Assembly (NCBI RefSeq): GCF_025716875.1
Contig: NZ_JAOVZB010000002.1
Coordinates: forward strand, 248,001-312,000
DNA from: Marinomonas sargassi
Lineage (GTDB): Bacteria; Pseudomonadota; Gammaproteobacteria; Pseudomonadales; Marinomonadaceae
Direction of reading: 5' to 3'
DNA: 64,000 bases
Shown here: positions 1-64,000 of the stretch, one piece after another
Layout of the letters: each line of letters starts with the position of its first letter
Position numbering within the stretch: position 1 is the stretch's first letter
Program-made: the position numbers and the translations under genes
Notes under the pieces: model-generated
What the model saw: only the letters and a program-made list of their open reading frames with translations
The model's database searches: none
What the model was told of the DNA's origin: nothing

Positions 1-1
1 C

Positions 2-1825
2 TTTGTGGTAGTAACACTGGTTGCTTTAAAAGGGTTAAAAGCGCAAGACGAATCATCCTCAAAATTTGACGCCTTAACCGCCGTAGATAAAAACCTAGCA
101 ACTCTTGCCATTACCCTAATGGAAGAATACGAATCCCTCTCTTCACTGACAGACGCAAAATTTGCACCATTTGTCGACCAACTGAATGCAAACCATCAAA
201 CCTTTATTTCAACACTGCAAACGGATGCCAATAACATTCAAGACCCTCAGGCCAAAAGCCACCTTGCCGAGATATCTACTCTACTATCTCAATATAATGG
301 GGCGTTAACTCGACTCTTAATAGAAAAACAGAAAATTGGTCTGGGCAGTGATGCAGGCGTCAAGGGTAAGATTGCCAACCTAGGTGAAGTCGTCATGAAC
401 GAAATATCCTTTTTGGGCCTGCTAAAACAAGATTTTTTACCTGTTCGCGAAGCGGAAACCTCCTTTATTTTTGAACCCACTCCAGAAAATAAAAGCTTAT
501 TTCTGCAGCACTATGAGAAATTTTATAATAGCGTTATTGATTTTGGACTGGTTGAGCGCTTTGGCCCTAATATACATGCCTACGCTGATGCAATGAAAGA
601 CTTTGAAGCAGAAGTCACGAAAGTAGACTCACTACAGAAAAACTTTCTAGCGACCAGAGCACAATTAAATGAAGCACGCTCTGTAGCTGTAAATCATATG
701 CAAAATGCAGTTATTGACGCACGAGAGCAAGCTTCCGCAAGCTCTCAGCAAGCAAGTATTACACTTATTATTGTCAGTATTCTTGTCGCTGCTGCGGCGG
801 CTATCATGATAATGGGGATTATCAAAAGTGTGAGCAGCACCCTATCTCAAATCATGAAAGACTTAGAAAAAGTTAAAAATGGTGATTTGACGGCACGGTT
901 ATCGGTTAATCAAAAACGTAATGATGAATTTGATGTGCTTTGTAGTTCCGTTAATGAGATGACTACTGGTCTAAACTCTGTCATCGGTGAAGTCATTGAA
1001 ACGACTCGTGGCGTTAATAACATGGTGTCCGAACTCAACACCTCTGTTAGCAATATTACCCAGAGCAACCATTTAGTAACGGAACAAACCAATTCTTTGG
1101 CAACAGCAACAGATGAGATATCTAATACTATTTCAAATATTTCTGATGTGACGAAAGATTTGAGTAACCAATCCCAGAACACTTATCAATCAGCTAAAAT
1201 GGGCTCAGGAACAATTAAAGAAGTTCTATCTAATTTGTCTGACACCATTAATGTCGTTAACAACACTAGCTCTCAGCTTGATGAGCTGGGCAAGCTATCT
1301 AAAGACATTGATAACGTTATCAGTATGATCAACGACCTTGCTAACCAGACTAACCTACTTGCTCTTAATGCGGCTATTGAAGCCGCACGGGCAGGCGAAG
1401 CTGGAAGAGGCTTCTCAGTTGTGGCCGACGAAGTACGTTCGTTAGCAGAGAAAACCGTTGATGCCACTTCTCGAATAACCGATATCGTTGGTACCATTCA
1501 AACATCCACCCAAACAGCCATTACCACTATGCAAGATGGACAGAAAAGTCTGCACGCGATTGAGGAGTTTAGTGAGAAAGCCGATGTGGCTATTCAAGAA
1601 ATTGAACAGAATGCCCAAACCAGTTCATCTTCTTCTATTGCAATGGCGCAATCCATACAAGAAGTGGCTGAAACAGCCATTCATATGAGTGCCGAGATGG
1701 ATAAGATAGCTCAGCAGTTACAAAGTGACTCTGGCAACATCAAAAATATCGAAGGCAATACTGGCGACATATATAACCAAGTGAATAGCTTAGATAGTAA
1801 AACAAGCGTCTTTAAAACGAACTAG
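2..1825 (+). CDS. Methyl-accepting chemotaxis protein, HBM-like sensor (5' end outside window)
   Basis: Inner-membrane chemoreceptor that would signal through CheW/CheA to the flagellar motor. The reading frame is already open at base 2, and alignment to the downstream copy (2232-4118) shows about 21 N-terminal residues, including most of the first membrane helix, lie before the window. Visible are a long all-helical periplasmic region (about 230 residues, resembling the helical bimodular HBM sensor fold), a second membrane segment ([20 protein letters not shown]), a HAMP domain, and the signalling tip around [20 protein letters not shown]. There is no C-terminal CheR-docking pentapeptide. 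It is a tandem paralogue of the next gene; the sensor halves have diverged while the signalling halves are nearly identical. The ligand cannot be told from sequence. Confidence 0.93.
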
Positions 1826-1841
1826 GTATTCTGATGAATAT

Positions 1842-1869
1842 AAAAAAACCGGCAGCAGCCGGTTTTTTT
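1842..1869 (+). terminator. Rho-independent terminator after first chemoreceptor
   Basis: Stem CCGGC / GCCGG with loop AGCA, preceded by seven A and followed by seven T. The same terminator, with loop TTCT, follows the second chemoreceptor copy, so it was part of the duplicated unit. Confidence 0.85.
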
Positions 1870-1891
1870 ATAACGTTTTTGTAGCAAGCCA

Positions 1892-1950
1892 TTAAATTTG
1901 AACAAATTCGTTTTACCAAATCTAAGCTTCTTTTTCCGATGGACACTTAA
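1892..1950 (-). pseudogene. Decayed 3'-end fragment of gltX (duplication scar)
   Basis: The roughly 59 bases after the first chemoreceptor's terminator align with the last 20 codons of intact gltX (4187 onward): both start with a TTA (stop codon read on the minus strand) and keep recognisable codons for Gln, Phe, Glu, Trp and Ala-Glu-Lys. The fragment carries in-frame stops (for example where Lys-Gln should be) and the match fades after about 1950. It shows that the tandem duplication included the chemoreceptor, its terminator and the end of the convergent gltX. It is not expected to be expressed. Confidence 0.75.
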
Positions 1951-2032
1951 TATATGGACAATTAACGGGGACAATTTTGTTAAGCCCTTAACATTTTCAA
2001 TTGTGAATAAAAAAGCCGCCTTTTCTCTATTC

Positions 2033-2048
2033 TTTGACTTAAGTCAAA
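2033..2048. promoter_or_regulatory. 16-bp perfect palindrome upstream of second chemoreceptor
   Basis: TTTGACTTAAGTCAAA is a perfect inverted repeat about 185 bases upstream of the second chemoreceptor start. It sits in the 280-base AT-rich stretch 1951-2231, which otherwise holds no gene. It could be a binding site for a dimeric regulator; no regulator is identified and no clear flagellar sigma-28 promoter was found. Confidence 0.35.
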
Positions 2049-2231
2049 AAATAAAACCGTGACTATTAACAAAAGTTTACTTTTATGTACATTTCATTTG
2101 CATACTAACAATGGTTAGCAATAGAATGAAATAAAGGTGAATTCTATTTATTAAATAGATGTACTGTTTTACAAACGATTAAATATAAGCACTTTGACTA
2201 TCGAATTATAATAAAAAGCGAGGCAAAACTT

Positions 2232-4118
2232 ATGCTAGCAAATCTCAGTTTTCGCACTAAACTGCTTTCCTTACTTATCGCAGCAATACTTGGCTTTGTA
2301 GTGGTAACACTCGTTGCTTTAAAAGGGTTAAAAGCGCAAGACGAGTCATCTTCTAAATTTGAAAGCTTAACGGCTGTAGATAAAAACCTAGCGACTCTTG
2401 CTATTACACTTATGGAAGAATATGAGTCTCTTTCCACATTAACAGATTCAAACTTTAAAAGTATTGTTGATCAATTAAACGCAAACCACCAAACCTTTAT
2501 TGCAACACTGCAAACGGATGGTAATAGTATTCAAGATCAGCAGGCGAAAAGTTACCTTACCGACATATCAACACTCTTGTCCCAATACAACCAAGGTTTA
2601 ACTCAATTATTAGTTGAAAGGCAAAAAATTGGTTTAGGCAGTAGTGCTGGCATCAAGGGTAAAATTTCCGAGCTTGGCGAAGTAGTTCTAGGAGAAATAT
2701 CTTTCCTAAGCCTCTTAAAACAAGAGTTTTTACCTGTCCGCGAAACGGAAACCACCTTTATTTTTGAGCCCACTCCAGAAAATAAAGCGCTATTCTTAGA
2801 ACGCTACGAAAAATTCTATAATCGCATTAATGATTTTGGACTGGCTGAGCGATTCGGGCCTAATATTCAAGCCTACTTTGATGCTATAGAGTCATTTGAG
2901 ACAGAAATCCAAAAAGTAGAAGCATTACAAAAAAGCTTTCAAACCACTAGAACACAACTAAATGAAGCTCGATCAACAGCTGTCAATTATATGCAAAGCG
3001 CGGTAGTTGATGCACGAGAGCAAGCCTCTGCAAGCTCTCAGCAAGCAAGCATTACCCTAATCATCGTAAGTATTCTTGTCGCTGCAGCGGCCGCTGTCAT
3101 GATAATGGGTATTATAAAAAGTGTGAGTGGTACTCTATCTCAAATCATGAAAGATTTAGGCAGAGTCAAGAATGGCGACTTGACGGCACGGTTACCAGTC
3201 AATGAAAAGCGTAACGATGAATTTGACATGCTTTGCAGCTCTGTTAATGAAATGACGACAGGGCTAAGCTCTGTTATCGGTGAAGTGGTTGATACCACCA
3301 GCGGCGTCAACAACATGGTATCTGAACTCAATACATCAGTTAGCAGCATTGCCCAGAGCAATCAACTAGTAAGCGAGCAAACAAATTCTTTGGCGACAGC
3401 AACCGATGAAATTTCAAACACCATCTCAAACATTTCGGATGTTACTAAAGACTTAAGTTCTCAGTCACAGAATACCTACGAATCAGCTAAAGTAGGATCT
3501 GGCACGATTAAAGAAGTTCTATCTAACTTGTCTGACACCATTAATGTCGTTAACAACACTAGCTCTCAGCTTGATGAGCTGGGCAAGCTATCTAAAGACA
3601 TTGATAACGTTATCAGTATGATCAACGACCTTGCTAACCAGACTAACCTACTTGCTCTTAATGCGGCTATTGAAGCCGCACGGGCAGGCGAAGCTGGAAG
3701 AGGCTTCTCAGTTGTGGCCGATGAAGTTCGCTCATTGGCAGAAAAAACCGTTGATGCCACTTCTCGAATTACCGATATCGTCGGCACTATTCAAACATCT
3801 ACCCAAACGGCTATTACCACTATGCAAGACGGACAGAAGAGCCTGCATGCTATTGAGGAGTTTAGTGAAAAAGCCGACGTCGCTATTCAAGAAATTGAAC
3901 AGAATGCTCAAACCAGCTCATCTTCTTCTATTGCAATGGCGCAGTCCATACAAGAAGTGGCTGAAACAGCCATTCATATGAGTGCTGAGATGGATAAGAT
4001 AGCTCAGCAGTTACAAAGTGACTCTGGCAACATCAAAAATATCGAAGGTAATACTGGCGACATTTATAACCAAGTTAATAACTTGGATAGTAAAACAAGT
4101 GTATTTAAAACGAACTAA
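2232..4118 (+). CDS. Methyl-accepting chemotaxis protein, HBM-like sensor
   Basis: Complete chemoreceptor of 628 residues. Order: N-terminal membrane helix (about 11-31), helical periplasmic sensor (about 35-265), second membrane helix (about 272-295), HAMP (about 296-350), and a long cytoplasmic coiled coil with the hairpin tip [20 protein letters not shown]. The sensor has the helical bimodular look, including an [11 protein letters not shown] element and a nearby Phe/Glu-rich segment like that of HBM receptors; HBM receptors of pseudomonads sense organic acids, but the ligand here is unknown. The start is supported by GAGG nine bases before the ATG. It is a tandem paralogue of the gene ending at 1825; 194 bases within the signalling domain are identical between the two. 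Confidence 0.95.
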
Positions 4119-4134
4119 GTATTCTGATGAATAT

Positions 4135-4162
4135 AAAAAAACCGGCTTCTGCCGGTTTTTTT
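4135..4162. terminator. Bidirectional terminator between second chemoreceptor and gltX
   Basis: Stem CCGGC / GCCGG with loop TTCT, flanked by seven A on the left and seven T on the right. It lies between the convergent ends of the chemoreceptor (4118) and gltX (4187) and could end transcription from both sides. Confidence 0.85.
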
Positions 4163-4186
4163 ATATTCGTTTTTTGTGGCAAACCA

Positions 4187-5668
4187 TTAAAGTTGAGCAA
4201 ACTCTTTTTGCCAAACCTTGGCTTCTTTCTTAGATGGGCCACCTAAGACATTTACCGCAGTTCTCATTCGAGCACGAGAAATATCAGAGCCTAAAATCGC
4301 CATTGAATCAAAGACAGACACAGAAGCTGTGGTTCCAGATATAGCAACAAACAGAGGAGCAAAGAAGTCTTTTGGTTTAATCTCAAGAGATTGAGCTAGT
4401 GACTTCATAGAATTAAAGATTTCATCTTTCTCCCATGTACTTAAAGCTTCCAAGCGCCATAATGCGAATTGCATAGATTTACGTAACATCGTCTCTTCTA
4501 GCTTAACCGTTGCAAAGTCTTCTTTTGTTATTGGCAACATTCCTTTTAAGAAAAAGCCTGCTACATCAGCAACATCAGAGAAAGTTTCAACTCGAGGAAT
4601 GACTAGAGGCAAAATTTTCATTAAGTACTCAGGGTTCAGCGCCCATTCAACATACTTTTGCGCGAAGGCTTCTGGAGATAGGTTCTCTCGAATCCACATG
4701 CCATTTAGCCAGCTTAATTTGTCTACATCAAAAATAGGACCGCCAAGAGAAACACGTTGAATATCAAAATGCTCAACCATCTCATCTAAAGAGAATTTTT
4801 CTCTTTCATCTGGCATAGACCAGCCCATACGGCCAAGGTAGTTAATCACCGCCTCAGACATGTAGCCCATGCGTTGATAATACAAAATGCTTGTCGGGTT
4901 TTTACGTTTAGAAAGTTTAGACTTATCAGGGTTACGCAAAAGCGGCATGTGACATAGAGTCGGCATATCCCAGCCAAAGTACTGATAAAGAAGAATGTGC
5001 TTAGGCGCAGAATTGATCCACTCTTCACCGCGGATAACATGGGTGATCTTCATTAAGTGATCATCCACCACATTCGCTAAATGATAAGTTGGCATACCAT
5101 CGGCTTTAAGAAGGACTTGCATATCAACTTGCGACCAGTCAATTTCAATGGTGCCACGCAACATATCTTCGACAACACAGGTACCTTCTTCGGGAACCTT
5201 CATGCGAACAACATAAGGTATGCCAGCATCTAACTTAGCTTGAACCTCTTCTTGGCTAAGCTTTAACGCTCGACCATCGTACTTTTGAGGTAAGCCTTGC
5301 TCTTTTTGCTCAAAGCGCATTTGATCAAGCTCTTCAGGTGTTTCAAAAGCGTAGAAAGCATGCCCTTTAGAAATAAGCTCTTGGGCGTATTGTGCGTAAA
5401 TATCACTACGCTCACTTTGACGATAAGGACCACACTCACCACCAACATCAGGACCTTCATCCCAATCCAGCCCTAACCAGCGCAAAGCATCTAGAATCAT
5501 TTTCTCAGACTCTGGTGTACTACGAACTTGGTCGGTGTCTTCTATGCGAAGAATAAATTTACCACCCATTTTACGCGCGAACGCCATATTAAATAGCGCA
5601 ATATAAGCGGTTCCCACATGAGGATCACCCGTTGGAGATGGGGCAATACGAGTTCTTACTTCTGACAT
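4187..5668 (-). CDS. gltX: Glutamate--tRNA ligase
   Basis: Cytoplasmic class I aminoacyl-tRNA synthetase that charges tRNA-Glu with glutamate using ATP. The 493-residue length is normal for bacterial GluRS. The HIGH-type signature appears near the N-terminus ([16 protein letters not shown], residues 9-24) and the KMSKS-type loop as KLSKRK at about residue 253, followed by the helical anticodon-binding domain. The Met start begins the usual sequence [13 protein letters not shown]. It converges on the upstream chemoreceptor with a shared terminator. A decayed copy of its last 20 codons lies at 1892-1950. Essential enzyme, so this is the functional copy. Confidence 0.97.
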
Positions 5669-6142
5669 ATAAATCTCTTATCTTCTATTGTCCAAAAAAT
5701 GCCACCATTATAAGCCTCTCTCACACTCTGAGTAAGGGGCTTAAAGCGTTTTTCACGGGATATCGACTGTATTTTCTCTCAGTACTAGTTTATTTCAGCC
5801 CCAACATAGCCAGATGCACCACAACAAAACCTATTCGACAGAAACACACCAAAAAGATACACAAAACAAACAAAAAATAACAAAACCCCCTCACTACCCT
5901 TTGAGAAATTGCGACAAAAGCTAAGTTTTTTCGGTTAAAACGCGAATGAAAATCATATATCTCTGCCATTCATGACAAAAATGAAGTCCATATATGGGCG
6001 TTTCAGCCTTTCTTTAACATAATTTCATTTAAATTACAGTTGTCGCTTTGAAAAGCGTTCTATAGGATTTTATGTGTGGTCTGTAAATTGCTTAATTTTT
6101 TATAAGGCTAATTTATGCCTTTACCTTAAAAAAGGAATTGCT
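5669..6142. other. 474-base intergenic region, no gene seen
   Basis: Divergent promoter region between gltX (minus strand) and the sensor-less chemoreceptor (plus strand). AT-rich in its second half. An open frame running from inside gltX to 5880 has no family resemblance and is judged spurious. A CCATATATGG palindrome lies near 5990. No convincing sigma-70 or sigma-28 promoter could be fixed by eye. Confidence 0.4.
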
Positions 6143-7306
6143 ATGTTATTCACACCTGGAGCTATTCTAATAGCGGCGTTACCCTACTATGCACGTATTA
6201 GTATCGTCATCTTACTGGGTATTCTTGGAATATCTTGCCTATTCACCTCAAGCTTAAGTGCTTATTCAACCACTATCATCCCAACGGTAATTGCGATATT
6301 AGTTTACTTTTCAATATCGTCCTGGGAATTAACTAAACAACGAATTCGTGAGTTAACGAGTCACTTGGAAGACTTTAAAAATGATGATGTGGTGAATCTG
6401 TCTTACAATGATCCCGTTTTTAATAAATTAGCCAATCACGTTAATTATCTATTACGTATACTAAGCCGAAAAGAACACTTACTTCAGAGTTGTTCTCAAG
6501 AAGCTCGTTACACAGCCACTGAATTACAAACCTCTTCTAATGCCGTAGCTTTAGGGGCAGAAGAAGAGCACATTGCACTTGATGCTATCGTAGTAACCAG
6601 TGAAGAAATGAATCAAACCATTGGTGATATCCTTGGTCGAGTTAACTCTACTGCAGATATGGCACAGATGACGCTAACCGAGTCCAACAGCGGTTACAGC
6701 GCTTTAGAAGAACTAAAAAATCAAGTTAATACCATGCAGTCGACGGTTCGTCATAACCAAGAGCAAATGATGCAGTTAATTCAAACTGCCGAAGATATTA
6801 CCAACTTCGTTGAAACAATTGAGCAGATTACCTCACAAATCAATTTACTTGCTCTAAACGCATCAATTGAGGCTGCACGGGCAGGAGAGGCTGGGCGAGG
6901 CTTTGCTGTAGTTGCAAATGAAGTAAGGCTATTAGCAGAAAGCACAGAAAACGCAACACATGATATTAGCAAGTTAGTCGGTTCAATCGCCTCTCAAGTC
7001 AATATATCTAAAGAAACCAGTGTTGAGCTAATGGGGTTCACCAGTAAAGTTGTTAATGGATCAGACACTGCAATTCAGTCCCTAGACTCTATTAAAACTG
7101 CGGCACAATCAACACAAAAAGAAATTCAACAATCTACGGATTCTATTACCGAGTTTGGCCTTGCTAACGAAGAAATGAGCAAACGCTTACTCAATATAGC
7201 CAAAGTAAGCGAGCAGCATAGCCAAGTCAGCAAAGACACTAAAGACATGGTGAAATATTTAGAGTGGCTATCCTCTCGTTTGGAACAAAAGGAAATGGAA
7301 GTATGA
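6143..7306 (+). CDS. Chemoreceptor lacking a periplasmic sensor domain
   Basis: 387 residues with a chemoreceptor signalling domain ([20 protein letters not shown], about residue 235) but no ligand-binding domain: the N-terminus is just two closely spaced hydrophobic segments (about residues 18-37 and 43-60) followed directly by a HAMP-like helix and the coiled coil. The ATG at 6143 is chosen over an in-frame ATG 69 bases upstream because AAGGAA lies at proper spacing and the upstream residues are not membrane-like or conserved. Its stop overlaps the start of the next gene (ATGA), indicating translational coupling with a NIT-like protein that may supply the missing sensor. Cytoplasmic or protein-borne input is the alternative. 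Confidence 0.88.
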
Positions 7307-8127
7307 TGCTTACTAGCGTATTTTTTCTCGTATGTTTTATGATTTTAGCACTCGCCGTTGGCCGCCAAATTTGGTCTCAGAGGATTGCAAGAGAACGCTC
7401 TATCAGAGGAATATCAGGCACTAAACTTCTGATTGAACTAATTAAACTCACTCAACAGCATCGTGGAATGCACTCTGGGTATCTAAACGGTAAATCCGAG
7501 TTTAAAGAAAAGCTATTACCTTTAGCAAAAAAAGTAGAGACCTATTACAATGATATTTTAACTTTTGAAAAGAAAAATGATTACCCAGAGTCATTAAGTA
7601 TTCATTACTTGCTCAAGCAATGGCAACGCTTACTCAACAACAAACAAATTCAAAGCAGCGAAAGTTTTCAGATTCACTCAGGTTTAATTGCACGTCAACT
7701 TGATGCTGTATGGGATTTAGCAGACGAATTTTCGCTAACGTCCAACCAGAAAGAAGATATTCGTAATGTCGCCCAACAACTTGTAAAAACACTACCTGAA
7801 TTGGCCGAATCACTAGGTCAAGTGCGAGCTCTTTCTGTGCAAGTTGCGTCAAAACAAGAAATGAGCTCAGACAAAAAACTACAGTTACTCTTCACTCTAG
7901 GCAAAATAGAAAGTCACCACAAAAACCTTGTAACACCGCTACCGAGCGCAACCAATAATGAGCTCACACGTTTTGTAGCCAAAGTTAAACAAGATATCAA
8001 AACCGCAGAGTTAACCGAACAAAACCCTGATATTCTGTTTCAAGAAGCAACAAAGGTTATTGATGATATCTTTGTCTTCATTAACTCAGGTTTTGACGAC
8101 CTAAACGGAAAATTTGAAAACAGCTAG
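7303..8127 (+). CDS. Membrane-anchored NIT-like helical sensor protein without output domain
   Basis: 274 residues: one N-terminal membrane helix (about residues 5-22) followed by an entirely helical, presumably periplasmic region. The segment [13 protein letters not shown] (about residues 51-63) resembles the Arg-Gly signature of nitrate/nitrite-sensing (NIT) domains, which form two four-helix bundles. No kinase, HAMP, GGDEF or chemoreceptor signalling domain follows. The start ATG overlaps the stop of the preceding chemoreceptor and has a GGAAATGGAAG ribosome-binding stretch; a second ATG follows immediately. The arrangement suggests a split receptor, sensor in one protein and signalling in the other. 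The NIT assignment is by eye and moderate. Confidence 0.7.
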
Positions 8128-8160
8128 GTGGATCCGTCCATTCAGCTAAAAAAATAATTT

Positions 8161-8967
8161 TTACCTGTCCGTTGTTTTCAACGTGAATTCTAGTTGAGAT
8201 AGGCGAATCCCTATCTCAACATCAGTTTTCAAGGCAACCAAAGATCGAGCAAGTAGGCATTGCTCATAGCTACCAACACCGGACAACTGCCTCTGCACCC
8301 TTTCAGGCAATAACCCAATATTTTCATATAGAGCTTCTATGGTTGAGAAGTCCTTTAACAAAGATGCCGCCGTCTTTGGACCAATACCTTTTACCCCTGG
8401 GATCCGGTTGGTCGTATCTCCCACTAGCGCCCAATAATCAACAAGCTGCTCAACCTGAACACCGTATTTTTCCGGCACCCATACCTTGTCGTAACCTAAC
8501 TTCGCGAAATAGTCGTACTGGTAGATTCGTTCGTCGCCTAGTAATTGAGTAAAGCCTTTATCTGTTGAAACAATAAACGCCTTAACATCATTACGTGCCG
8601 CTTTCACTGCTAAGGTCGCAATTAGGTCATCAGCCTCCCACCCTTCTAATCTCAAACAAGGTAAATTATTAAAGCGGAAGACTTTGGCAAAATCAGCAAG
8701 GGAGTCTAGTAACGCATCGTCCATAGGAACTCGCCCAAGCTTATATTCAGGGAAAACCTCGTGACGCCAAGTTTTGCCACTTGAATCAAAAACAACAACG
8801 GCATACGAAGGGGTAAATTGATGAATGAGCTTAGTTAACGCCTCTACGGAAATGCTTTGCGTTCTTTCAATACGTCGAGATAAATCTTGCTCCGATTCTA
8901 ACGCAGCATACAAACGTCGAATTAAATTTAACCCATCTATAATTAGTAGTTTTTTGTCCAACTTCAT
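8161..8967 (-). CDS. xni: Flap endonuclease Xni (exonuclease IX family)
   Basis: 268-residue stand-alone 5'-3' exonuclease/flap endonuclease of the FEN family, acting on branched DNA such as Okazaki flaps. The order matches the family: Asp of LLIDG-type start (LIIDGLNLIRR), EGWEADDLIATLA carrying the acidic metal ligands, VSTDKGFTQLL, then the helix-hairpin-helix IPGVKGIGPKTAASLL. Length fits Xni/YgdG (about 250) rather than the exonuclease domain of DNA polymerase I. It converges with the NIT-like gene with only 33 bases between. Cytoplasmic. Confidence 0.9.
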   Translation of the reverse strand: MKLDKKLLIIDGLNLIRRLYAALESEQDLSRRIERTQSISVEALTKLIHQFTPSYAVVVFDSSGKTWRHEVFPEYKLGRVPMDDALLDSLADFAKVFRFNNLPCLRLEGWEADDLIATLAVKAARNDVKAFIVSTDKGFTQLLGDERIYQYDYFAKLGYDKVWVPEKYGVQVEQLVDYWALVGDTTNRIPGVKGIGPKTAASLLKDFSTIEALYENIGLLPERVQRQLSGVGSYEQCLLARSLVALKTDVEIGIRLSQLEFTLKTTDR

Positions 8968-9125
8968 ACACTCTTTTATTAAAATCTATTGCTATATCTT
9001 GAAGTAAGATAAAAATAAGCCTTCTGAACTTGTTCGTACCTTCGTTTAACAATTAGGTTAACATGGGAGGAAAGGTATCACGATCGATGAAATGTTATTA
9101 CTCAATATACGAAAGGACTTTTTAT

Positions 9126-10358
9126 ATGTTACGTTCATTATTCATTTACTGCTTTGGTAGTCTTCTAATTTCTAGTGCAGCGTATGCTACATCCATCAAT
9201 GCTGTGATTGGCTTAGATCGTAGTCAGGTTTTAGAACATGGGAAAAACAAGCTGGCTATTATCCCCGGCTCATTAACCCCATTAGAAGAAAGCTTTCCTG
9301 CTATCCTGCAAAGTCAAAAAACACCTCACGATAAGTGGGTCTATCAGATTAATAAAAATATTCGTATTGAGCATAAGCAAAGGGATTTAAGTTTCACAGG
9401 GCAATTAATCTCAGTGCAATCCCCAATGGCTACCTTTGATATTAAAATTGGTAATCATGTTAGCCAGTTACCATTAAACGATTTCTACCTCTTCCCTCTT
9501 GAGAAAGAAGATAGCCTCGCCGAAGCGACTATTCCTTATGTACCTCTTAGTTATCAGACAGAAGAATTAACATGGACACCTCAGCTAAGCCTTATTATTG
9601 AAGGTAGCCGCATCGCGATTTTACAAAATGCCATGTTACATAATCATTCGAATATAGACATAACCTTAGAAAATACGTTACTTCATTATTTTAAGCAGCC
9701 TGTTACACAGTTAACTAAGAGCAATCGAAACCTTACAGCTATGGCTATGGAAGTAGCGCCTCAAACACAGGTACAAAATATTGATAATGAAATCCTCTAT
9801 CCTCTCTCAGGTAAAAACATTCAAATTCCAGCTCGATCAGACCTACTTTACCCTTTACCTAGCAGCAAAAGTTTCATAGACAAACAAATGCATTCAGCGA
9901 CGCTTTATACCCACCAAAATAGCCGTGGGGAAATTCCATTAAATTTTGATTACCAACTCACGTTTAAACTCGAAAAAGACAGTTTACCCGGTCAGTACCA
10001 AATCCTCTGGAAAAAAGGCCAGTTACTTATTCCGAGTAGGAGCATTGCGATTAGCAAAGCTCGTGCTGGCAATATCATTAATGTAACCACCAACAAGAGC
10101 CAAGACATCAGCGGCCAGCTAACTTTACTAGAGGCAAGTTCAAGGCAACTGCCAAGCTTTCAAACTTGGCAGACGATCATTACCAATCATTCTTCACAGG
10201 TACAAAACTACGCCATTACGCATAATACCAACGCTGTGGTGAATCTAATAAAAGGCAAGGGTGTTGAGAAAATCAACGCTAATGGCGTGATGGTATCTGG
10301 TCAGGTTAAGCCCCATTCAACAAAAACAGTGACTTACCAAATTGAACTCAAGAACTAA
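9126..10358 (+). CDS. Secreted protein with DUF4139-like fold
   Basis: 410 residues with a Sec signal peptide (LFIYCFGSLLISSAAYA, cleavage after about residue 20) and a mature part of alternating strands. The pattern of a WTPQLSLII segment, an N-x-S-N-I-D-I turn, a segment on LPGQYQILWKKGQLL and a closing TNHSSQVQNYAI followed by a threonine-rich last strand resembles DUF4139 proteins of unknown function. The ATG at 9126 is preferred to one 63 bases upstream because AAAGGA precedes it and the signal peptide then starts at residue 1. It stands alone between xni and tolC. Function unknown; likely periplasmic. Confidence 0.65.
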   Translation: MLRSLFIYCFGSLLISSAAYATSINAVIGLDRSQVLEHGKNKLAIIPGSLTPLEESFPAILQSQKTPHDKWVYQINKNIRIEHKQRDLSFTGQLISVQSPMATFDIKIGNHVSQLPLNDFYLFPLEKEDSLAEATIPYVPLSYQTEELTWTPQLSLIIEGSRIAILQNAMLHNHSNIDITLENTLLHYFKQPVTQLTKSNRNLTAMAMEVAPQTQVQNIDNEILYPLSGKNIQIPARSDLLYPLPSSKSFIDKQMHSATLYTHQNSRGEIPLNFDYQLTFKLEKDSLPGQYQILWKKGQLLIPSRSIAISKARAGNIINVTTNKSQDISGQLTLLEASSRQLPSFQTWQTIITNHSSQVQNYAITHNTNAVVNLIKGKGVEKINANGVMVSGQVKPHSTKTVTYQIELKN

Positions 10359-10413
10359 ACAAAAGAAAGTGCAAAAACGTCTTTCACAGGAATGACAATT
10401 TTAGGGACATAAT

Positions 10414-10428
10414 TGACCACTTTGGTCA
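10414..10428. promoter_or_regulatory. Candidate operator upstream of tolC
   Basis: TGACCACTTTGGTCA is a perfect hyphenated palindrome, closely followed by a second interleaved inverted repeat (ATATG...CATAT, 10431-10449) containing another TGGTCA half. Together they lie about 90-120 bases before the tolC start and would suit a dimeric repressor or activator of efflux genes. No regulator gene is next to it. Confidence 0.4.
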
Positions 10429-10536
10429 TGATATGGTCAAAAGTCATATTAGATATAGCAAGAATATAGCTGCCCGAAGGGAAACACTTGGGGTAGTATT
10501 ATAACTATATTTCATACTACGAGCTGACAGAAATCC

Positions 10537-11868
10537 ATGAAAAAGCATACTATCACTTCATTAATAAGCACCTCTTTAATAAGTATGGCATTAGGCAGCA
10601 CTTCACTGAATGCCGAAAGCCTTTACGAAGTTTATAAACTGGCAAAACAAAATGACCCTGGCTTACGTGCTGCGGCTGCTACCTATAAGGCTCAGAAAGA
10701 GAGTGTTGCTGTCACTAAAGGTAATCTATACCCAGAAATTACTTTTAGTGGTGAGCTAGGTTATGACGATGTAGATAGCCCTTCTGTCGCCTATGGCAAT
10801 ACTTCTAACACCCTAGCTTTATCCCTCTCTTACCCTATTTACTCTCCTGCCCTAGGCTATGCTGTGGATGCAGTGGAGCTTGGGTTTGACAGTGCTGGAG
10901 TGAGCTTTAGCAATGAAGAGGAAGACCTAGCGCTTACCACATTAACAGAGTACTTTAATGTGCTAATCGCTCAATCCGCCCTTAAGACTACCCAAGCGTT
11001 AAGCACAAGCACAGCGAGCCAGCTTGATAGAGTCAAAAAGCAATATGAAGTAGGCCTGACTTCCATTGCCGACTTACAAGATGCGCAAGCAGAATACGAT
11101 TCGGTTAAGGTAAACCAATTGAGTGCCCAGTCTTCAGTAGCCTATGCCCAAAAAGCATTGCAACAAAGAACAGGTAAAGCACTACAAAGTATTCCTGAAC
11201 TATCTAGTGATTATCCTATCAGGATGGACGGCAGCGTCACTGTTGAAAGCTTGATAGAAAAGGCCCACAAGGATAATAAAGACATACGCTTGCTTAACTT
11301 ATCAGTGGAAAGTGCTGAGACTAATATACAAATTCAAAAGTCTAATGGCCGCTCTCCTACCGTAGCCATCACAGGCTCTCTTGCTCGCGTCGACAACAAC
11401 TACGACACTACTTCAACCTCTTATGTAGACGGTGTAACCAACTCTACTTCTATTGCTTTAGGCGTGAGCATTCCCCTTTACAGCGGTGGTGCCATTAATG
11501 CCTCTGTGCGACAAGCCTCTGCCGAAGCAGAATCTGTCATCGAGCAAAGAGCCAGCACTCTACAAAGTATTGAGTTGAGAATTCGCAGCCTACACTTAGA
11601 CCTGCAAACGGCCGTTGCTCAAGTGGAAGCACAGAAGCAACTGATTCAATCCCGCCGTAGCGCCTTGGAGGCGACGCAATCAGGCTACGATGTCGGCACA
11701 CGTAATTTAGTCGAACTGCTTAATGCACAAACGAATTTATACAATGCTCAAAACACTTATGAGCAATATAGATACAACTTCATCCTTACTAAACTTCAAC
11801 TATTGGAAGCAACAGGCAGCCTGACTGAAAACGAAATTCAAGCTTTGGATAAATGGCTGATTAACTAA
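10537..11868 (+). CDS. tolC: TolC-type outer-membrane efflux channel
   Basis: 443-residue outer-membrane factor forming the trimeric channel-tunnel for tripartite efflux pumps and type I secretion. A signal peptide (about residues 1-25, ending SLNA) precedes the classical start ESLYEVYKLAKQNDPGLRAA. The two internally repeated halves are visible, each with long coiled helices: VGLTSIADLQDAQAEYDS in the first half and VGTRNLVELLNAQTNLYNAQ in the second, the paired signature of TolC. No inner-membrane pump or adaptor gene is adjacent, as is usual for a housekeeping TolC shared by several pumps. Confidence 0.95.
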   Translation: MKKHTITSLISTSLISMALGSTSLNAESLYEVYKLAKQNDPGLRAAAATYKAQKESVAVTKGNLYPEITFSGELGYDDVDSPSVAYGNTSNTLALSLSYPIYSPALGYAVDAVELGFDSAGVSFSNEEEDLALTTLTEYFNVLIAQSALKTTQALSTSTASQLDRVKKQYEVGLTSIADLQDAQAEYDSVKVNQLSAQSSVAYAQKALQQRTGKALQSIPELSSDYPIRMDGSVTVESLIEKAHKDNKDIRLLNLSVESAETNIQIQKSNGRSPTVAITGSLARVDNNYDTTSTSYVDGVTNSTSIALGVSIPLYSGGAINASVRQASAEAESVIEQRASTLQSIELRIRSLHLDLQTAVAQVEAQKQLIQSRRSALEATQSGYDVGTRNLVELLNAQTNLYNAQNTYEQYRYNFILTKLQLLEATGSLTENEIQALDKWLIN

Positions 11869-11927
11869 TAAGCACCAAACACTAACTACGAGTCATTGAA
11901 TAACAAAGTCAGTCAATTAAGCTCATT

Positions 11928-11963
11928 AAAAAGCCGTAAACAGGTGACTATTTACGGCTTTTT
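11928..11963. terminator. Bidirectional terminator between tolC and apeB
   Basis: AAAAAGCCGTAAA (11928-11940) pairs with TTTACGGCTTTTT (11951-11963), loop of ten bases. The A-rich and T-rich flanks allow termination in both directions between these convergent genes. Confidence 0.85.
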
Positions 11964-11985
11964 AGGTAATGACAAGAAAGAAGAA

Positions 11986-13284
11986 TTAGCGCGTCATGAG
12001 CTTTTCTCTTTGAGTAAAGCGCGTTAGTACCTTATACAAGCCATAGGCATCTTTACTGCCAGCTAGCTCTCGAATAGAGTGCATTCCAAAAGTTGGCAAA
12101 CCAATATCTATTGTTGGCACCCCTATCCCACCAGCGGTAATAGGCCCAATCGTACTACCACAAGCCATATCGCTGCGTACCACAAAGCTTTGCACTTCGT
12201 AATTTTCTTCTGCTGCAATATCGCGATAGAGACTAGACGTTTCACTGTTCGTCGCATAACGCTGATTGCTATTTATTTTAATCACCGCCCCTTGATTAAT
12301 AGCTGGAGCATGGTGCTTATCGTGCCTATTGGCATAATTAGGGTGCAAAGCATGGGCATTATCAGCGGATACCATCATAGAACGTTGCATGGCCTGTACA
12401 TATTGCTCAGGCACTGGGGATAAACGACGCAGTACATCCTCTAAGAAAGGTCCATTAGCACCACATGTGGATAAGCTGCCAATTTCTTCATGGTCTGTAC
12501 ATACTAGTAAGCTAGGACACTGCATATTGGAGTCTAATAGCGCCTGTAGCCCCACATAACAACTCAACAAGTTATCCAAACGTGCCGCTGCAATATATTC
12601 TTTATGCAAACCCACCAATGCGGCAGGCTGGGTATCGTATAAGCTCAGCTCAAAATCTAAAATATGATCAATCGACAAATCAGCATATTGATTTTGTAAC
12701 TGCTGTATTAACATCTTGTGCAAATCAAACTCATTTTCGGCACCACACAGTATAGGTAGAATTTCTTCCTGTGCATTAACCGAGAAGCCTTTGTTTACAT
12801 CACGATTTAGATGAATAGCCAGATTAGGAATCACAGCAATTGGGTCTTTAAAGTCCACTAAACGACTAACAATGTCGCCACTGGTTGTTTTTAATGTAAT
12901 ACGCCCAGCAATGGATAAATCCCTGTCTAACCAAGTATGCATTAGCACACCACCATAAACCTCAACCCCCAGTTGGTGATAACCATGTCTATCCACTTGC
13001 GCATTAGGCTTTAATTTAAAACAAGGGCTATCCGTATGCGCGCCAATCATGCGCCATCCCGATTGGCTCACCTCTAGAGTAGGTAGTGTAAAAGCAATTA
13101 ATGACGACTCATTACGCGTGACAAAATATTTACCAGCCTCATCAATCACCCAGTCATCTTCTTCAAATAATTCAACAAAACCTTCCGCAAGTAAGGCACT
13201 ACGTATGCTGTTTGTGGCGTGAAACGGGGTCGGTGAAGACATCAAAAACGACAACAATGACTCATTAAAATTTGAATATTCCAT
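11986..13284 (-). CDS. apeB: M18 family aminopeptidase
   Basis: 432-residue cytoplasmic zinc metalloaminopeptidase removing N-terminal, preferentially acidic, residues. Family motifs with the metal ligands are present: GAHTDSP (about residue 79), ARLDNL, and DHEEIGS, plus a further conserved His near the C-terminus (FGMHSIREL). The start MEYSNFNESLLSFL agrees with the family and an AGGACG precedes it. Length matches other M18 enzymes such as Pseudomonas ApeB. It is a single gene convergent with tolC. Confidence 0.93.
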   Translation of the reverse strand: MEYSNFNESLLSFLMSSPTPFHATNSIRSALLAEGFVELFEEDDWVIDEAGKYFVTRNESSLIAFTLPTLEVSQSGWRMIGAHTDSPCFKLKPNAQVDRHGYHQLGVEVYGGVLMHTWLDRDLSIAGRITLKTTSGDIVSRLVDFKDPIAVIPNLAIHLNRDVNKGFSVNAQEEILPILCGAENEFDLHKMLIQQLQNQYADLSIDHILDFELSLYDTQPAALVGLHKEYIAAARLDNLLSCYVGLQALLDSNMQCPSLLVCTDHEEIGSLSTCGANGPFLEDVLRRLSPVPEQYVQAMQRSMMVSADNAHALHPNYANRHDKHHAPAINQGAVIKINSNQRYATNSETSSLYRDIAAEENYEVQSFVVRSDMACGSTIGPITAGGIGVPTIDIGLPTFGMHSIRELAGSKDAYGLYKVLTRFTQREKLMTR

Positions 13285-13410
13285 AACGTCCTAATATACG
13301 AATTATTGTAAAAATATGACTTTTTAACGGTTTGGCTAGCGTTAACGGCCAGTGTTTAATATGATTTTACCCAAGAAGATAAAAACACCTATAAAGAGAA
13401 CACATTCTGG

Positions 13411-15456
13411 ATGAATTACAAACGCCTTTTATTAAGTTTATTAACTGGATACGCTCTTGTATCCACGCCTTCATTTGCATCCGAAGGCCTTCATCCACCC
13501 CATGAGTACGATCAAGTATCGCAAGAACTCATCAGTATGCTAGAAGGCATACATTATAACAGACCCGAAATTGATGACAGCATTTCAGAGCAGGCCTTTG
13601 ATAACTATATTGACTCCCTAGATCCAACCAAAAGCTTCTTCTTGAAAGCCGATATAGAGCTGCTTTCACAGCATAAAACCAGCTTTGATGACGCCTTAAG
13701 AAACGGCGACACTCAAGTGGCTTACACCATATATAACCTCTACTTAAAGCGCCTAGAGAAACGTTTAAAAGGCCTTCAGGAAAACTTACCTGAGATGGTC
13801 AAAGGCTTCGATTACACTATCGACGAAACCTATAACGCAGACCCAGAATCTATTAGCTGGGCAAACACGGAAGAAGAGCTCGATGAAATTTGGCGCAAGC
13901 GTATTAAGAACCGTGCTCTAGTACTAAAGCTAAACGGTGAAGATGAAGAAAAAATCATCTCCACTATTGAACGTCGCTACAAGAACCAAATCAAGCAAGT
14001 CGATCAAACCAACGCGGTGGATATCTACCAAGCTTTCGTCAATTCTGTTACCGCAGCTTTAGACCCACATACTAGCTACCTTGCACCAAGGGCATCCGAA
14101 ACCTTTAATATCAATATGAGCTTGTCATTAGAAGGGATCGGCGCGGTTCTGCAAATGGACGATGATTACACCAAGGTGGTTAGACTCGTGCCCGGTGGTC
14201 CAGCGGCTACCCAGAGCGACCTGTCTCCTAATGAAAGGATTGTTGCCGTCGGTCAAGAAGGCGAAGCCATGATAGATGTGGTCGGCATGCGTCTTGACGA
14301 TGTAGTCGACATGATTCGTGGTGAGCGGGACACCAAGGTCACCTTAGAAGTCACCTCAAGTAAAGGCGATGCCCAAAGTAGCCGATTGATCGAGATTGTT
14401 CGTAAGAAGGTAAAACTAGAAGACCAATCTGCCCAGAAAGAAATTGTCGAAATAGAACGTGATGGAGAAGCCTATAAAGTTGGCGTTATTAGCCTCCCCA
14501 CTTTCTACTCAGACTTTGCCGCAATACAAGCGGGTGAAAAAGATTATAAAAGCTCAACCAAAGACACTAAGAAACTCATTGAAGAACTAAGAGAAGAAGG
14601 CATCACTGCGCTTATTCTTGATTTAAGAAACAATGGCGGCGGCTCCCTACAGGAAGCTAACTCCCTAACAGGTCTATTCATTCCGTCAGGTCCAACGGTA
14701 CAAATTCGTGACCAAGCTGGCCGCGTCACTCCCCTAGGAGACTTTGACAAGGGGCTCGCTTACAGTGGCCCTATGGCAGTGCTGATTAATCGCATGAGTG
14801 CTTCTGCGTCTGAAATCGTGGCAGGGGCATTACAGGACTATGGCCGTGCCATCATTCTTGGTGATCAAACCTTCGGTAAAGGCACGGTACAGGTATTAAA
14901 AGGCCTAGACAAAGGGCAACTCAAAGTCACCCAAGCGAAATTCTACCGAGTATCTGGAGAAAGTACGCAACATAAAGGTGTAGTACCTGACATCTTCTTC
15001 CCATCTCTTATCGACAAAGAAGAAGTAGGTGAAAGTGCGTTAGACAACCCGCTAAAATGGGACCATATCCACGATACTCGCTACCCTGTTTATTGGAATA
15101 TTCCTGCTTATGTGCCACTTTTGTCACCAAGACATGAAGAAAGAATGGCGACTAATCCAAACTTTATTGCCATCAACGAGCAAATCAAAGAATACAAGTT
15201 GCAAGCCGAGAGTTACAAAAACTTGTCGCTAAATGAAGAGGTTCGCAAACAGCAAAGGGAAGCCAGCAAAGAAAGGCAACTGGCACGAGAAAATACCCGC
15301 CGCGAAGCCCTTGGCTTGGAACTGCTTGAATCTGTTGATGATATAGAGCCCACGGAAGAAGACACCTATGCAGAAGAAGCATCGGAAATCTTATTAGACT
15401 TTATTGCGATCAATCAGCAACAAGAAGCACAAAAGAAAACCGCACAAAATAACTGA
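13411..15456 (+). CDS. prc: Tail-specific (C-terminal processing) protease Prc
   Basis: 681 residues, close to E. coli Prc (682). A Sec signal peptide (about 1-24, ending PSFA) directs it to the periplasm, where it trims C-termini and degrades selected envelope proteins. An N-terminal helical domain is followed by a PDZ domain (about 240-330, containing VRLVPGGPAA) and the S41 serine-protease core. The catalytic Ser is in SASASE (about residues 463-468) and the Lys in FGKGTVQ (about residue 490), forming a Ser-Lys dyad. A charged C-terminal extension ends the protein. The small regulator ybfE follows. Confidence 0.96.
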   Translation: MNYKRLLLSLLTGYALVSTPSFASEGLHPPHEYDQVSQELISMLEGIHYNRPEIDDSISEQAFDNYIDSLDPTKSFFLKADIELLSQHKTSFDDALRNGDTQVAYTIYNLYLKRLEKRLKGLQENLPEMVKGFDYTIDETYNADPESISWANTEEELDEIWRKRIKNRALVLKLNGEDEEKIISTIERRYKNQIKQVDQTNAVDIYQAFVNSVTAALDPHTSYLAPRASETFNINMSLSLEGIGAVLQMDDDYTKVVRLVPGGPAATQSDLSPNERIVAVGQEGEAMIDVVGMRLDDVVDMIRGERDTKVTLEVTSSKGDAQSSRLIEIVRKKVKLEDQSAQKEIVEIERDGEAYKVGVISLPTFYSDFAAIQAGEKDYKSSTKDTKKLIEELREEGITALILDLRNNGGGSLQEANSLTGLFIPSGPTVQIRDQAGRVTPLGDFDKGLAYSGPMAVLINRMSASASEIVAGALQDYGRAIILGDQTFGKGTVQVLKGLDKGQLKVTQAKFYRVSGESTQHKGVVPDIFFPSLIDKEEVGESALDNPLKWDHIHDTRYPVYWNIPAYVPLLSPRHEERMATNPNFIAINEQIKEYKLQAESYKNLSLNEEVRKQQREASKERQLARENTRREALGLELLESVDDIEPTEEDTYAEEASEILLDFIAINQQQEAQKKTAQNN

Positions 15457-15464
15457 GTCCGATT

Positions 15465-15493
15465 GCCAGAAAGCGCTAAGCAAGCTTTCTGGC
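15465..15493 (+). terminator. Hairpin after prc
   Basis: GCCAGAAAGC (15465-15474) pairs perfectly with GCTTTCTGGC (15484-15493). It is followed by AAAACGCTTTTA, so the T-run is weak; a terminator or mRNA-stabilising hairpin. Confidence 0.6.
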
Positions 15494-15554
15494 AAAACGC
15501 TTTTATAGACAAATACTTTTCATCACTATCTCTAACCTAATTGAACCTACCACC

Positions 15555-15845
15555 ATGGCTAAATCGTCAGCAGACAGAAACACCATAGACCTATTTAACA
15601 GAACACCCGGTCGCCCACGAACACGTGCCTTATCAAGGCAAGAGCAAGTCAAACTCAATAAACGTGCCCAACGAGAAAAAGAAAAGGCTCAAGGTTTAAA
15701 GCGTCTTGAGCTTAAAGTAGATCAGGAAATTATTGAGAAGCTTGATCAACTATGTGAGCTCAACGACTTGAAACGCGCTGAATGGCTTAGTCTGCAAATC
15801 ACTAAAAGCTTCAGCAAATCCAGTGCTAAGAAGCTGAAAAAATAA
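15555..15845 (+). CDS. ybfE: Small YbfE-like protein (LexA-regulated family)
   Basis: 96 residues resembling E. coli YbfE: the start MAKSSADRNTIDLFN, the GRPRTRALSRQEQ segment, NKRAQRE and the GLKRLELKVD region followed by an amphipathic helix like a ribbon-helix-helix fold. YbfE belongs to the SOS regulon in enterobacteria but its role is unknown. I see no LexA box of the E. coli type (CTGT-N8-ACAG) in the 98 bases between prc and this gene, so SOS control is not supported here. Probable DNA-binding protein, cytoplasmic. Confidence 0.82.
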   Translation: MAKSSADRNTIDLFNRTPGRPRTRALSRQEQVKLNKRAQREKEKAQGLKRLELKVDQEIIEKLDQLCELNDLKRAEWLSLQITKSFSKSSAKKLKK

Positions 15846-15923
15846 GTTATTCACAATTGTCATTTGATATACTCTCTGGCACTTGTTTAGCGAGACACCC
15901 CGAAAAAGGCAAAGAACAACACC

Positions 15924-16496
15924 ATGGCCAAACTCTACTTTTATTATTCTGCAATGAATGCTGGTAAATCCACGGCGTTATTGCAGTCTGCCCATAATTA
16001 TCAAGAACGTGGCATGTCCGTCTTATTAATGACCGCAGCGATTGATAACCGCGTCGAGACAGGCAAAATAGCCTCACGTATTGGTATCTCAGCAGAAGCC
16101 AGCCTATTTGATAAAAACACAGATATTATGCAGCTAGTAAAAGCACAACCCAAAGCACTTAGCTGCATATTAATAGATGAAGCCCAGTTTCTAACCAAGC
16201 AGCAGGTTTATGCCATTTCTGAGGTGGTTGATAAACTAAAAATCCCAGTGTTAGCTTTTGGTATTCGTACCGATTTCCAAGGGGAATTATTCGAAGGTAG
16301 CCAAGCGCTATTAGCTTGGTCTGACAAACTGGTAGAACTAAAAACCGTATGCCATTGCGGTAAAAAAGCCACCATGGTGATGCGCGTTAATGAACAAGGT
16401 ATCCCAGTAAAAGAAGGGCAACAAGTTGAGATAGGTGGTAATGACCGCTATGTATCCGTTTGCCGAAAACACTTTAAAGAAGCCGTGAGAGACTAA
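15924..16496 (+). CDS. tdk: Thymidine kinase
   Basis: 190-residue type II thymidine kinase of the salvage pathway, phosphorylating thymidine to dTMP with ATP. Walker A is SAMNAGKST (about residues 9-17); the DEAQF Walker B box is at about residues 83-87; a zinc-binding set starts with CHCGKKA (about 146) and ends with the Cys of VSVCRKH. Starts at an ATG with the family-typical [11 protein letters not shown]. The rdgC start lies only two bases after its stop, indicating a tdk-rdgC operon. Confidence 0.96.
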
Positions 16497-16498
16497 CT

Positions 16499-17395
16499 AT
16501 GTGGTTCACCAATGCCCAAATTTTCCAACTGACTGATACAGAATCACTTGATACCAATGATCTTATTAACAAGCTTCCCGACTTCCCTTTAAAAGAGTGT
16601 GGCTCTCAGGAGGAGTTCTCTTTTGGTTGGATGCCACTTATTCGTAACAGTGAGCAATGGAGCCTAGCCACTGACCGCTGCCTACTCTTCCGCGCTGGCA
16701 AAGAGGAAAAAGTCTTACCAACGGCCGTGGTGCGAGAAGAGCTTGAAACCAAGGTCGCTGAGATAGAGCTAATAGAAGGCAGAAAAGTTGGCCGTAAAGA
16801 AAAGTCTGATTTAAAAGATGAGCTCGTTTTTACGTTACGTCCAAAAGCCTTTACTAAGCGTACAGACGTATGGGCATACATTGATTTAAAAGCAAAAATA
16901 TTAGTTATCAACAGCACTAATGCAAGTATGACAGAGTTGTTATTTAAACAACTACAAACCACCCTTGGCAGCTTCCCAATGGCGCCCTTACAAGCTCAAG
17001 TATCACCTGCTTCTATCATGACGGACTGGCTACAAAAAAATGAGGTTCCAGCGAGTTTAGAAACAGGCTCAGAGTGCGAAATTCAAGACAGCTCAGAAGA
17101 CAAAGCGACAATCAAATTCAAATCGCTAGAACCCCTCTCAGAGGACGTAACACGTCACTTAGAGCAAGGAATGGCGGTGAAAAACCTCGCTTTACGCTGG
17201 ACAGACAAACTAAGCTTTGTACTCCATGAAGACCTGACTTTACGCAAACTTAAGTTTGATGATGCATTAAAAGAAGCGGCCTTCAATGACTCCCAAGGGG
17301 GCGGCCTATCGGACATGGATGCTAACTTCTCTATCATGTCTCTCACTTTACGAGACTTCTTTGCATCCTATTGTCAATGGTTTGAAATCGAATAA
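16499..17395 (+). CDS. rdgC: Recombination-associated protein RdgC
   Basis: 298 residues, the usual RdgC length. RdgC forms ring-shaped dimers on double-stranded DNA and limits RecA loading and strand exchange; it acts on the nucleoid. The start MWFTNAQIFQL and the later segments CGSQEEFSFGWMPL, LPTAVVREEL and RWTDKLSFVLHEDL are family landmarks. Start codon is fixed by the two-base gap after tdk and the conserved N-terminus. No signs of degeneration. Confidence 0.95.
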   Translation: MWFTNAQIFQLTDTESLDTNDLINKLPDFPLKECGSQEEFSFGWMPLIRNSEQWSLATDRCLLFRAGKEEKVLPTAVVREELETKVAEIELIEGRKVGRKEKSDLKDELVFTLRPKAFTKRTDVWAYIDLKAKILVINSTNASMTELLFKQLQTTLGSFPMAPLQAQVSPASIMTDWLQKNEVPASLETGSECEIQDSSEDKATIKFKSLEPLSEDVTRHLEQGMAVKNLALRWTDKLSFVLHEDLTLRKLKFDDALKEAAFNDSQGGGLSDMDANFSIMSLTLRDFFASYCQWFEIE

Positions 17396-17551
17396 TCCAT
17401 TTCTGTGCCAAGCTTTTCCACAGATATCGTGGATAAGCTTGGGGAGAAAATCCGCTAAGCCAATAGCCATGCTAATGTGATTAATTTTCGTCTTTTTTAA
17501 GCAATATGAAAAAAAATATCAGTCTTAGTTTTCATACTTAGCGAGTAGCAG

Positions 17552-18724
17552 ATGTCAACATTAAATCAAGAAAAAAAGATAGCAAAACGAGTGACTCTAG
17601 TAGGGGCATTTTGGGATGCTGTATTAGGCTTAGTCAAAATTGTCGCTGGGCACTTTTCCCAGTCTCAAGCTTTACTAGCAGATGGTATACACTCTTTATC
17701 TGACTTAATTACCGATTTATTTGTTTACTTCACATCGGCAAAATCACGCCAAGGCCCTGACCATAATCACCCTTATGGACACCTAAGGTTCGAAACCCTA
17801 ACCACGGTTTTTTTAGGTTTAGTCTTGATCATTGTCGCCTTAGGAATTGTTTATGATTCCCTTTCAAATCAATCACTAAAGCCACAATCAACTTGGTACG
17901 GTCTAGCCGCCATTTTACTCACTATTATCGTTAAAGAAGCCATTTTTCACTACACAAAGAAAGCAGGAGAACAAATTAATAGCAAGATGCTGATTGCCAA
18001 TGCATGGCACAGTCGCAGTGATGCCCTGTCTTCTATTGCTGTACTCGCAGGCTTTGTGGGTATCTACCTAGGCTATCCACAAGCCGATGTTCTAGCGTCC
18101 ATCATTGTGGCTGCACTCATTGCAAAATTAGCCATCAGTATGATCTGGGAAAACCTTGCTGAGTTAGTGGATACCGCCCCCGATCCAGAGCTGATAAAAC
18201 GAATAGTAGAAACTGCCCAAAGCTTAAAGGAAGTCATGGCTCCCCATGATGTGCGAGCACGTTCTATGGCGGGTAAGGTCTATTTAGATATGCACATACA
18301 TGTACCCAAAAATGCCACTGTCAGTGAAGGACATTATCTTGGAGATTTAGTCGCTTACACTATCAAAAAAGCCCACCCTGAAGTGGTCGATGTTTTAGTA
18401 CATATAGACACCAATGAGAAAATTCAGACAGACAGCTTGTTGCGAGAGCCGACAACAGAAAAACCTCCTTTGCTTAAACTACCCGCCCGCAACCAAATCT
18501 TAGCGGACCTCAAGTTCTTATTACGTCAGCACGAAAGTTATGTGGATATTCCAGATACCAGATTACATTATTTGCATAATCACTTAAGCCTAGAGATCAT
18601 AGCAACGTCTGATCTAGTTCCTGAACAAGCGGATTTAAAACAGTTAACAGCCAGTATTCTGCAGGATATAGAAAACGCAAAATACATCAAAAATGCCACT
18701 GTACTATGGCGAATAAAGTCTTAA
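17552..18724 (+). CDS. CDF family divalent cation efflux protein with extended C-terminus
   Basis: 390-residue inner-membrane metal/proton antiporter related to FieF (exports Zn2+, Fe2+ and similar ions). Six membrane helices span about residues 15-205; metal-site residues occur in LADGIHSLSDLITD and NAWHSRSDALSS, and the His-rich DHNHPYGHLRFETL loop is typical. A standard CDF cytoplasmic domain follows (about 210-290, HIHVP, VLVHID). About 95 further residues (to 390) exceed the FieF length near 300 and look like another alpha/beta cytoplasmic module (RLHYLHNHLSLEI). Metal specificity is not known. Confidence 0.9.
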   Translation: MSTLNQEKKIAKRVTLVGAFWDAVLGLVKIVAGHFSQSQALLADGIHSLSDLITDLFVYFTSAKSRQGPDHNHPYGHLRFETLTTVFLGLVLIIVALGIVYDSLSNQSLKPQSTWYGLAAILLTIIVKEAIFHYTKKAGEQINSKMLIANAWHSRSDALSSIAVLAGFVGIYLGYPQADVLASIIVAALIAKLAISMIWENLAELVDTAPDPELIKRIVETAQSLKEVMAPHDVRARSMAGKVYLDMHIHVPKNATVSEGHYLGDLVAYTIKKAHPEVVDVLVHIDTNEKIQTDSLLREPTTEKPPLLKLPARNQILADLKFLLRQHESYVDIPDTRLHYLHNHLSLEIIATSDLVPEQADLKQLTASILQDIENAKYIKNATVLWRIKS

Positions 18725-18795
18725 GTACTTAGCTATCGCTAATGGTACAGGTTTTGCTTTTGTATAAGACCAAATCCAAAAATGAGGGAATATAC

Positions 18796-19257
18796 ATGAA
18801 AGCAACACTTTTAAAGCTTCTAACCATTAGCGCGCTTACGTCCATTCTTAGCACACAAGCTTTGGCTAGCTCAGACATCGAATTTCTCAGTAACGAATAT
18901 TACAAATCCAAAGGCTACCCTTTCTCGGAAGCCGTAAAAGTAGGCAATACCCTCTACTTATCTGGACAAATTGGCTTAGATTCAAAAACGGGAAAGCTAG
19001 CACCTGGCGGCATTGAGGGCGAGTCCATCCAAACCATGGATAATATTAAAGCCTCTTTGGAAAACCACGGCTACAGTATGAGCGATGTCGTAAAATGCAC
19101 CGTAATGCTTGCAGACATAAAGGAATGGGGCGTTTTCAATAACATATATAAAAAGTATTTCTCTGGTAACTACCCAGCGAGAAGTGCTTTTGCAGCCAGT
19201 GGTCTTGCTTTAGGGGCTAGAATTGAAGTGGAATGTATTGCCGCTGTTTCTAACTAA
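18796..19257 (+). CDS. RidA-family protein with a Sec signal peptide
   Basis: 153 residues. A clear signal peptide (about 1-25, LLKLLTISALTSILSTQALA) precedes a complete RidA/YjgF domain with GNTLYLSGQIGLD and the catalytic Arg in PARSAFAASGL. Cytoplasmic RidA hydrolyses reactive enamine/imine intermediates; a periplasmic member would act on something else. The ATG at 18796 is chosen because GAGGGA precedes it and it starts the signal peptide; an upstream in-frame GTG at 18742 has no such support. It follows the CDF gene on the same strand by 71 bases and ends at its own terminator. Confidence 0.88.
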   Translation: MKATLLKLLTISALTSILSTQALASSDIEFLSNEYYKSKGYPFSEAVKVGNTLYLSGQIGLDSKTGKLAPGGIEGESIQTMDNIKASLENHGYSMSDVVKCTVMLADIKEWGVFNNIYKKYFSGNYPARSAFAASGLALGARIEVECIAAVSN

Positions 19258-19268
19258 TCACAATAAAT

Positions 19269-19316
19269 AAAGCACCTTAATGGGTCATCAAAACCTGACT
19301 CAGCAAGGTGCTTTTT
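19269..19316. terminator. Bidirectional terminator between ridA-like gene and rmuC
   Basis: AAAGCACCTT (19269-19278) pairs with AAGGTGCTTT (19305-19314) and is followed by T residues; the loop holds a further weak stem. It separates two convergent genes. Confidence 0.8.
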
Positions 19317-19334
19317 AATTTCTAAAACTCTCGT

Positions 19335-20636
19335 TTAATTCCCCGAAGGCTCATCCTCTAGATAATCGGTAGGTAACGCTTTATTGGTTTTCGCTCCCAT
19401 AAGCTTTAGCTTTTCCGCTCGTGCAACTAGGTTACCGCGACCTGTGGTGAGCTTTTTCAATGCAGCATCATGGCTTCGGCTAACATTTTCCAACTTATCT
19501 CCAATATCGTCCATGTCCTGAACAAAGCCAGCGAACTTATCGTACATAGCTCCAGCTTGTCGGGCGATCTCTACCGCATTCTGGCTTTGCTTTTCATTAC
19601 GCCAAATATTTTGAATGGTACGCAATGTGGCTAACAAGTTAGAAGGTCCCACAATAATAATATTGTGTTCAAACGCCTCACTAAAGAGTCCATTATCCCC
19701 TTGTAAGGCCAAGCCAAACGCTGCTTCGATTGGGATAAACAAGAGTACAAAATCAAGCGAAGTGACTTTCGGTAAATCATGGTAAGACTTGGCACTTAAG
19801 TCTTTCATATGACGGCGTACAGCGTCTAGGTGTTGCTTCAGAGCACGGTTTCTATCTTCGTCTGTTTCCGCTTCCATATAAGCAAGGTAGCTTACCAGCA
19901 CCATTTTAGAATCCACCACCACTTGCTTACCTTCTGGGAGATGAATCACCACATCTGGCTGTAAACGTCGACCTTCCTCGGTATGATAAGAGGTTTGTAC
20001 TTCGTATTCACGGCCCTTCTCTAATCCCGAGCGTTCTAAAATACGCTCTAGAATCACTTCGCCCCAACCACCTTGCAGTTTATTTTGACCTTTTAACGCA
20101 TGGGTTAAGCTAATCGCATCATCACTGATTTTTTGATTGAGTTGTTGCAAGCCTTTAATTTCTTTCACCAAAGAAAATCGCTCCCGCGCTTCTTCTTGGT
20201 AGCTCTTTTCCACACTCTGCTGGAACTTATGAATTTGTGAGCCAAGAGGCGTTAATAAGGAACCTAGCTGACGCTCATTTTCTTTCGCCAAATTTTGACC
20301 CTGTTTGTTCAAAATATCTTGGGCTAGCTGCTTAAACTCTGTTTCATTTTGCTTTTTTTGCTGTTGATAAAAAGCGTCTTTTTCCTGCCAAACGGTTTGC
20401 GCCGCCGCAAACTGTTGCTCCAATACTAGGGACTCTTTTTCTAAAGAATGGATTTGCTCTTTCGATTGAGTCAATAAACGCTGTAATTCTTCATTTTGTT
20501 GCTGCATTTCTGCCTTTGTATGCTGCCACTGGCGACGCATAGGTTGTACAATAGCCCACGCAATTATGGAACACAGTATCGCGCCAAGACAAAAGCCTGA
20601 TAACACCAAAATCGATTGTACAAGCCAATCAGCCAT
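19335..20636 (-). CDS. rmuC: DNA recombination protein RmuC homologue
   Basis: 433 residues: an N-terminal membrane helix (about 6-30), a long coiled coil (about 35-130), then the conserved RmuC nuclease-like domain with LKGQNKLQGGWGEVILERIL, RLQPDVVIHLPEGKQVVVDSK and FIPIEAAFGLAL. The D-x-V and D-S-K residues correspond to the predicted PD-(D/E)XK core. RmuC limits inversion-type rearrangements and has been linked to phage and plasmid defence, with the membrane anchor placing it at the envelope. Single gene, divergent from yigZ. Confidence 0.94.
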   Translation of the reverse strand: MADWLVQSILVLSGFCLGAILCSIIAWAIVQPMRRQWQHTKAEMQQQNEELQRLLTQSKEQIHSLEKESLVLEQQFAAAQTVWQEKDAFYQQQKKQNETEFKQLAQDILNKQGQNLAKENERQLGSLLTPLGSQIHKFQQSVEKSYQEEARERFSLVKEIKGLQQLNQKISDDAISLTHALKGQNKLQGGWGEVILERILERSGLEKGREYEVQTSYHTEEGRRLQPDVVIHLPEGKQVVVDSKMVLVSYLAYMEAETDEDRNRALKQHLDAVRRHMKDLSAKSYHDLPKVTSLDFVLLFIPIEAAFGLALQGDNGLFSEAFEHNIIIVGPSNLLATLRTIQNIWRNEKQSQNAVEIARQAGAMYDKFAGFVQDMDDIGDKLENVSRSHDAALKKLTTGRGNLVARAEKLKLMGAKTNKALPTDYLEDEPSGN

Positions 20637-20775
20637 AAATAGTTAACCTAGTATTTTTATCGTGAAATCAATCACTTTTGAATTTAATGAGTAAGAGACC
20701 TTTATAGAACACCACAAACGAATTTGTTTTTTATAGCTGTTTTTATAAAAGTATTTAAGGTCACAATAAGTTTAC

Positions 20776-21393
20776 ATGGATTACTACCTCAGCCCAACAC
20801 ACACACAACGCTTTGAATTGGAAATTAAAAACAGCCAGTTCATTACCACGGTTTGCCGTACCAATGGCCGAGCTGAGGCAAAGGCGTTTGTGGACGATAT
20901 GAAGCAACGTTACCCAGATGCAAACCATAACTGTTGGGCTTTTATTGCTGGTGCGCCAAACAACGCTCACCTTTGGGATCAAAGCGATGACGGCGAGCCC
21001 AAAGGTACAGCAGGCAAGCCCATGTTGAATGTACTTCAGCATTCGAACTTTGGCGAAACGGCTATCGTGGTAACACGCTATTTTGGTGGTATTAAACTAG
21101 GCGCAGGCGGCTTAGTAAGAGCCTATAGCCAAGCCGTTCAAGAAGCCTTGGCGAATACTATCCATGAAAATATTTATCCAAGGGAACCTGTCCAGCTAAA
21201 AATAGCCTACCCTTTATTAGGCAAGGTTGAATACTGGCTGGAACAAAGTGACATAGAAGTCATCAACAAGACATACAGCGACAATATAGTAATAGACCTT
21301 GCTGTCATTGAACGAACTTGGCCAGAACAAAAAGTCAGCTTGACTGAATTGTGCCAAGGCAGCTTAACTTTAATAGAATCGGACAAAGCATAA
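20776..21393 (+). CDS. yigZ: YigZ/IMPACT family protein
   Basis: 205-residue cytoplasmic protein. The N-terminal UPF0029 (IMPACT) domain carries AFIAGAPNNAHLWDQSDDGEP and GTAGKPML, then TRYFGGIKLGAGGLVRAYS, the best-conserved motif; a C-terminal ferredoxin-like DUF1949 domain follows (about residues 140-200). The family is linked to translation or nucleic-acid binding but the bacterial role is not defined. The rapA start is two bases after its stop, so both are probably one transcript with rluA. Confidence 0.92.
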   Translation: MDYYLSPTHTQRFELEIKNSQFITTVCRTNGRAEAKAFVDDMKQRYPDANHNCWAFIAGAPNNAHLWDQSDDGEPKGTAGKPMLNVLQHSNFGETAIVVTRYFGGIKLGAGGLVRAYSQAVQEALANTIHENIYPREPVQLKIAYPLLGKVEYWLEQSDIEVINKTYSDNIVIDLAVIERTWPEQKVSLTELCQGSLTLIESDKA

Positions 21394-21395
21394 AC

Positions 21396-24224
21396 ATGTA
21401 TCAAGTAGGACAAAGATGGAGTAGCCGCAACGAACCTGATCTCGGTGTTGGCATGATAGTAGACAAAAAAAGCAAATCTTTTACCTTGCACTTTCCCGAT
21501 GCCGAAGTCGATCGTCAATATTCCCATGATCAAACTAGCCTAGTGCGTCGAACCCTAACACCGGGCGACCAACTGCACTTCCGTGGCGAAACTTACACAG
21601 TATTAGAAGTTGAAGACGTAGATGACCTAATCGAATACCGCGTCAGCGATGATGAAGATTGGTTAGAAGAGTCTTTGATTCAATTCCCTCGTAACGACAA
21701 AAACGAACTGGATTCTATTTTAGCTTTATCGCCTGCTCGCCGTATGTGGTTTGACCTACGTCGCCACACACTGGAACACCAAGCCGCCAATGCAGCCTCA
21801 CCAGTGCGCGGCTTGATGGGCTTAAAAGCAGAACTACTGCCTCACCAAATATACCTTGCCCATGACATTGCTAACCGCCCTCAAGCGCGTGCCTTATTGT
21901 GCGATGAAGTCGGCATGGGTAAGACCTTAGAAGCCGGCCTGATTTTGCACCAACGCCTATTAAATGGCTTATGTAAACGCGCCCTCATCTTGACGCCAAC
22001 CAACCTACAACACCAATGGTTGGTCGAAATGTTACGCCGCTTCCATCAACCATTCTCCCTCATTAATGAGAATGCCTACGAAGACTTCATGGAAGGCGAC
22101 GACAACCCATTTGAGCAACAACCTTTTGTAATTGCTCCTATCGATTGGGCAAGCCAGCACCCCCACGCTACTCAGCACATGTTGACAGCCGAATGGGACA
22201 TGGTGATTGTCGATGAAGCCCACCATTTAGCATGGCATCCAGAAACACCTAGCATGGGCTATCAAGTGGTTGCGCGCCTAGCCGCTAAAACCGAGTCCTT
22301 ACTACTATTGAGTGCCACACCAGAACAAACAGGTGAACGTGAGCACTTCTCTCGTCTACAACTATTAGACGCGGATCACTACCACGATTTCGACCTTTAC
22401 CAAGCGCAACAGCAAGAGTTCAAACAAGCGGCCGAATTAGCAGAAGCCTTATTGCCTTTCAGCCAAGAAGACAATCAAGCGGCAGACCTAGACTGGCCAC
22501 AAGCCTTTGGTGCTTACCTAGAAGAAGTGAAAGCCAAAGACTGGTTCCAAGCACTTACTTCTAGCAAAGGCGCAACCCAAGTCAGTGCCGCCAAAGAAGC
22601 CATTAGCTGGTTGATTGACCGCCACGGTACAGGCCGAGAAATGTTCCGTAATACCCGTGCAGCAGTGGGCGGTTTCCCAGACCGTTACCTGCACTCTTAT
22701 CCACTGGACAACAACGAAGCCTTCGCGTCTGCAAACCACCATGTACTGCCTGAAAGCGAAGTTGCAGAAGGCCTATGGGAACAAGACCCTCGCTGGTCTT
22801 GGTTAAAAGAATTCCTAGAGTGCCAAGCCAACAAAGTATTGGTGATTTGTCACTCGGCGGACATGGCTCAGTGGTTGAATGACCAACTGACCTTTGCTGG
22901 TTTCCAAAGTGCGGACTTCCATGAACGCATGCCGCTGATCCATCGTGACCGTGCCGCGGCTTACTTTGCCGATGAAGAAGGCGCACAAGTCTTAGTATGT
23001 TCAGAGATAGGCAGTGAAGGACGTAACTTCCAGTTCAGCCATCACATTGTCATGTATGACCTACCTGAGCACCCAGACTTATTGGAACAGCGTATTGGTC
23101 GTCTTGATCGCCTAGGTCAGTTGAACGACGTCCAAATCCACGTGCCTTACTTAAAAGACAGCGTGCAAGAGCGCCTGTTCAGCTGGTATCACCATGCCCT
23201 TAACGCTTTCTGCCGCACCACAGGTTCTGGCGATAAAGTGGAGCAAGCCTTTGGTGATAGCTTACATGCTTACCTACATGGTCAAGATGATGACACGGAT
23301 CTCATCAACGAAGCTCGCGTTTACCATGAAGCGCTATTAAAGCAGATGGAAGAAGGCCGTAACCGCTTGTTGGAAATGAGTTCTTGCCGCCCAGAGCAAG
23401 CTCAACAGCTGATCGCAGCCATTAATGACCAAGCAACTAAAGGCCTGCATAACTACATTGAAGATGTGACCCACGCCTTCAATATCTACACAGATTGCCT
23501 GCAAGACGACCCAGAGAACTCTGCGTGGTTCTTGCGCCCTTCCAGCGACATGATGTTAGAAGCCCTACCCGGTATTGAAGAAGAAGGTAAAACCTTGATG
23601 CTCAATCGCCGCCCAGCCAGCCAGCGTGAAGACGTGGCCTTTGCCACATGGGAACACCCATTAATCACCATGCTGATGGATGAAGTACAAGGCTTTGACT
23701 CAGGTAAATTAACCTCAGCTATTCTGCCTATCTCCGCTTTGCCAGAAGGTACGGTATTGGTAGAAAGTATGTTTGTTATCGAAGCAACCGCTCACCCGCG
23801 TTTGAAGCTGGCCCAAGCCCTGCCTATGACGCCAATGTGGCAACTATCGGATTCAAACAGCAAGTTCCTGCATAAGCAGTTTACTGCCGATATATGGGCA
23901 GAGAAACTAAAAGGCGTGCCAAATCGTGTAGCAGAACAATGGATTGCGGCACTTCGTAAAGACCTAATCGAAGTACTGCAAGCCCACCAGCTAAACGCCC
24001 AAGACCAAGCACGCCCTATCGTGCAAGAGGCGAAAGCCAGCTATCAGCACAAATGCCAAAATGAAATCGACCGTTTGGTAGAGCTAAAAGCCTTTAATAG
24101 CGCTATTAGTGATGACGATGTCGCCATGCTAGAAAGCAACATGCAAGAAGGTTTGACGCGAATTGACGAACACCAAATTCGCCTCGATGCGATCCGCATC
24201 ATTTTAACCACCAAACCGGAATAA
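21396..24224 (+). CDS. rapA: RNA polymerase-associated ATPase RapA
   Basis: 942-residue SWI2/SNF2-type ATPase that binds RNA polymerase and promotes its recycling after termination or stalling. Tudor-like N-terminal domains start at MYQVGQRWSS; the helicase core has Walker A in CDEVGMGKTLEAGL, Walker B as VDEAHH, and the second RecA domain motif EGRNFQFSHH with RIGRLDRLGQ. The start at 21396 matches the family; an ATG 45 bases upstream overlaps yigZ and adds no conserved residues. E. coli RapA has 968 residues. Confidence 0.96.
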   Translation: MYQVGQRWSSRNEPDLGVGMIVDKKSKSFTLHFPDAEVDRQYSHDQTSLVRRTLTPGDQLHFRGETYTVLEVEDVDDLIEYRVSDDEDWLEESLIQFPRNDKNELDSILALSPARRMWFDLRRHTLEHQAANAASPVRGLMGLKAELLPHQIYLAHDIANRPQARALLCDEVGMGKTLEAGLILHQRLLNGLCKRALILTPTNLQHQWLVEMLRRFHQPFSLINENAYEDFMEGDDNPFEQQPFVIAPIDWASQHPHATQHMLTAEWDMVIVDEAHHLAWHPETPSMGYQVVARLAAKTESLLLLSATPEQTGEREHFSRLQLLDADHYHDFDLYQAQQQEFKQAAELAEALLPFSQEDNQAADLDWPQAFGAYLEEVKAKDWFQALTSSKGATQVSAAKEAISWLIDRHGTGREMFRNTRAAVGGFPDRYLHSYPLDNNEAFASANHHVLPESEVAEGLWEQDPRWSWLKEFLECQANKVLVICHSADMAQWLNDQLTFAGFQSADFHERMPLIHRDRAAAYFADEEGAQVLVCSEIGSEGRNFQFSHHIVMYDLPEHPDLLEQRIGRLDRLGQLNDVQIHVPYLKDSVQERLFSWYHHALNAFCRTTGSGDKVEQAFGDSLHAYLHGQDDDTDLINEARVYHEALLKQMEEGRNRLLEMSSCRPEQAQQLIAAINDQATKGLHNYIEDVTHAFNIYTDCLQDDPENSAWFLRPSSDMMLEALPGIEEEGKTLMLNRRPASQREDVAFATWEHPLITMLMDEVQGFDSGKLTSAILPISALPEGTVLVESMFVIEATAHPRLKLAQALPMTPMWQLSDSNSKFLHKQFTADIWAEKLKGVPNRVAEQWIAALRKDLIEVLQAHQLNAQDQARPIVQEAKASYQHKCQNEIDRLVELKAFNSAISDDDVAMLESNMQEGLTRIDEHQIRLDAIRIILTTKPE

Positions 24225-24230
24225 GCCTCT

Positions 24231-24866
24231 GTGCCAGATAGCCAAGTGTCACTAGAGATATTGTACGAAGATGACTGGTTTGCCGTCATCAATAAACCGG
24301 CTAACTGTTTGTCTGTACCGGGTCGCGGTCCAGACAAACAGGACTCTATTTTATTCCGTGCAGAAAATACTTTTGATGAAGCCTTTGTGGTCCATCGCCT
24401 CGATGAGGCCACCTCTGGCTTAATGCTGGTCGCCAAAACCCACGAATGTCAAAAGCGCCTTTATGCTCACTTTCGAGAGCGTGAAGTAGAAAAGGAATAT
24501 CGCGCGTTAATTCGTGGTCATCTCGCTGGCGAAAAAGGCCAAGTGCGTAAGCCCTTACGTTGTGACTGGCCGAACCGACCAAGGCAAATTATCTGTACAG
24601 ACGAGTGGAGCAAAAACTCCATTACCCTGTGGGAGAAAATGGCTTATGAGGGTGTGAATACCCGAGTCCGCCTTGTGCCTTATACTGGTCGTTCCCATCA
24701 GCTTAGGGTTCATATGCAGAGCCTAGGGCATGGTATTGTGGGGGATGAGTTTTATGACGATCAGTTTAGCAATGAACCTAGGTTGTTGTTGCATGCTTAT
24801 CGGTTGGAGTTTCGGCATCCGTTTACGCAGGCTTGGGTGGCGTTTGTGGCACCGTGTCCTTTTTAG
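24231..24866 (+). CDS. rluA: RluA-family rRNA/tRNA pseudouridine synthase
   Basis: 211-residue pseudouridine synthase of the short RluA type, converting a uridine in 23S rRNA (746 in E. coli) and tRNA (32) to pseudouridine. The catalytic Asp lies in VVHRLDEATSGLML (about residues 56-58); YEDDWFAVINKPANCLSVPG and the C-terminal GRSHQLRVHMQSLGHGIVGD are family motifs. No S4 domain is present. The GTG start six bases after the rapA stop begins just before the conserved region. Third gene of a probable yigZ-rapA-rluA run. Confidence 0.9.
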   Translation: MPDSQVSLEILYEDDWFAVINKPANCLSVPGRGPDKQDSILFRAENTFDEAFVVHRLDEATSGLMLVAKTHECQKRLYAHFREREVEKEYRALIRGHLAGEKGQVRKPLRCDWPNRPRQIICTDEWSKNSITLWEKMAYEGVNTRVRLVPYTGRSHQLRVHMQSLGHGIVGDEFYDDQFSNEPRLLLHAYRLEFRHPFTQAWVAFVAPCPF

Positions 24867-24945
24867 TTCTTTTTTTAGCTTTTCTTTCTTGATGAGATTC
24901 AGCTTTTCTAGATTCCTTTCTAGTGCTTTGGTTTGAGAGTGTTTT

Positions 24946-24992
24946 CCGCCCCACTGGGCGGGTAACTTTTTGCTTGCGCCCAAAAAGTTACC
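24946..24992. repeat. Two adjacent intergenic hairpins (repeat-like element)
   Basis: CCGCCC/GGGCGG (24946-24961) touches a second, longer stem GGTAACTTTTTG (24961-24972) / CAAAAAGTTACC (24981-24992) with loop CTTGCGCC. Similar GGTAACTTTTTG...CAAAAAGTTACC hairpins are, from memory, common intergenic repeats in marine gammaproteobacteria. It may also serve as the end of the rluA transcript, though no T-run follows. Confidence 0.55.
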
Positions 24993-25374
24993 AAAAATTC
25001 GCTTTAAGACCTTGAACGCCTCGTTACCTTCTTTGAGTATTTATCTCCTAGGCGGTCTTTTACGTAAGGTGTTTAGATTATCGTCGTAATTTTCTTCTTG
25101 CTTCAAACACGGTAACCCGACTATCGAGCGGTCGTGCAATCAGGATTGCATCGAATGTTTTTTGTTATGGCTATTAGTTTTGGCTGATGGTCCTGTATGT
25201 TTTGTACTGGTGATACCTTTTAAAGTATTTTACTATCAATTAATAAGAGCTATTACAGAGTAAACAAGGTGCTGTAGTCCCTTGATAAGGGTTAAGGAAT
25301 AACGCATATGTGCAGCATTAAAATGTTAACTTGCATCTATAATAGCCGGTGCACCTTTAAGCTAAGGAAGGAAA
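24993..25374. other. 380-base stretch without a gene before the GHKL-Shedu fusion
   Basis: Mixed composition, becoming AT-rich toward 25375. No open frame with family resemblance, RNA gene or transposon end was recognised. It marks the passage from the core gene block into the accessory stretch. A GAAGGAAAATG ribosome-binding site closes it at the next start. Confidence 0.4.
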
Positions 25375-27309
25375 ATGACATATTCAGTTACTTATGAAGA
25401 AGGTTTCTTGGTAAGAGAAATAGGTTCTATAGGAACAAAACCTGACGTAGCAATTACAGAGTTAATTGCTAATGCTCACGATGCTGGTGCGTCAAAAGTA
25501 TCTATAATAATTCCTGCTGATTATGATCAATATATTACAGTTGAGGATAATGGTATTGGTCTTTCTAATCGTGAATTTGAGCAAAGGTGGCTGAAGCTTA
25601 GGTACGATAGAAGAAGACACCAAGGTTCATTTGTTGAAATACCCGAAGATAATGACATAGTTAGAAGAAGGCTCGCTTTTGGCCGGAATGGCGTCGGTCG
25701 TCACGCAGGGTTATGTTTTGACGATTCATATATCGTAGAAACTTGGAAAAACGGTGAATCTAATTCATATGAATTGACATTATCGGATGGCTCGCAGCCA
25801 ATTAAAGTCATTGATTCATCAAGTTTTCAAAAAGGTGGCCATGGAACAAAAATTAAAGTTCTTGTGAAAAGAAATTTAATATCAGTGCAGGAGCTAACAG
25901 AAATAATTTCAGCAAGGTTTTTATTCAACCCTGAATTTAAAGTTGAAATAAATGGTAAACAAGTTTGCTTATCCGAACACCCTGGAATAGTAAAAACTCA
26001 GATAATAAACCCTATTGGTAATATTAACATTAAGCTGACATTAGTTGATTCATCTGCTGTTTCGAGAACATCGAATCAACATGGTGTAGCCTTTTGGCTA
26101 GGGGGGCGCCTACTAGGTAGTCCATCTTGGTCAATTCAAGGAAACCAAATCTTAGACGGACGAAAATCATTTGCAAAGCGTTATACACTTATTGCTGAAT
26201 CTGACGATCTATTTGATCATATTGAAGCTGACTGGTCGGGGTTTAAATCTGATTTTAGTACGTTAGGGGTAATAGCTGAAGCTATTGGTTTGTTTGTAAA
26301 AGCTTGTTATTTGGAATTATCCAAGAGTGAAATAGATAGAGCTAAAAGAGAGATAATTAATATCCATAAATCCGATATTAAAGAATTACCTCAATTAGCA
26401 AGAAAAGAGTTATATGATTTTATTGATCAAATTTTGACTGAAAATCCAGATATTAAACCTGAGTTATTAGAGTTAGCATTTCGAGCAGCAATGAATTTAG
26501 AGAAATCGCGAGCAGGTGTAGCTCTTTTACATAAACTAACTACTATTTCTAGCAGCGATGTAGAAGCCGTAGATTCACTATTAGAAGAATGGTGTATATC
26601 AGATGCCATGAGCATTTTATGCGAAATTGATTCGAGAATAAAAGTTATCGAAGCAATTGAAAGGTTAAGTAGCGACCACTCTGTTGATGAACTTCATACA
26701 TTACACCCACTGATAGAAAAAGCGCGCTGGGTTTTTGGGCCTGAGTTTGATACGCCAGAATACTCCAGTAATAAAGGCTTAATAAAGACAATGGATACAG
26801 TCTTTAAGAAGAAACATAAGAAAAAGAACTTTAAAAATTCGGCCAAAAGACCAGATATTGTCGTTGGTGAAAACTCTTCTTTGAGTGCATTAGGCTTAGA
26901 GCAATTCGATGAAGAAATAAAAAAAACCAAGAAGGTCTTATTAATTGAGCTTAAAAAAGGTGGTTTTGAGATAAGTCGAGAAGAGATGACTCAAGCAAAA
27001 TATTATGTTGATGATATATGGCATGCTGGCGTTGGCTCATCAAGGCCGTACATCAAAGCCTACGTAGTAGGTGATACTATTGATCACTTTACAGGAAAGT
27101 TTGAAAGTGTTGGTTCCGATAAAGAAAATCAATATGGTGAAGTTCATGCTTTAACATACATAGAAATGGTAAGGACTGCTGAGGCTAGGCTGTTTTCTTT
27201 AAAAGAAAAAATAGAAAGTCGCTATACAGGTTTAGAGCAAGATAGTCTCTTAAATGAATTACTTGCAGCACCAGAGCAAGACAGTTTGGACTTGGCTGTT
27301 GGTGAATAA
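25375..27309 (+). CDS. GHKL ATPase fused to a Shedu-like PD-(D/E)XK nuclease domain
   Basis: 644 residues. The N-terminus is a Hsp90/MutL-type ATPase: N-box ELIANAHDAGA (29-39), G1 box EDNGIGL (57-63), GRNGVGRHAG lid (103-112), and GGHGTKI (about 153-159). A transducer-like region and helices follow. The C-terminus resembles the Shedu (DUF4263) nuclease: an Ile-Glu-Lys-Ala-Arg-Trp-Val-Phe-Gly element (about 446-454), Pro-Asp-Ile-Val (about 492-495), Ile-Glu-Leu-Lys-Lys (about 523-527) and a Gln-Ala-x-x-Tyr helix (about 541-545), i.e. the E...D...ExK order. Codon use is visibly more AT-rich than in the core genes to its left. A single-gene antiviral system is the likeliest role, by analogy with prokaryotic MORC-like ATPases and Shedu. 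Confidence 0.75.
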   Translation: MTYSVTYEEGFLVREIGSIGTKPDVAITELIANAHDAGASKVSIIIPADYDQYITVEDNGIGLSNREFEQRWLKLRYDRRRHQGSFVEIPEDNDIVRRRLAFGRNGVGRHAGLCFDDSYIVETWKNGESNSYELTLSDGSQPIKVIDSSSFQKGGHGTKIKVLVKRNLISVQELTEIISARFLFNPEFKVEINGKQVCLSEHPGIVKTQIINPIGNINIKLTLVDSSAVSRTSNQHGVAFWLGGRLLGSPSWSIQGNQILDGRKSFAKRYTLIAESDDLFDHIEADWSGFKSDFSTLGVIAEAIGLFVKACYLELSKSEIDRAKREIINIHKSDIKELPQLARKELYDFIDQILTENPDIKPELLELAFRAAMNLEKSRAGVALLHKLTTISSSDVEAVDSLLEEWCISDAMSILCEIDSRIKVIEAIERLSSDHSVDELHTLHPLIEKARWVFGPEFDTPEYSSNKGLIKTMDTVFKKKHKKKNFKNSAKRPDIVVGENSSLSALGLEQFDEEIKKTKKVLLIELKKGGFEISREEMTQAKYYVDDIWHAGVGSSRPYIKAYVVGDTIDHFTGKFESVGSDKENQYGEVHALTYIEMVRTAEARLFSLKEKIESRYTGLEQDSLLNELLAAPEQDSLDLAVGE

Positions 27310-27315
27310 TGGATA

Positions 27316-27361
27316 AAATAATTAGAGTCAGAGTAAAATTAAATTACTTATTAAACTTAAT
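27316..27361 (+). repeat. 46-bp direct repeat, copy 1
   Basis: AAATAATTAGAGTCAGAGTA and the following 26 bases recur with a few changes at 28617-28662, in the same orientation. The copies bracket the HD hydrolase and the first GNAT gene. Origin unknown; possible cassette boundary or element remnant. Confidence 0.6.
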
Positions 27362-27433
27362 ATTAGAGAATATAAGCGTAATTTTATAATGTTGTTAGGA
27401 CAGTCACTTTAAGAGCTGTCACTCATTTACCCC

Positions 27434-27460
27434 AAAACAGGCTCTTTAAGAGCCTGTTTT
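27434..27460 (+). terminator. Hairpin terminator after the GHKL-Shedu gene
   Basis: AAAACAGGCTCTT pairs perfectly with AAGAGCCTGTTTT around a single central base (27434-27460). The right arm ends in four T. It lies just upstream of the HD hydrolase ribosome-binding site and could also act as an attenuator for it. Confidence 0.7.
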
Positions 27461-27486
27461 GTTATCTGACATAAGGAGGTGTGATG

Positions 27487-28074
27487 ATGAACGATAGGTT
27501 GCTACAGCAAGTTCAATTCCTGAATGAGGTTGAGAAGTTAAAGCTGGTGTTTCGAGCGAATAAAACGTTAGATTCAGGAAGAGAGGAAAATTCTGCGGAA
27601 CATTCGTGGCACGTTGCTTTGATGGCGATTATTTTCAGTGAGAACTCCAATTTAGGTGATGTAGATCTTCTTAAAGTGGTGAAGATGCTGTTGATCCATG
27701 ATCTTGTTGAAATTGATGCTGGCGATACATGGGCGTATGCGGAGAATCAGCAATCTAAGTTTGTTGATGAGCAGCAATGTGCCCAACGTATTTTCTCAAT
27801 TTTACCTAAAGACCAAGCTGATGAATTTATTCATTTGTGGCATGAGTTTGAAGAAAGGCAAACTGATGAGGCAAAGTACGCCTCTGCTATCGACGGTCTT
27901 CAACCACTCATTAATCACTTGTTAACTGGAGACCCTACTTCGGCTGAAGGTAAGATCGCAGTAGAAAAAGTTAGAGCTAAAAAAGCCTATATCAAAGAGT
28001 TTGTACCTAGCTTATGGCCAGTGGCTGAGAGTATGATTAACCAAAGTGCCGAAGTTGGTTTATACGTTGAGTAG
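27487..28074 (+). CDS. HD-domain hydrolase (5'-deoxynucleotidase YfbR-like, HD_3)
   Basis: 195-residue cytoplasmic metal-dependent phosphohydrolase. The HD signature reads NSAEHSWHVALMA (first His), LLIHDLVEIDAGDT (His-Asp) and a later Asp in ASAIDGLQPL. The family removes phosphate from nucleoside 5'-monophosphates or related compounds. A strong AAGGAGGT ends at 27480; of the possible starts GTG 27481, ATG 27484 and ATG 27487, the last has the best spacing. It lies between the two 46-bp direct repeats. Confidence 0.85.
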   Translation: MNDRLLQQVQFLNEVEKLKLVFRANKTLDSGREENSAEHSWHVALMAIIFSENSNLGDVDLLKVVKMLLIHDLVEIDAGDTWAYAENQQSKFVDEQQCAQRIFSILPKDQADEFIHLWHEFEERQTDEAKYASAIDGLQPLINHLLTGDPTSAEGKIAVEKVRAKKAYIKEFVPSLWPVAESMINQSAEVGLYVE

Positions 28075-28174
28075 TTTCTAACGAAGCCCTTCAAAAGATT
28101 GCACCACACTTCCCTATCCCAATAGTAATATTAGGCACCTTGCTTGGTGGCTTTACGTGATTTTATAGGTTGAT

Positions 28175-28606
28175 ATGGATATTCAAAAAATAGCTCAATT
28201 ACCTACAGATGTTATGGAGCTTGTCTCTGAAAGCGAGCTTGAGGGTTATCGTTTGGTTAGGCGTCTCGTCGATGAATATGTGTCGGGGGAAAATTGCTTT
28301 TCTAGTTTAGGTGAAGCCTTATTTTCTGTTCGTGATAACGGTAAGTTAGTGGGCATTGGTGGTGTCAATATTCAGTCTGGTGATGATCCATCGGTTGGTC
28401 GAATCCGCCACGTTTACATATCTAAATCCGCACGGGGTTTGGGGGCAGGTAAAAAGCTAATATCGACGATAGAAGCTCATAGTTGTAACTATTTTACTAG
28501 CCTCGTTCTGTTTACTAGCTTTGAAGACGCAATAAAGTTCTACGAAAGTTTAGGGTATGTCGCTGTAAGCCTCCCTAAAATCAGTCACCGAAAAGTAATC
28601 TCATAA
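28175..28606 (+). CDS. GNAT family N-acetyltransferase
   Basis: 143 residues with the acetyl-CoA binding motif A, VYISKSARGLGAGKKLI (about residues 87-103), and the C-terminal FYESLGY segment. The substrate cannot be read from sequence. It sits inside the direct-repeat-bounded segment together with the HD hydrolase, about 100 bases downstream of it. Confidence 0.8.
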   Translation: MDIQKIAQLPTDVMELVSESELEGYRLVRRLVDEYVSGENCFSSLGEALFSVRDNGKLVGIGGVNIQSGDDPSVGRIRHVYISKSARGLGAGKKLISTIEAHSCNYFTSLVLFTSFEDAIKFYESLGYVAVSLPKISHRKVIS

Positions 28607-28616
28607 CAAACATTTT

Positions 28617-28662
28617 AAATAATTAGGGTCGGAGTAAAATTAAATCACTTCATCAACTTGAT
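28617..28662 (+). repeat. 46-bp direct repeat, copy 2
   Basis: Near-copy of 27316-27361 (about six differences over the best-matching 42 bases), sharing GAGTAAAATTAAAT. It begins 11 bases after the GNAT stop and ends before the YciI-like gene, so the two copies frame a 1.3-kb two-gene segment. Confidence 0.6.
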
Positions 28663-28721
28663 TCATGACAATATCTATACTTGAAGAGACTCAATTGCTT
28701 ACTACGCAAAAGGAAAGATCT

Positions 28722-29015
28722 ATGAGATGGATTGCACTATTCAAAGACTCCCCTGAGATGATGGAGCACAGGAAGTTGTACAGTAAAGAACATGTTGAGT
28801 ATGTTCGTGAGCATGTCAGTGAGATTTTGATTGGCGGTGGGTTGAAGCATAACCCTGACGACGCTTTTGTTGGCGGTTTGTGGATTCTTAATGTGGAAAG
28901 TAAAGCTAGGGCAAAAGAGCTTGTCGAAAATGACCCTTACTTTAACCCCAAGTATCGTACTTATAAGTTACTGGCTTGGGGGAAGATATTAGAAGACGTG
29001 AGTGTGACGCTATAA
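28722..29015 (+). CDS. YciI-like small protein
   Basis: 97 residues with the dimeric alpha/beta fold pattern of YCII-related proteins: the N-terminal MRWIALFKDSPE strand, a His-x-x-His-containing helix (KEHVEYVREHV), GGLWILNVES and AKELVENDPYF. YciI proteins are small putative enzymes of unclear reaction. The ATG at 28722 has AAGGAAAG before it and begins at the conserved strand; an upstream in-frame ATG at 28665 abuts the repeat and is unlikely. Confidence 0.8.
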   Translation: MRWIALFKDSPEMMEHRKLYSKEHVEYVREHVSEILIGGGLKHNPDDAFVGGLWILNVESKARAKELVENDPYFNPKYRTYKLLAWGKILEDVSVTL

Positions 29016-29127
29016 CTCCTTTAAGTAACAATTTTTTAGTTTATTGGGTATAAGAGAGTTAGTAGCTTTAGAGGCGTTGAAGTCGTACTCTCTTGTTCAT
29101 TAACCCCTAAATTAAAAAGTAATATAC

Positions 29128-29964
29128 ATGAAGAACTGGAAGAAGCAGCCTGAAAACGAGGAAGTAGCCAAGTATGTGGAGTGCTACTGGTTTTTAGAGA
29201 AGGAGCCAGAGGATAACTCTTTAAATTATCCCCAATTAAATCCTGATCCTTCTTCCCATTTAATTATTACTCCCCCTGATACTGTCTTTAGCTATGAACA
29301 TAAAGACTCTGTGCAAACCGCCACTGGAAGCCATTGGATCTTCCCTCACCTAAAGACCTTTGCCATGGATCACTCTTCTCCTTTTCAAATTATCGGGGTG
29401 AAGTTTAAAGCTGGAGCATTTTATTCAGTGGGGTTGCAGGGTATTAGTGCTCCTTTAGATCACATTAGCAAGGTCGATATTGCTAAGCTTTTGGGTTCAC
29501 AAACCTATAACTCGAAGTTTTTTCTAGAGCAAATTACAGAAGGTGCAACGCACACCTGCCGTTTACTTGATGAGGCTCTTTTGCCATGGCTGTTGCAGAG
29601 TCATGAAGATAAGCACAGTCGTTTGGTTCGCCAAATCCTCCCCATTCTTGCAGATAACGCCATTGCCGAAATGGGAGATGTTTTACATCGTTCACAACGT
29701 ACCATTGAGCGTAGCTTTAGCAAGGTGATGGGCATGTCAATGAAGCAGGTTCAATCTATGATGCTTTTAGAGTCTTTATTGAATGACTTATATTTGCTTA
29801 AAGATAACGACATCCATTGGGCAGACATTGCCAGTAAGCACGGCTTTAGTGATCAGCCCCATTTAACTCGTTACTTAAAAGACACCATTGATAACACACC
29901 AGCCAAATATGCAAAGCAAAGAAATCTAACCATTGATGTCTATGGTGATTTCGAGTTCGACTAA
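29128..29964 (+). CDS. AraC family transcriptional regulator
   Basis: 278 residues: N-terminal ligand-type domain like DUF6597 (EEVAKYVECYWFLE, DPSSHLIITPPD, GVKFKAGAFYSV) and a C-terminal AraC helix-turn-helix pair (about 185-270), with SQRTIERSFSKVMGMS and DIASKHGFSDQPHLTRYLKD. It probably controls nearby genes such as the adjacent acetyltransferase, but no operator was identified. Starts at ATG 29128. Confidence 0.9.
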   Translation: MKNWKKQPENEEVAKYVECYWFLEKEPEDNSLNYPQLNPDPSSHLIITPPDTVFSYEHKDSVQTATGSHWIFPHLKTFAMDHSSPFQIIGVKFKAGAFYSVGLQGISAPLDHISKVDIAKLLGSQTYNSKFFLEQITEGATHTCRLLDEALLPWLLQSHEDKHSRLVRQILPILADNAIAEMGDVLHRSQRTIERSFSKVMGMSMKQVQSMMLLESLLNDLYLLKDNDIHWADIASKHGFSDQPHLTRYLKDTIDNTPAKYAKQRNLTIDVYGDFEFD

Positions 29965-30046
29965 AAACTGTCGTTTTTCTTCAAGCTATACAAGCTCTCT
30001 TCCCATTAAAGTTGCTTACATCAAATCAATAAATAGAAAAGGACAA

Positions 30047-30484
30047 ATGATGCAAGTACAAATACGCCCCTATACCGTTGCCGATTTAGAAGCAGTGTTA
30101 GATTCTTGGGAAGTTGCCACCAAGCTCGCCCACCCATTTATGACAGAAGAATTTATCGCTAAAGAACGAATCAATGTCGCAGAAATATACATACCTAATA
30201 CGCAAACTTGGGTCGCGGAATTAGAGGGGCAGGTGGAAGGCTTCATTGCTCTAATGGGGAACGAAGTTGGTGCTATATTTTTACAACCTAACCAACATAA
30301 GAAAGGAATCGGCACCATGCTAATGGATAAAGCACAGGAACTGCATGGAGACCTTGAGGTAGAGGTATTTGCTGTAAACTCAATTGGCCGGAATTTTTAT
30401 ACTAAATATGGTTTCAAAGAAATTGAAGAGAAATTACATGAAGCCACAGGCCAAAAAGTGCTGCGTATGAAGTTCACTTGTTAA
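30047..30484 (+). CDS. YjaB-like GNAT acetyltransferase
   Basis: 145 residues. Start IRPYTVADLEAVLDSWEVAT, WVAELEGQVEGFIAL, then the acetyl-CoA motif LQPNQHKKGIGTMLMDKA and NFYTKYGFKEI, an order matching E. coli YjaB. The ATG at 30047 follows AAAAGGAC, and the 114 additional upstream bases of the open frame overlap the AraC gene out of frame without conservation. Substrate unknown. Confidence 0.85.
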   Translation: MMQVQIRPYTVADLEAVLDSWEVATKLAHPFMTEEFIAKERINVAEIYIPNTQTWVAELEGQVEGFIALMGNEVGAIFLQPNQHKKGIGTMLMDKAQELHGDLEVEVFAVNSIGRNFYTKYGFKEIEEKLHEATGQKVLRMKFTC

Positions 30485-30514
30485 AGGTGATGCATTGATT
30501 TTTCATTAGTTAAT

Positions 30515-30544
30515 ATAATACTCACTGTATTCAGTGAGTATTAT
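30515..30544. terminator. Strong hairpin after YjaB-like gene
   Basis: ATAATACTCACTG (30515-30527) and CAGTGAGTATTAT (30532-30544) form a perfect 13-bp stem with a four-base loop. There is no T-run, so it may be a terminator of unusual type or an operator palindrome for the next gene. Confidence 0.55.
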
Positions 30545-30691
30545 AACTATCGATAAAGCTCTATGAAGATTCTCACTCAAAACACCTCCTACTTGAGTTG
30601 AAAACACATTTTTCGTTCCCATCATTTTATATAACACCAAAGATTCATTGCCGTGTATTTTGGCATTCACTTTCAGAACAAGGAGTCAGTT

Positions 30692-31180
30692 TTGTCTTTA
30701 GTTATAAGAAAAGCTCAGGTTGAGGATGCTTCGGTCATTTTGAATTTTGTGAAAGAACTGGCCCGCTATGAAAAAGCTGAACATGAGGTTGTAGCGACGG
30801 TGCCTATGGTTGAGGAATCCATCTTTGGGGAAGGTTCCACGGTACATGCTCTCATTTGTGAAAGAGACGGCAAGCCTGTGGGCTTTGCGGTGTATTTCTT
30901 TAATTATTCCACATGGTTAGGCAAGAATGGGCTGTACCTTGAAGACTTGTTCATTACTGAATCTGAACGTGGTACGGGGGCTGGCAAACAGTTTCTGAAA
31001 CATCTGGCAAAGATTGCTGTCGATAAAAATTGTGGCCGCTTTGAATGGAGTGTTTTGGATTGGAATGAGCCTGCCATTCAATTTTATAAGTCGATTGGCG
31101 CTGTTGAAAAAACAGAGTGGCTTGGCTATCAACTGACTGGCGATGCCTTACTACATTTGGCGGGTATGGGCGATAAGTAA
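30692..31180 (+). CDS. SSAT/thialysine-type GNAT acetyltransferase
   Basis: 162 residues resembling the spermidine/spermine or thialysine N-acetyltransferase branch: VIRKAQVEDASVIL, FFNYSTWLGKNGLYLEDLFI, ERGTGAGKQFLKHLA and FEWSVLDWNEPAIQFYKSIG are characteristic. A TTG start at 30692 is chosen because AAGGAG ends six bases earlier; the alternative GTG at 30653 has no ribosome-binding site. Cytoplasmic, acting on a polyamine or amino-acid amine by analogy. Confidence 0.85.
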   Translation: MSLVIRKAQVEDASVILNFVKELARYEKAEHEVVATVPMVEESIFGEGSTVHALICERDGKPVGFAVYFFNYSTWLGKNGLYLEDLFITESERGTGAGKQFLKHLAKIAVDKNCGRFEWSVLDWNEPAIQFYKSIGAVEKTEWLGYQLTGDALLHLAGMGDK

Positions 31181-31206
31181 AGCTATATCAGAATGAACTA
31201 CGACCA

Positions 31207-31263
31207 TTAAAAAAGCCGCGGGTCTAATGCTGTACATAAACATGCTTAGACCAGCGGCTTTTT
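31207..31263. terminator. Bidirectional terminator between acetyltransferase and TenA gene
   Basis: AAAAAAGCCGCGGGTCTAA pairs, with one bulge, with TTAGACCAGCGGCTTTTTAT. Long stem with A-rich and T-rich flanks between convergent genes. Confidence 0.75.
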
Positions 31264-31285
31264 ATTACGTATCACTCAGTATATT

Positions 31286-31936
31286 TTAGATGTCATAGCA
31301 GGCATCGAAGAACTGTTTTTCCAGTGTAACAGCTTGCTTGAAGTAGTCTGCAATAGTTGCTTTTTCTGCTCCATCAGCGGCATCGTAAGCTCGGTCTAGT
31401 TGGGTGCGCAGGTGTTCAACAACCGATTCAAAGTATTCCCCTTCATGTAAGTTAATCCATTCTTGGAAGTAAAATGGTAAAGGGCTATCGATACGGTCTG
31501 TATTTTGTGTCCAGCTTAAATACACCCATTCCGCCACTGTCAGTACGGCCACCATGTTTGCATAGCTTCCGCTTTGTGCGGCTTTTAACATAAGGGCTTG
31601 AAAGCCTGCGGTGGGTGCTAGTAAGCTTGGTGTTTCTTGTTCCTCTTTACTGACGTTTAAGCTGTCAAATGAGCGTTGGAAGTAGGTATTCTCAGGCCCA
31701 GCAATAATGCCCAGGAAAGCAGCAAGAGGAAGCCTATCTGCAAGGGTTGGCGCATGATGAATAGCCGAGGCAGCTAAACGTACGAAGTTATCAATAAAGG
31801 TATAGTCTTGTGCTAAGTAGATTCGCATTTTATCTAATGAAAGCGAACCCAAGGTGAGTTCTTGGCAAAATACATGATTGGTTGCGGCTTGCCATTCTAG
31901 GGAACAGCTGTCTTTTAACATCTCGCTAGGGCGCAT
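31286..31936 (-). CDS. TenA/THI-4 family protein
   Basis: 216-residue all-helical protein of the thiaminase II/TenA superfamily (thiamine degradation product salvage or related chemistry). LAQDYTFIDNFVRL, FLGIIAGPENTYFQ and WINLHEGEYFESVV match family landmarks. The TenA_C active-site Cys (in a Leu-Pro-Cys-x-Trp-x-Tyr motif) is replaced: the segment here reads LTVAEWVYLSW. It may therefore belong to the TenA_E branch or have another activity. Single gene; no thiamine genes nearby. Confidence 0.82.
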   Translation of the reverse strand: MRPSEMLKDSCSLEWQAATNHVFCQELTLGSLSLDKMRIYLAQDYTFIDNFVRLAASAIHHAPTLADRLPLAAFLGIIAGPENTYFQRSFDSLNVSKEEQETPSLLAPTAGFQALMLKAAQSGSYANMVAVLTVAEWVYLSWTQNTDRIDSPLPFYFQEWINLHEGEYFESVVEHLRTQLDRAYDAADGAEKATIADYFKQAVTLEKQFFDACYDI

Positions 31937-32143
31937 TATTTAAATACTCTTTTTTTTATTAATATGAATTTAACCCTGCGATCATAACAATCCACGAGAA
32001 ACTTGTTAACGCTATTAAGGTATAAGTCTAAAGGCAGTGCTTTCGTATTTCATTGAATAGCTTTTGTATTTCACCCAATAGATCCAGCACTGCACCTTAA
32101 ACTTTCTATGACATTTCCAATGACGCTTTTATCACGCAGCCTA

Positions 32144-32419
32144 TTAGAGTAAGTGGAAGTGACTCTTCATGCCCTTTTCTCTTAATGGGATAAGAGCTTG
32201 ATAAGCCGCGCTGTTATACCAATCTTTTGCGCTTTGCTGATTTGGGAACTCAATTACCGCTTTCGCTGGGTGACTTGCTTCGCCATGCAAGACTTCTATC
32301 GGGCCTTTGGCGAGAAACTGGCCATTAAAGGGTTTTAAGGTTTCCGCCGCTAAGGCACTGTATTCAGCCAGTTGCTCTTTATCCATTGGGGTTGATTCTA
32401 CGATCACTAACACTTTCAT
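32144..32419 (-). CDS. DUF1330 family protein
   Basis: 91 residues with the dimeric ferredoxin-like pattern of DUF1330: MKVLVIVESTPMD, FLAKGPIEVLHGEA, AVIEFPNQQSAKDWYNSAAY and a C-terminal His-x-His. Function unknown. It is transcribed away from the LysR regulator at 32512, a layout in which the regulator commonly controls its divergent neighbour. Confidence 0.85.
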   Translation of the reverse strand: MKVLVIVESTPMDKEQLAEYSALAAETLKPFNGQFLAKGPIEVLHGEASHPAKAVIEFPNQQSAKDWYNSAAYQALIPLREKGMKSHFHLL

Positions 32420-32511
32420 ATTTGTACTCTCCTGTTATCTGAGGTCAGTATTGATTCAGTTGACACAGGTTAAGGTGACGTCATAAATTAGACAATAACC
32501 CCAAAATAAAC

Positions 32512-33429
32512 ATGTTGTTTAAAAATATGAACAGTATAAAGCTCGCCCCCCTATTACTTATTTTTGTTGAAGTGGCTAAGAAGCGCTCCTTTACCGCTGC
32601 GGCAAAAAAGCTAGGTTTGAGTAAATCTGCCATTAGTCAGCAAATTAAACGCCTTGAAGAAGAGACAGGACAACAGCTACTTATTCGTAATACCAGAGGT
32701 GTAGTACTAACCGCTGTTGGTGAAACCCTGTTATCCCGAAGTGAACTATTCAATGAACAGCTGAGTATGACACTCACAGAATTAGACAGTGCCAAAGAAC
32801 AACCTAGTGGAGACTTTAGAGTATCGGTTCCTCCCTTTTTTGAAAAAGGCATAGTTGTTCCCGTCTTAAAACAGCTGTCTTTGGAGTTTCCTAAACTCAA
32901 GCCTGAAGTGATCATTACCGGGAAATGGCAAGACCTGATTGATAACCAATTGGATGCGGCTATTTTTGGAGGGGATATACAAGATTGTGACTATCGTGCG
33001 CTTTCAATTGGTAAAGTATCAGAAGTATTTTGTGCCTCTTCTCGCTATTTAAAACAACAGGGGGAACTCGATTCTGTTGAATCATTCTCTACTCATCAGT
33101 TTATCGCCACAGCTTGGCAACACGACAGATTAGAGCTTTTTGATAACCAGCAAAAAGGCCAACATTGGGTCGATGTAAAACACAGCTCCAAAGTAAATAC
33201 GCTTAATACTGCATTAGAAATGGTACTTAATGATATGGGGGTCGCCTTACTCCCCGAGTTTTTAGCTCGCCCTTACCTTGCCGATGAGCAAATTATTAGA
33301 GTGCTCCCAAACGTACGAGGTAAAGCATGGCACTTTTATTTTCTGCATCAATATAAAGGGAAAAAGCCAGTGCATGTTACTCGCTTTTATCAACTCTTTT
33401 GCTACTACTTTTCGAAAGCGAATGCCTAA
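32512..33429 (+). CDS. LysR family transcriptional regulator
   Basis: 305 residues: N-terminal winged helix-turn-helix (about 10-70; SFTAAAKKLGLSKSAISQQI) and a LysR-type effector domain (about 95-300). Two Met starts, 32512 and 32527, are possible; neither has a clear ribosome-binding site. Divergent from the DUF1330 gene with 92 bases between, so it likely regulates that gene. Inducer unknown. Confidence 0.92.
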   Translation: MLFKNMNSIKLAPLLLIFVEVAKKRSFTAAAKKLGLSKSAISQQIKRLEEETGQQLLIRNTRGVVLTAVGETLLSRSELFNEQLSMTLTELDSAKEQPSGDFRVSVPPFFEKGIVVPVLKQLSLEFPKLKPEVIITGKWQDLIDNQLDAAIFGGDIQDCDYRALSIGKVSEVFCASSRYLKQQGELDSVESFSTHQFIATAWQHDRLELFDNQQKGQHWVDVKHSSKVNTLNTALEMVLNDMGVALLPEFLARPYLADEQIIRVLPNVRGKAWHFYFLHQYKGKKPVHVTRFYQLFCYYFSKANA

Positions 33430-33547
33430 ATAATCCCTCTTATTGAAACCAGACTTTAGGCAAGCTGTACTGCATGATAAATCTTGACCAAGCTATGATT
33501 ATTTCATGTAATGGTGATTAAATTTTCTACATACCTAGGAATAAAAG

Positions 33548-34039
33548 ATGACTGCGGTAACAACCTATTATTTAGAAATGAACTCCCCTTCTGAATTAAT
33601 AGAAAAGACCAATTCCAAAGGTCTAAATCTGCTTGAAGTGAGAGTTGATCAATTTGAGTTCAATCGCTTTCTCTATCAATACATTGGTGGGCCATGGGAG
33701 TGGACAGATAAACTGTCTTTACCTGATGACGAGTGGAAGCAGTATGTTGAAAACCCAAATTTAAGGACTTGGGTAGCGTATTTTGATGGTGCTATCGCAG
33801 GTTACTTTGAGCTACTAGCCACTGATGATGGTGATACCGAAATTGCTTACTTTGGCTTATCGAGCCCTTTTATTGGCCGAGGCTTCGGGGGCTACTTACT
33901 TTCAGAAGCCATTAAGTGCGCTTGGCAAATGCCATCAACAAGACGTGTCTTTGTCCATACTTGTACTCTTGACCACGAATCGGCTCTGAGAAATTACCAA
34001 GCCAGAGGCTTAAAGATCTATAAAGAAGAAACTGAGTAA
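33548..34039 (+). CDS. GNAT family N-acetyltransferase
   Basis: 163 residues. Motif A appears as PFIGRGFGGYLLSEAI (about 118-133), followed by VFVHTCTLDHESALRNYQARG, the last strand and helix of the GNAT fold. AGGAATAAAAG precedes the ATG. The N-terminal half (GGPWEWTDKLSLPDDEW) matches a marine-bacterial GNAT type of unknown substrate. LysE follows 41 bases later on the same strand. Confidence 0.85.
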   Translation: MTAVTTYYLEMNSPSELIEKTNSKGLNLLEVRVDQFEFNRFLYQYIGGPWEWTDKLSLPDDEWKQYVENPNLRTWVAYFDGAIAGYFELLATDDGDTEIAYFGLSSPFIGRGFGGYLLSEAIKCAWQMPSTRRVFVHTCTLDHESALRNYQARGLKIYKEETE

Positions 34040-34080
34040 TAACACACTCACTAAACACGTACGATTTTACAGAGGTACCT

Positions 34081-34713
34081 ATGACATTGGATGTATGGTT
34101 GATTTTCTCTGCCGCCGCTTTAGTTAATATTATTAGTCCCGGCCCTGCTATTTTATTAGCAATATCAAATGGGGTAACCCATGGTATGAAGTCCGTGACT
34201 GTTTCCGCGCTCGGAAATGTGCTCGGCTTATTTATCATATCAACGGTATCCATGTTTGGATTAGGCTTATTACTACAAACTTCAGCCATTCTATTCACAG
34301 CGTTAAAGTTTCTTGGTGCTGGTTACTTGATCTACCTTGGTATTAAAAAGATCAGGAGTAGTGATACCCCTCTTGTTATTGAAGAGCAACCCAAAAATAC
34401 AGGCAACTTACAGTATTTTAAGCAGTGCAAAGAAGCCTTCTTTATTGCGATCACTAACCCTAAGGCGATCTTATTCTTTGTGGCTTTCTTCCCAATTTTT
34501 CTCGATGCAACGGCTCCTTTAACACCACAGTTTATGATCATGACCTTCACCTTCATGGTCATGTCTTTTATGAGTTTAATCACCTATGGCTACTTAGGAA
34601 AATCGGTAAGACACTGGTTTAAAAAAGCTCGCTTCATTAGAGCATTCCATCGGGCAACGGGGGGTATTTTTATTGGATTTGGCTTGGTATTAATACAAAT
34701 TAAGAACGCCTAA
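34081..34713 (+). CDS. LysE/RhtB family amino-acid exporter
   Basis: 210-residue inner-membrane exporter with about six helices. The conserved ISPGPAILLAISNGVTHG (about 18-35) and a later ITNPKAILFFVAFFP are the two family motifs. Usual substrates are basic or neutral amino acids or homoserine lactones; the substrate here is unknown. Possible operon with the preceding acetyltransferase. Confidence 0.9.
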   Translation: MTLDVWLIFSAAALVNIISPGPAILLAISNGVTHGMKSVTVSALGNVLGLFIISTVSMFGLGLLLQTSAILFTALKFLGAGYLIYLGIKKIRSSDTPLVIEEQPKNTGNLQYFKQCKEAFFIAITNPKAILFFVAFFPIFLDATAPLTPQFMIMTFTFMVMSFMSLITYGYLGKSVRHWFKKARFIRAFHRATGGIFIGFGLVLIQIKNA

Positions 34714-34881
34714 ATTACAAGAGTTAACATTTTTATATGGCATAAGCTTATTTTATATTTATATATCACTACTTGGTATACACCTTTTCTAATCCTCTGT
34801 ATATAATGCGCAATAATTTCAACTTCCGGCTAAGTTCTATAGAAAGCTCGGTTTAATCTTTCATTAAGGAAAGCAAAAAAC

Positions 34882-36552
34882 ATGTTCAAATCCCTAACGC
34901 TCCGCTTGTATTTACTGGCTTTTGTTCCCTTTCTACTCGCTGTTATCATCAGTGCTTTTATGCAGAAAGGCACTATGACTGACATAACTAGCGGTGTATC
35001 TCATATAGTAGAAAGTGCCACTATTGAAGTTGAGAAGCAAAGGCTAAAGTCTATCATTGATACATCTTTGAGCATTATCCAAGAAGACATTGATAAACCT
35101 GGAAAAGAGGGCCTTGAAAGTGGTTTAGCAAAACTGGGCAAGGCTAAGTTTGATAACGGACAAGGTTACCTTTTTTCTTATGATGTTCAAGGTAAAAGGC
35201 TTGCTCATGGAGCTGGTGGGAAATTAGGAGGAAACTTCTGGGACTTGCAAGATAAAGCAGGTAATTACTTAATCAGAGACATTATAGCATCCGCCAAGAA
35301 TGGGGATGGTTACACCACTTACTTTTTTCCAAAACCAGGAGCAACAGAGTCCTCTGAAAAATACTCATATTCCGTTTATGTAGCTAAATGGAATCTGATT
35401 ATTGGTACTGGCTTTTATATTGATTCAACAGACAAAATCATTAGCAATATAAATGGTGAAATAGATCGCATTCAAAGTGATAGTGTCGCAAAACAAATTG
35501 CTATAGGTTTAGTAATTTTTGCGGCTATTATTGCCGCTGTATGGTTTTCCGCTAAAACAATTCTTAATACACTTCACCAGTTCAAAGACTCAGTACAAAA
35601 ACTGGCTGCGGGACAAGGTGACTTATCTAACAAGCTTCCAAATAGTTCCATTGATATCTTAGATAGCATTGCTAACGACTTTAATACCTTTATTGCTTCT
35701 ATGGCAAAAGACATTCAAGAACTAAAACACTCTAGTGAAGAGCTTTTGAGCATTTCACAACAGTCTCAAAAACAAAAAGAGAAATTACAGGATGTCTCCG
35801 CACAGCAAATAGACGAAACCAACATGGTTGCTGCTGCCATAGAAGAAATGGCATCCAACTCTGTAGAAATTGCTGGTAATGCACAAGAAACAAAACAAAC
35901 CGCTCAAAATACTGAAGCAGAAGTTCAGCAGGTTGTTACACAAGTACAGCTATCCTCATCACAGCTTAATGAACTCAGCCGTATCCTTGATAATGTAGAA
36001 CAATCTGTAGAAGTGGTTGGTAGTAATGTTGACGAGATCAATGTGGCATTGGGAGTTATTCAATCGATCTCAGAGCAGACCAACCTACTCGCTCTTAACG
36101 CGGCTATTGAAGCTGCGCGCGCCGGTGAGCAAGGTCGAGGCTTTGCCGTCGTTGCGGATGAAGTACGTGGTCTTGCCCAACGCAGCCAAGAAAGCACGGT
36201 CGAAATCAAAGACATTCTTGAAAAACTTCAAGCCAGTGCAACCAAAACCATTGAAGATATGAAAGGTTCAGTTACACAGCGTGAGAAAGTGACTCAAGCA
36301 ATGGAGCAAATTAACGCCATTATCAATACCAGCACTCAATCCATTAATCACCTGACCTCTATGAACGTACAAGTGGCTAATGGTGCAAATGAGCAATCTG
36401 ATGTGGCAAACAGTATTTCGAAAAACGTAGCGGGTATTGCGATGTTAGCCGAGAACATAGGTAAAGATTCTGAACAGACAGCAATACAAATGTCTAAGTT
36501 AGAAGAACAATCTAAAATCATCAAAAGCATTACAGATAAGTTTACTGTCTAA
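34882..36552 (+). CDS. Methyl-accepting chemotaxis protein with single Cache sensor
   Basis: 556 residues. Membrane helix 1 (about 9-27), a periplasmic single-Cache (sCache_2) domain (about 30-190; [19 protein letters not shown] and [12 protein letters not shown] are typical), membrane helix 2 (about 208-226), HAMP and a signalling domain with [20 protein letters not shown]. sCache_2 receptors often bind small organic acids. ATG after AAGGAAAGC. No CheR-docking pentapeptide. Ends at a strong terminator. Confidence 0.95.
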
Positions 36553-36587
36553 GATTTTTAACTAAATGTTATAATCGCCTCAGTTAT

Positions 36588-36629
36588 AAAAATGTCAGAG
36601 TTGAAACACCATTAACTCTGACATTTTTT
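36588..36629 (+). terminator. Terminator after Cache chemoreceptor
   Basis: AAAAATGTCAGAGTT (36588-36602) pairs with AACTCTGACATTTTTT (36614-36629), ending in six T. The MITE target duplication begins three bases later. Confidence 0.85.
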
Positions 36630-36635
36630 ATTTAA

Positions 36636-36899
36636 GGAAGGTATGAACAAGTCCACTGGCTTCAGCGTGTTGATAAACCTTTATTATTCGAGGCAAGTTT
36701 CGCAGTCCAATATTGAACATATTGGCAAGAAGCTTAACAAAGAATAAAAAGAGTTTAGCCCACGCCCTTCGGGTCTTTCAGAGAAATGGCCTCTCTGTGT
36801 TAAGAGTGATTGAAAGGTATTAACATTCCTGCTCACTCTTGCCTTGATAGACCATTTCTCTGATAAGACTGAAGCTCAGAAGGCTTATTCGCACCTTCC
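36636..36899. mobile_element. 264-bp IS5-family MITE
   Basis: Imperfect terminal inverted repeats of about 30 bases: left GGAAGGTATGAACAAG, right end in reverse complement GGAAGGTGCGAATAAG, both continuing to GCTTCAG. These match IS5 ends (GGAAGGTGCGAACAAG). Both flanks carry TTAA (36632-36635 and 36900-36903), the 4-bp YTAR target duplication of IS5. The interior has no open frame but holds nested stems (AGAGAAATGG 36780 / CCATTTCTCT 36852; AAGAGTGA 36802 / TCACTCTT 36833). Non-autonomous; the transposase would have to come from elsewhere. Confidence 0.8.
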
Positions 36900-36945
36900 T
36901 TAACAAGCAACCTAAAATATTCTAAGTAAATAACAGAGAATACTC

Positions 36946-37194
36946 ATGATAGATGATGATAAAGTAATCGAGACCATAGACGAATTAGAGACCTTTCTTC
37001 GCTTATTAGAAGCAGGTGGCCTAGGGCTGAATAATGTTGCAGGTGTAGCACTAGCAACGAATAACAGTAACGGTCGCCCTTTTGTTGCAGTATTAGATGA
37101 TAACCAGCAGCTGGTATTGGGTCGCTGGGTTACGACTGAAGTGTTTGAAAACGGTAAAGACATGGTTCGCTACGGTACTAAGAAGCCTCACTAG
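36946..37194 (+). CDS. Small conserved-looking hypothetical protein
   Basis: 82 residues, not recognised. It begins with an acidic helix (DDDKVIETIDELETFLRLLE) followed by a strand-rich half containing GVALATNNSNGRPFVAVLDD and LGRWVTTEVFENG. No membrane segment, signal peptide or cysteines. It starts 43 bases after the right target duplication of the MITE. Sensible codon use and a regular hydrophobic pattern suggest a real gene. Confidence 0.55.
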   Translation: MIDDDKVIETIDELETFLRLLEAGGLGLNNVAGVALATNNSNGRPFVAVLDDNQQLVLGRWVTTEVFENGKDMVRYGTKKPH

Positions 37195-37353
37195 CTCTTT
37201 TACGAGCACTTAGTGATTACAAATAATAATACCTTATGTGAAGTCACTAAGTGAGCCGATACAGTGAGAGCTCTCACCCCTAATCAGGGTCTATCTATAC
37301 TATTAAGAACGTCATACTTTTACACTGCTATCGACATAAGAGGTCATAATTAG

Positions 37354-37566
37354 ATGCTGTCTGCTAACAACCTAGAAACTATCGACTTTAATATCCTCTT
37401 TAGTGTCGTTAACATGAAGCTTAGAGATGAGTTTTCATCTGTTAAATCTTTGTGTTCAAGCTTTGAATTAGATGAAAAAATATTAATGGATCGATTAAAA
37501 AAGCATGGCTATGTATATGCTCAAAAGAACAATCAGTTCATTAAAAGTGATATAGAGAATAGCTAA
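37354..37566 (+). CDS. DUF4250-like small protein
   Basis: 70 residues resembling DUF4250 proteins (about 60 residues): FNILFSVVNMKLRDEFSS, a helical middle, and KKHGYVYAQKNNQFI at the C-terminal end. The fold suggests a small helix-turn-helix-like domain; function unknown. GAGGTCATAATTAG precedes the ATG. The lipoprotein gene follows 23 bases later on the same strand. Confidence 0.7.
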   Translation: MLSANNLETIDFNILFSVVNMKLRDEFSSVKSLCSSFELDEKILMDRLKKHGYVYAQKNNQFIKSDIENS

Positions 37567-37589
37567 TATATTCTGGTTAGGAGTTTAAA

Positions 37590-37778
37590 ATGCGATATCT
37601 TTTATTTATTTTATTATTTAGCTCACTAATCGGATGTTCTTACCGTGGAGCCTATGAAAGCATTCAGTTAAGCAATCAAAGAGAATGTTACAAACTCCCC
37701 CAATCCCAACAAGATGAGTGTATCAATAGCACTCAAAAAAGCTATGCGGAATATGAGCGTGAACGATTAGGAGGATAA
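37590..37778 (+). CDS. Small lipoprotein
   Basis: 62 residues with a lipoprotein signal peptide: YLLFILLFSSLIGC, with lipobox L-I-G-C and the modified Cys at residue 16. The 46-residue mature part is short, charged and contains two more Cys (ECYKLPQSQQDECI) that may form a disulphide. AGGAG precedes the ATG. Function unknown; outer- or inner-membrane anchored. Confidence 0.75.
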   Translation: MRYLLFILLFSSLIGCSYRGAYESIQLSNQRECYKLPQSQQDECINSTQKSYAEYERERLGG

Positions 37779-37919
37779 CTATCTCTTACTGACTTCGCTA
37801 ACCTCTTGGACAACTTTATTTTCTTTTATACGCTTCGCTTTATATCGCTTCCCATTACGGAATAATGCCCGTATCAATTTTCGCACCACCTTATTTTGAC
37901 AGTTGCCAAAATGATGCAC
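37779..37919 (-). CDS. Possible small basic protein
   Basis: 46-codon GTG-started frame on the minus strand, encoding a very basic peptide (NKVVRKLIRALFRNGKRYKA) with a hydrophilic tail. It ends at the base after the lipoprotein stop and starts just below the CTGG repeats at 37940-37971. No family recognised and no clear ribosome-binding site, so it may be chance. Confidence 0.25.
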   Translation of the reverse strand: MHHFGNCQNKVVRKLIRALFRNGKRYKAKRIKENKVVQEVSEVSKR

Positions 37920-37939
37920 TTCTTTAGACTAGTTACCTT

Positions 37940-37971
37940 CTGGCACCATATAAACTTATAGCTGGTGCTAA
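37940..37971 (+). promoter_or_regulatory. Candidate MocR/TauR-type direct repeats upstream of TSUP exporter
   Basis: CTGGCACCAT (37940) and CTGGTGCTAA (37962) are direct repeats 22 bases apart, start to start. MocR regulators such as TauR bind tandem CTGGAC(C/T)TAA-like repeats. Similar pairs lie upstream of the TRAP operon, and a MocR gene lies 2.3 kb downstream. The site is about 50 bases before the exporter start. Confidence 0.45.
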
Positions 37972-38022
37972 TTAGTCCATAGGCGCAGGCAGCATACTAC
38001 CCACAGATTTATTCAATAGAGA

Positions 38023-38775
38023 ATGAGGTGGTTTGTGCCATTAGAAGAAATATGGATCCTAGTGCTGGTGGTTACTTTCGCAGCCTTTGTTCGAGGCTAT
38101 TCCGGCTTCGGGTTTGCTGCTATTGCCGTCGTCGGCATAAACCTTTTCTTATCCCCACAACAATCTATTCCTATTGTCTTGGGATTAGATGTTATTTGTA
38201 GCGCCCCTCTTTTCAGACAAGCACTTCGCCAAGCCGATATGCCTACCTTAAAGTTTTTGACTTTAGGAGCCATTATAGGGATTCCTGTTGGTTTATCTTT
38301 GTTATTGCTGGTACCAAGCGAAACCCTAAAATTATTAATTTGTATCGCTATATTAATATTTTCTGTTCTATTACTTTTAGACATTCGTATCAAAAACACA
38401 GACAAAACACCGGCAAAATTAGGTTTTGGGGTGCTGGCAGGGACAGGGACATCAGGGGCATCAATCGGTGGACCTATGGTGGTTTGCTACATGCTATCAA
38501 GCTCATTAAGCGCCACAGTACAAAGAGCAACCATGATTATGTTTTTTATCATGAGTGAATCTATATCAATGGGCGGCCTTTTCATTAGCAATCTCGTTGG
38601 CTTAGACGTTATCAAGTTAATTGCCATCTTGCTTATACCTTCGTTGATCGCAGTTAAAGTGGGTCAGTGGGCTTTTAACCGAAAGCCTCCTAAATCTCTT
38701 AAACATTTCGCCTTGCCCATAATGGTAACTGTTGCTCTTTTAGGTGTTAGCGCCTCAATTGGAGAGGCTTTTTAA
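38023..38775 (+). CDS. TSUP (TauE/SafE) family anion exporter
   Basis: 250-residue inner-membrane protein with about eight helices; ATFAA-type start FVRGYSGFGFAAIAVVG (about 24-40) and the second-half repeat GTGTSGASIGGPMVVCYML are the TauE/SafE landmarks. Known members export sulphite, sulphoacetate or other organic sulphur anions. ATG 38023 and GTG 38035 are both possible; an AGGTGG lies between them. It precedes the SerC-like gene on the same strand, with CTGG repeats upstream. Confidence 0.88.
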   Translation: MRWFVPLEEIWILVLVVTFAAFVRGYSGFGFAAIAVVGINLFLSPQQSIPIVLGLDVICSAPLFRQALRQADMPTLKFLTLGAIIGIPVGLSLLLLVPSETLKLLICIAILIFSVLLLLDIRIKNTDKTPAKLGFGVLAGTGTSGASIGGPMVVCYMLSSSLSATVQRATMIMFFIMSESISMGGLFISNLVGLDVIKLIAILLIPSLIAVKVGQWAFNRKPPKSLKHFALPIMVTVALLGVSASIGEAF

Positions 38776-38892
38776 CCCATTTTATAAGCTTATATTTTTT
38801 AAAATTTAGATAAAAATGACGCGTGATTCATATCAAATAAAGCGTCACTTTTGAAAACATATCACTTTGAATTGTGAAAGGATAAACGCAGA

Positions 38893-40077
38893 ATGAAAAC
38901 AGATATTCATCCAGCACTTATTGGCTCCCTTAACTCTTCTGCCCCAGCAGATGCTGTAATCAACTTTAGCCCCGGCCCTACTTCTCTTCCAAAAGAAGTA
39001 GAGCAGCAAATCGCAGATCGTTTTACGAGCGGCGGTTTGACTTCACTCGCTTTATCTCATCGTTCACCAGAGTTTGTTGCCATTCTTGAACATGCTGTTT
39101 CTATGGCTCGTAAGGTCATGGAGATTCCAGACAACTACGAAGTGCTTTTCACTCATGCTGGTGGCCACGGCCAATTCGCTGCATTACCGCTAAACCTTTG
39201 CCGAGAGCTTACCGATATAGGTACTTATGTTGTGAGCGGTACTTGGTCTGAAAGGGCAACTGGCGAAGCTGAGAAATACTGTCAAGTCCAATTGATTGAT
39301 GGGAAAGACCCTGTCACAGGAAAATACTCCGCCTTTCCAGATCTCACTGAAGAAAATATAGATGCTAATAGTAAGTTCGTTTACTTATGCTCAAATGAAA
39401 CAGTGAACGGTATTGAGCTGCACAGGCTCCCTAAACTTCCTGAGTCTCGTCAACATATCCCTATGATTGTGGATGCGAGCTCTGACTTTTCAACGAAGCC
39501 AATTGATTGGCTCGGTAGTAATGTCGGCGTTTTATTTGCGTGTGCTTCTAAGAATATCGGCCACCCTGGATTAACCATTACGGTTGTCCGTAACGATTTG
39601 CTTGGCGAAGGTAAAGCTTCCCGCCTTTGTCCAGGCGTTTTTAATTACACAACCAACAGCGAAGCTGGCAACCTATGGAACACACCTGCGACTTTCAATA
39701 TCGAAGTCGTTGGCATTCTTATGGACTGGCTTGAAAAGCAAGGTGGTGTGATAGAAAACGAAAATAGATCTATCAAAAAAGCAGAGCTTTTGTATCAAGT
39801 TATCGATAACTCAAATGGTTTTTATAAAACGCCTGTTAGTGATGTATCCGTAAGAAGCCGTATGAATGTCCCTTTTAATATTAATAACGGCGACGAAAAG
39901 CTCACCAATCAGTTTTTGATTGAAAGCTGGGAAAAAGGCATGGTCGGTTTACGTACCCTAACACCATTTGGTGTGGGCGATTACTTGAGGGCAAGCCTCT
40001 ATAACGGTGTGACTATTAAAGAAGCGGCGACACTGGCTCAGTTCATGTTAGATTTTGCTAGCAAGCATAAAAGATAA
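38893..40077 (+). CDS. SerC-like class V aminotransferase with altered phosphate pocket
   Basis: 394-residue PLP enzyme of the phosphoserine aminotransferase family. Aligned by eye to E. coli SerC (from memory): NFSPGPTSLP, SHRSPEF (keeping His41-Arg42 as His56-Arg57), SNETVNGIE, DASSDFS, the PLP Lys in CASKNIGHPG, RSRMNVPF and the carboxylate Arg in LRAS. But Arg77 of SerC is His92 here (AGGHGQF) and His328-Arg329 are Phe-Gly (LTPFGVGDYL). Those residues handle the substrate phosphate, so the substrate is probably not phosphoserine. Context with a TSUP exporter and MocR suggests an amino-sulphonate or similar amino acid. Confidence 0.88.
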   Translation: MKTDIHPALIGSLNSSAPADAVINFSPGPTSLPKEVEQQIADRFTSGGLTSLALSHRSPEFVAILEHAVSMARKVMEIPDNYEVLFTHAGGHGQFAALPLNLCRELTDIGTYVVSGTWSERATGEAEKYCQVQLIDGKDPVTGKYSAFPDLTEENIDANSKFVYLCSNETVNGIELHRLPKLPESRQHIPMIVDASSDFSTKPIDWLGSNVGVLFACASKNIGHPGLTITVVRNDLLGEGKASRLCPGVFNYTTNSEAGNLWNTPATFNIEVVGILMDWLEKQGGVIENENRSIKKAELLYQVIDNSNGFYKTPVSDVSVRSRMNVPFNINNGDEKLTNQFLIESWEKGMVGLRTLTPFGVGDYLRASLYNGVTIKEAATLAQFMLDFASKHKR

Positions 40078-40111
40078 CTAATAAGTAAATCCGTAAACTG
40101 ATTCGTGCCTT

Positions 40112-40125
40112 CCCTTACGTAAGGG
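40112..40125. promoter_or_regulatory. 14-bp palindrome between SerC-like and MocR genes
   Basis: CCCTTACGTAAGGG is a perfect palindrome, 100 bases before the MocR start and 35 after the SerC-like stop. It might be an operator; no T-run follows to make it a terminator. Confidence 0.3.
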
Positions 40126-40225
40126 TAAGCTGACTTTCTGAAGACAGTTATATATAAACGATATATAGTAGGAGAATCGCACCACTTGATAGAATCATAT
40201 TAGTTAGTTTATTAGAGGCTCAACC

Positions 40226-41695
40226 TTGCTCGAACAATATTTCCATATCGAATTTGATCCTGAGAGAACGTTACAGGATCAAATTCGTGAATACCTTGTT
40301 AATCTTATTCTTTCAGCACGGTTGCCTCTTGATGAGCCGCTTCCCTCTTCCCGTAATCTCGCGAAAAAACTTGGCGTATCGCGTAACACCATAGTATTGA
40401 TTTATGACAGCCTAGTAGACAATGGCTACATTGAAGCCCGCGCTAGGAAAGGTTTCTTCGTCACGAAAAACTTTCGCGCACCTGAGACCATCAGCACAAA
40501 TCTAACAACAAATGATGAAGGCGCCTTACCGAACTGGGGCACTCGATTCAATAAAACACCAAGTAATCAGCCTAATATTGTCAAACCTAATGATTGGCAG
40601 CAATTTGAGTTTCCTTTCATTTATGGGCAAATCCAAAGGGAGTTCTTTCCGCTAGAACAATGGCGTGACACAGTGCGAAAAAGTATGACTGGACGTTGGA
40701 ACAAGTACTGGATCAACGACATGGTTGACTCTGACGACCCTATTCTCATTGAACAAATTCGAACCCGCTTACTGCCTCGTCGTGGTATTTATGCTGAACC
40801 GAGTGAAATCATTATCACTATAGGTACGCAAAACTCGCTTTATTTATTAGCGAATCTACTATGTAGCAGCAGAACCAAAGTGGGTATGGAAAACCCTGGA
40901 TTTCGTGATGCCCTAAACATATTCTCTGCTTTTGATAGCAACATTCACAAACAACCTGTGGATAATGAAGGCATCATTGTTGATGAGAGATTACACTCTT
41001 GTGATTATCTCTATGTCACTCCGAGCACTCAGGTTCCAACAGGAGCGGAGTTAAGTGAATCTCGCCGTCAAGCTTTACTAGATATCTCTGTAAAAGAAGA
41101 CCTAATCCTGATTGAAGACGACTATGACGCAGAGATTAATGTCAAAGAAACACCATTACCAGCACTAAAAGCTTTAGATAAAAATAATCGAGTTATCTAT
41201 TTGGGCAGTATGTCTAAGTCCACCTCACCCGGCTTAAGAGTTGGCTATATGGTGGCGGATGAAGAGCTCATTGGTGAAATTCGCGCTCTGAGACGGCTCA
41301 TGTATCGCCACCCGCCTGTAAATGTTCAACGACAACTGGCGCTATTTTTATCTCTTGGGTATTACGATACTTATTTACGCAAGCTGCGTGTTATTAACTC
41401 TTCCAAACAACAACGTATGGTTGACTCCGTTGATCGCCACTTATCTCATATGTTTACAGCAGATAAAATGAATCAAGGCTCCACTTCCATTTGGTTAGCT
41501 GCACCAGAAGATGTAAATACAGAAGAAGTATCCTGGCAGGCTGCGCGTAATAGTATTTTAATGGAGTCAGGAGCAATACACTTCATATCAGATGACCCTC
41601 CAAAAAACTTTTTCCGTTTGGGCTTCTCCGCTATTGAAACTCACAAGATAGAACCCGGAATAGCAGCACTCAAAAAAGTATTCGACCATTTTTAA
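40226..41695 (+). CDS. MocR family regulator (GntR helix-turn-helix fused to aminotransferase-like domain)
   Basis: 489 residues: N-terminal GntR winged helix (about 12-75; LPSSRNLAKKLGVSRNTIVL) and a class I aminotransferase-like domain (about 115-489) with the PLP Lys in LGSMSKSTSPGLRVGY and the upstream IEDDYDAEI. Members bind PLP or an aldimine with an amine effector and act as activators or repressors (TauR, GabR, PdxR). TTG start at 40226 with AGAGG upstream; the next Met is inside the domain. Likely controls the exporter/SerC-like genes and, from CTGG repeats, the TRAP operon. Confidence 0.92.
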   Translation: MLEQYFHIEFDPERTLQDQIREYLVNLILSARLPLDEPLPSSRNLAKKLGVSRNTIVLIYDSLVDNGYIEARARKGFFVTKNFRAPETISTNLTTNDEGALPNWGTRFNKTPSNQPNIVKPNDWQQFEFPFIYGQIQREFFPLEQWRDTVRKSMTGRWNKYWINDMVDSDDPILIEQIRTRLLPRRGIYAEPSEIIITIGTQNSLYLLANLLCSSRTKVGMENPGFRDALNIFSAFDSNIHKQPVDNEGIIVDERLHSCDYLYVTPSTQVPTGAELSESRRQALLDISVKEDLILIEDDYDAEINVKETPLPALKALDKNNRVIYLGSMSKSTSPGLRVGYMVADEELIGEIRALRRLMYRHPPVNVQRQLALFLSLGYYDTYLRKLRVINSSKQQRMVDSVDRHLSHMFTADKMNQGSTSIWLAAPEDVNTEEVSWQAARNSILMESGAIHFISDDPPKNFFRLGFSAIETHKIEPGIAALKKVFDHF

Positions 41696-41704
41696 CCTAC
41701 CAAT

Positions 41705-41744
41705 AAAAAGCCCATAAAAGAGAGAACCTTTTATGGGCTTTTTT
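41705..41744. terminator. Bidirectional terminator between MocR and dCache chemoreceptor
   Basis: AAAAGCCCATAAAA pairs with TTTTATGGGCTTTT, loop GAGAGAACC, followed by further T. It separates convergent genes. Confidence 0.85.
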
Positions 41745-41763
41745 TACATCTAATAATAAGGCA

Positions 41764-43785
41764 TTACTTCAAGGTAAAGACCGCAAGGTCTTTTTTCAGC
41801 CCGTCGGCAATAGCCCGAATATCATCGCTATGCCCCTGTGTATTATCCGCTTGCTGTAAGGTCTCTGTTGCCGCCTCCTCTAAAGAAATTGCGTTCTGGC
41901 GAATTTCAGTAGATGCGACACTCTGCTCTTCTGTAGTCGCTGCAACATTCCCTACACCAGATTCAACCACTTTAATTGAATCATATATGGTTTCTAGTAG
42001 CTTGCCGGCTTCTTTTGCCAAATCAACACTGCGTTTGACTTGCTCTCCACCGTCCTCCATATCCTGAACAGCCGACTTACTGTTTCTCTGCAATGTCTCA
42101 ACTACTTTTTGAATTTCTTCTGTTGATTGTTGAGTACGCTGAGCTAAGACTCGAACTTCATCAGCGACAACGGCAAAACCTCTTCCTTGCTCACCTGCTC
42201 GTGCAGCTTCGATTGCTGCATTCAATGCCAACAGGTTAGTCTGTTCTGCAATTTCATTAATGACGTTAACAACATTACCTATGTTACTAGAGCTCTCTTC
42301 CACCATTTTTATGGTTTCGGAAGCTTGACCAAAAGCAGAAGAAAGTTGGGCAACTGTTTGCTCCACCGACTTCACAGCTTGATTACCTTTTTCAGTTGAG
42401 GAGCGCACATTCTGGGACTCTTGTGATACTAGACTAGCGCTGTGAGACACCTCTTCAATAGAAGAAGACATTTGTGATATAGAGGACGCAACATGAAGAC
42501 AAGCACCTTGGCTCGTAGTCGCACTGCCTCTTAAATCAACACTCGATTCGGAAATGGATTGCGTGGACTTGACTAGCTCCAAACTAGACAAATGAATTTT
42601 ATTCACCAGCCTTACCAGATTATCACGCATTAGCACCGCATCTCTTTGCAGCAAATCAATTTCATTTTTACTGTCGTCATCAATGCTATTAGGAAATTCA
42701 AAAGCAAGATTACCCTGCCCTAACTGGCTTAACCCTTTCGAAAGTGCTTGTAACGGCTTCAACGCACGGCGGATCAAGAACCATAGAATAGCCGTTAATG
42801 CGACAGAGGATACCAAGGAAACTAAGGCAATCAGATACAAAATGCTGTTCACATCTTCTTGGTATTCATCACTATAGGTCTTTAGAGAAACAACCCAGTC
42901 CCAACCAGGTACGGCTCTAAAGATTACTTTTGACTCTCTAGAAACAGAGTTTATGCCCTGCACATCTAGAGTATAATAAACCACACCACTTGAAGCCTCG
43001 TACATATCACTAAATGCTTTATCAACATTAGTATCACCACCTGTGATAGAAAATAGACTCTCACCAGTTAAAGTTGGGTGAATGATTAACTCTCCCCTAT
43101 TTAACTTGCCATCTGAGACATACACATAACCATCTTTTCCGAACTTCATTTTATTTATTGAAACCGTTAATGGGGAAAGTACTTGTTCATATGGAATAAG
43201 AATCTCACTGAAGAAATTAGGGAGATTTGATAAGCTTGAATAAAGAGCAATATAACTCTTATTACCCAGCATAATTTTGCCAATATAAGCTTTATCTGCT
43301 TGAAGTGACTGGGAAATAACACCATCAGCAAGAGTGTTGGAAATACCTTTCTGTGAATGAGCAATACGATAGAAGACACCGCTTTTTTGATAGATAATGC
43401 TCGTTTCAAAACCAGATGTCTTAGTAAAGTTTTTCATAAAAGTGCTATGACCATTCAACCTTTGATACCGTAAACGCAAGGTTGGCATTTCCGCACCCTC
43501 TAAAAGAATTGGCTTATCAGCCACTATTTGAACATCTTTTAATTGGCTATTTAAAAAGTCACTACTGTGTTGTAAATCTGTTTTCAACGTGTAGTAGGAT
43601 TCAGACAATTGATTAGCAATGAGTTCAGCTTCTTTTAACTGATGAGTAGTAACGATGCTATCAATCTTATTGGTAAATAATTCACTGATGACAGCCATCA
43701 ATACAACAAAGATAAGAGAAACAAAAATGAGTACACCAAAACCCAGTTGCTTTGGCAGTGCCACTTTTCTAATCTTTGACAACAT
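41764..43785 (-). CDS. Methyl-accepting chemotaxis protein with double Cache sensor
   Basis: 673 residues: membrane helix 1 (about 14-37), a 280-residue periplasmic dCache_1 domain ([12 protein letters not shown] and [13 protein letters not shown] are typical), membrane helix 2 (about 315-340), HAMP, and signalling domain with [20 protein letters not shown]. dCache_1 receptors commonly bind amino acids, amines or other small metabolites. The ATG at 43785 is chosen over a TTG nine bases upstream because AGGA lies ten bases before it. It lies between MocR and the TRAP/Usp operon and may sense the same compound. Confidence 0.93.
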
Positions 43786-43812
43786 ATACAACAATTCCTA
43801 TGTTATTGAATT

Positions 43813-43836
43813 AAAAAGGGGCAAAGTCATTGCCCC
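43813..43836 (-). terminator. Terminator of the TRAP-Usp operon
   Basis: GGGGCAA / TTGCCCC stem (43818-43824 with 43830-43836); read on the minus strand it is followed by five T (43813-43817), 36 bases after the Usp stop. Confidence 0.8.
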
Positions 43837-43871
43837 AGTAATGAATGACGCTATAGATATACAAGAAGGGT

Positions 43872-44366
43872 TTAATGCTCTTTTTTAGCTAATGGCACAA
43901 CTAAGACAGGAATACGTGAGCGAGCTAGAACATTTCTCGCGACACTACCAAGAAAAGTTTCTACTAAGCCCTTCTCATGAGTCCCCATTACAATCAAGTC
44001 TGCAGAAAGCGCTTTCGATTTTCCTAGAATCGCTTCCATAGGGAAGGACTCCACGATATCGAGCGACTTAACGTAATTACGAACTTTAAGATCTTCTAGT
44101 GGCACACTATCCCAAAACTCCTCCTGCTTTTCCTTTAGCACTTGCAGGGCTTGTTCTTTACGGGCTTTAAGCATGCCTTTACGCTGATCAGAGTCCATTA
44201 CGTAAGTTTCTAGTGTCATTCTTGCTTCACTAGAAAGCTTCTCCACCACATGCAATATATGGATATCAGCTTTAGTACATTTGGATAGAAAGGCTGCATA
44301 TTTAAAGGCTTCTTCCGCGCCTTTTGATAGGTCTGTACAGTATAGAATTTTACTAACTTGAAGCAT
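43872..44366 (-). CDS. Universal stress protein (UspA family)
   Basis: 164 residues with the Usp fold: N-terminal SKILYCTDLSKGAEEAFKYA and the ATP-binding C-terminal MGTHEKGLVETFLGSVARNV, which carries the G-x2-G-x9-G-(S/T) type loop. GGAGG lies six bases before the ATG at 44366; another ATG is three bases upstream. It ends the dctPQM operon, the same order as in the Halomonas ectoine TRAP system, where the Usp TeaD modulates transport. Probably binds ATP and tunes the transporter. Confidence 0.9.
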   Translation of the reverse strand: MLQVSKILYCTDLSKGAEEAFKYAAFLSKCTKADIHILHVVEKLSSEARMTLETYVMDSDQRKGMLKARKEQALQVLKEKQEEFWDSVPLEDLKVRNYVKSLDIVESFPMEAILGKSKALSADLIVMGTHEKGLVETFLGSVARNVLARSRIPVLVVPLAKKEH

Positions 44367-44424
44367 CATAAGCCTCCTTTTGAACAGCGCTAGTCTTAAC
44401 GGTTCTTAAGACTAGCCATTGGGT

Positions 44425-45768
44425 TTAGTAACCTAACCAGCTAGGAAGGGTTAGAGAAATACTTGGTACATAAGCAATCACGATAACAGCAATGGTTGAA
44501 ACACAAGCAAAAGGCAATGCTTTGGCTGTGACTTCTTCCAACGGTGTTTTAGAGATACCGGAAGCAACAAAGAGGTTCTCACCAAGAGGCGGAGTGGAGA
44601 AGCCGATAGACAAGCTACATACCATCACGATACCAAAATGTACTGGGTCAATACCTAGTGAATAGGTTACCGGCAGTAGCACAGGCGTCAGTATCATAAT
44701 TGCAGCAAGCGTTTCCATGAACATACCGACAAACAACAGGAAGGCAATAATGAGCAACCAAATAACATAAAGGTTATCTGTCACGCCTAACATAGAGTCA
44801 GCAATAATGGTTGGAATTTGATGCTCCACAAGGATTCGACCAAAAGCGGTTGCTGTAAACAGAATCAAGAGCACTCGGCCAGATAACCAGGTTGTGGTTT
44901 CCAAAGAGTGAATCAAGTCTTTAAGCTTCAACTCTCTATGAACAAACAGACCTATGAATAGCGTATAGAAAATCGCCACAATGGCAGACTCTGTCGGTGT
45001 AAAGAAGCCAGAATAGATACCGCCCAAAATAACCAGAGGCGCTAACATAGACCAGATGCCTGAGCGCATCGCTTTACGAATATCCGCTGTAGACCAGCCT
45101 TCTCCTGTGCCTTTGTAGCCGTATCGACGACACTGAATGTAATTAAGCGTCATTAAAGAAACCGACATAACTAGACCCGGAAAGAAGCCTGCTATAAAGA
45201 GCTTAGGAATAGAAATACTTTGAAACTCACCATGCTTGGCAATAGCGTCTAAAGGCACTGTCATACCAAGAGCCGAGATGCCAAAAATCACCATAGGAAT
45301 AGACGGTGGAATAATGATACCCAAACCACCAGAAGATGCCGTTACCGCTGAGGCATAGCCTTTATCATAACCTCGGCGAGTCATAGCAGGGATCATCAAC
45401 ATACCAACCGCTGCGGTAGTAGCAGGGCCTGATCCTGAAATCGCACCAAAGAACATACAAGCTAAAATAGCCGCAGCCGAGATACCACCCGTCACTGGGC
45501 CTGCAAAACTTTCTGCTATGGCGACAAGGCGTTTTGAGATACCAGAAGCTTCCATTAATGCACCCGCCAAAATAAATGCAGGTAAGGCCATTAATGGAAA
45601 CGAGCCAACTGAGTTAAATGCGATCTGCACCAACTTAATCGGATTTTCATCTAAATACAAAAATGAAGCTAATGCGGCGATGCCCAATGACGCCATCACT
45701 GGCGCACCTAATATCAAAAGAGCCAAAAATGACCCAAAAAGCACTAATACAATAGATGATTCACTCAT
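44425..45768 (-). CDS. TRAP transporter large permease (DctM type)
   Basis: 447-residue inner-membrane protein with about twelve helices, the ion-coupled channel of a tripartite ATP-independent periplasmic transporter. FFGAISGSGPATTAAVGMLM, SSGGLGIIIPPSIPMVIFG and GMFMETLAAIMILTPVLLPV are DctM motifs. Its start overlaps the end of the DctQ gene by four bases (ATGA), indicating translational coupling. Substrate depends on the DctP partner. Confidence 0.95.
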   Translation of the reverse strand: MSESSIVLVLFGSFLALLILGAPVMASLGIAALASFLYLDENPIKLVQIAFNSVGSFPLMALPAFILAGALMEASGISKRLVAIAESFAGPVTGGISAAAILACMFFGAISGSGPATTAAVGMLMIPAMTRRGYDKGYASAVTASSGGLGIIIPPSIPMVIFGISALGMTVPLDAIAKHGEFQSISIPKLFIAGFFPGLVMSVSLMTLNYIQCRRYGYKGTGEGWSTADIRKAMRSGIWSMLAPLVILGGIYSGFFTPTESAIVAIFYTLFIGLFVHRELKLKDLIHSLETTTWLSGRVLLILFTATAFGRILVEHQIPTIIADSMLGVTDNLYVIWLLIIAFLLFVGMFMETLAAIMILTPVLLPVTYSLGIDPVHFGIVMVCSLSIGFSTPPLGENLFVASGISKTPLEEVTAKALPFACVSTIAVIVIAYVPSISLTLPSWLGY

Positions 45769-46334
45769 AGTTTACCCTCCACTGTGTTAGGTGTTTTTTC
45801 ATCTGGAAGATCTGAGTTAATTAATTCGTTCATTTCTTTTGCTTCAGGATCAATAATTTCTTCGCCTTTAATAAACTTCAGATAATTCACTTGCAGTATG
45901 CGAATCGTCATCAAGGTAAAAGCGATTGGTAAAATGAGGTAAATATATTTCATTGGAATGCCAAGAGTTTGCGACTTCCAGAAAAGATTCATGCGGTTGA
46001 ATACAAAATCGTAGCTAATGAAAATGAAGTAGCTGTTAAAACCAACCCATGCAACATCGGATAAAAATTCGGAAAATGTACGTAGCTTAGGAGACAACCA
46101 TTTGTATTGAAACGTCACCCTGTTATGGGCCGATAATTTGGCAGCGTAGCTTGATCCAAGAAAGACGAACCACACAAACATATATACTGAAAGCTCTTCA
46201 CTCCATGTAATAGAGAAACCGAAGAATTCACGTGTAACGATTTGCGCAAATAGCAAGGTTACAAAGCTCAACAGTAAGGCTCTACAAATATAGCTTTCTA
46301 AATTATCGAATATCTTCGAGATTATATTCATCAT
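45765..46334 (-). CDS. TRAP transporter small permease (DctQ type)
   Basis: 189 residues with four membrane helices (about 18-36, 48-66, 92-110, 130-150); the ITREFFGFSITWSEELSVYMF region is the DctQ signature. It bridges the periplasmic binding protein and DctM. The C-terminal tail is charged and cytoplasmic. The stop overlaps the dctM start; dctP lies upstream with a terminator-like hairpin between. Confidence 0.93.
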   Translation of the reverse strand: MMNIISKIFDNLESYICRALLLSFVTLLFAQIVTREFFGFSITWSEELSVYMFVWFVFLGSSYAAKLSAHNRVTFQYKWLSPKLRTFSEFLSDVAWVGFNSYFIFISYDFVFNRMNLFWKSQTLGIPMKYIYLILPIAFTLMTIRILQVNYLKFIKGEEIIDPEAKEMNELINSDLPDEKTPNTVEGKL

Positions 46335-46423
46335 GTTTTTGCGTATCCTATATAGAAAACAACAAGACCTTGTTGTGAAATAGGCACTTCAACATATTTA
46401 GTACCTGTAACAATAAAGCAAAA

Positions 46424-46452
46424 AAAAGGCTGAGTGTTGCCACTCAGCCTTT
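46424..46452 (-). terminator. Attenuator/terminator between dctP and dctQ
   Basis: AAAGGCTGAGTG pairs with CACTCAGCCTTT around TTGC; read on the minus strand it is followed by a T-run. Such a partial terminator after a binding-protein gene would give more binding protein than permease. Confidence 0.8.
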
Positions 46453-46460
46453 CAGTCACT

Positions 46461-47459
46461 TTAGATTTCGTCACGACCTAGAGTACGAAGAAATGCGTTT
46501 ACTTTTTCTAAACCACCCACTTGATCGTAGTATGCTGGCCATACTTCAGATTGCGCTCTGCTAGCCCACTCTGCTTCATCTTCTAGCTGATCAATTTGCA
46601 TGCCGTATTTAGAAACAAGCTCTTTCTTGATACCTTCTTCTTTCTCTTTGATCCAGCTCAAGCTGTATTCAGTCGCTGCTTCACCAGCTTCAAGAATCGC
46701 TTTTTGAACGTCAGCAGATTGATCTTGGAAAAGTGCTTCAGAGATAATTAGTGGCTCTAGAGCGAACAAGTAATGAGTCTCTGTTAGGTACTTTTGAATC
46801 TCAGCAAACTTCATAGAGTAGATTGCAGCGTAAGGAGTCTCTTGACCGTCAACTACTTTTTGCTGAAGTGCTGTGAAGGTTTCAGACCAAGCTACAGGCG
46901 TAGGGTTAATGCCGAAAGACTGGTACGTTTTAATGATCAAGTCACTTTTTGGTACTCGAATGAATAGACCTTCAAGATCAGCCAACTTAGTAACAGGACG
47001 CTTAGAGTTGGTTAACATACGGAAGCCAGAGTAGCTCCATGCAACAATACGAACGCCAGCTTGATTAATACCAGCTTCAACTAACTCTTTAGCAATGTCA
47101 CTGTTAATAATCGTTTCTGCTTGATCAATATTTTCAAAAGCATAAGGAAGTGAAAGAATACCCAAAGCAGGTGCGAACGGTGCCAAGTTGTTACTAGCAA
47201 GGATAGACATGTCCAATGTACCAAGAGATACATCATTTACTGTCGCTTGCTCACTACCTAACTGACCATTAACGAAAAGGTCTGCTTTGTATTTACCGTC
47301 AGTTCTTGCAGAAAGCTCTTCTACAAATTTAAGACCCAACGCTTCTTGAGCACTGCCACCACCATCACCTACTGCCATTTTCCACGTAGCAGATACTGCA
47401 TTTGCCGATAGCACTAGACCAGCTGTTAATGAGAGAACTTTTACCAATTTATTACGCAT
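46461..47459 (-). CDS. TRAP transporter solute-binding protein (DctP family)
   Basis: 332 residues with a signal peptide (about 1-24, ending SAVSA) and the DctP fold: FVEELSARTDGKYKADLFVN, GTLDMSILASNNLAPF, LEGLFIRVPKSDL and QQKVVDGQETPYAAIYSM. The Arg of FIRVP is the conserved residue that usually binds a substrate carboxylate, or another anionic group. It differs clearly from the ectoine binder TeaA. Periplasmic; first gene of the operon, preceded by CTGG direct repeats. Substrate unknown. Confidence 0.94.
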   Translation of the reverse strand: MRNKLVKVLSLTAGLVLSANAVSATWKMAVGDGGGSAQEALGLKFVEELSARTDGKYKADLFVNGQLGSEQATVNDVSLGTLDMSILASNNLAPFAPALGILSLPYAFENIDQAETIINSDIAKELVEAGINQAGVRIVAWSYSGFRMLTNSKRPVTKLADLEGLFIRVPKSDLIIKTYQSFGINPTPVAWSETFTALQQKVVDGQETPYAAIYSMKFAEIQKYLTETHYLFALEPLIISEALFQDQSADVQKAILEAGEAATEYSLSWIKEKEEGIKKELVSKYGMQIDQLEDEAEWASRAQSEVWPAYYDQVGGLEKVNAFLRTLGRDEI

Positions 47460-47636
47460 TGTTTATACCTCATAAGTTTTACAATTTATCTATTTGCCGT
47501 CTCAAGATTTGCTATCAACGGAATTTAAAATCGGGTTCTGAAGCTTTACCTGGTTTGGTGATTGTCATGCTAATTCCTTTTTTTCTTCATGATCAAAACA
47601 CTTGCATCTAGTGTGTCTAATTAAAGCCAAAAGCCA

Positions 47637-47669
47637 GTAGAGCCAGTATTTTAATTTCGGTAGAGCCAG
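47637..47669 (-). promoter_or_regulatory. CTGG direct repeats upstream of dctP (minus-strand pair)
   Basis: Read on the minus strand, CTGGCTCTAC occurs twice (47669-47660 and 47646-47637), 23 bases apart, with a third CTGGCTTTTG half directly after. The spacing of about two helical turns fits a MocR dimer. They are about 180-210 bases before the dctP start. Confidence 0.45.
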
Positions 47670-47784
47670 CAAAAAACACTATGCTCTGTTATTGAGCAGC
47701 ATATACAGCCCAAAATACCTCCTCAAAACAGTCGCACCAAAAAAGAGCAAAAATAATATACAACCCAGTAAAATACACAAATGA

Positions 47785-47815
47785 CTGGTACTAATAACGT
47801 AAACACTGGACCAAT
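47785..47815 (+). promoter_or_regulatory. Second CTGG repeat pair upstream of dctP
   Basis: CTGGTACTAA (47785) and CTGGACCAAT (47806), 21 bases apart on the plus strand; both resemble the TauR consensus CTGGAC(C/T)TAA. The rest of the 460-base gap 47460-47919 holds no gene that I can support. Confidence 0.45.
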
Positions 47816-47919
47816 AAGGAAAAGGTCTAATAGCTAAATTATTTCGCTAAAGATCAATTGAGCTTCTCTAGGGTGTCTCATGAAGCTCGGCGGGAAGAAT
47901 AACATCAAACGAATTTAAA

Positions 47920-48726
47920 CTAGTCCATTTGTTTATTTCGCTTTTTAAAAGGGGTAATTAAACACCACGATAGCTTAGCTGGTTCAGCCGTTTGATAACG
48001 CTTTAGGCCTATACTCATTTCTTGGTGACCTTCTCTAGGCTGTGCCGTGTGAGTACCACATAAACGATCCCAAATAGATAAGAAAAAACCATAATTACTA
48101 TCCGTTTCTTCTACATAAACGGAATGATGAACTCGATGAAAGTCCGGGGTAACTATGACTTTTCTGAGAATCGAATCCATCAACTTTGGCAAGCGAAGAT
48201 TGGCATGGTTGAACATGGCGGAAGCATTCAGTAACACTTCAAATATCACTACAGCGAGTGCTAATGGACCTAAAAGTAAGACCACACCACATTTATACAC
48301 CATAGATAACATGGCTTCCAAAGGGTGAAAGCGCACACCGGTTGTAACATCTATATCTCTATCTGCATGATGAACTTTATGCAAACGCCAGAGCAGCGGT
48401 ATCTTGTGAGAAGCAACATGTTGTATGTATACCGAAAAATCCAAGAAAACAACGCCAACAATCACTTCAAGAAAAAACGGTAATTGAGCCGGCAGGAAGG
48501 TTAATAGCCCCCAATTGTTATCAAATGCATAACTTGCTGCGGCAACAGCTGATATCGGCCCTAAGAGTTTTAACGTTAAAGAGTTAATGACAACTAAAGA
48601 TAGATTTGATGCCCAACGCTTTGACCTAGTTTGTTGCCGACTCTTGCGGGGGAATAATGCTTCTAACATCATCATTAAAACGAGCACACCTACAAAAATC
48701 ACCAGTCGTAACACATCGTTTTCCAC
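47920..48726 (-). CDS. Fatty-acid hydroxylase / sterol desaturase family protein
   Basis: 268-residue membrane di-iron enzyme. The histidine clusters are present: HVASH (about 101-105), LHKVHHADRD, NHANL and PDFHRVHHS. Four or so membrane helices surround them. The family hydroxylates or desaturates lipids, carotenoids or sterols; the substrate here is unknown. It ends the block after dctP and is a single gene. Confidence 0.9.
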   Translation of the reverse strand: MENDVLRLVIFVGVLVLMMMLEALFPRKSRQQTRSKRWASNLSLVVINSLTLKLLGPISAVAAASYAFDNNWGLLTFLPAQLPFFLEVIVGVVFLDFSVYIQHVASHKIPLLWRLHKVHHADRDIDVTTGVRFHPLEAMLSMVYKCGVVLLLGPLALAVVIFEVLLNASAMFNHANLRLPKLMDSILRKVIVTPDFHRVHHSVYVEETDSNYGFFLSIWDRLCGTHTAQPREGHQEMSIGLKRYQTAEPAKLSWCLITPFKKRNKQMD

Positions 48727-48882
48727 GTGACCAAACCTTATTCAAGAAAGTTAATTTACAGAGTTTGAGTTTATCAGCCCGCTTAAGTTCAAAGGGCTCA
48801 CTAAAGAAAAATTAGAGTCCAGAAGAAACTTTGGCCGTTTTCGTTTGGGTGGCATGATGGAGCTCTTCACCTAGCGTCTCAA

Positions 48883-51087
48883 TTAGCCTCTTTGCTGTCG
48901 CTTTACTTCATACATGGACAAGTCTGCTTTTTTCAGAATCTCATCGGCATCCAATTCATTACCAGAAAATAAGGTCACACCTACACTTGCTGAGCCGTGG
49001 TGGATGATATTACCTACAGAGTAGACATCAGATAACGCCTCTTGGATTTTACCGACCATATTATTGCTATATTTGCTTGCAAGCGTTTTTTCTGTCCCTA
49101 GCCCCTCCGCCAGTATAATAAATTCGTCGCCACCTAATCGTGCCACAACATCGGATTGTCGTGCATTCTTTTTAAGACGTTTGGCCACTTCGATGAGAAG
49201 TTTGTCTCCTGCATCATGACCATGTGTGTCATTTAGCTGCTTAAACTTATTTAGGTCAATAAAGAGTAGCGCACTAAAGTGTCCATAATGATGGCTATCC
49301 ATTATAGCTTGATCTAACCGCTCCAATAACGAACGACGATTTTTCAACCCCGTCAAACCATCGTAGAAAGCAAGTTCTTTTAGCTCTTTTTCACTCTGCT
49401 TATGCTTGGTCAGGTCAACTATTTGTATGAGTACTTTCACTGTCCCGTCTAACTCTATAGATAAGAGCTGTACATCTAAAAAGCGCTCTTCACTTAAACC
49501 GTTAGAGATAGAAACTTCTATTGCCTGACTTTTCTTCGTTTCTAACACCTTAAGAAATTGCGTATATAAGCCCTTTTCACGCCATAGTTCCTCTTTAGAA
49601 ATATCTAAGCCAATCAACTGATTGCGTGTTTTGTAAAATAGAACTTGAGCAGCCTGATTCGCTGCACTGCATATGCCATTCCCTTCTATCACTAACATTG
49701 CTAGAGGAGAATATTCCATTACCTTTCTATTAGCCTTTAGCGCCCCTTTTAGCTCAGAAGTGCGCTGTTCAACTGCCTTCTCCAACCTTTTTTCAGACTG
49801 ATGCAACGTATTAACGAGCCTTTTCTGCACGCTTAAGGACTCATTTTGGGCCTGAATTAAGGCTTCTTGGTCCCTTTGCTTTTCTTTTACCAAACGGTTA
49901 AACCGCTCGCCCAACATAAGAGCAAATATCATAATCTCAAGACACGAGCCGATTTGTACACTGTTTGAAGTAAAAGCATTATAGGGTAATGCCCCTCGCG
50001 TTAGTGCTATGTAAATAGAGCTGCCTATTAAAAAGACCAAGAGAGCAAGGAAGAATAAAAAGGTGCTCTGGCGTTTATGTCTCATACCAAAGACTAATGT
50101 GACTAAAATTAATATAAACGACCATGCCGCATACATTTGCACTAGGTTGACAGGCGAGTCCAAAATACTAAGAGCGACTAAAACAAAAAACACTGCGATA
50201 ATGCTGACTGTAAGTAATAAATGTAGCTTTGGATAAAACTCCTTGGTTTTCAAAATACTGCATGTAAATAGCATTAAAATGGCGGGAGAAAGTACCGAAA
50301 ATACTGACTGAGATATATCATTCCATGGGCCAGATCTCGGCCATATAAACTCATGGGCCAATCCCCCCGAGCTAGCAACAAAAGCAACAGAGCAAAAAGA
50401 AAAACCAATATAGACAAGATAGCTAATATCTCTAAGTGCTATGTACACAAAGCTATTAAAGAGCATTAATAGTGCTGCCATAACAAAGAAAACAACCTGC
50501 AACGAATAATCAAGGCTTTCATTATCATGGAAGGCTTTCTCACTCCATAATAACGCCGGTAAGATCATGGTATTTTGAGAGGCTATTCGAAAGTAAACCT
50601 CATACTTAGAACCCTCTGGAATAAGTAACGGGAAGACAAAGTTCCGATTTTTATACGCTCTTGTTGAGAAAGGGCGAGATGATCCTGTGCTTATAGTCTG
50701 ATAATTCCCTTCACTATCGGGAAAGTAAAAATCTACTTCTGAGATTTGACGCATGGATATTTCAAAAAGCTTTTCTAATGTCTCTTTCCCCATATTGCTA
50801 AATTCAACACGAACCCAGTATGCGGATTTCGAAAGGCCTAAATTTAACGCCAGACTCGATGAGTTAGCAGGCAAAAAGCGTTCTTTATATTCTGGCTGAC
50901 GTATTTCTTTAAGGGAAAGAGACTGAGTCGGATCCTGTAAAATGCTTAAATACTTAGTAAGAGAAATTGGATCTTCTTTTATGCCAGATAAATAGACAGT
51001 TGAGGCCTGAGATGCACTTGCAAAAGCTAGCCCCGGAGAAATCATACCTATGCTAAGAACAATACTTAAGATCCAGCTTAACTTCAT
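48883..51087 (-). CDS. Diguanylate cyclase with 7TMR-DISM sensor and PAS domain
   Basis: 734 residues. Signal peptide (about 1-24), periplasmic 7TMR-DISMED2 beta-sandwich (about 35-165; SAYWVRVEFSN), seven membrane helices (about 190-390), coiled coil, PAS domain (about 455-560), and GGDEF domain (about 570-734). The active site reads RLGGDEFIIL, and RQSD five residues before GGDEF is an intact inhibitory I-site. It would make c-di-GMP in response to an extracellular ligand. ATG 51087 is chosen because CAGGGT precedes it and it starts the signal peptide. Tandem paralogue of the next gene. Confidence 0.92.
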   Translation of the reverse strand: MKLSWILSIVLSIGMISPGLAFASASQASTVYLSGIKEDPISLTKYLSILQDPTQSLSLKEIRQPEYKERFLPANSSSLALNLGLSKSAYWVRVEFSNMGKETLEKLFEISMRQISEVDFYFPDSEGNYQTISTGSSRPFSTRAYKNRNFVFPLLIPEGSKYEVYFRIASQNTMILPALLWSEKAFHDNESLDYSLQVVFFVMAALLMLFNSFVYIALRDISYLVYIGFSFCSVAFVASSGGLAHEFIWPRSGPWNDISQSVFSVLSPAILMLFTCSILKTKEFYPKLHLLLTVSIIAVFFVLVALSILDSPVNLVQMYAAWSFILILVTLVFGMRHKRQSTFLFFLALLVFLIGSSIYIALTRGALPYNAFTSNSVQIGSCLEIMIFALMLGERFNRLVKEKQRDQEALIQAQNESLSVQKRLVNTLHQSEKRLEKAVEQRTSELKGALKANRKVMEYSPLAMLVIEGNGICSAANQAAQVLFYKTRNQLIGLDISKEELWREKGLYTQFLKVLETKKSQAIEVSISNGLSEERFLDVQLLSIELDGTVKVLIQIVDLTKHKQSEKELKELAFYDGLTGLKNRRSLLERLDQAIMDSHHYGHFSALLFIDLNKFKQLNDTHGHDAGDKLLIEVAKRLKKNARQSDVVARLGGDEFIILAEGLGTEKTLASKYSNNMVGKIQEALSDVYSVGNIIHHGSASVGVTLFSGNELDADEILKKADLSMYEVKRQQRG

Positions 51088-51190
51088 AATACCCTGATAA
51101 TTAAAGCAATTTATAACGAAGGCTCTCATACTAAATGTCATATCCTTATTAACCCAAAAATCGACTCTTCATTTCATTACCTTAGTAATA

Positions 51191-53389
51191 TTACGAAAGC
51201 TTGGTCTTTTTTGCTTCATACATAGCGGTATCAGCTTCTTTTAATACCTGATCAGCATCGGAGTCTTCTCCACTAAATACGGTTACCCCCACACTGCCTG
51301 CCCCGCTATGGAAAATACCGTCAATCCAGTACTCTTCAGATAAAACTTCTCGCACTTTTTCCGCCATTTTGTCCGCATATTCTTGTGCCAGACTCTCGTC
51401 GCTGCCTAACCCTTCTAGGAGAATAATAAACTCATCGCCCCCTAAACGCGCGACGGTATCCGATTGACGGGTGATGCTAATCAAACGCTTAGCAACCTCT
51501 ATAAGCAGCTTATCGCCTATGTCATGCCCATATGTGTCATTTAACAGTTTGAACTTGTCTAAGTCTAAAAAAAGCAATGCACAATACTGTTGATACCTAA
51601 CTCCATTCTCAAGGGCATGGTTTAATTTACTCAGTAATAAACGGCGATTAGGAAGCTCTGTGAGTCCATCATAAAAGGCGAGCTCTTCTAACTTTTTTTC
51701 ATTTTTTTTCTGTTTCGTTAGATCAAAAAGTTGAATCAATATTCTCATTTTTCCTTGAATTTCAAGAGGTAAAAGGTATATATCCAACCACAGCGCTTTA
51801 CCGAATCTAGAAGTGAGTTTTGCTTCAAATTTCGTTTGTTGGTTCGTTGCTAATACTCGATGTAATTGATGTATAAGCCCTGACTCATACCAAGCTCGAT
51901 TTTCCTTGATATCCACCCCCAACATGCGCTCCCTGCTCCCCCCCACTAACAAACCAGCGGATTCATTTGCCTCAAGACAAACACCGTTAGAATCAGTTAA
52001 CAACATGGGAATGGGAGAGTTAAGTAGGATTGCATTATTCATTTTGAAAGCAGCATTCACTTCTTGAGTACGCTGATGAACTTTTAGATTGAGCTCATGC
52101 TCTGAATTTTTCAAATTATTCAACAGTTGTTCTTGTGCTAAAAGAGTCTCTTTTTGGGTATCAATTAAGCCCATCTTAGCGGTCTCTTTTTCTTTTCGTA
52201 TTTGGTTAAATTGATCCGCTAGCATAACAACGAGAAATAGCATTTCGAGGGAAGCTCCCATTTGTAAGCTACTAATAGTGAATGTATTACTTTCAATAAG
52301 CCCGTTTGATTGAGCTATATAGATAACAGAACAGGTTAACAAGGATAGGAAAGCACAAAGTATAAAATATGCATTACGATGCTTTTGATAGGCCTTAAAT
52401 GACGCTGTCATCAAGATGACAACTAAAGAGATAAGCGCATAAGGCTGTACAAGAAAAACAACATTTAGCGGAAAAACACATAAAAATACAGCGACTATAG
52501 GAGCAGATATTAGCAGCCAATTCATCCAGCCATGTAACTTAGGTAAACTCTGCTTAGTATTGAATTGTCTGCGTATAAAAACCATAAAGGTGGCCATTGA
52601 ACAGATGGAAAAGAAGTTTGCAGCATTATTAGACCACCAGCCAATGTTAGGCCATAAATATTGGTGCGCTACCCCTCCACCGCTAGCTATAAGCAACGAC
52701 ATACTTAGAGAAAATGCGATGTATTGTAAAAAAGAAATACTTTTGGAAGTAATAAACAATAGTAGATTAAACAGCATTAACCCTATAACGACAGAATAAA
52801 AAGCCACCTGCCTAATAGAGTCATTACGCACGTGGTAAAAGAAAGCTTGTTCTTGCCAAAGTACCAAAGGGATAAGAACTTCCGATTTAGACTTTACCCT
52901 AAGATAGAAGGTCTTCTGACTTTTCGGCTCCATAGTAAGAGGGAACACAAAAAATCGATTGTCATAGGCTCTTGTCGAAAAAGGCCGAGAAGCGCCTGTT
53001 TTAAATACCTCGTAATGGCCATGCTCACTGACTGTATAAAAGTCCACCTCAGACAGCTCTGCAAAAGGAAGCTCAAGAAAGCGCCTTTCCACTCTATCGG
53101 AAGAGTTTTCCAGAACGAAGCTGATCCAAATAGCTGAGTTAGTGCCACCAAAACTATAAGTCCGGTCTGCTTTATCTGAAATTAAAAATGAATGATACGC
53201 ATTAGGCCGAATGATGTCTTCAATTGTGAGTTCAGCTTCCACATCTTCAAAAGCTCTTGTATATGACGTAAAAACAGTTGAACTAACTTGATTACTTCCA
53301 AGATCAAATGACTGATAAGTGGTGCCAGCAAAAACAGGTATAGCAAAACTAAAAAACAAAAGAACTAGGGCTATATACCTATATGCCAT
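51191..53389 (-). CDS. Diguanylate cyclase with 7TMR-DISM sensor and PAS domain (paralogue)
   Basis: 732 residues with the same order as its neighbour: signal peptide (about 1-21), 7TMR-DISMED2 domain, seven membrane helices, coiled coil, PAS, GGDEF (RLGGDEFIIL with RQSD I-site). Shared segments such as GASRPFSTRAYDNR versus GSSRPFSTRAYKNR and FYDGLT show that the two arose by tandem duplication. The periplasmic domains differ enough to expect different ligands. The gap of 103 bases to the next gene makes co-transcription possible. Confidence 0.92.
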   Translation of the reverse strand: MAYRYIALVLLFFSFAIPVFAGTTYQSFDLGSNQVSSTVFTSYTRAFEDVEAELTIEDIIRPNAYHSFLISDKADRTYSFGGTNSAIWISFVLENSSDRVERRFLELPFAELSEVDFYTVSEHGHYEVFKTGASRPFSTRAYDNRFFVFPLTMEPKSQKTFYLRVKSKSEVLIPLVLWQEQAFFYHVRNDSIRQVAFYSVVIGLMLFNLLLFITSKSISFLQYIAFSLSMSLLIASGGGVAHQYLWPNIGWWSNNAANFFSICSMATFMVFIRRQFNTKQSLPKLHGWMNWLLISAPIVAVFLCVFPLNVVFLVQPYALISLVVILMTASFKAYQKHRNAYFILCAFLSLLTCSVIYIAQSNGLIESNTFTISSLQMGASLEMLFLVVMLADQFNQIRKEKETAKMGLIDTQKETLLAQEQLLNNLKNSEHELNLKVHQRTQEVNAAFKMNNAILLNSPIPMLLTDSNGVCLEANESAGLLVGGSRERMLGVDIKENRAWYESGLIHQLHRVLATNQQTKFEAKLTSRFGKALWLDIYLLPLEIQGKMRILIQLFDLTKQKKNEKKLEELAFYDGLTELPNRRLLLSKLNHALENGVRYQQYCALLFLDLDKFKLLNDTYGHDIGDKLLIEVAKRLISITRQSDTVARLGGDEFIILLEGLGSDESLAQEYADKMAEKVREVLSEEYWIDGIFHSGAGSVGVTVFSGEDSDADQVLKEADTAMYEAKKTKLS

Positions 53390-53534
53390 AACGCCTTCTC
53401 CTTAAGGGAAGCTCCAGAGCGTTTTATTCCATAACTACATCTATTTGGCCATTCCTTGCCTTTATATATTGCTCAACCATCGCTGTAATTTAATAAGCAT
53501 AGCTAACATTTTTAATATTAACTAAATACATCAA

Positions 53535-53564
53535 TGAAAGTGAAAGTGAAAGTGAAAGTGAAAG
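53535..53564 (+). repeat. Hexanucleotide tandem repeat (TGAAAG)5
   Basis: Five perfect TGAAAG units lie 146 bases upstream of the 51191-53389 cyclase start. Such repeats change in number by slippage and can alter promoter spacing. No gene overlaps it. Confidence 0.85.
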
Positions 53565-53635
53565 TGCTTAAATATTAGACAACTCTATAAAAGGTAAAGC
53601 ATTTTGAGCCCTACTTCTCTAGAGGTGGTAATTGA

Positions 53636-53698
53636 GGGAGGTACTAATAATGAAGAGTTACCCACACACTGAAGCCAGTGGACTTATTCGAACCTTCC
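53636..53698. mobile_element. 63-bp internally deleted relative of the IS5-type MITE
   Basis: The right end (53669-53698, CTGAAGCCAGTGGACTTATT then CGAACCTTCC) is nearly the reverse complement of the left end of the element at 36636. The left end GGGAGGTACTAATAA is a weaker match. TTGA (53632) and TTAA (53699) flank it, consistent with a decayed 4-bp target duplication. Confidence 0.55.
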
Positions 53699-53748
53699 TT
53701 AAATACTATTACTTATTTAAGTTTTTTGAAAAGCTGATGAGCGATTAA

Positions 53749-54663
53749 CTAACTAGAATACATGATTCTATTACGCCCTAAGGATTTGGCTTTGTAAAGC
53801 ATACTATCCGCTTTATTAATAATGTCCTCAGGACGGTTTTCTTCATTAGGGATAATTTGTGCGACACCTATGCTGGTTGTTAAGTAGCTATTATTTGGGG
53901 CATTTTCATTAGCAATTTTCAAGTCGGCAATTTGCACTAGTAAGTCACTAAGGGTATCCACAGCTTGTGACAGTGTGACTCCCTTCAGAACAATCACAAA
54001 TTCTTCGCCGCCATATCGGGCGCACATACCATCACGCCCTTCCATAAATTCTCGCAGCTGTTTGCCTATTTTAATCAAGCACATGTCACCTGCCTGATGA
54101 CCATAACTATCATTTAAATATTTGAAATAGTCCAAATCCAATATAGCAAGAGTTATCACATCATTACTGGAGCAGCCAGACTGCCACTCTAAGGTAAGAA
54201 ATTCATCAAAGGCACGCCTATTAGGGAGCTCAGTTAAACTGTCTTCTCTTGCTAACGCGTTGACTTTTTCCTCCGCGAGTTTTCTCTCAGTCACCTCTTG
54301 ATGAACCAATACGAAATAACGTTTATTTCCGAGTTCGAAAGGGGTTACACGCATCATAAACCAGCGTTGCTGACCATTAACCCCGCACGGATACTCCAAG
54401 TAAAAATTTGACCCTTCTTGGTTTATAACACTTCTTATACCCTTCCCAGCAGCTTCGCCGAACTCATCTCCCTCTAAAGCCGCTTTATCGCAAACAGACA
54501 GGTAATTTTCACCGAATAAGCTATATGAATCGTCCCATTGAATACTAGAAAACGCATTCCAACGTTCATTCACATACTTAATGTCTCCAGCTTCATTTAT
54601 AACCGCAATATGCTCAGACATCGAGTTAAGAATCTGGCTTAAAAAATCACTGGAATACTCCAT
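53749..54663 (-). CDS. PAS-GGDEF diguanylate cyclase
   Basis: 304-residue soluble protein: PAS domain (about 8-130; MSEHIAVINEAGDIKYVNERW) and GGDEF domain (about 140-304) with ARYGGEEFVIV as active site. No RxxD I-site precedes the motif (GRDG-MCARY), so product inhibition at that site is not expected. No membrane segments. The input signal is unknown; no haem- or flavin-binding residues stand out. Confidence 0.92.
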   Translation of the reverse strand: MEYSSDFLSQILNSMSEHIAVINEAGDIKYVNERWNAFSSIQWDDSYSLFGENYLSVCDKAALEGDEFGEAAGKGIRSVINQEGSNFYLEYPCGVNGQQRWFMMRVTPFELGNKRYFVLVHQEVTERKLAEEKVNALAREDSLTELPNRRAFDEFLTLEWQSGCSSNDVITLAILDLDYFKYLNDSYGHQAGDMCLIKIGKQLREFMEGRDGMCARYGGEEFVIVLKGVTLSQAVDTLSDLLVQIADLKIANENAPNNSYLTTSIGVAQIIPNEENRPEDIINKADSMLYKAKSLGRNRIMYSS

Positions 54664-54802
54664 GCTTTACAACCTTATTGATATTCATTGCGGAAAGGGT
54701 TCATAAACCTGACTTATATAAACTCATAACAAACTTCACTTAAGGTAAGTGTTTGTTTAAAGTAAGGGATAACTTGTCTATTAAAATAATCTGAAGGCAT
54801 AT

Positions 54803-54958
54803 ATGTCTATAAAAGAGTGTTCCACCTGCCACCATAAAGTTAGTAGTAAGGACAGAAAATGTCCAAATTGTAATAGCCCTCAGGTCAACTATAAGGCTTT
54901 TTATATCGTTTTTATTGTTAGCACTATTTTACTCGTAACGATCGACAACTTTTGGTAA
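54803..54958 (+). CDS. Zinc-ribbon membrane microprotein
   Basis: 51 residues. Two CxxC knuckles (CSTC at 6-9 and CPNC at 20-23) form a zinc ribbon, followed by one membrane helix (about 32-48, FYIVFIVSTILLVTI). AAGG precedes the ATG at the right distance. It lies alone between divergent neighbours. Similar short zinc-ribbon/membrane proteins occur in many bacteria without known function. Confidence 0.65.
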   Translation: MSIKECSTCHHKVSSKDRKCPNCNSPQVNYKAFYIVFIVSTILLVTIDNFW

Positions 54959-54986
54959 GAACAAGATAATAGTTATATGATGACTA

Positions 54987-55610
54987 CTATCGGTTAAATG
55001 CCGAACGAATTAGTCCAAGGCCTGCGAAACTAAATAGCCCAGCCACAACACCATTTACCCAGCGGTTTGCTTTTTGATAGAGCGCCATAACGCCGTTGCA
55101 AGAGAATACAAATGAATAAAGAGCGTTAGTAAAAAAGCCGACCGCCACACAAACTAGAACACCTAAAACCAAAAATGCGGTACTATCATTTTCTCCTAAG
55201 CCAACGGACAATGCAGCCATCCAAGCTATCACTGTTTTCGGGTTAGATATATTGAGAAGAAAACCTTTAATAAACCATCGGCTGTTATCTTTGGGCGCGC
55301 TCTCCATATTAATCGTCAAACTATCGCCTTTGATGGCTGATTTAGCAGACAAAAATGCTAACCATATTAAATACACACCCCCTAATACTTTTAATATCAT
55401 CAACAAATAGACAGATTGTTGTAATATGACACCCAATCCACTCGCCGCGATAATTCCCCAAAAGACCAGGCCTGTTGATAGCCCAGCACCATAAATCAAA
55501 CTTATTTTTCTCCCTCTACTCATAGCGATAGTGGCATTAGAAAGAGTGGCAGGGCCAGGTGATACAGCAATAACAAAAAACGCTAACCCAATACTTAATA
55601 AAGACAACAT
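54987..55610 (-). CDS. LysE/RhtB family exporter
   Basis: 207-residue inner-membrane exporter. AVSPGPATLSNATIAMSRG (about 15-33) and LLNISNPKTVIAWMAALS are the two family motifs; about six helices. ATG 55610 is chosen over longer starts because GGAG lies eight bases upstream and the length then fits the family. Second LysE in the window (see 34081); the substrate is unknown. Divergent from the ABC transporter. Confidence 0.88.
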   Translation of the reverse strand: MLSLLSIGLAFFVIAVSPGPATLSNATIAMSRGRKISLIYGAGLSTGLVFWGIIAASGLGVILQQSVYLLMILKVLGGVYLIWLAFLSAKSAIKGDSLTINMESAPKDNSRWFIKGFLLNISNPKTVIAWMAALSVGLGENDSTAFLVLGVLVCVAVGFFTNALYSFVFSCNGVMALYQKANRWVNGVVAGLFSFAGLGLIRSAFNR

Positions 55611-55730
55611 TTTAAAGCTCTCCAATAAAGTCAATGTCATATTAAAAACATCATACCGCTTACACCCATTCACCACAATTAAGTCAATAAGCCTGATATA
55701 ATGGTGAGAAAATAAACAAGGAGAAATGGA

Positions 55731-57578
55731 TTGTTTGGTTTATTTAAGCGTATTAACAATGCGGTATTAGAATTAGTAAACCCTTATACAGACACGACAT
55801 CGCAACCGACTCATAATGTTTGGTCTTATATTTTTGATCAGATAACTCCACTAAAAAAAGTATTAATTCTCAGCCTTATCAGCACCATGCTAGCCGCCGC
55901 GTTTGAAGTTTGGCTAATAGCGTACGCTGGGCAATTAATTGATATCCTATCAAACTCTGACCCTGAAACCATTTGGCAAACCCAAGGAAGCCAACTTCTT
56001 ACCGCAGCTTTTTTGCTGATTTTTCTCAGACCAATTCTACAATTTGCTAGACACTGTGCTAACTCAATTGGACTAGATTGTAATATTGCTCAATTAGTAC
56101 GTTGGCGTGCTTACCGGCATTTATCACAACAATCTATAGGCTGGTTCCAAGAAGATTACTCTGGCCGCACTTCTGCTCGTATGATTGAGAGCGGTAACCA
56201 CGCGGCGAAAATCATTTATGAAGGTATAAATGCCATTTCTTTTGGCCTTATTTATATGCTCGGTATTGTGATTTTAATGTCGAATACTGACTCACGTTTA
56301 GCTATCCCATTGTTTATCTGGCTAACTTTATACATTGCGTTGGTTGTCAAAGTCATCCCTAAAATGATTTCTGCACAAAGGCGTTTCCAAGCGACAAGAG
56401 CGGCACTGACAGGTCGTGTGGTTGACTGCTTTTCGAATTTCGACACAGTAAAACTCTTCGCACGTACTGATGTTATGACGAAAGATTTTCAATCTGACAT
56501 AGAAGCAACAAGACGAGCCTTATCGGTACCACAGAGTTTAAGTGTTGGCTTGCGCACCACGGTTATGTTGCTAGAAGGCATCATGGTCGTTAGCTTCTTA
56601 GGTTATGGTATTTGGCTATGGTCTGTAGATGCAGCCAGTATCGGCTTAATCGCTTCGGCATTGGCGCTAACCTTTCGGATTACCGCATTAGCTGAATGGG
56701 TAATCGATGCATCATGGGCGATTTTCTTAAATGTGGGTAACCTTGGTGACTCACTAAAAACCCTTGCCCAACCTTTACTTATACCACCTAAAAAAGGCGC
56801 TCCAGAGCTGGTCGTAAAATCAGCGAGTATTGATATACAAAACCTTAAACACCAATACGGTACTGGGTTAGGGGGACTGAGAGGCATTAATTTATCCATT
56901 GCGTCAGGAGAGAAAGTAGGACTAGTCGGTGCCTCTGGAGCAGGAAAATCCACCTTAGTGAATTTGATATTACGGTTTTTTGAAGCCGAACAGGGCAACA
57001 TCCTTATTGATAAGCAAAATATTCGTGAGGTCGAGCAAGACAGTTTACGTGCTGCCATTGGCATCGTTAGCCAGCATGCTTCTTTGCTCAACCGTTCCGT
57101 CAAAGACAACATCGCCTTAGGCCAAGAAAATAAGTCCCTTGAAGATATTATCTCTGCAGCAAAGCAAGCTCATGCCCATGACTTTATTCTGACGCTAAAA
57201 GACCAAAATGGTAATACGGGTTATGATGCTCACGTAGGTGAACGAGGAATTAAACTATCTGGGGGGCAACGTCAACGTATTGCACTCGCCAGAGTAATAC
57301 TAAAAGATGCCCCGATTCTAATTCTTGATGAAGCCACTAGCGCTTTAGACAGCAAGGTCGAGGCAGATATTCAGGCCGCTCTAAAAAACATAATGAAAGA
57401 TAAAACAGTGATAGCAATCGCCCATAGGTTATCCACTATTGCTCAAATGGATAGAATCCTCGTATTTAAAGACGGGCTCACTGTAGAAGAAGGTAGCCAT
57501 GATGAGCTTCTTTCCCAAAACGGCTTATACGCTGAATTTTGGAGCCATCAATCGGGAGATTTTTTAACTACAGATTAG
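55731..57578 (+). CDS. ABC transporter, fused permease-ATPase half-transporter
   Basis: 615 residues forming one half of a homodimeric type IV exporter (MsbA-like). Six membrane helices lie in about residues 45-320, then the ATPase with Walker A GASGAGKST, signature LSGGQRQRIALAR, Walker B ILILDEATSAL and the switch His in AHRLST. TTG start at 55731 with AAGGAG seven bases upstream; a nearby ATG at 55726 is out of frame. Likely exports a lipid, peptide or drug; no substrate evidence. Confidence 0.93.
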   Translation: MFGLFKRINNAVLELVNPYTDTTSQPTHNVWSYIFDQITPLKKVLILSLISTMLAAAFEVWLIAYAGQLIDILSNSDPETIWQTQGSQLLTAAFLLIFLRPILQFARHCANSIGLDCNIAQLVRWRAYRHLSQQSIGWFQEDYSGRTSARMIESGNHAAKIIYEGINAISFGLIYMLGIVILMSNTDSRLAIPLFIWLTLYIALVVKVIPKMISAQRRFQATRAALTGRVVDCFSNFDTVKLFARTDVMTKDFQSDIEATRRALSVPQSLSVGLRTTVMLLEGIMVVSFLGYGIWLWSVDAASIGLIASALALTFRITALAEWVIDASWAIFLNVGNLGDSLKTLAQPLLIPPKKGAPELVVKSASIDIQNLKHQYGTGLGGLRGINLSIASGEKVGLVGASGAGKSTLVNLILRFFEAEQGNILIDKQNIREVEQDSLRAAIGIVSQHASLLNRSVKDNIALGQENKSLEDIISAAKQAHAHDFILTLKDQNGNTGYDAHVGERGIKLSGGQRQRIALARVILKDAPILILDEATSALDSKVEADIQAALKNIMKDKTVIAIAHRLSTIAQMDRILVFKDGLTVEEGSHDELLSQNGLYAEFWSHQSGDFLTTD

Positions 57579-57650
57579 CTAATTAGCAAGTAGCATTTTA
57601 TTGATATGTCTAGAAAAGGGTTAAATAGCTCTTTATATTCATAAGTGACA

Positions 57651-57687
57651 AAAAAGCCTGAATTCTCATCGAGAATTCAGGCTTTTT
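57651..57687. terminator. Bidirectional terminator between ABC transporter and alginate lyase
   Basis: AAAAAGCCTGAATTCTC (57651-57667) pairs perfectly over 17 bases with the run 57671-57687, loop ATC. It sits between convergent genes. Confidence 0.9.
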
Positions 57688-57723
57688 AATCTAAATAGGT
57701 TACGAGTAATAAGGCATCTCGTT

Positions 57724-58623
57724 CTAGTGAGTGACCTTCAGGTCATAGAAAGTAGCTTGAACATAGTCATCACCGTCACCCGACTTATTCTGGTTGTAGA
57801 CACCAGCTTTAAAGTACATGTAAAGGCCACCTTTATCGTAACCACTCTTATCCATGTCCGTCACGCTCACCACATCAGGCTTACCTGGGCGCATAATAGT
57901 CACGGTTAAAGTGTTACCGACAACATCAATTCGGTAGCTAAACTTCTCACCAAGGGCTATACCATCTGCAGGGTTTCTCGCGCTATTGCTTTTTGACCCT
58001 ATCATTTCTACAAAGATTTCTTTTCGGCCAGATTTCTTGGTAGGTTCATGGGCATAATACAAAGAGCCGTTCATGTTATTCGGTAGTTTACGGTAGTAAA
58101 TACGGATCGGCTCATTATGATTCGCATGAATTTGTCCTATCACCACACGACCCACTTGGTAATCTTTACCTGTCGTCGTAACATAATCTACAGCTAACGT
58201 AGCTTCTAGGGAACCATCGACACCACCAGCACGCTTTTGGTCTTCTTCTGGAGCCGTAGAGAAAACCCAGTTATTCCCTGTTACCCCTGTGGTCTTATGC
58301 TTAGTATTGCCACGGCGAATCATTTCACGCAATTCTGAGCGAGTATAAGTAGTATTTTTTGACGTTTTAGCTCCAGCAATTGGCGCTTTAAACACCATGC
58401 CGCCATCTTCACTTAAATAGAAAAACTCGGGGGACACATAGCCACCATTCAGCTTTTTCTCTTTGATGTCATCCGCTTTCCCATTTCCATCTTCATCAAC
58501 GGGGACACTTAGTTTCCAATTAAGTAGATCGAATTTGGTAGAAGGTGCTGTTGCAGCCTCAACCAAGCCACTTAAAGGAATAGACAATAGTAAGAAGCTA
58601 CTCAACGCTAATGATTTTTTCAT
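57724..58623 (-). CDS. Secreted alginate lyase, polysaccharide lyase family 7
   Basis: 299 residues with signal peptide (about 1-23, ending VEA). The three PL7 catalytic motifs are present: RSELR (about 93-97), QIH (about 164-166) and YFKAGVYNQ (about 270-278). It cleaves alginate by beta-elimination; QIH is usually associated with activity on guluronate-containing stretches. No carbohydrate-binding module. A stand-alone extracellular or periplasmic enzyme fitting a brown-alga-associated lifestyle. Confidence 0.93.
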   Translation of the reverse strand: MKKSLALSSFLLLSIPLSGLVEAATAPSTKFDLLNWKLSVPVDEDGNGKADDIKEKKLNGGYVSPEFFYLSEDGGMVFKAPIAGAKTSKNTTYTRSELREMIRRGNTKHKTTGVTGNNWVFSTAPEEDQKRAGGVDGSLEATLAVDYVTTTGKDYQVGRVVIGQIHANHNEPIRIYYRKLPNNMNGSLYYAHEPTKKSGRKEIFVEMIGSKSNSARNPADGIALGEKFSYRIDVVGNTLTVTIMRPGKPDVVSVTDMDKSGYDKGGLYMYFKAGVYNQNKSGDGDDYVQATFYDLKVTH

Positions 58624-58776
58624 AAAAAACCTATTTGTATTATTATTTAGAAAGCCTATTCTAATTTAGGTAAGGTTTTTTTTACAGAACATTATTTATA
58701 AAAATCAGCGAAAAACACTTCCTGTAAAAAATGAGAGAAAGCTTAAACGCCTCTTTGTGGCAGTACATGAAAAGTG

Positions 58777-59451
58777 TCACTTGTCCTTCAAAATGATTTT
58801 TTCCGCTATAGCAAGCATGCTCACCCCTTCTATTTCGGGCTTTTCATAGAGTTTATTATATAAAGCACCTGAGCGATTTATATAAGCCGCCTTTAAACCC
58901 GCCATCAATGCACCATGGGTATCCCAATCATGAGTTGCGATCAAACGTAGGTTAGATGGTGTTTTTTGTAGTTTTTTAGCCGTTTGAAGATAAACATCCT
59001 TACTAGGTTTGAAGCTACCAAATGCCTCAACAGAAATCACTTCATCAAAGTACTCGCTTAACCCTGAGTTTTCTATTTGTTTAGCCACTAAATTAAGAGA
59101 GGAGTTTGATAAAGCAACGATATAAAAGCCAGCTGAGCGCAGTTTTTCAAGAGCAATATGCATATCTGCATGGGGAGGTAAGTTACTAAGTGCTTGGAGG
59201 ATATCGTCAATAGACGATGCAGATAAATACACTCCTTGCTTTGCAGCGAGCGTCTCCAAGGCCTGTTTAGCCAAGTTAAAGAAGTTTGTTTTTATTCCAG
59301 TGATCATAGCAACCGTTGATGAGTGCAATAGCGTTGAAAACCATATATCCAACATAATTTCATCACCAAAGGCTGCCGAGAATTTAGGTTTCAACACCCC
59401 AAGATCTAATACTGTTTCATTAATATCAAATAGAATGGTAGTTTCTTTCAA
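58777..59451 (-). CDS. HAD superfamily hydrolase (haloacid dehalogenase type II-like)
   Basis: 224-residue cytoplasmic HAD enzyme. Motif I is FDINETVLD (Asp9 nucleophile), motif II ALSNSS, motif III Lys in FGSFKPSKDVY, motif IV THDWDTHGALMAG. The all-helical cap and sequence type are those of 2-haloacid dehalogenase relatives, but a dehalogenase should have an extra set of pocket residues that cannot be confirmed by eye. Last gene of a probable three-gene operon with the SDR and FMN-barrel genes. Confidence 0.85.
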   Translation of the reverse strand: MKETTILFDINETVLDLGVLKPKFSAAFGDEIMLDIWFSTLLHSSTVAMITGIKTNFFNLAKQALETLAAKQGVYLSASSIDDILQALSNLPPHADMHIALEKLRSAGFYIVALSNSSLNLVAKQIENSGLSEYFDEVISVEAFGSFKPSKDVYLQTAKKLQKTPSNLRLIATHDWDTHGALMAGLKAAYINRSGALYNKLYEKPEIEGVSMLAIAEKIILKDK

Positions 59452-59491
59452 AGCCTATACTCCTGTTTTTGCAATATAAGCTCCATATTCA

Positions 59492-60241
59492 TCATCGGCC
59501 CCCAGCAACGTCTAGTAAGGCACCATTCACATAGGAAGCCTCTTCAGAAATAAGCCAAACGATTGCGCTAGCAACTTCAAAAGCTTCACCTGCTCTTCTC
59601 ATAGGAATAGCAGATTTGAATTTATCAGGGCGATTCTCATCCCCTGCTGCAGCATGCATTTCTGTTGTAATCATTCCCGGGCGAACCCCGTTAACCCGAA
59701 TGCCATCCACAGCAACTTCTTTTGAAAGCCCTAATGTCAAAGTGTCTATCGCGCCTTTGGTGGCTGCATAATCAATAAACTCATTTGGTCCACCAATACG
59801 TGCCGCTGTAGAAGATACATTGACAATCGCGCCCCCAAAACCACCACGAGAGAGTGCCATTCTTTTAACGGCTTCCTGAGCACAAACAAAGGAGCCGACC
59901 ACATTGACATTGAAAACATCACGAATGCGCGCTACAGGCATATCCACAAAACTTGAAATTGGCTTAATTATGCCTGCGTTATTAATCAGGGCATCGAGGC
60001 GACCAAATTCTTTATCTATATATTTAAAGAGCTCATCAACTTCTTGCTCATTTGATACATCTAACTTCACAGCTAAGGCGCGTATACCAAATGATTGAGC
60101 TTTCTTAATAATTAAATCCGCTTCTGTCTTCTTACTATTATAAGTAATGACAAGGTTCCAACCTTTTTCTGCTGCTAACAAGGCGGTTTCAGCACCTATA
60201 CCTCGGCTTCCTCCAGTCACTAAAACAACTTTTTTAGCCAT
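59492..60241 (-). CDS. Short-chain dehydrogenase/reductase
   Basis: 249 residues, classical SDR: TGGSRGIG cofactor loop (about 8-15), NNAGI, catalytic Ser in VNVSSTAA, YAATK (Tyr and Lys), and RVNGVRPGMITTEM. The Asn-Ser-Lys-Lys after the second strand favours NADPH. ATG 60241 is chosen because GGAG lies seven bases upstream; a TTG 12 bases earlier is the alternative. Forty bases separate it from the HAD gene. Substrate unknown. Confidence 0.9.
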   Translation of the reverse strand: MAKKVVLVTGGSRGIGAETALLAAEKGWNLVITYNSKKTEADLIIKKAQSFGIRALAVKLDVSNEQEVDELFKYIDKEFGRLDALINNAGIIKPISSFVDMPVARIRDVFNVNVVGSFVCAQEAVKRMALSRGGFGGAIVNVSSTAARIGGPNEFIDYAATKGAIDTLTLGLSKEVAVDGIRVNGVRPGMITTEMHAAAGDENRPDKFKSAIPMRRAGEAFEVASAIVWLISEEASYVNGALLDVAGGR

Positions 60242-60285
60242 ACAATGCTCCAAATCATTCCGCTTACAGTCTTATCATATCCAAC

Positions 60286-60741
60286 CTATTCCAGACCATA
60301 ATGCTTTTTAGCACTTTTCACCTTATCTTCTTCTGGTATATCTGGGAATAACGCATAACTTGGCGCTACGATCGGTTTTATCTTTTCCGCTCGAATGCGG
60401 ATAATCCCTGCGACGGGGTAAACACCATCCGTCATTGGCTGTATTTTTAATGTATATAGTTCTGAGAAGTCACTATCATCTTTCGTTATGTAGTCAGCAG
60501 AACCATAAATTTGAAAGCCTTTTTGTTTAAATACATGGATAAAACTGACACAAACCTTAGGGTTTTCTAGGATATTATTAACACTGTTAGGGGAAGCAAT
60601 ATTGGCTATTAGTATTTCGTTATCACCATTAAATGTGAAGATTTCCTTTGGTGAAACACTCGGGAAATTATCCTCACCCGAAGTCGCTAACCAGCATAAA
60701 ATACTCTCCTGAATTGACGCTTTAACATCATCTGAAAACAT
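60286..60741 (-). CDS. FMN-binding split-barrel (pyridoxamine-phosphate-oxidase-like) protein
   Basis: 151 residues. The split-barrel fold is seen from ILCWLATSGEDNFPSVSPKE through LIANIASPNSVNNILENPKV and VSFIHVFKQKGFQIYGSADY. These proteins bind FMN or F420 and reduce small molecules, or act in flavin handling. ATG 60741 follows GAGGAGGTG, far better than the upstream in-frame start at 60783. First gene of the three-gene operon. Confidence 0.85.
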   Translation of the reverse strand: MFSDDVKASIQESILCWLATSGEDNFPSVSPKEIFTFNGDNEILIANIASPNSVNNILENPKVCVSFIHVFKQKGFQIYGSADYITKDDSDFSELYTLKIQPMTDGVYPVAGIIRIRAEKIKPIVAPSYALFPDIPEEDKVKSAKKHYGLE

Positions 60742-60783
60742 AATACTCACCTCCTCAACCGTCCAGCACCCCAAATTGTACAA

Positions 60784-61113
60784 ACTAGTAATCCTATGGA
60801 TGGAAAGTATGACTGTCTAGAAGATTTACAAAGTGGTTAAAGAGCCCCTCTTTCAGTGTGAAAGAGGTATATGGTCTTCCTTTTTTATTAGGAAGCAAGT
60901 GGTACATTTTGAAACATTAAAATTCTGGTAATAAATGCAGAGCTATTTATATTAGTTTCTAATTAGCACTTAAATTACTAATAATTAATTTACCTATAAA
61001 TATTGAGAGCCTAACAACTACAACCAGAGTACTATTATAATTCAAAATATTAAGGTGCATACTCTGCTACATTGGAGCTCAATATTTAACTTAGTTTAAA
61101 GGAGTAAATAAGA
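60784..61113. other. 330-base intergenic region upstream of the BLUF gene
   Basis: Divergent promoter region. A perfect 9-bp hairpin CCTCTTTCA / TGAAAGAGG lies at 60847-60867. TAAATATTGAG (60997) recurs inverted as CTCAATATTTA (61078-61088), framing a TATAAT at 61036-61041 that may be the BLUF -10 element, though no good -35 box is at 17 bases. Otherwise AT-rich with no gene. Confidence 0.35.
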
Positions 61114-61551
61114 ATGATTTCTGTTTCTTATATTAGTAAAGCCGAAAAAAAGTTTTCTGATAGTGAACTTTTAGAAATGCTAGGAGGCTTTCAAAAAAAT
61201 AATGAAAAAAGCAATATATCAGGGGTTTTACTCTATAACGGTGCAGGAACATTTATCCAAATTATTGAAGGCGAACAGGAAGTTATTGATCCTCTGTATC
61301 AAAGCATAAAAAATGATAATAGACACACAAACGTGACTTGTTTAAGACGTGCAGAGATACAAGCTCGAAGTTTCTCTGAATGGCGTATGGGGTTTCGAAA
61401 ACTAAGTAACGATGAACTAATTGATGCAAGTAAAGCAACCGTCTTTATGGATGACGAGAAACTAGAGCATTTTGTATCTGACGATACCGATTTCGCTTTA
61501 AAGGTATTAACCAATTTTAAAAATAAAACAAAAGAGCTTATCTTCGAATAA
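61114..61551 (+). CDS. BLUF-domain blue-light photoreceptor
   Basis: 145 residues: a BLUF domain (about 1-95) plus two or three C-terminal helices and no output domain. The flavin-site residues align with Slr1694 and AppA (from memory): Tyr6 (SVSYIS), Asn30 (KNNEKSNISG), Gln49 (FIQIIEG), Trp90 and Met92 (FSEWRMGF). Short BLUF proteins of this type act by binding a partner. AAAGGAG precedes the ATG, and the chemoreceptor starts 19 bases after its stop, so the two are almost certainly co-transcribed. Confidence 0.93.
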   Translation: MISVSYISKAEKKFSDSELLEMLGGFQKNNEKSNISGVLLYNGAGTFIQIIEGEQEVIDPLYQSIKNDNRHTNVTCLRRAEIQARSFSEWRMGFRKLSNDELIDASKATVFMDDEKLEHFVSDDTDFALKVLTNFKNKTKELIFE

Positions 61552-61570
61552 AGCTTGTCAGGAGTAGCAG

Positions 61571-63265
61571 ATGCTGAAGTCTATGAAAATTTCTCAAAAG
61601 TTTCTTTTAATGAGTAGTATTCAAATTTTACTCATCGTTATTTTGGGCTGGTTTGCACTTTCGCAAATGGCCAAAATAGGCCATGAAATTAAAGAGATTT
61701 CGAACGACCACCTTCCCTTAACAAACACTCTCACACTCATAACCGAGCATCAGTTACAGCAAGCAATTGCTCTTGAGAAAGTGGTTTCGCACTCTTTATT
61801 AGATGTAGTGAAAGGGGAAAAACTCTCAAATGAAACATCAGCTCTTATTCAATCCCTAAATACCTCCCTGAAAAAACTACATGACGAAATTGTAGGGGCT
61901 GAAAAAACAATAACTACCCTAGAAAATGATGTTGAGCTACCAGAGTCAAAGGCTGAATATAAAAAGCTGCATACTGAGTATATAAAAATAGAAAATGAAT
62001 TTTTCCAATTAGAAAAAGAAACTAATGCTTTTCTAAATGCCATAACCAAAGATGGCATCCAAAAAGCTTTGGGTAAAATAAGCACTCTTGAGAAGTTAAA
62101 CCATTCACTTGATGAACATCTCATTGAAGTATTGAATGAGGTTCAACAGTTTTCCATAAACGCAGCAAATCAAGCTTATAGTGACGAGCAAGCCGCGATT
62201 AAAGTCATTGCCATCGTCTTAGCTATCGCCGTTGTACTAGGCATCATCATCCCTTATTTCATTAGCACTTCTATTCTAAAATCTTTAAAAGAGCTACTCA
62301 CAAGACTGGAAGATTTAGTAACCGGAGAAGGAGACCTAACCATACGCCTTAACTTTACTTCTAAGGATGAATTAGGTGTTGTTGCTTCTAAACTTGATCT
62401 ATTTATGGAGAAATTGCATCGTATTATCTCCAGTGTTTCAAATTCATCCAATCAACTTAATGCAAGCTCAGAAGCCGCTGTAGAAGTCATTCAAAACACG
62501 CTTAATAGCGTTAAAAACCAAAAAGCAGAAACAGCCGAAGTATATCAAGCTGTAGATGAAATGAGTAAAGCGACCAATGCTGTTGCACAGAGCACGATTG
62601 AAGCATCGGATGTCGCCAACAGTGTCCGCACCATTGTCGCGGAAGGCAAGGAGGCAGCAGAACGAAACCAAAAAATCACTGCAAAACTCGCCCAAGATGT
62701 GCAAGAGACTTCAGACAGTATTAGCAACCTTGCAGAAGAAACCAACAACATTGGTACCGTACTAGATACCATTCAAGGCATTGCTGAGCAAACTAACTTA
62801 TTGGCTCTTAACGCGGCTATAGAAGCAGCTCGAGCGGGCGAAACAGGTCGAGGATTTGCTGTTGTGGCTGACGAAGTTCGCTCACTGGCTCAAAGAGTAC
62901 AAACGTCGACAATTGACATTCAAAAGCTTGTTGAAAGCTTACAGAGTGGCGCAGAAGATGCGATGAAGCGCATGAACCAAGGCTTGAGCGTCACCCAACA
63001 ATGCTCTGAGATAGGGCAACAAACCGCTACTAGTTTTGAAAACACGGTGAATGCAGTAAATCATATCGCTGAATTAAATGAGCAGATAGCCACAGCTGCC
63101 GAACAACAAGCGGCGGTAGCGGATCAAGTTCAAAAGAATATTGATAATATAAATCAGATAGCACAAAACACAGGGGAAGATGCTTCTCGCGTTGCGCAAG
63201 CAAATGAAGAAATTGCCATGAGTGTCGTTAACCTAAATTCCGACCTTAACCAATTTAAGGTTTAA
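61571..63265 (+). CDS. Methyl-accepting chemotaxis protein downstream of BLUF
   Basis: 564 residues: membrane helix 1 (about 10-30), a helical periplasmic region (about 33-213) of four-helix-bundle type, membrane helix 2 (about 214-234), HAMP (about 235-290; GDLTIRLNF), and signalling domain with [25 protein letters not shown] precedes the ATG. It is the second gene of the BLUF operon and would be the natural partner for light input, perhaps through its cytoplasmic HAMP or coiled-coil part, while its own sensor may bind a chemical ligand. Confidence 0.94.
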
Positions 63266-63297
63266 GTTGAGACACACCCCTTAAAGAGTGGATAAAA

Positions 63298-63338
63298 TTT
63301 ACGTGAGCTATAAAGAAATATGTTATAGCTCACGTAAA
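63298..63338. terminator. Long perfect hairpin after the BLUF-chemoreceptor operon
   Basis: TTTACGTGAGCTATAA (63298-63313) pairs over 16 bases with TTATAGCTCACGTAAA (63323-63338), loop AGAAATATG. There is no T-run, so termination is probable but not certain. Confidence 0.6.
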
Positions 63339-63408
63339 GCATGGCTGACTTAGCATCAATAAAGATCACATAAATAGGTTAACGGTCACAAATCTAAAGA
63401 CCAATATT

Positions 63409-63705
63409 TTAAGCTTCGTAATCGAAAACAATAATATCTTCGAGCAATGGAACAAATACCGCCTTTAGAGAATCATGCTCTTTGTGGGGAAGGTAATCCT
63501 GCCTTGCCTCTTCATTCAAAAATGTCATTACCACTGAATGCGTGTAGTCTTTATTTAATCCTTCAGGGCTATTATTAGTCCCCCACTCCACACTTACGAC
63601 ACCTTGAATTTTTTCAGTAATTGACTCAAATAATTCTTTTAACTCTTCTATATTTGCCTTCGTTGCTCTGGCGTTAAACTTAATTAGCAATATGTGTCTA
63701 ATCAC
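63409..63705 (-). CDS. Dabb (stress-responsive A/B barrel) family protein
   Basis: 98 residues with the dimeric A/B barrel pattern: start MIRHILLIKFNARAT, VVSVEWGTNNSPEGLN, YTHSVVMTFLNEEARQDYLP, and HDSLKAVFVPLLEDIIVFDY at the end. Dabb proteins are small and of mostly unknown role in bacteria. Directly downstream of the partial histone-deacetylase-family gene on the same strand, with 65 bases between. Confidence 0.88.
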   Translation of the reverse strand: MIRHILLIKFNARATKANIEELKELFESITEKIQGVVSVEWGTNNSPEGLNKDYTHSVVMTFLNEEARQDYLPHKEHDSLKAVFVPLLEDIIVFDYEA

Positions 63706-63770
63706 TTTATTTTCCTTTTAGAAATTTACAACAATATTATGAAGACTCATCGATGCAGTACAGACAAGGT

Positions 63771-64000
63771 CTACTTATTTATTGATACGGCTTCTTTCCA
63801 CACTTTATTTGCAGCCTGATGCAGCAGGCTGTGCCGCCATGCCACTTTTTCCTCTTGTCGATCATAACCTCCGCCAATTACACAAGCGGTTGGTAAGTTA
63901 TGCAAAATACATGTTTCTATTATGTATTTATCCCTCTGATAGACTCCTTTATCGGTGAGGTTTACATAGCCCAGACGGTCTTCTTTATGAACATCTACAC
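63771..64000 (-). CDS. Histone-deacetylase/AcuC family deacetylase (C-terminal part)
   Basis: The last 75 residues of a gene running off the right edge. They read VDVHKEDRLGYVNLTDKGVY, then TACVIGGGYDRQEEKVAWRH and LLHQAANKVW, which matches the end of class II histone-deacetylase-like amidohydrolases (acetylpolyamine or acetoin-type deacetylases). The active-site metal ligands lie outside the window. Stop codon TAG at 63773-63771. Confidence 0.8.
   Translation of the reverse strand, partial: VDVHKEDRLGYVNLTDKGVYQRDKYIIETCILHNLPTACVIGGGYDRQEEKVAWRHSLLHQAANKVWKEAVSINK

Follow-up and report, generated by a model that had tools for sequence, protein, structure and literature searches.

A BLUF photoreceptor gene and a chemoreceptor gene form a conserved pair in Marinomonas sargassi and other Pseudomonadales: a candidate light input to a ligand receptor

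In Marinomonas sargassi the gene of a short BLUF protein lies immediately upstream of the gene of a transmembrane chemoreceptor, which raises the question whether the photoreceptor serves as a light input of its neighbor. BLUF domains respond to blue light with an altered flavin hydrogen-bond network around Tyr6 and Gln49. The window, i.e., the whole stretch of 64,000 nucleotides analyzed here (contig NZ_JAOVZB010000002.1, positions 248,001 to 312,000, forward strand), belongs to a genome of 3.14 Mb designated G000. Receptors and BLUF proteins whose genes adjoin are called linked, and receptors without a BLUF neighbor unlinked. The features of the locus are as follows.

61098..61113, + strand: ribosome-binding region of the BLUF gene, AAAGGAG, ending 9 bases 5' of the ATG (read from the sequence)
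61114..61551, + strand: BLUF photoreceptor gene, 145 aa (open reading frame, Pfam, alignment)
61552..61570, + strand: gap of 19 bases including the ribosome-binding site of the receptor gene, AGGAG (read from the sequence)
61571..63265, + strand: transmembrane chemoreceptor gene, 564 aa (open reading frame, Pfam, fold model)
62417..62488, + strand: receptor residues 283-306, first half of a candidate docking region, including E301 (post hoc contrast of linked and unlinked receptors)
63185..63262, + strand: receptor residues 539-564, the other half of that candidate region, with V553, S557 and N560 (post hoc)
63298..63338, no strand assigned: perfect 16-base inverted repeat with a 9-base loop, 3' of the receptor gene (read from the sequence)

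The arrangement reported in the preliminary description was recovered: a 145-aa BLUF protein and a 564-aa receptor 19 bases apart, with AGGAG-type ribosome sites before both. The pair is flanked upstream by the gene of a PNPOx-like protein and downstream by a Dabb gene (Pfam), both on the opposite strand and with no evident tie to light. Also upstream on the opposite strand, an alginate lyase gene (PF08787, 57724-58623) was observed with SDR and HAD genes close by. The inverted repeat might possibly be the shared transcript end of the convergent receptor and Dabb genes; it was not flagged by the terminator scan, whose maximum loop is 8 bases. We infer co-transcription of the BLUF and receptor genes from their spacing alone, because the sigma-70 promoter scan gave matches at chance level without promoter-like excess, the sigma-28 consensus gave 12 matches in the window versus 8 expected and none near the BLUF gene, and comparison of the upstream regions of the five Marinomonas pairs revealed no strong shared block.

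Residues 1-93 of the first protein form a BLUF domain (Pfam, 1.1e-28, 99.6 bits versus a curated cut-off of 25), the sole BLUF match in its genome; NCBIfam contained no family for the protein. The flavin-site residues Tyr6, Asn30, Gln49, Trp90 and Met92 stand at the positions described before and are invariant in all 11 linked BLUF proteins. The core was modeled with good confidence and the tail with poor confidence (block pLDDT 35-62 from residue 101), and in a structure search the core fold matched PixD (Slr1694), BlsA and two light-regulated adenylyl cyclases.

The receptor contains HAMP (31 bits, cut-off 25) and MCPsignal (137 bits, cut-off 34.6) domains according to Pfam, while TarH and 4HB_MCP_1 matched below the Pfam cut-off only, as did all NCBIfam matches with respect to the curated cut-offs. 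With membrane limits judged by eye from hydrophobicity, the layout comprises TM1 (about 8-30), a periplasmic four-helix domain (about 31-207) and TM2 (about 208-230), followed by HAMP to residue 283 and the signaling hairpin (284-564), the tip of which, around residues 404-442, is nearly invariant in the alignment. The N-terminal part (281 residues, pLDDT 77, from 7 sequences) was modeled as helices 7-80, 87-120, 124-160 and 163-251, with the four-helix domain continuous with the membrane helices. Its best fold match in the PDB was the ligand domain of Vc1313 (8bsa/8bsb, with D-arginine or D-lysine) at about 15% identity, then NarQ, with Tar lower; a ligand-domain profile searched against PDB sequences returned helical non-receptor proteins only (E 0.0087 or worse). 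This modeled periplasmic fold, four-helix and Vc1313/NarQ-like, makes it very likely that the receptor senses a ligand, too. A chemotaxis output pathway exists in the organism, since G000 carries a CheA gene followed by a CheB gene, and six CheW-domain matches. There are 32 MCPsignal matches in its 3.14 Mb. One paralogue (G000:C5:513056-514744, L046), 49% identical to the window receptor, has no BLUF neighbor. Two of the 32 matches (G000:C9:35441-35875 and G000:C8:304387-304860) contain an in-frame stop and probably represent decaying receptor genes.

A lack of conserved adjacency in relatives had been named beforehand as an observation that would refute a functional pair. The pair is kept in 11 genomes, within and beyond the genus: five Marinomonas and six other Pseudomonadales, the window included. 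In all eleven the BLUF gene comes first and on the same strand, and the two genes are 12 to 87 bases apart in ten pairs but overlap by 7 bases in G084. Within Marinomonas a BLUF match was present in 31 of 48 genomes (37 matches) and the pair in 5 of 48, namely in the window genome, G035 (MED121), G020, G040 and G042. Against profile A1, itself derived from these five sequences, the linked BLUF proteins scored 253-271 bits, and the other BLUF proteins of the genus 85 bits or less. Neighbors in the genus were covered for 27 of the 28 loci L002-L029 (the BLUF frame of L017 was filtered out) and for the second BLUFs of G009 and G035:C4, leaving out two half-matches of G013. Outside the genus the pair occurs in IMCC1989, a Candidatus Endobugula MAG, two uncultured Pseudomonadales, G270 and G084. 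The six receptors of these genomes align over their full length with 40-45% identity to the window receptor, and with 24-35% in the N-terminal part including the ligand domain.

Apart from the pair, the five Marinomonas loci had no gene in common at 60% coverage, a comparison without one flank of G042, whose contig begins 437 bases 5' of the BLUF gene. Further flank matches were those of a different receptor near the window pair to the receptor of G040 and of an ABC-transporter piece, with 26% identity, to G042. As the flanks differ, the pair itself is the conserved unit.

The search was extended to wider samples, with flanks for neighbor inspection that often spanned just 1,500 bases or ended at a contig edge. 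In the order, 37 of 341 genomes had a BLUF match (28 new loci inspected, 8 further matches left out). In the class, matches occurred in 26 of 369 genomes, and none of the 29 loci inspected besides the window's own had the pair; in seven of these a longer overlapping frame hid the BLUF frame and all frames were listed, and two locus-less matches were left out. In the phylum, 15 of 398 genomes matched and none of the loci L168-L180 was paired, the other matches being the window, the known pair of G270, and L107. The families of G270 (2 of 148 genomes matched) and G084 (1 of 44) contained no pair beyond G270 and G084 themselves. BLUF matches on plasmids amounted to 141 records, all below 60% identity. 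Among the examined loci, the pair looks confined to Pseudomonadales, with a patchy distribution there.

Other BLUF arrangements were also encountered. In G249 (L093:1489-3396) and G324 (L094:1-1908), Pseudomonadales, the BLUF frame overlaps the downstream frame by one base; in L093 the downstream frame is a CheB-CheR fusion (Pfam), a second link of a BLUF to a chemotaxis-type gene. In L125, from the class sample, a receptor fragment lies near the BLUF gene, past a gene on the opposite strand. In L105:1495-2379 the BLUF domain is fused to a PsiE domain (Pfam), and the longer BLUF frames of L168-L172 may be BLUF-PsiE proteins as well; a Thiodictyon plasmid match has a PsiE annotation.

The linked BLUF proteins carry marks of their own. 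Compared with 88 unlinked BLUF rows, which are the best matches of our own searches and not a random sample, the hairpin Y41-F47 has seven residues in all 11 linked proteins and in none of the others; the same stretch has six residues in 86 of the 88, and the remaining two are gapped. The extra residue lies directly before the flavin-contacting Gln49. By pattern reading, the short hairpin was present in all nine readable sequences among 13 further phylum-level BLUFs. Phe127 in the C-terminal tail, where columns align less surely, is found in 11/11 linked versus 0/88 other proteins. A conserved tail with a linkage-specific residue would fit a role of the tail in docking, although the tail was modeled with low confidence. 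In a tree of all 99 rows a single branch separates the 11 linked BLUFs from all others (SH-aLRT 91, quick method, unstarred).

In the receptor tree (31 rows) the 11 linked receptors form one clade with 10 unlinked receptors (98/94), and linkage requires six changes, five of them forced by starred branches. This would fit one gain and four or five losses of BLUF linkage. The loss lineages are G009; G028/G036/G005; G045/G031/G041 with the G000 paralogue; and G296; a fifth may be G010, if its weakly supported placement (88/82) is correct. G041 is labeled unlinked as its genome, 77% complete, has no BLUF match, with a contig starting just 5' of the receptor. The tree omitted G003 (broken frame), G019, G035:C9, G042:C5, G042:C3, the weaker receptors of G020, G009 and G000, and L151, L155, L159, L160 and L162. 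The G003 relative (L040:6101-7795) carries a stop close to its 5' end that breaks the frame. G009 and G020 provide a natural comparison: ten genes match in the same order, the receptor among them with 82% identity, and the place of the G020 BLUF gene is taken in G009 by about 263 bases that do not align and in which no trace of a BLUF could be detected. Among the examined loci the dependence is one-way, as receptor relatives without a BLUF exist, while no BLUF of the linked branch was seen without the receptor. The dN/dS ratio was mostly uncomputable due to saturation (one BLUF pair with dN 0.154 and dS 1.42, two receptor pairs with dS 2.6 and 3.5), and the mirror-tree correlation (r = 0.91, 55 pairs of 11 genomes), calculated without species-tree control, is not counted as proof.

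We then asked which receptor residues follow the presence of the BLUF gene. The best separators of linked and unlinked receptors in the 21-row clade were columns 553 and 557 (0.69, compared with 0.63 as the 95% limit for the top column when labels were shuffled 200 times without regard to phylogeny). Residue 553 is V/I in 11/11 linked versus 0/20 unlinked receptors, and all five phylogenetically independent pairs agree (p = 0.0625, the floor for five pairs). Residue 557 is S/T in 11/11 versus 4/20 (0/10 of the unlinked within the clade), residue 560 Asn in 11/11 versus 3/20, and residue 301 Glu in 11/11 versus 6/20; the unlinked G296 has Met553 together with Asn560. Six of the 12 top columns fall within residues 283-306 and 539-564 (hypergeometric p = 2e-4 for a region drawn post hoc), the two hairpin ends expected to meet beside HAMP. 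The other six lie outside this patch, four of them in the ligand domain, and column 491, likewise outside, separates about as well (Glu in 1/11 linked versus 9/10 unlinked).

Three unused unlinked receptors (G042:C5, G035:C9 and G019) served as a held-out check. The unlinked pattern was seen in 3/3 at residue 557 (Val, Asn, Gln) and at residue 301 (Asn, Asn, Lys), and in 2/3 at residue 553 (Thr, Asn, but Ile in G035:C9) and at residue 560 (Ser, His, but Asn in G019). The complete combination of E301, V/I553, S/T557 and N560 is present in 11/11 linked and 0/23 unlinked receptors, including the three held out. The membrane-proximal base of the cytoplasmic bundle is therefore named here as a candidate docking site of the BLUF protein, selected post hoc and partly upheld by the held-out receptors.

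With BLUF and receptor genes side by side in the window and ten relatives, the pair is probably a switch by which light steers swimming. We consider it likely from the sequence comparisons that the BLUF protein is the cytoplasmic light input of the adjacent receptor, docking near HAMP, shifting CheA and steering swimming. Blue light would change the flavin hydrogen bonds at Tyr6/Gln49; the switched BLUF protein would move its C-terminal tail, which would dock on the receptor, with the foot of the cytoplasmic bundle next to HAMP and the membrane as the most likely place; binding or release of the tail would alter how the receptor controls CheA; and one receptor would thereby read both light and a periplasmic ligand to steer swimming. 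As the receptor retains its periplasmic four-helix ligand domain, the BLUF protein would most likely modulate a ligand receptor from the cytoplasm. The preliminary description had taken the chemoreceptor as the obvious partner of the BLUF protein; the adjacency conserved in 11 genomes speaks for that choice, which had left aside the receptor's own ligand domain and its BLUF-less relatives. Starting from the pair, the single BLUF branch tied to it, the one-way dependence, the marks on both partners and the CheA, CheB and CheW-family genes, all of which were observed, we infer that the two proteins touch, where they do so, in which direction the response goes, and that it leads to taxis. More tentatively, a BLUF subfamily with the extra residue before Gln49 and Phe127 might act as a detachable light co-receptor: by binding next to HAMP, at the base of the receptors of one family, it would enable a ligand chemoreceptor to signal blue light too, with the docking residues drifting in lineages that lost the BLUF gene but retained the receptor. 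This extended reading seems plausible to us, just short of an even chance, the held-out receptors having lowered its odds slightly.

The shared operon might instead serve joint expression only, with the receptor being an ordinary ligand receptor and the BLUF protein acting on a partner elsewhere, for instance a regulator of transcription or an enzyme of c-di-GMP metabolism. Known short BLUF proteins use such partners, as stated for BlsA (PMC8508746), PapB-PapA (PMC8846402) and PixD (PMC5812497), and both the complete ligand domain and the persistence of receptor relatives without a BLUF agree with it. Nevertheless, no third gene accompanies the pair throughout the visible Marinomonas loci, none of the 99 BLUF rows falls on the linked branch without this receptor, and receptor residues vary with BLUF presence in the post hoc contrast; we regard joint expression alone as rather unlikely. 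Adjacency by chance or hitchhiking is effectively excluded. A same-strand receptor neighbor would rarely arise by chance, because G000 has one BLUF versus 32 MCPsignal matches in 3.14 Mb, which places a receptor neighbor at about 1% of positions (with the gene number estimated from genome size); the recurrence in 11 genomes with different flanks, a single BLUF branch and shared marks is at odds with such an origin.

It is also conceivable that the BLUF protein, through its flavin, informs the receptor of redox or energy state, following an Aer-like logic with light as a side effect. The flavin pocket residues are kept, and the unusual longer hairpin before Gln49 in the 11 linked BLUF proteins might alter the chromophore site. 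However, all 11 linked proteins retain the residues of BLUF photochemistry, Tyr6 and Gln49 among them, the core fold matches photoactive BLUF proteins, and no precedent for a BLUF in energy taxis or with Aer was met in a search of PMC; a redox role seems very improbable. A light input to the adjacent receptor remains our preferred reading.

The layout had been regarded as undescribed in a marine heterotroph. This holds for a BLUF paired with one receptor, of which no description was found in PMC full text (an absence that is provisional, as subscription literature lies mostly outside), but not for the wider association with chemotaxis genes. The BLUF gene I6N98_15960 of the marine heterotroph Spongiibacter nanhainus lies directly upstream of a chemotaxis cluster (che, motAB), its deletion abolished the blue-light effect on motility, and chemotaxis protein levels and expression were reported to change (PMC8805636). 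The two cases are alike in that a BLUF gene adjoins chemotaxis genes, and differ in that the Spongiibacter BLUF precedes a che and motAB cluster and is not described there as the partner of a single receptor (PMC8805636). A review of light-controlled motility treats PixD, AppA, YcgF and a Euglena BLUF protein (PMC5812497).

Among photoreceptors coupled to chemoreceptors, the nearest analogues are the PYP-MCP fusions of Nitrincola alkalilacustris and others, predicted phototaxis receptors, although no phototaxis has been detected so far in Nitrincola (PMC12826048). There, too, a blue-light photoreceptor is genetically joined to an MCP; however, the p-coumaric acid-binding PYP is fused at the C-terminal end, whereas the window encodes a separate flavin protein that would act in trans. 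Sensory rhodopsins and their Htr transducers, as cited in the same article (PMC12826048), likewise couple a separate photoreceptor to an MCP-type transducer, but a membrane photoreceptor is complexed with a membrane transducer, while the BLUF protein is soluble and its receptor has its own ligand domain. The fixed genetic pairing expected of a photoreceptor and its MCP transducer was found here in 11 genomes. For signaling by a short BLUF through its C-terminal helices to a separate protein, PapB-PapA of Rhodopseudomonas palustris provides the model (PMC8846402), although PapA is an EAL phosphodiesterase and no chemoreceptor. PixD of Synechocystis and BlsA of Acinetobacter are also short BLUFs that signal by protein contact, as proposed here, but they act on a response regulator or on transcription factors.

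With G020 carrying and G009 lacking the BLUF gene, the partnership is open to direct test in a natural comparison, and the candidate docking patch points to residues for exchange. The pair could also provide a compact, flavin-dependent means of switching chemoreceptor arrays by light. If the proposal is true, this would be, within the literature searched, the first case of a BLUF protein dedicated to a chemoreceptor, and an example from nature of a soluble photoreceptor plugged in trans into a ligand receptor.
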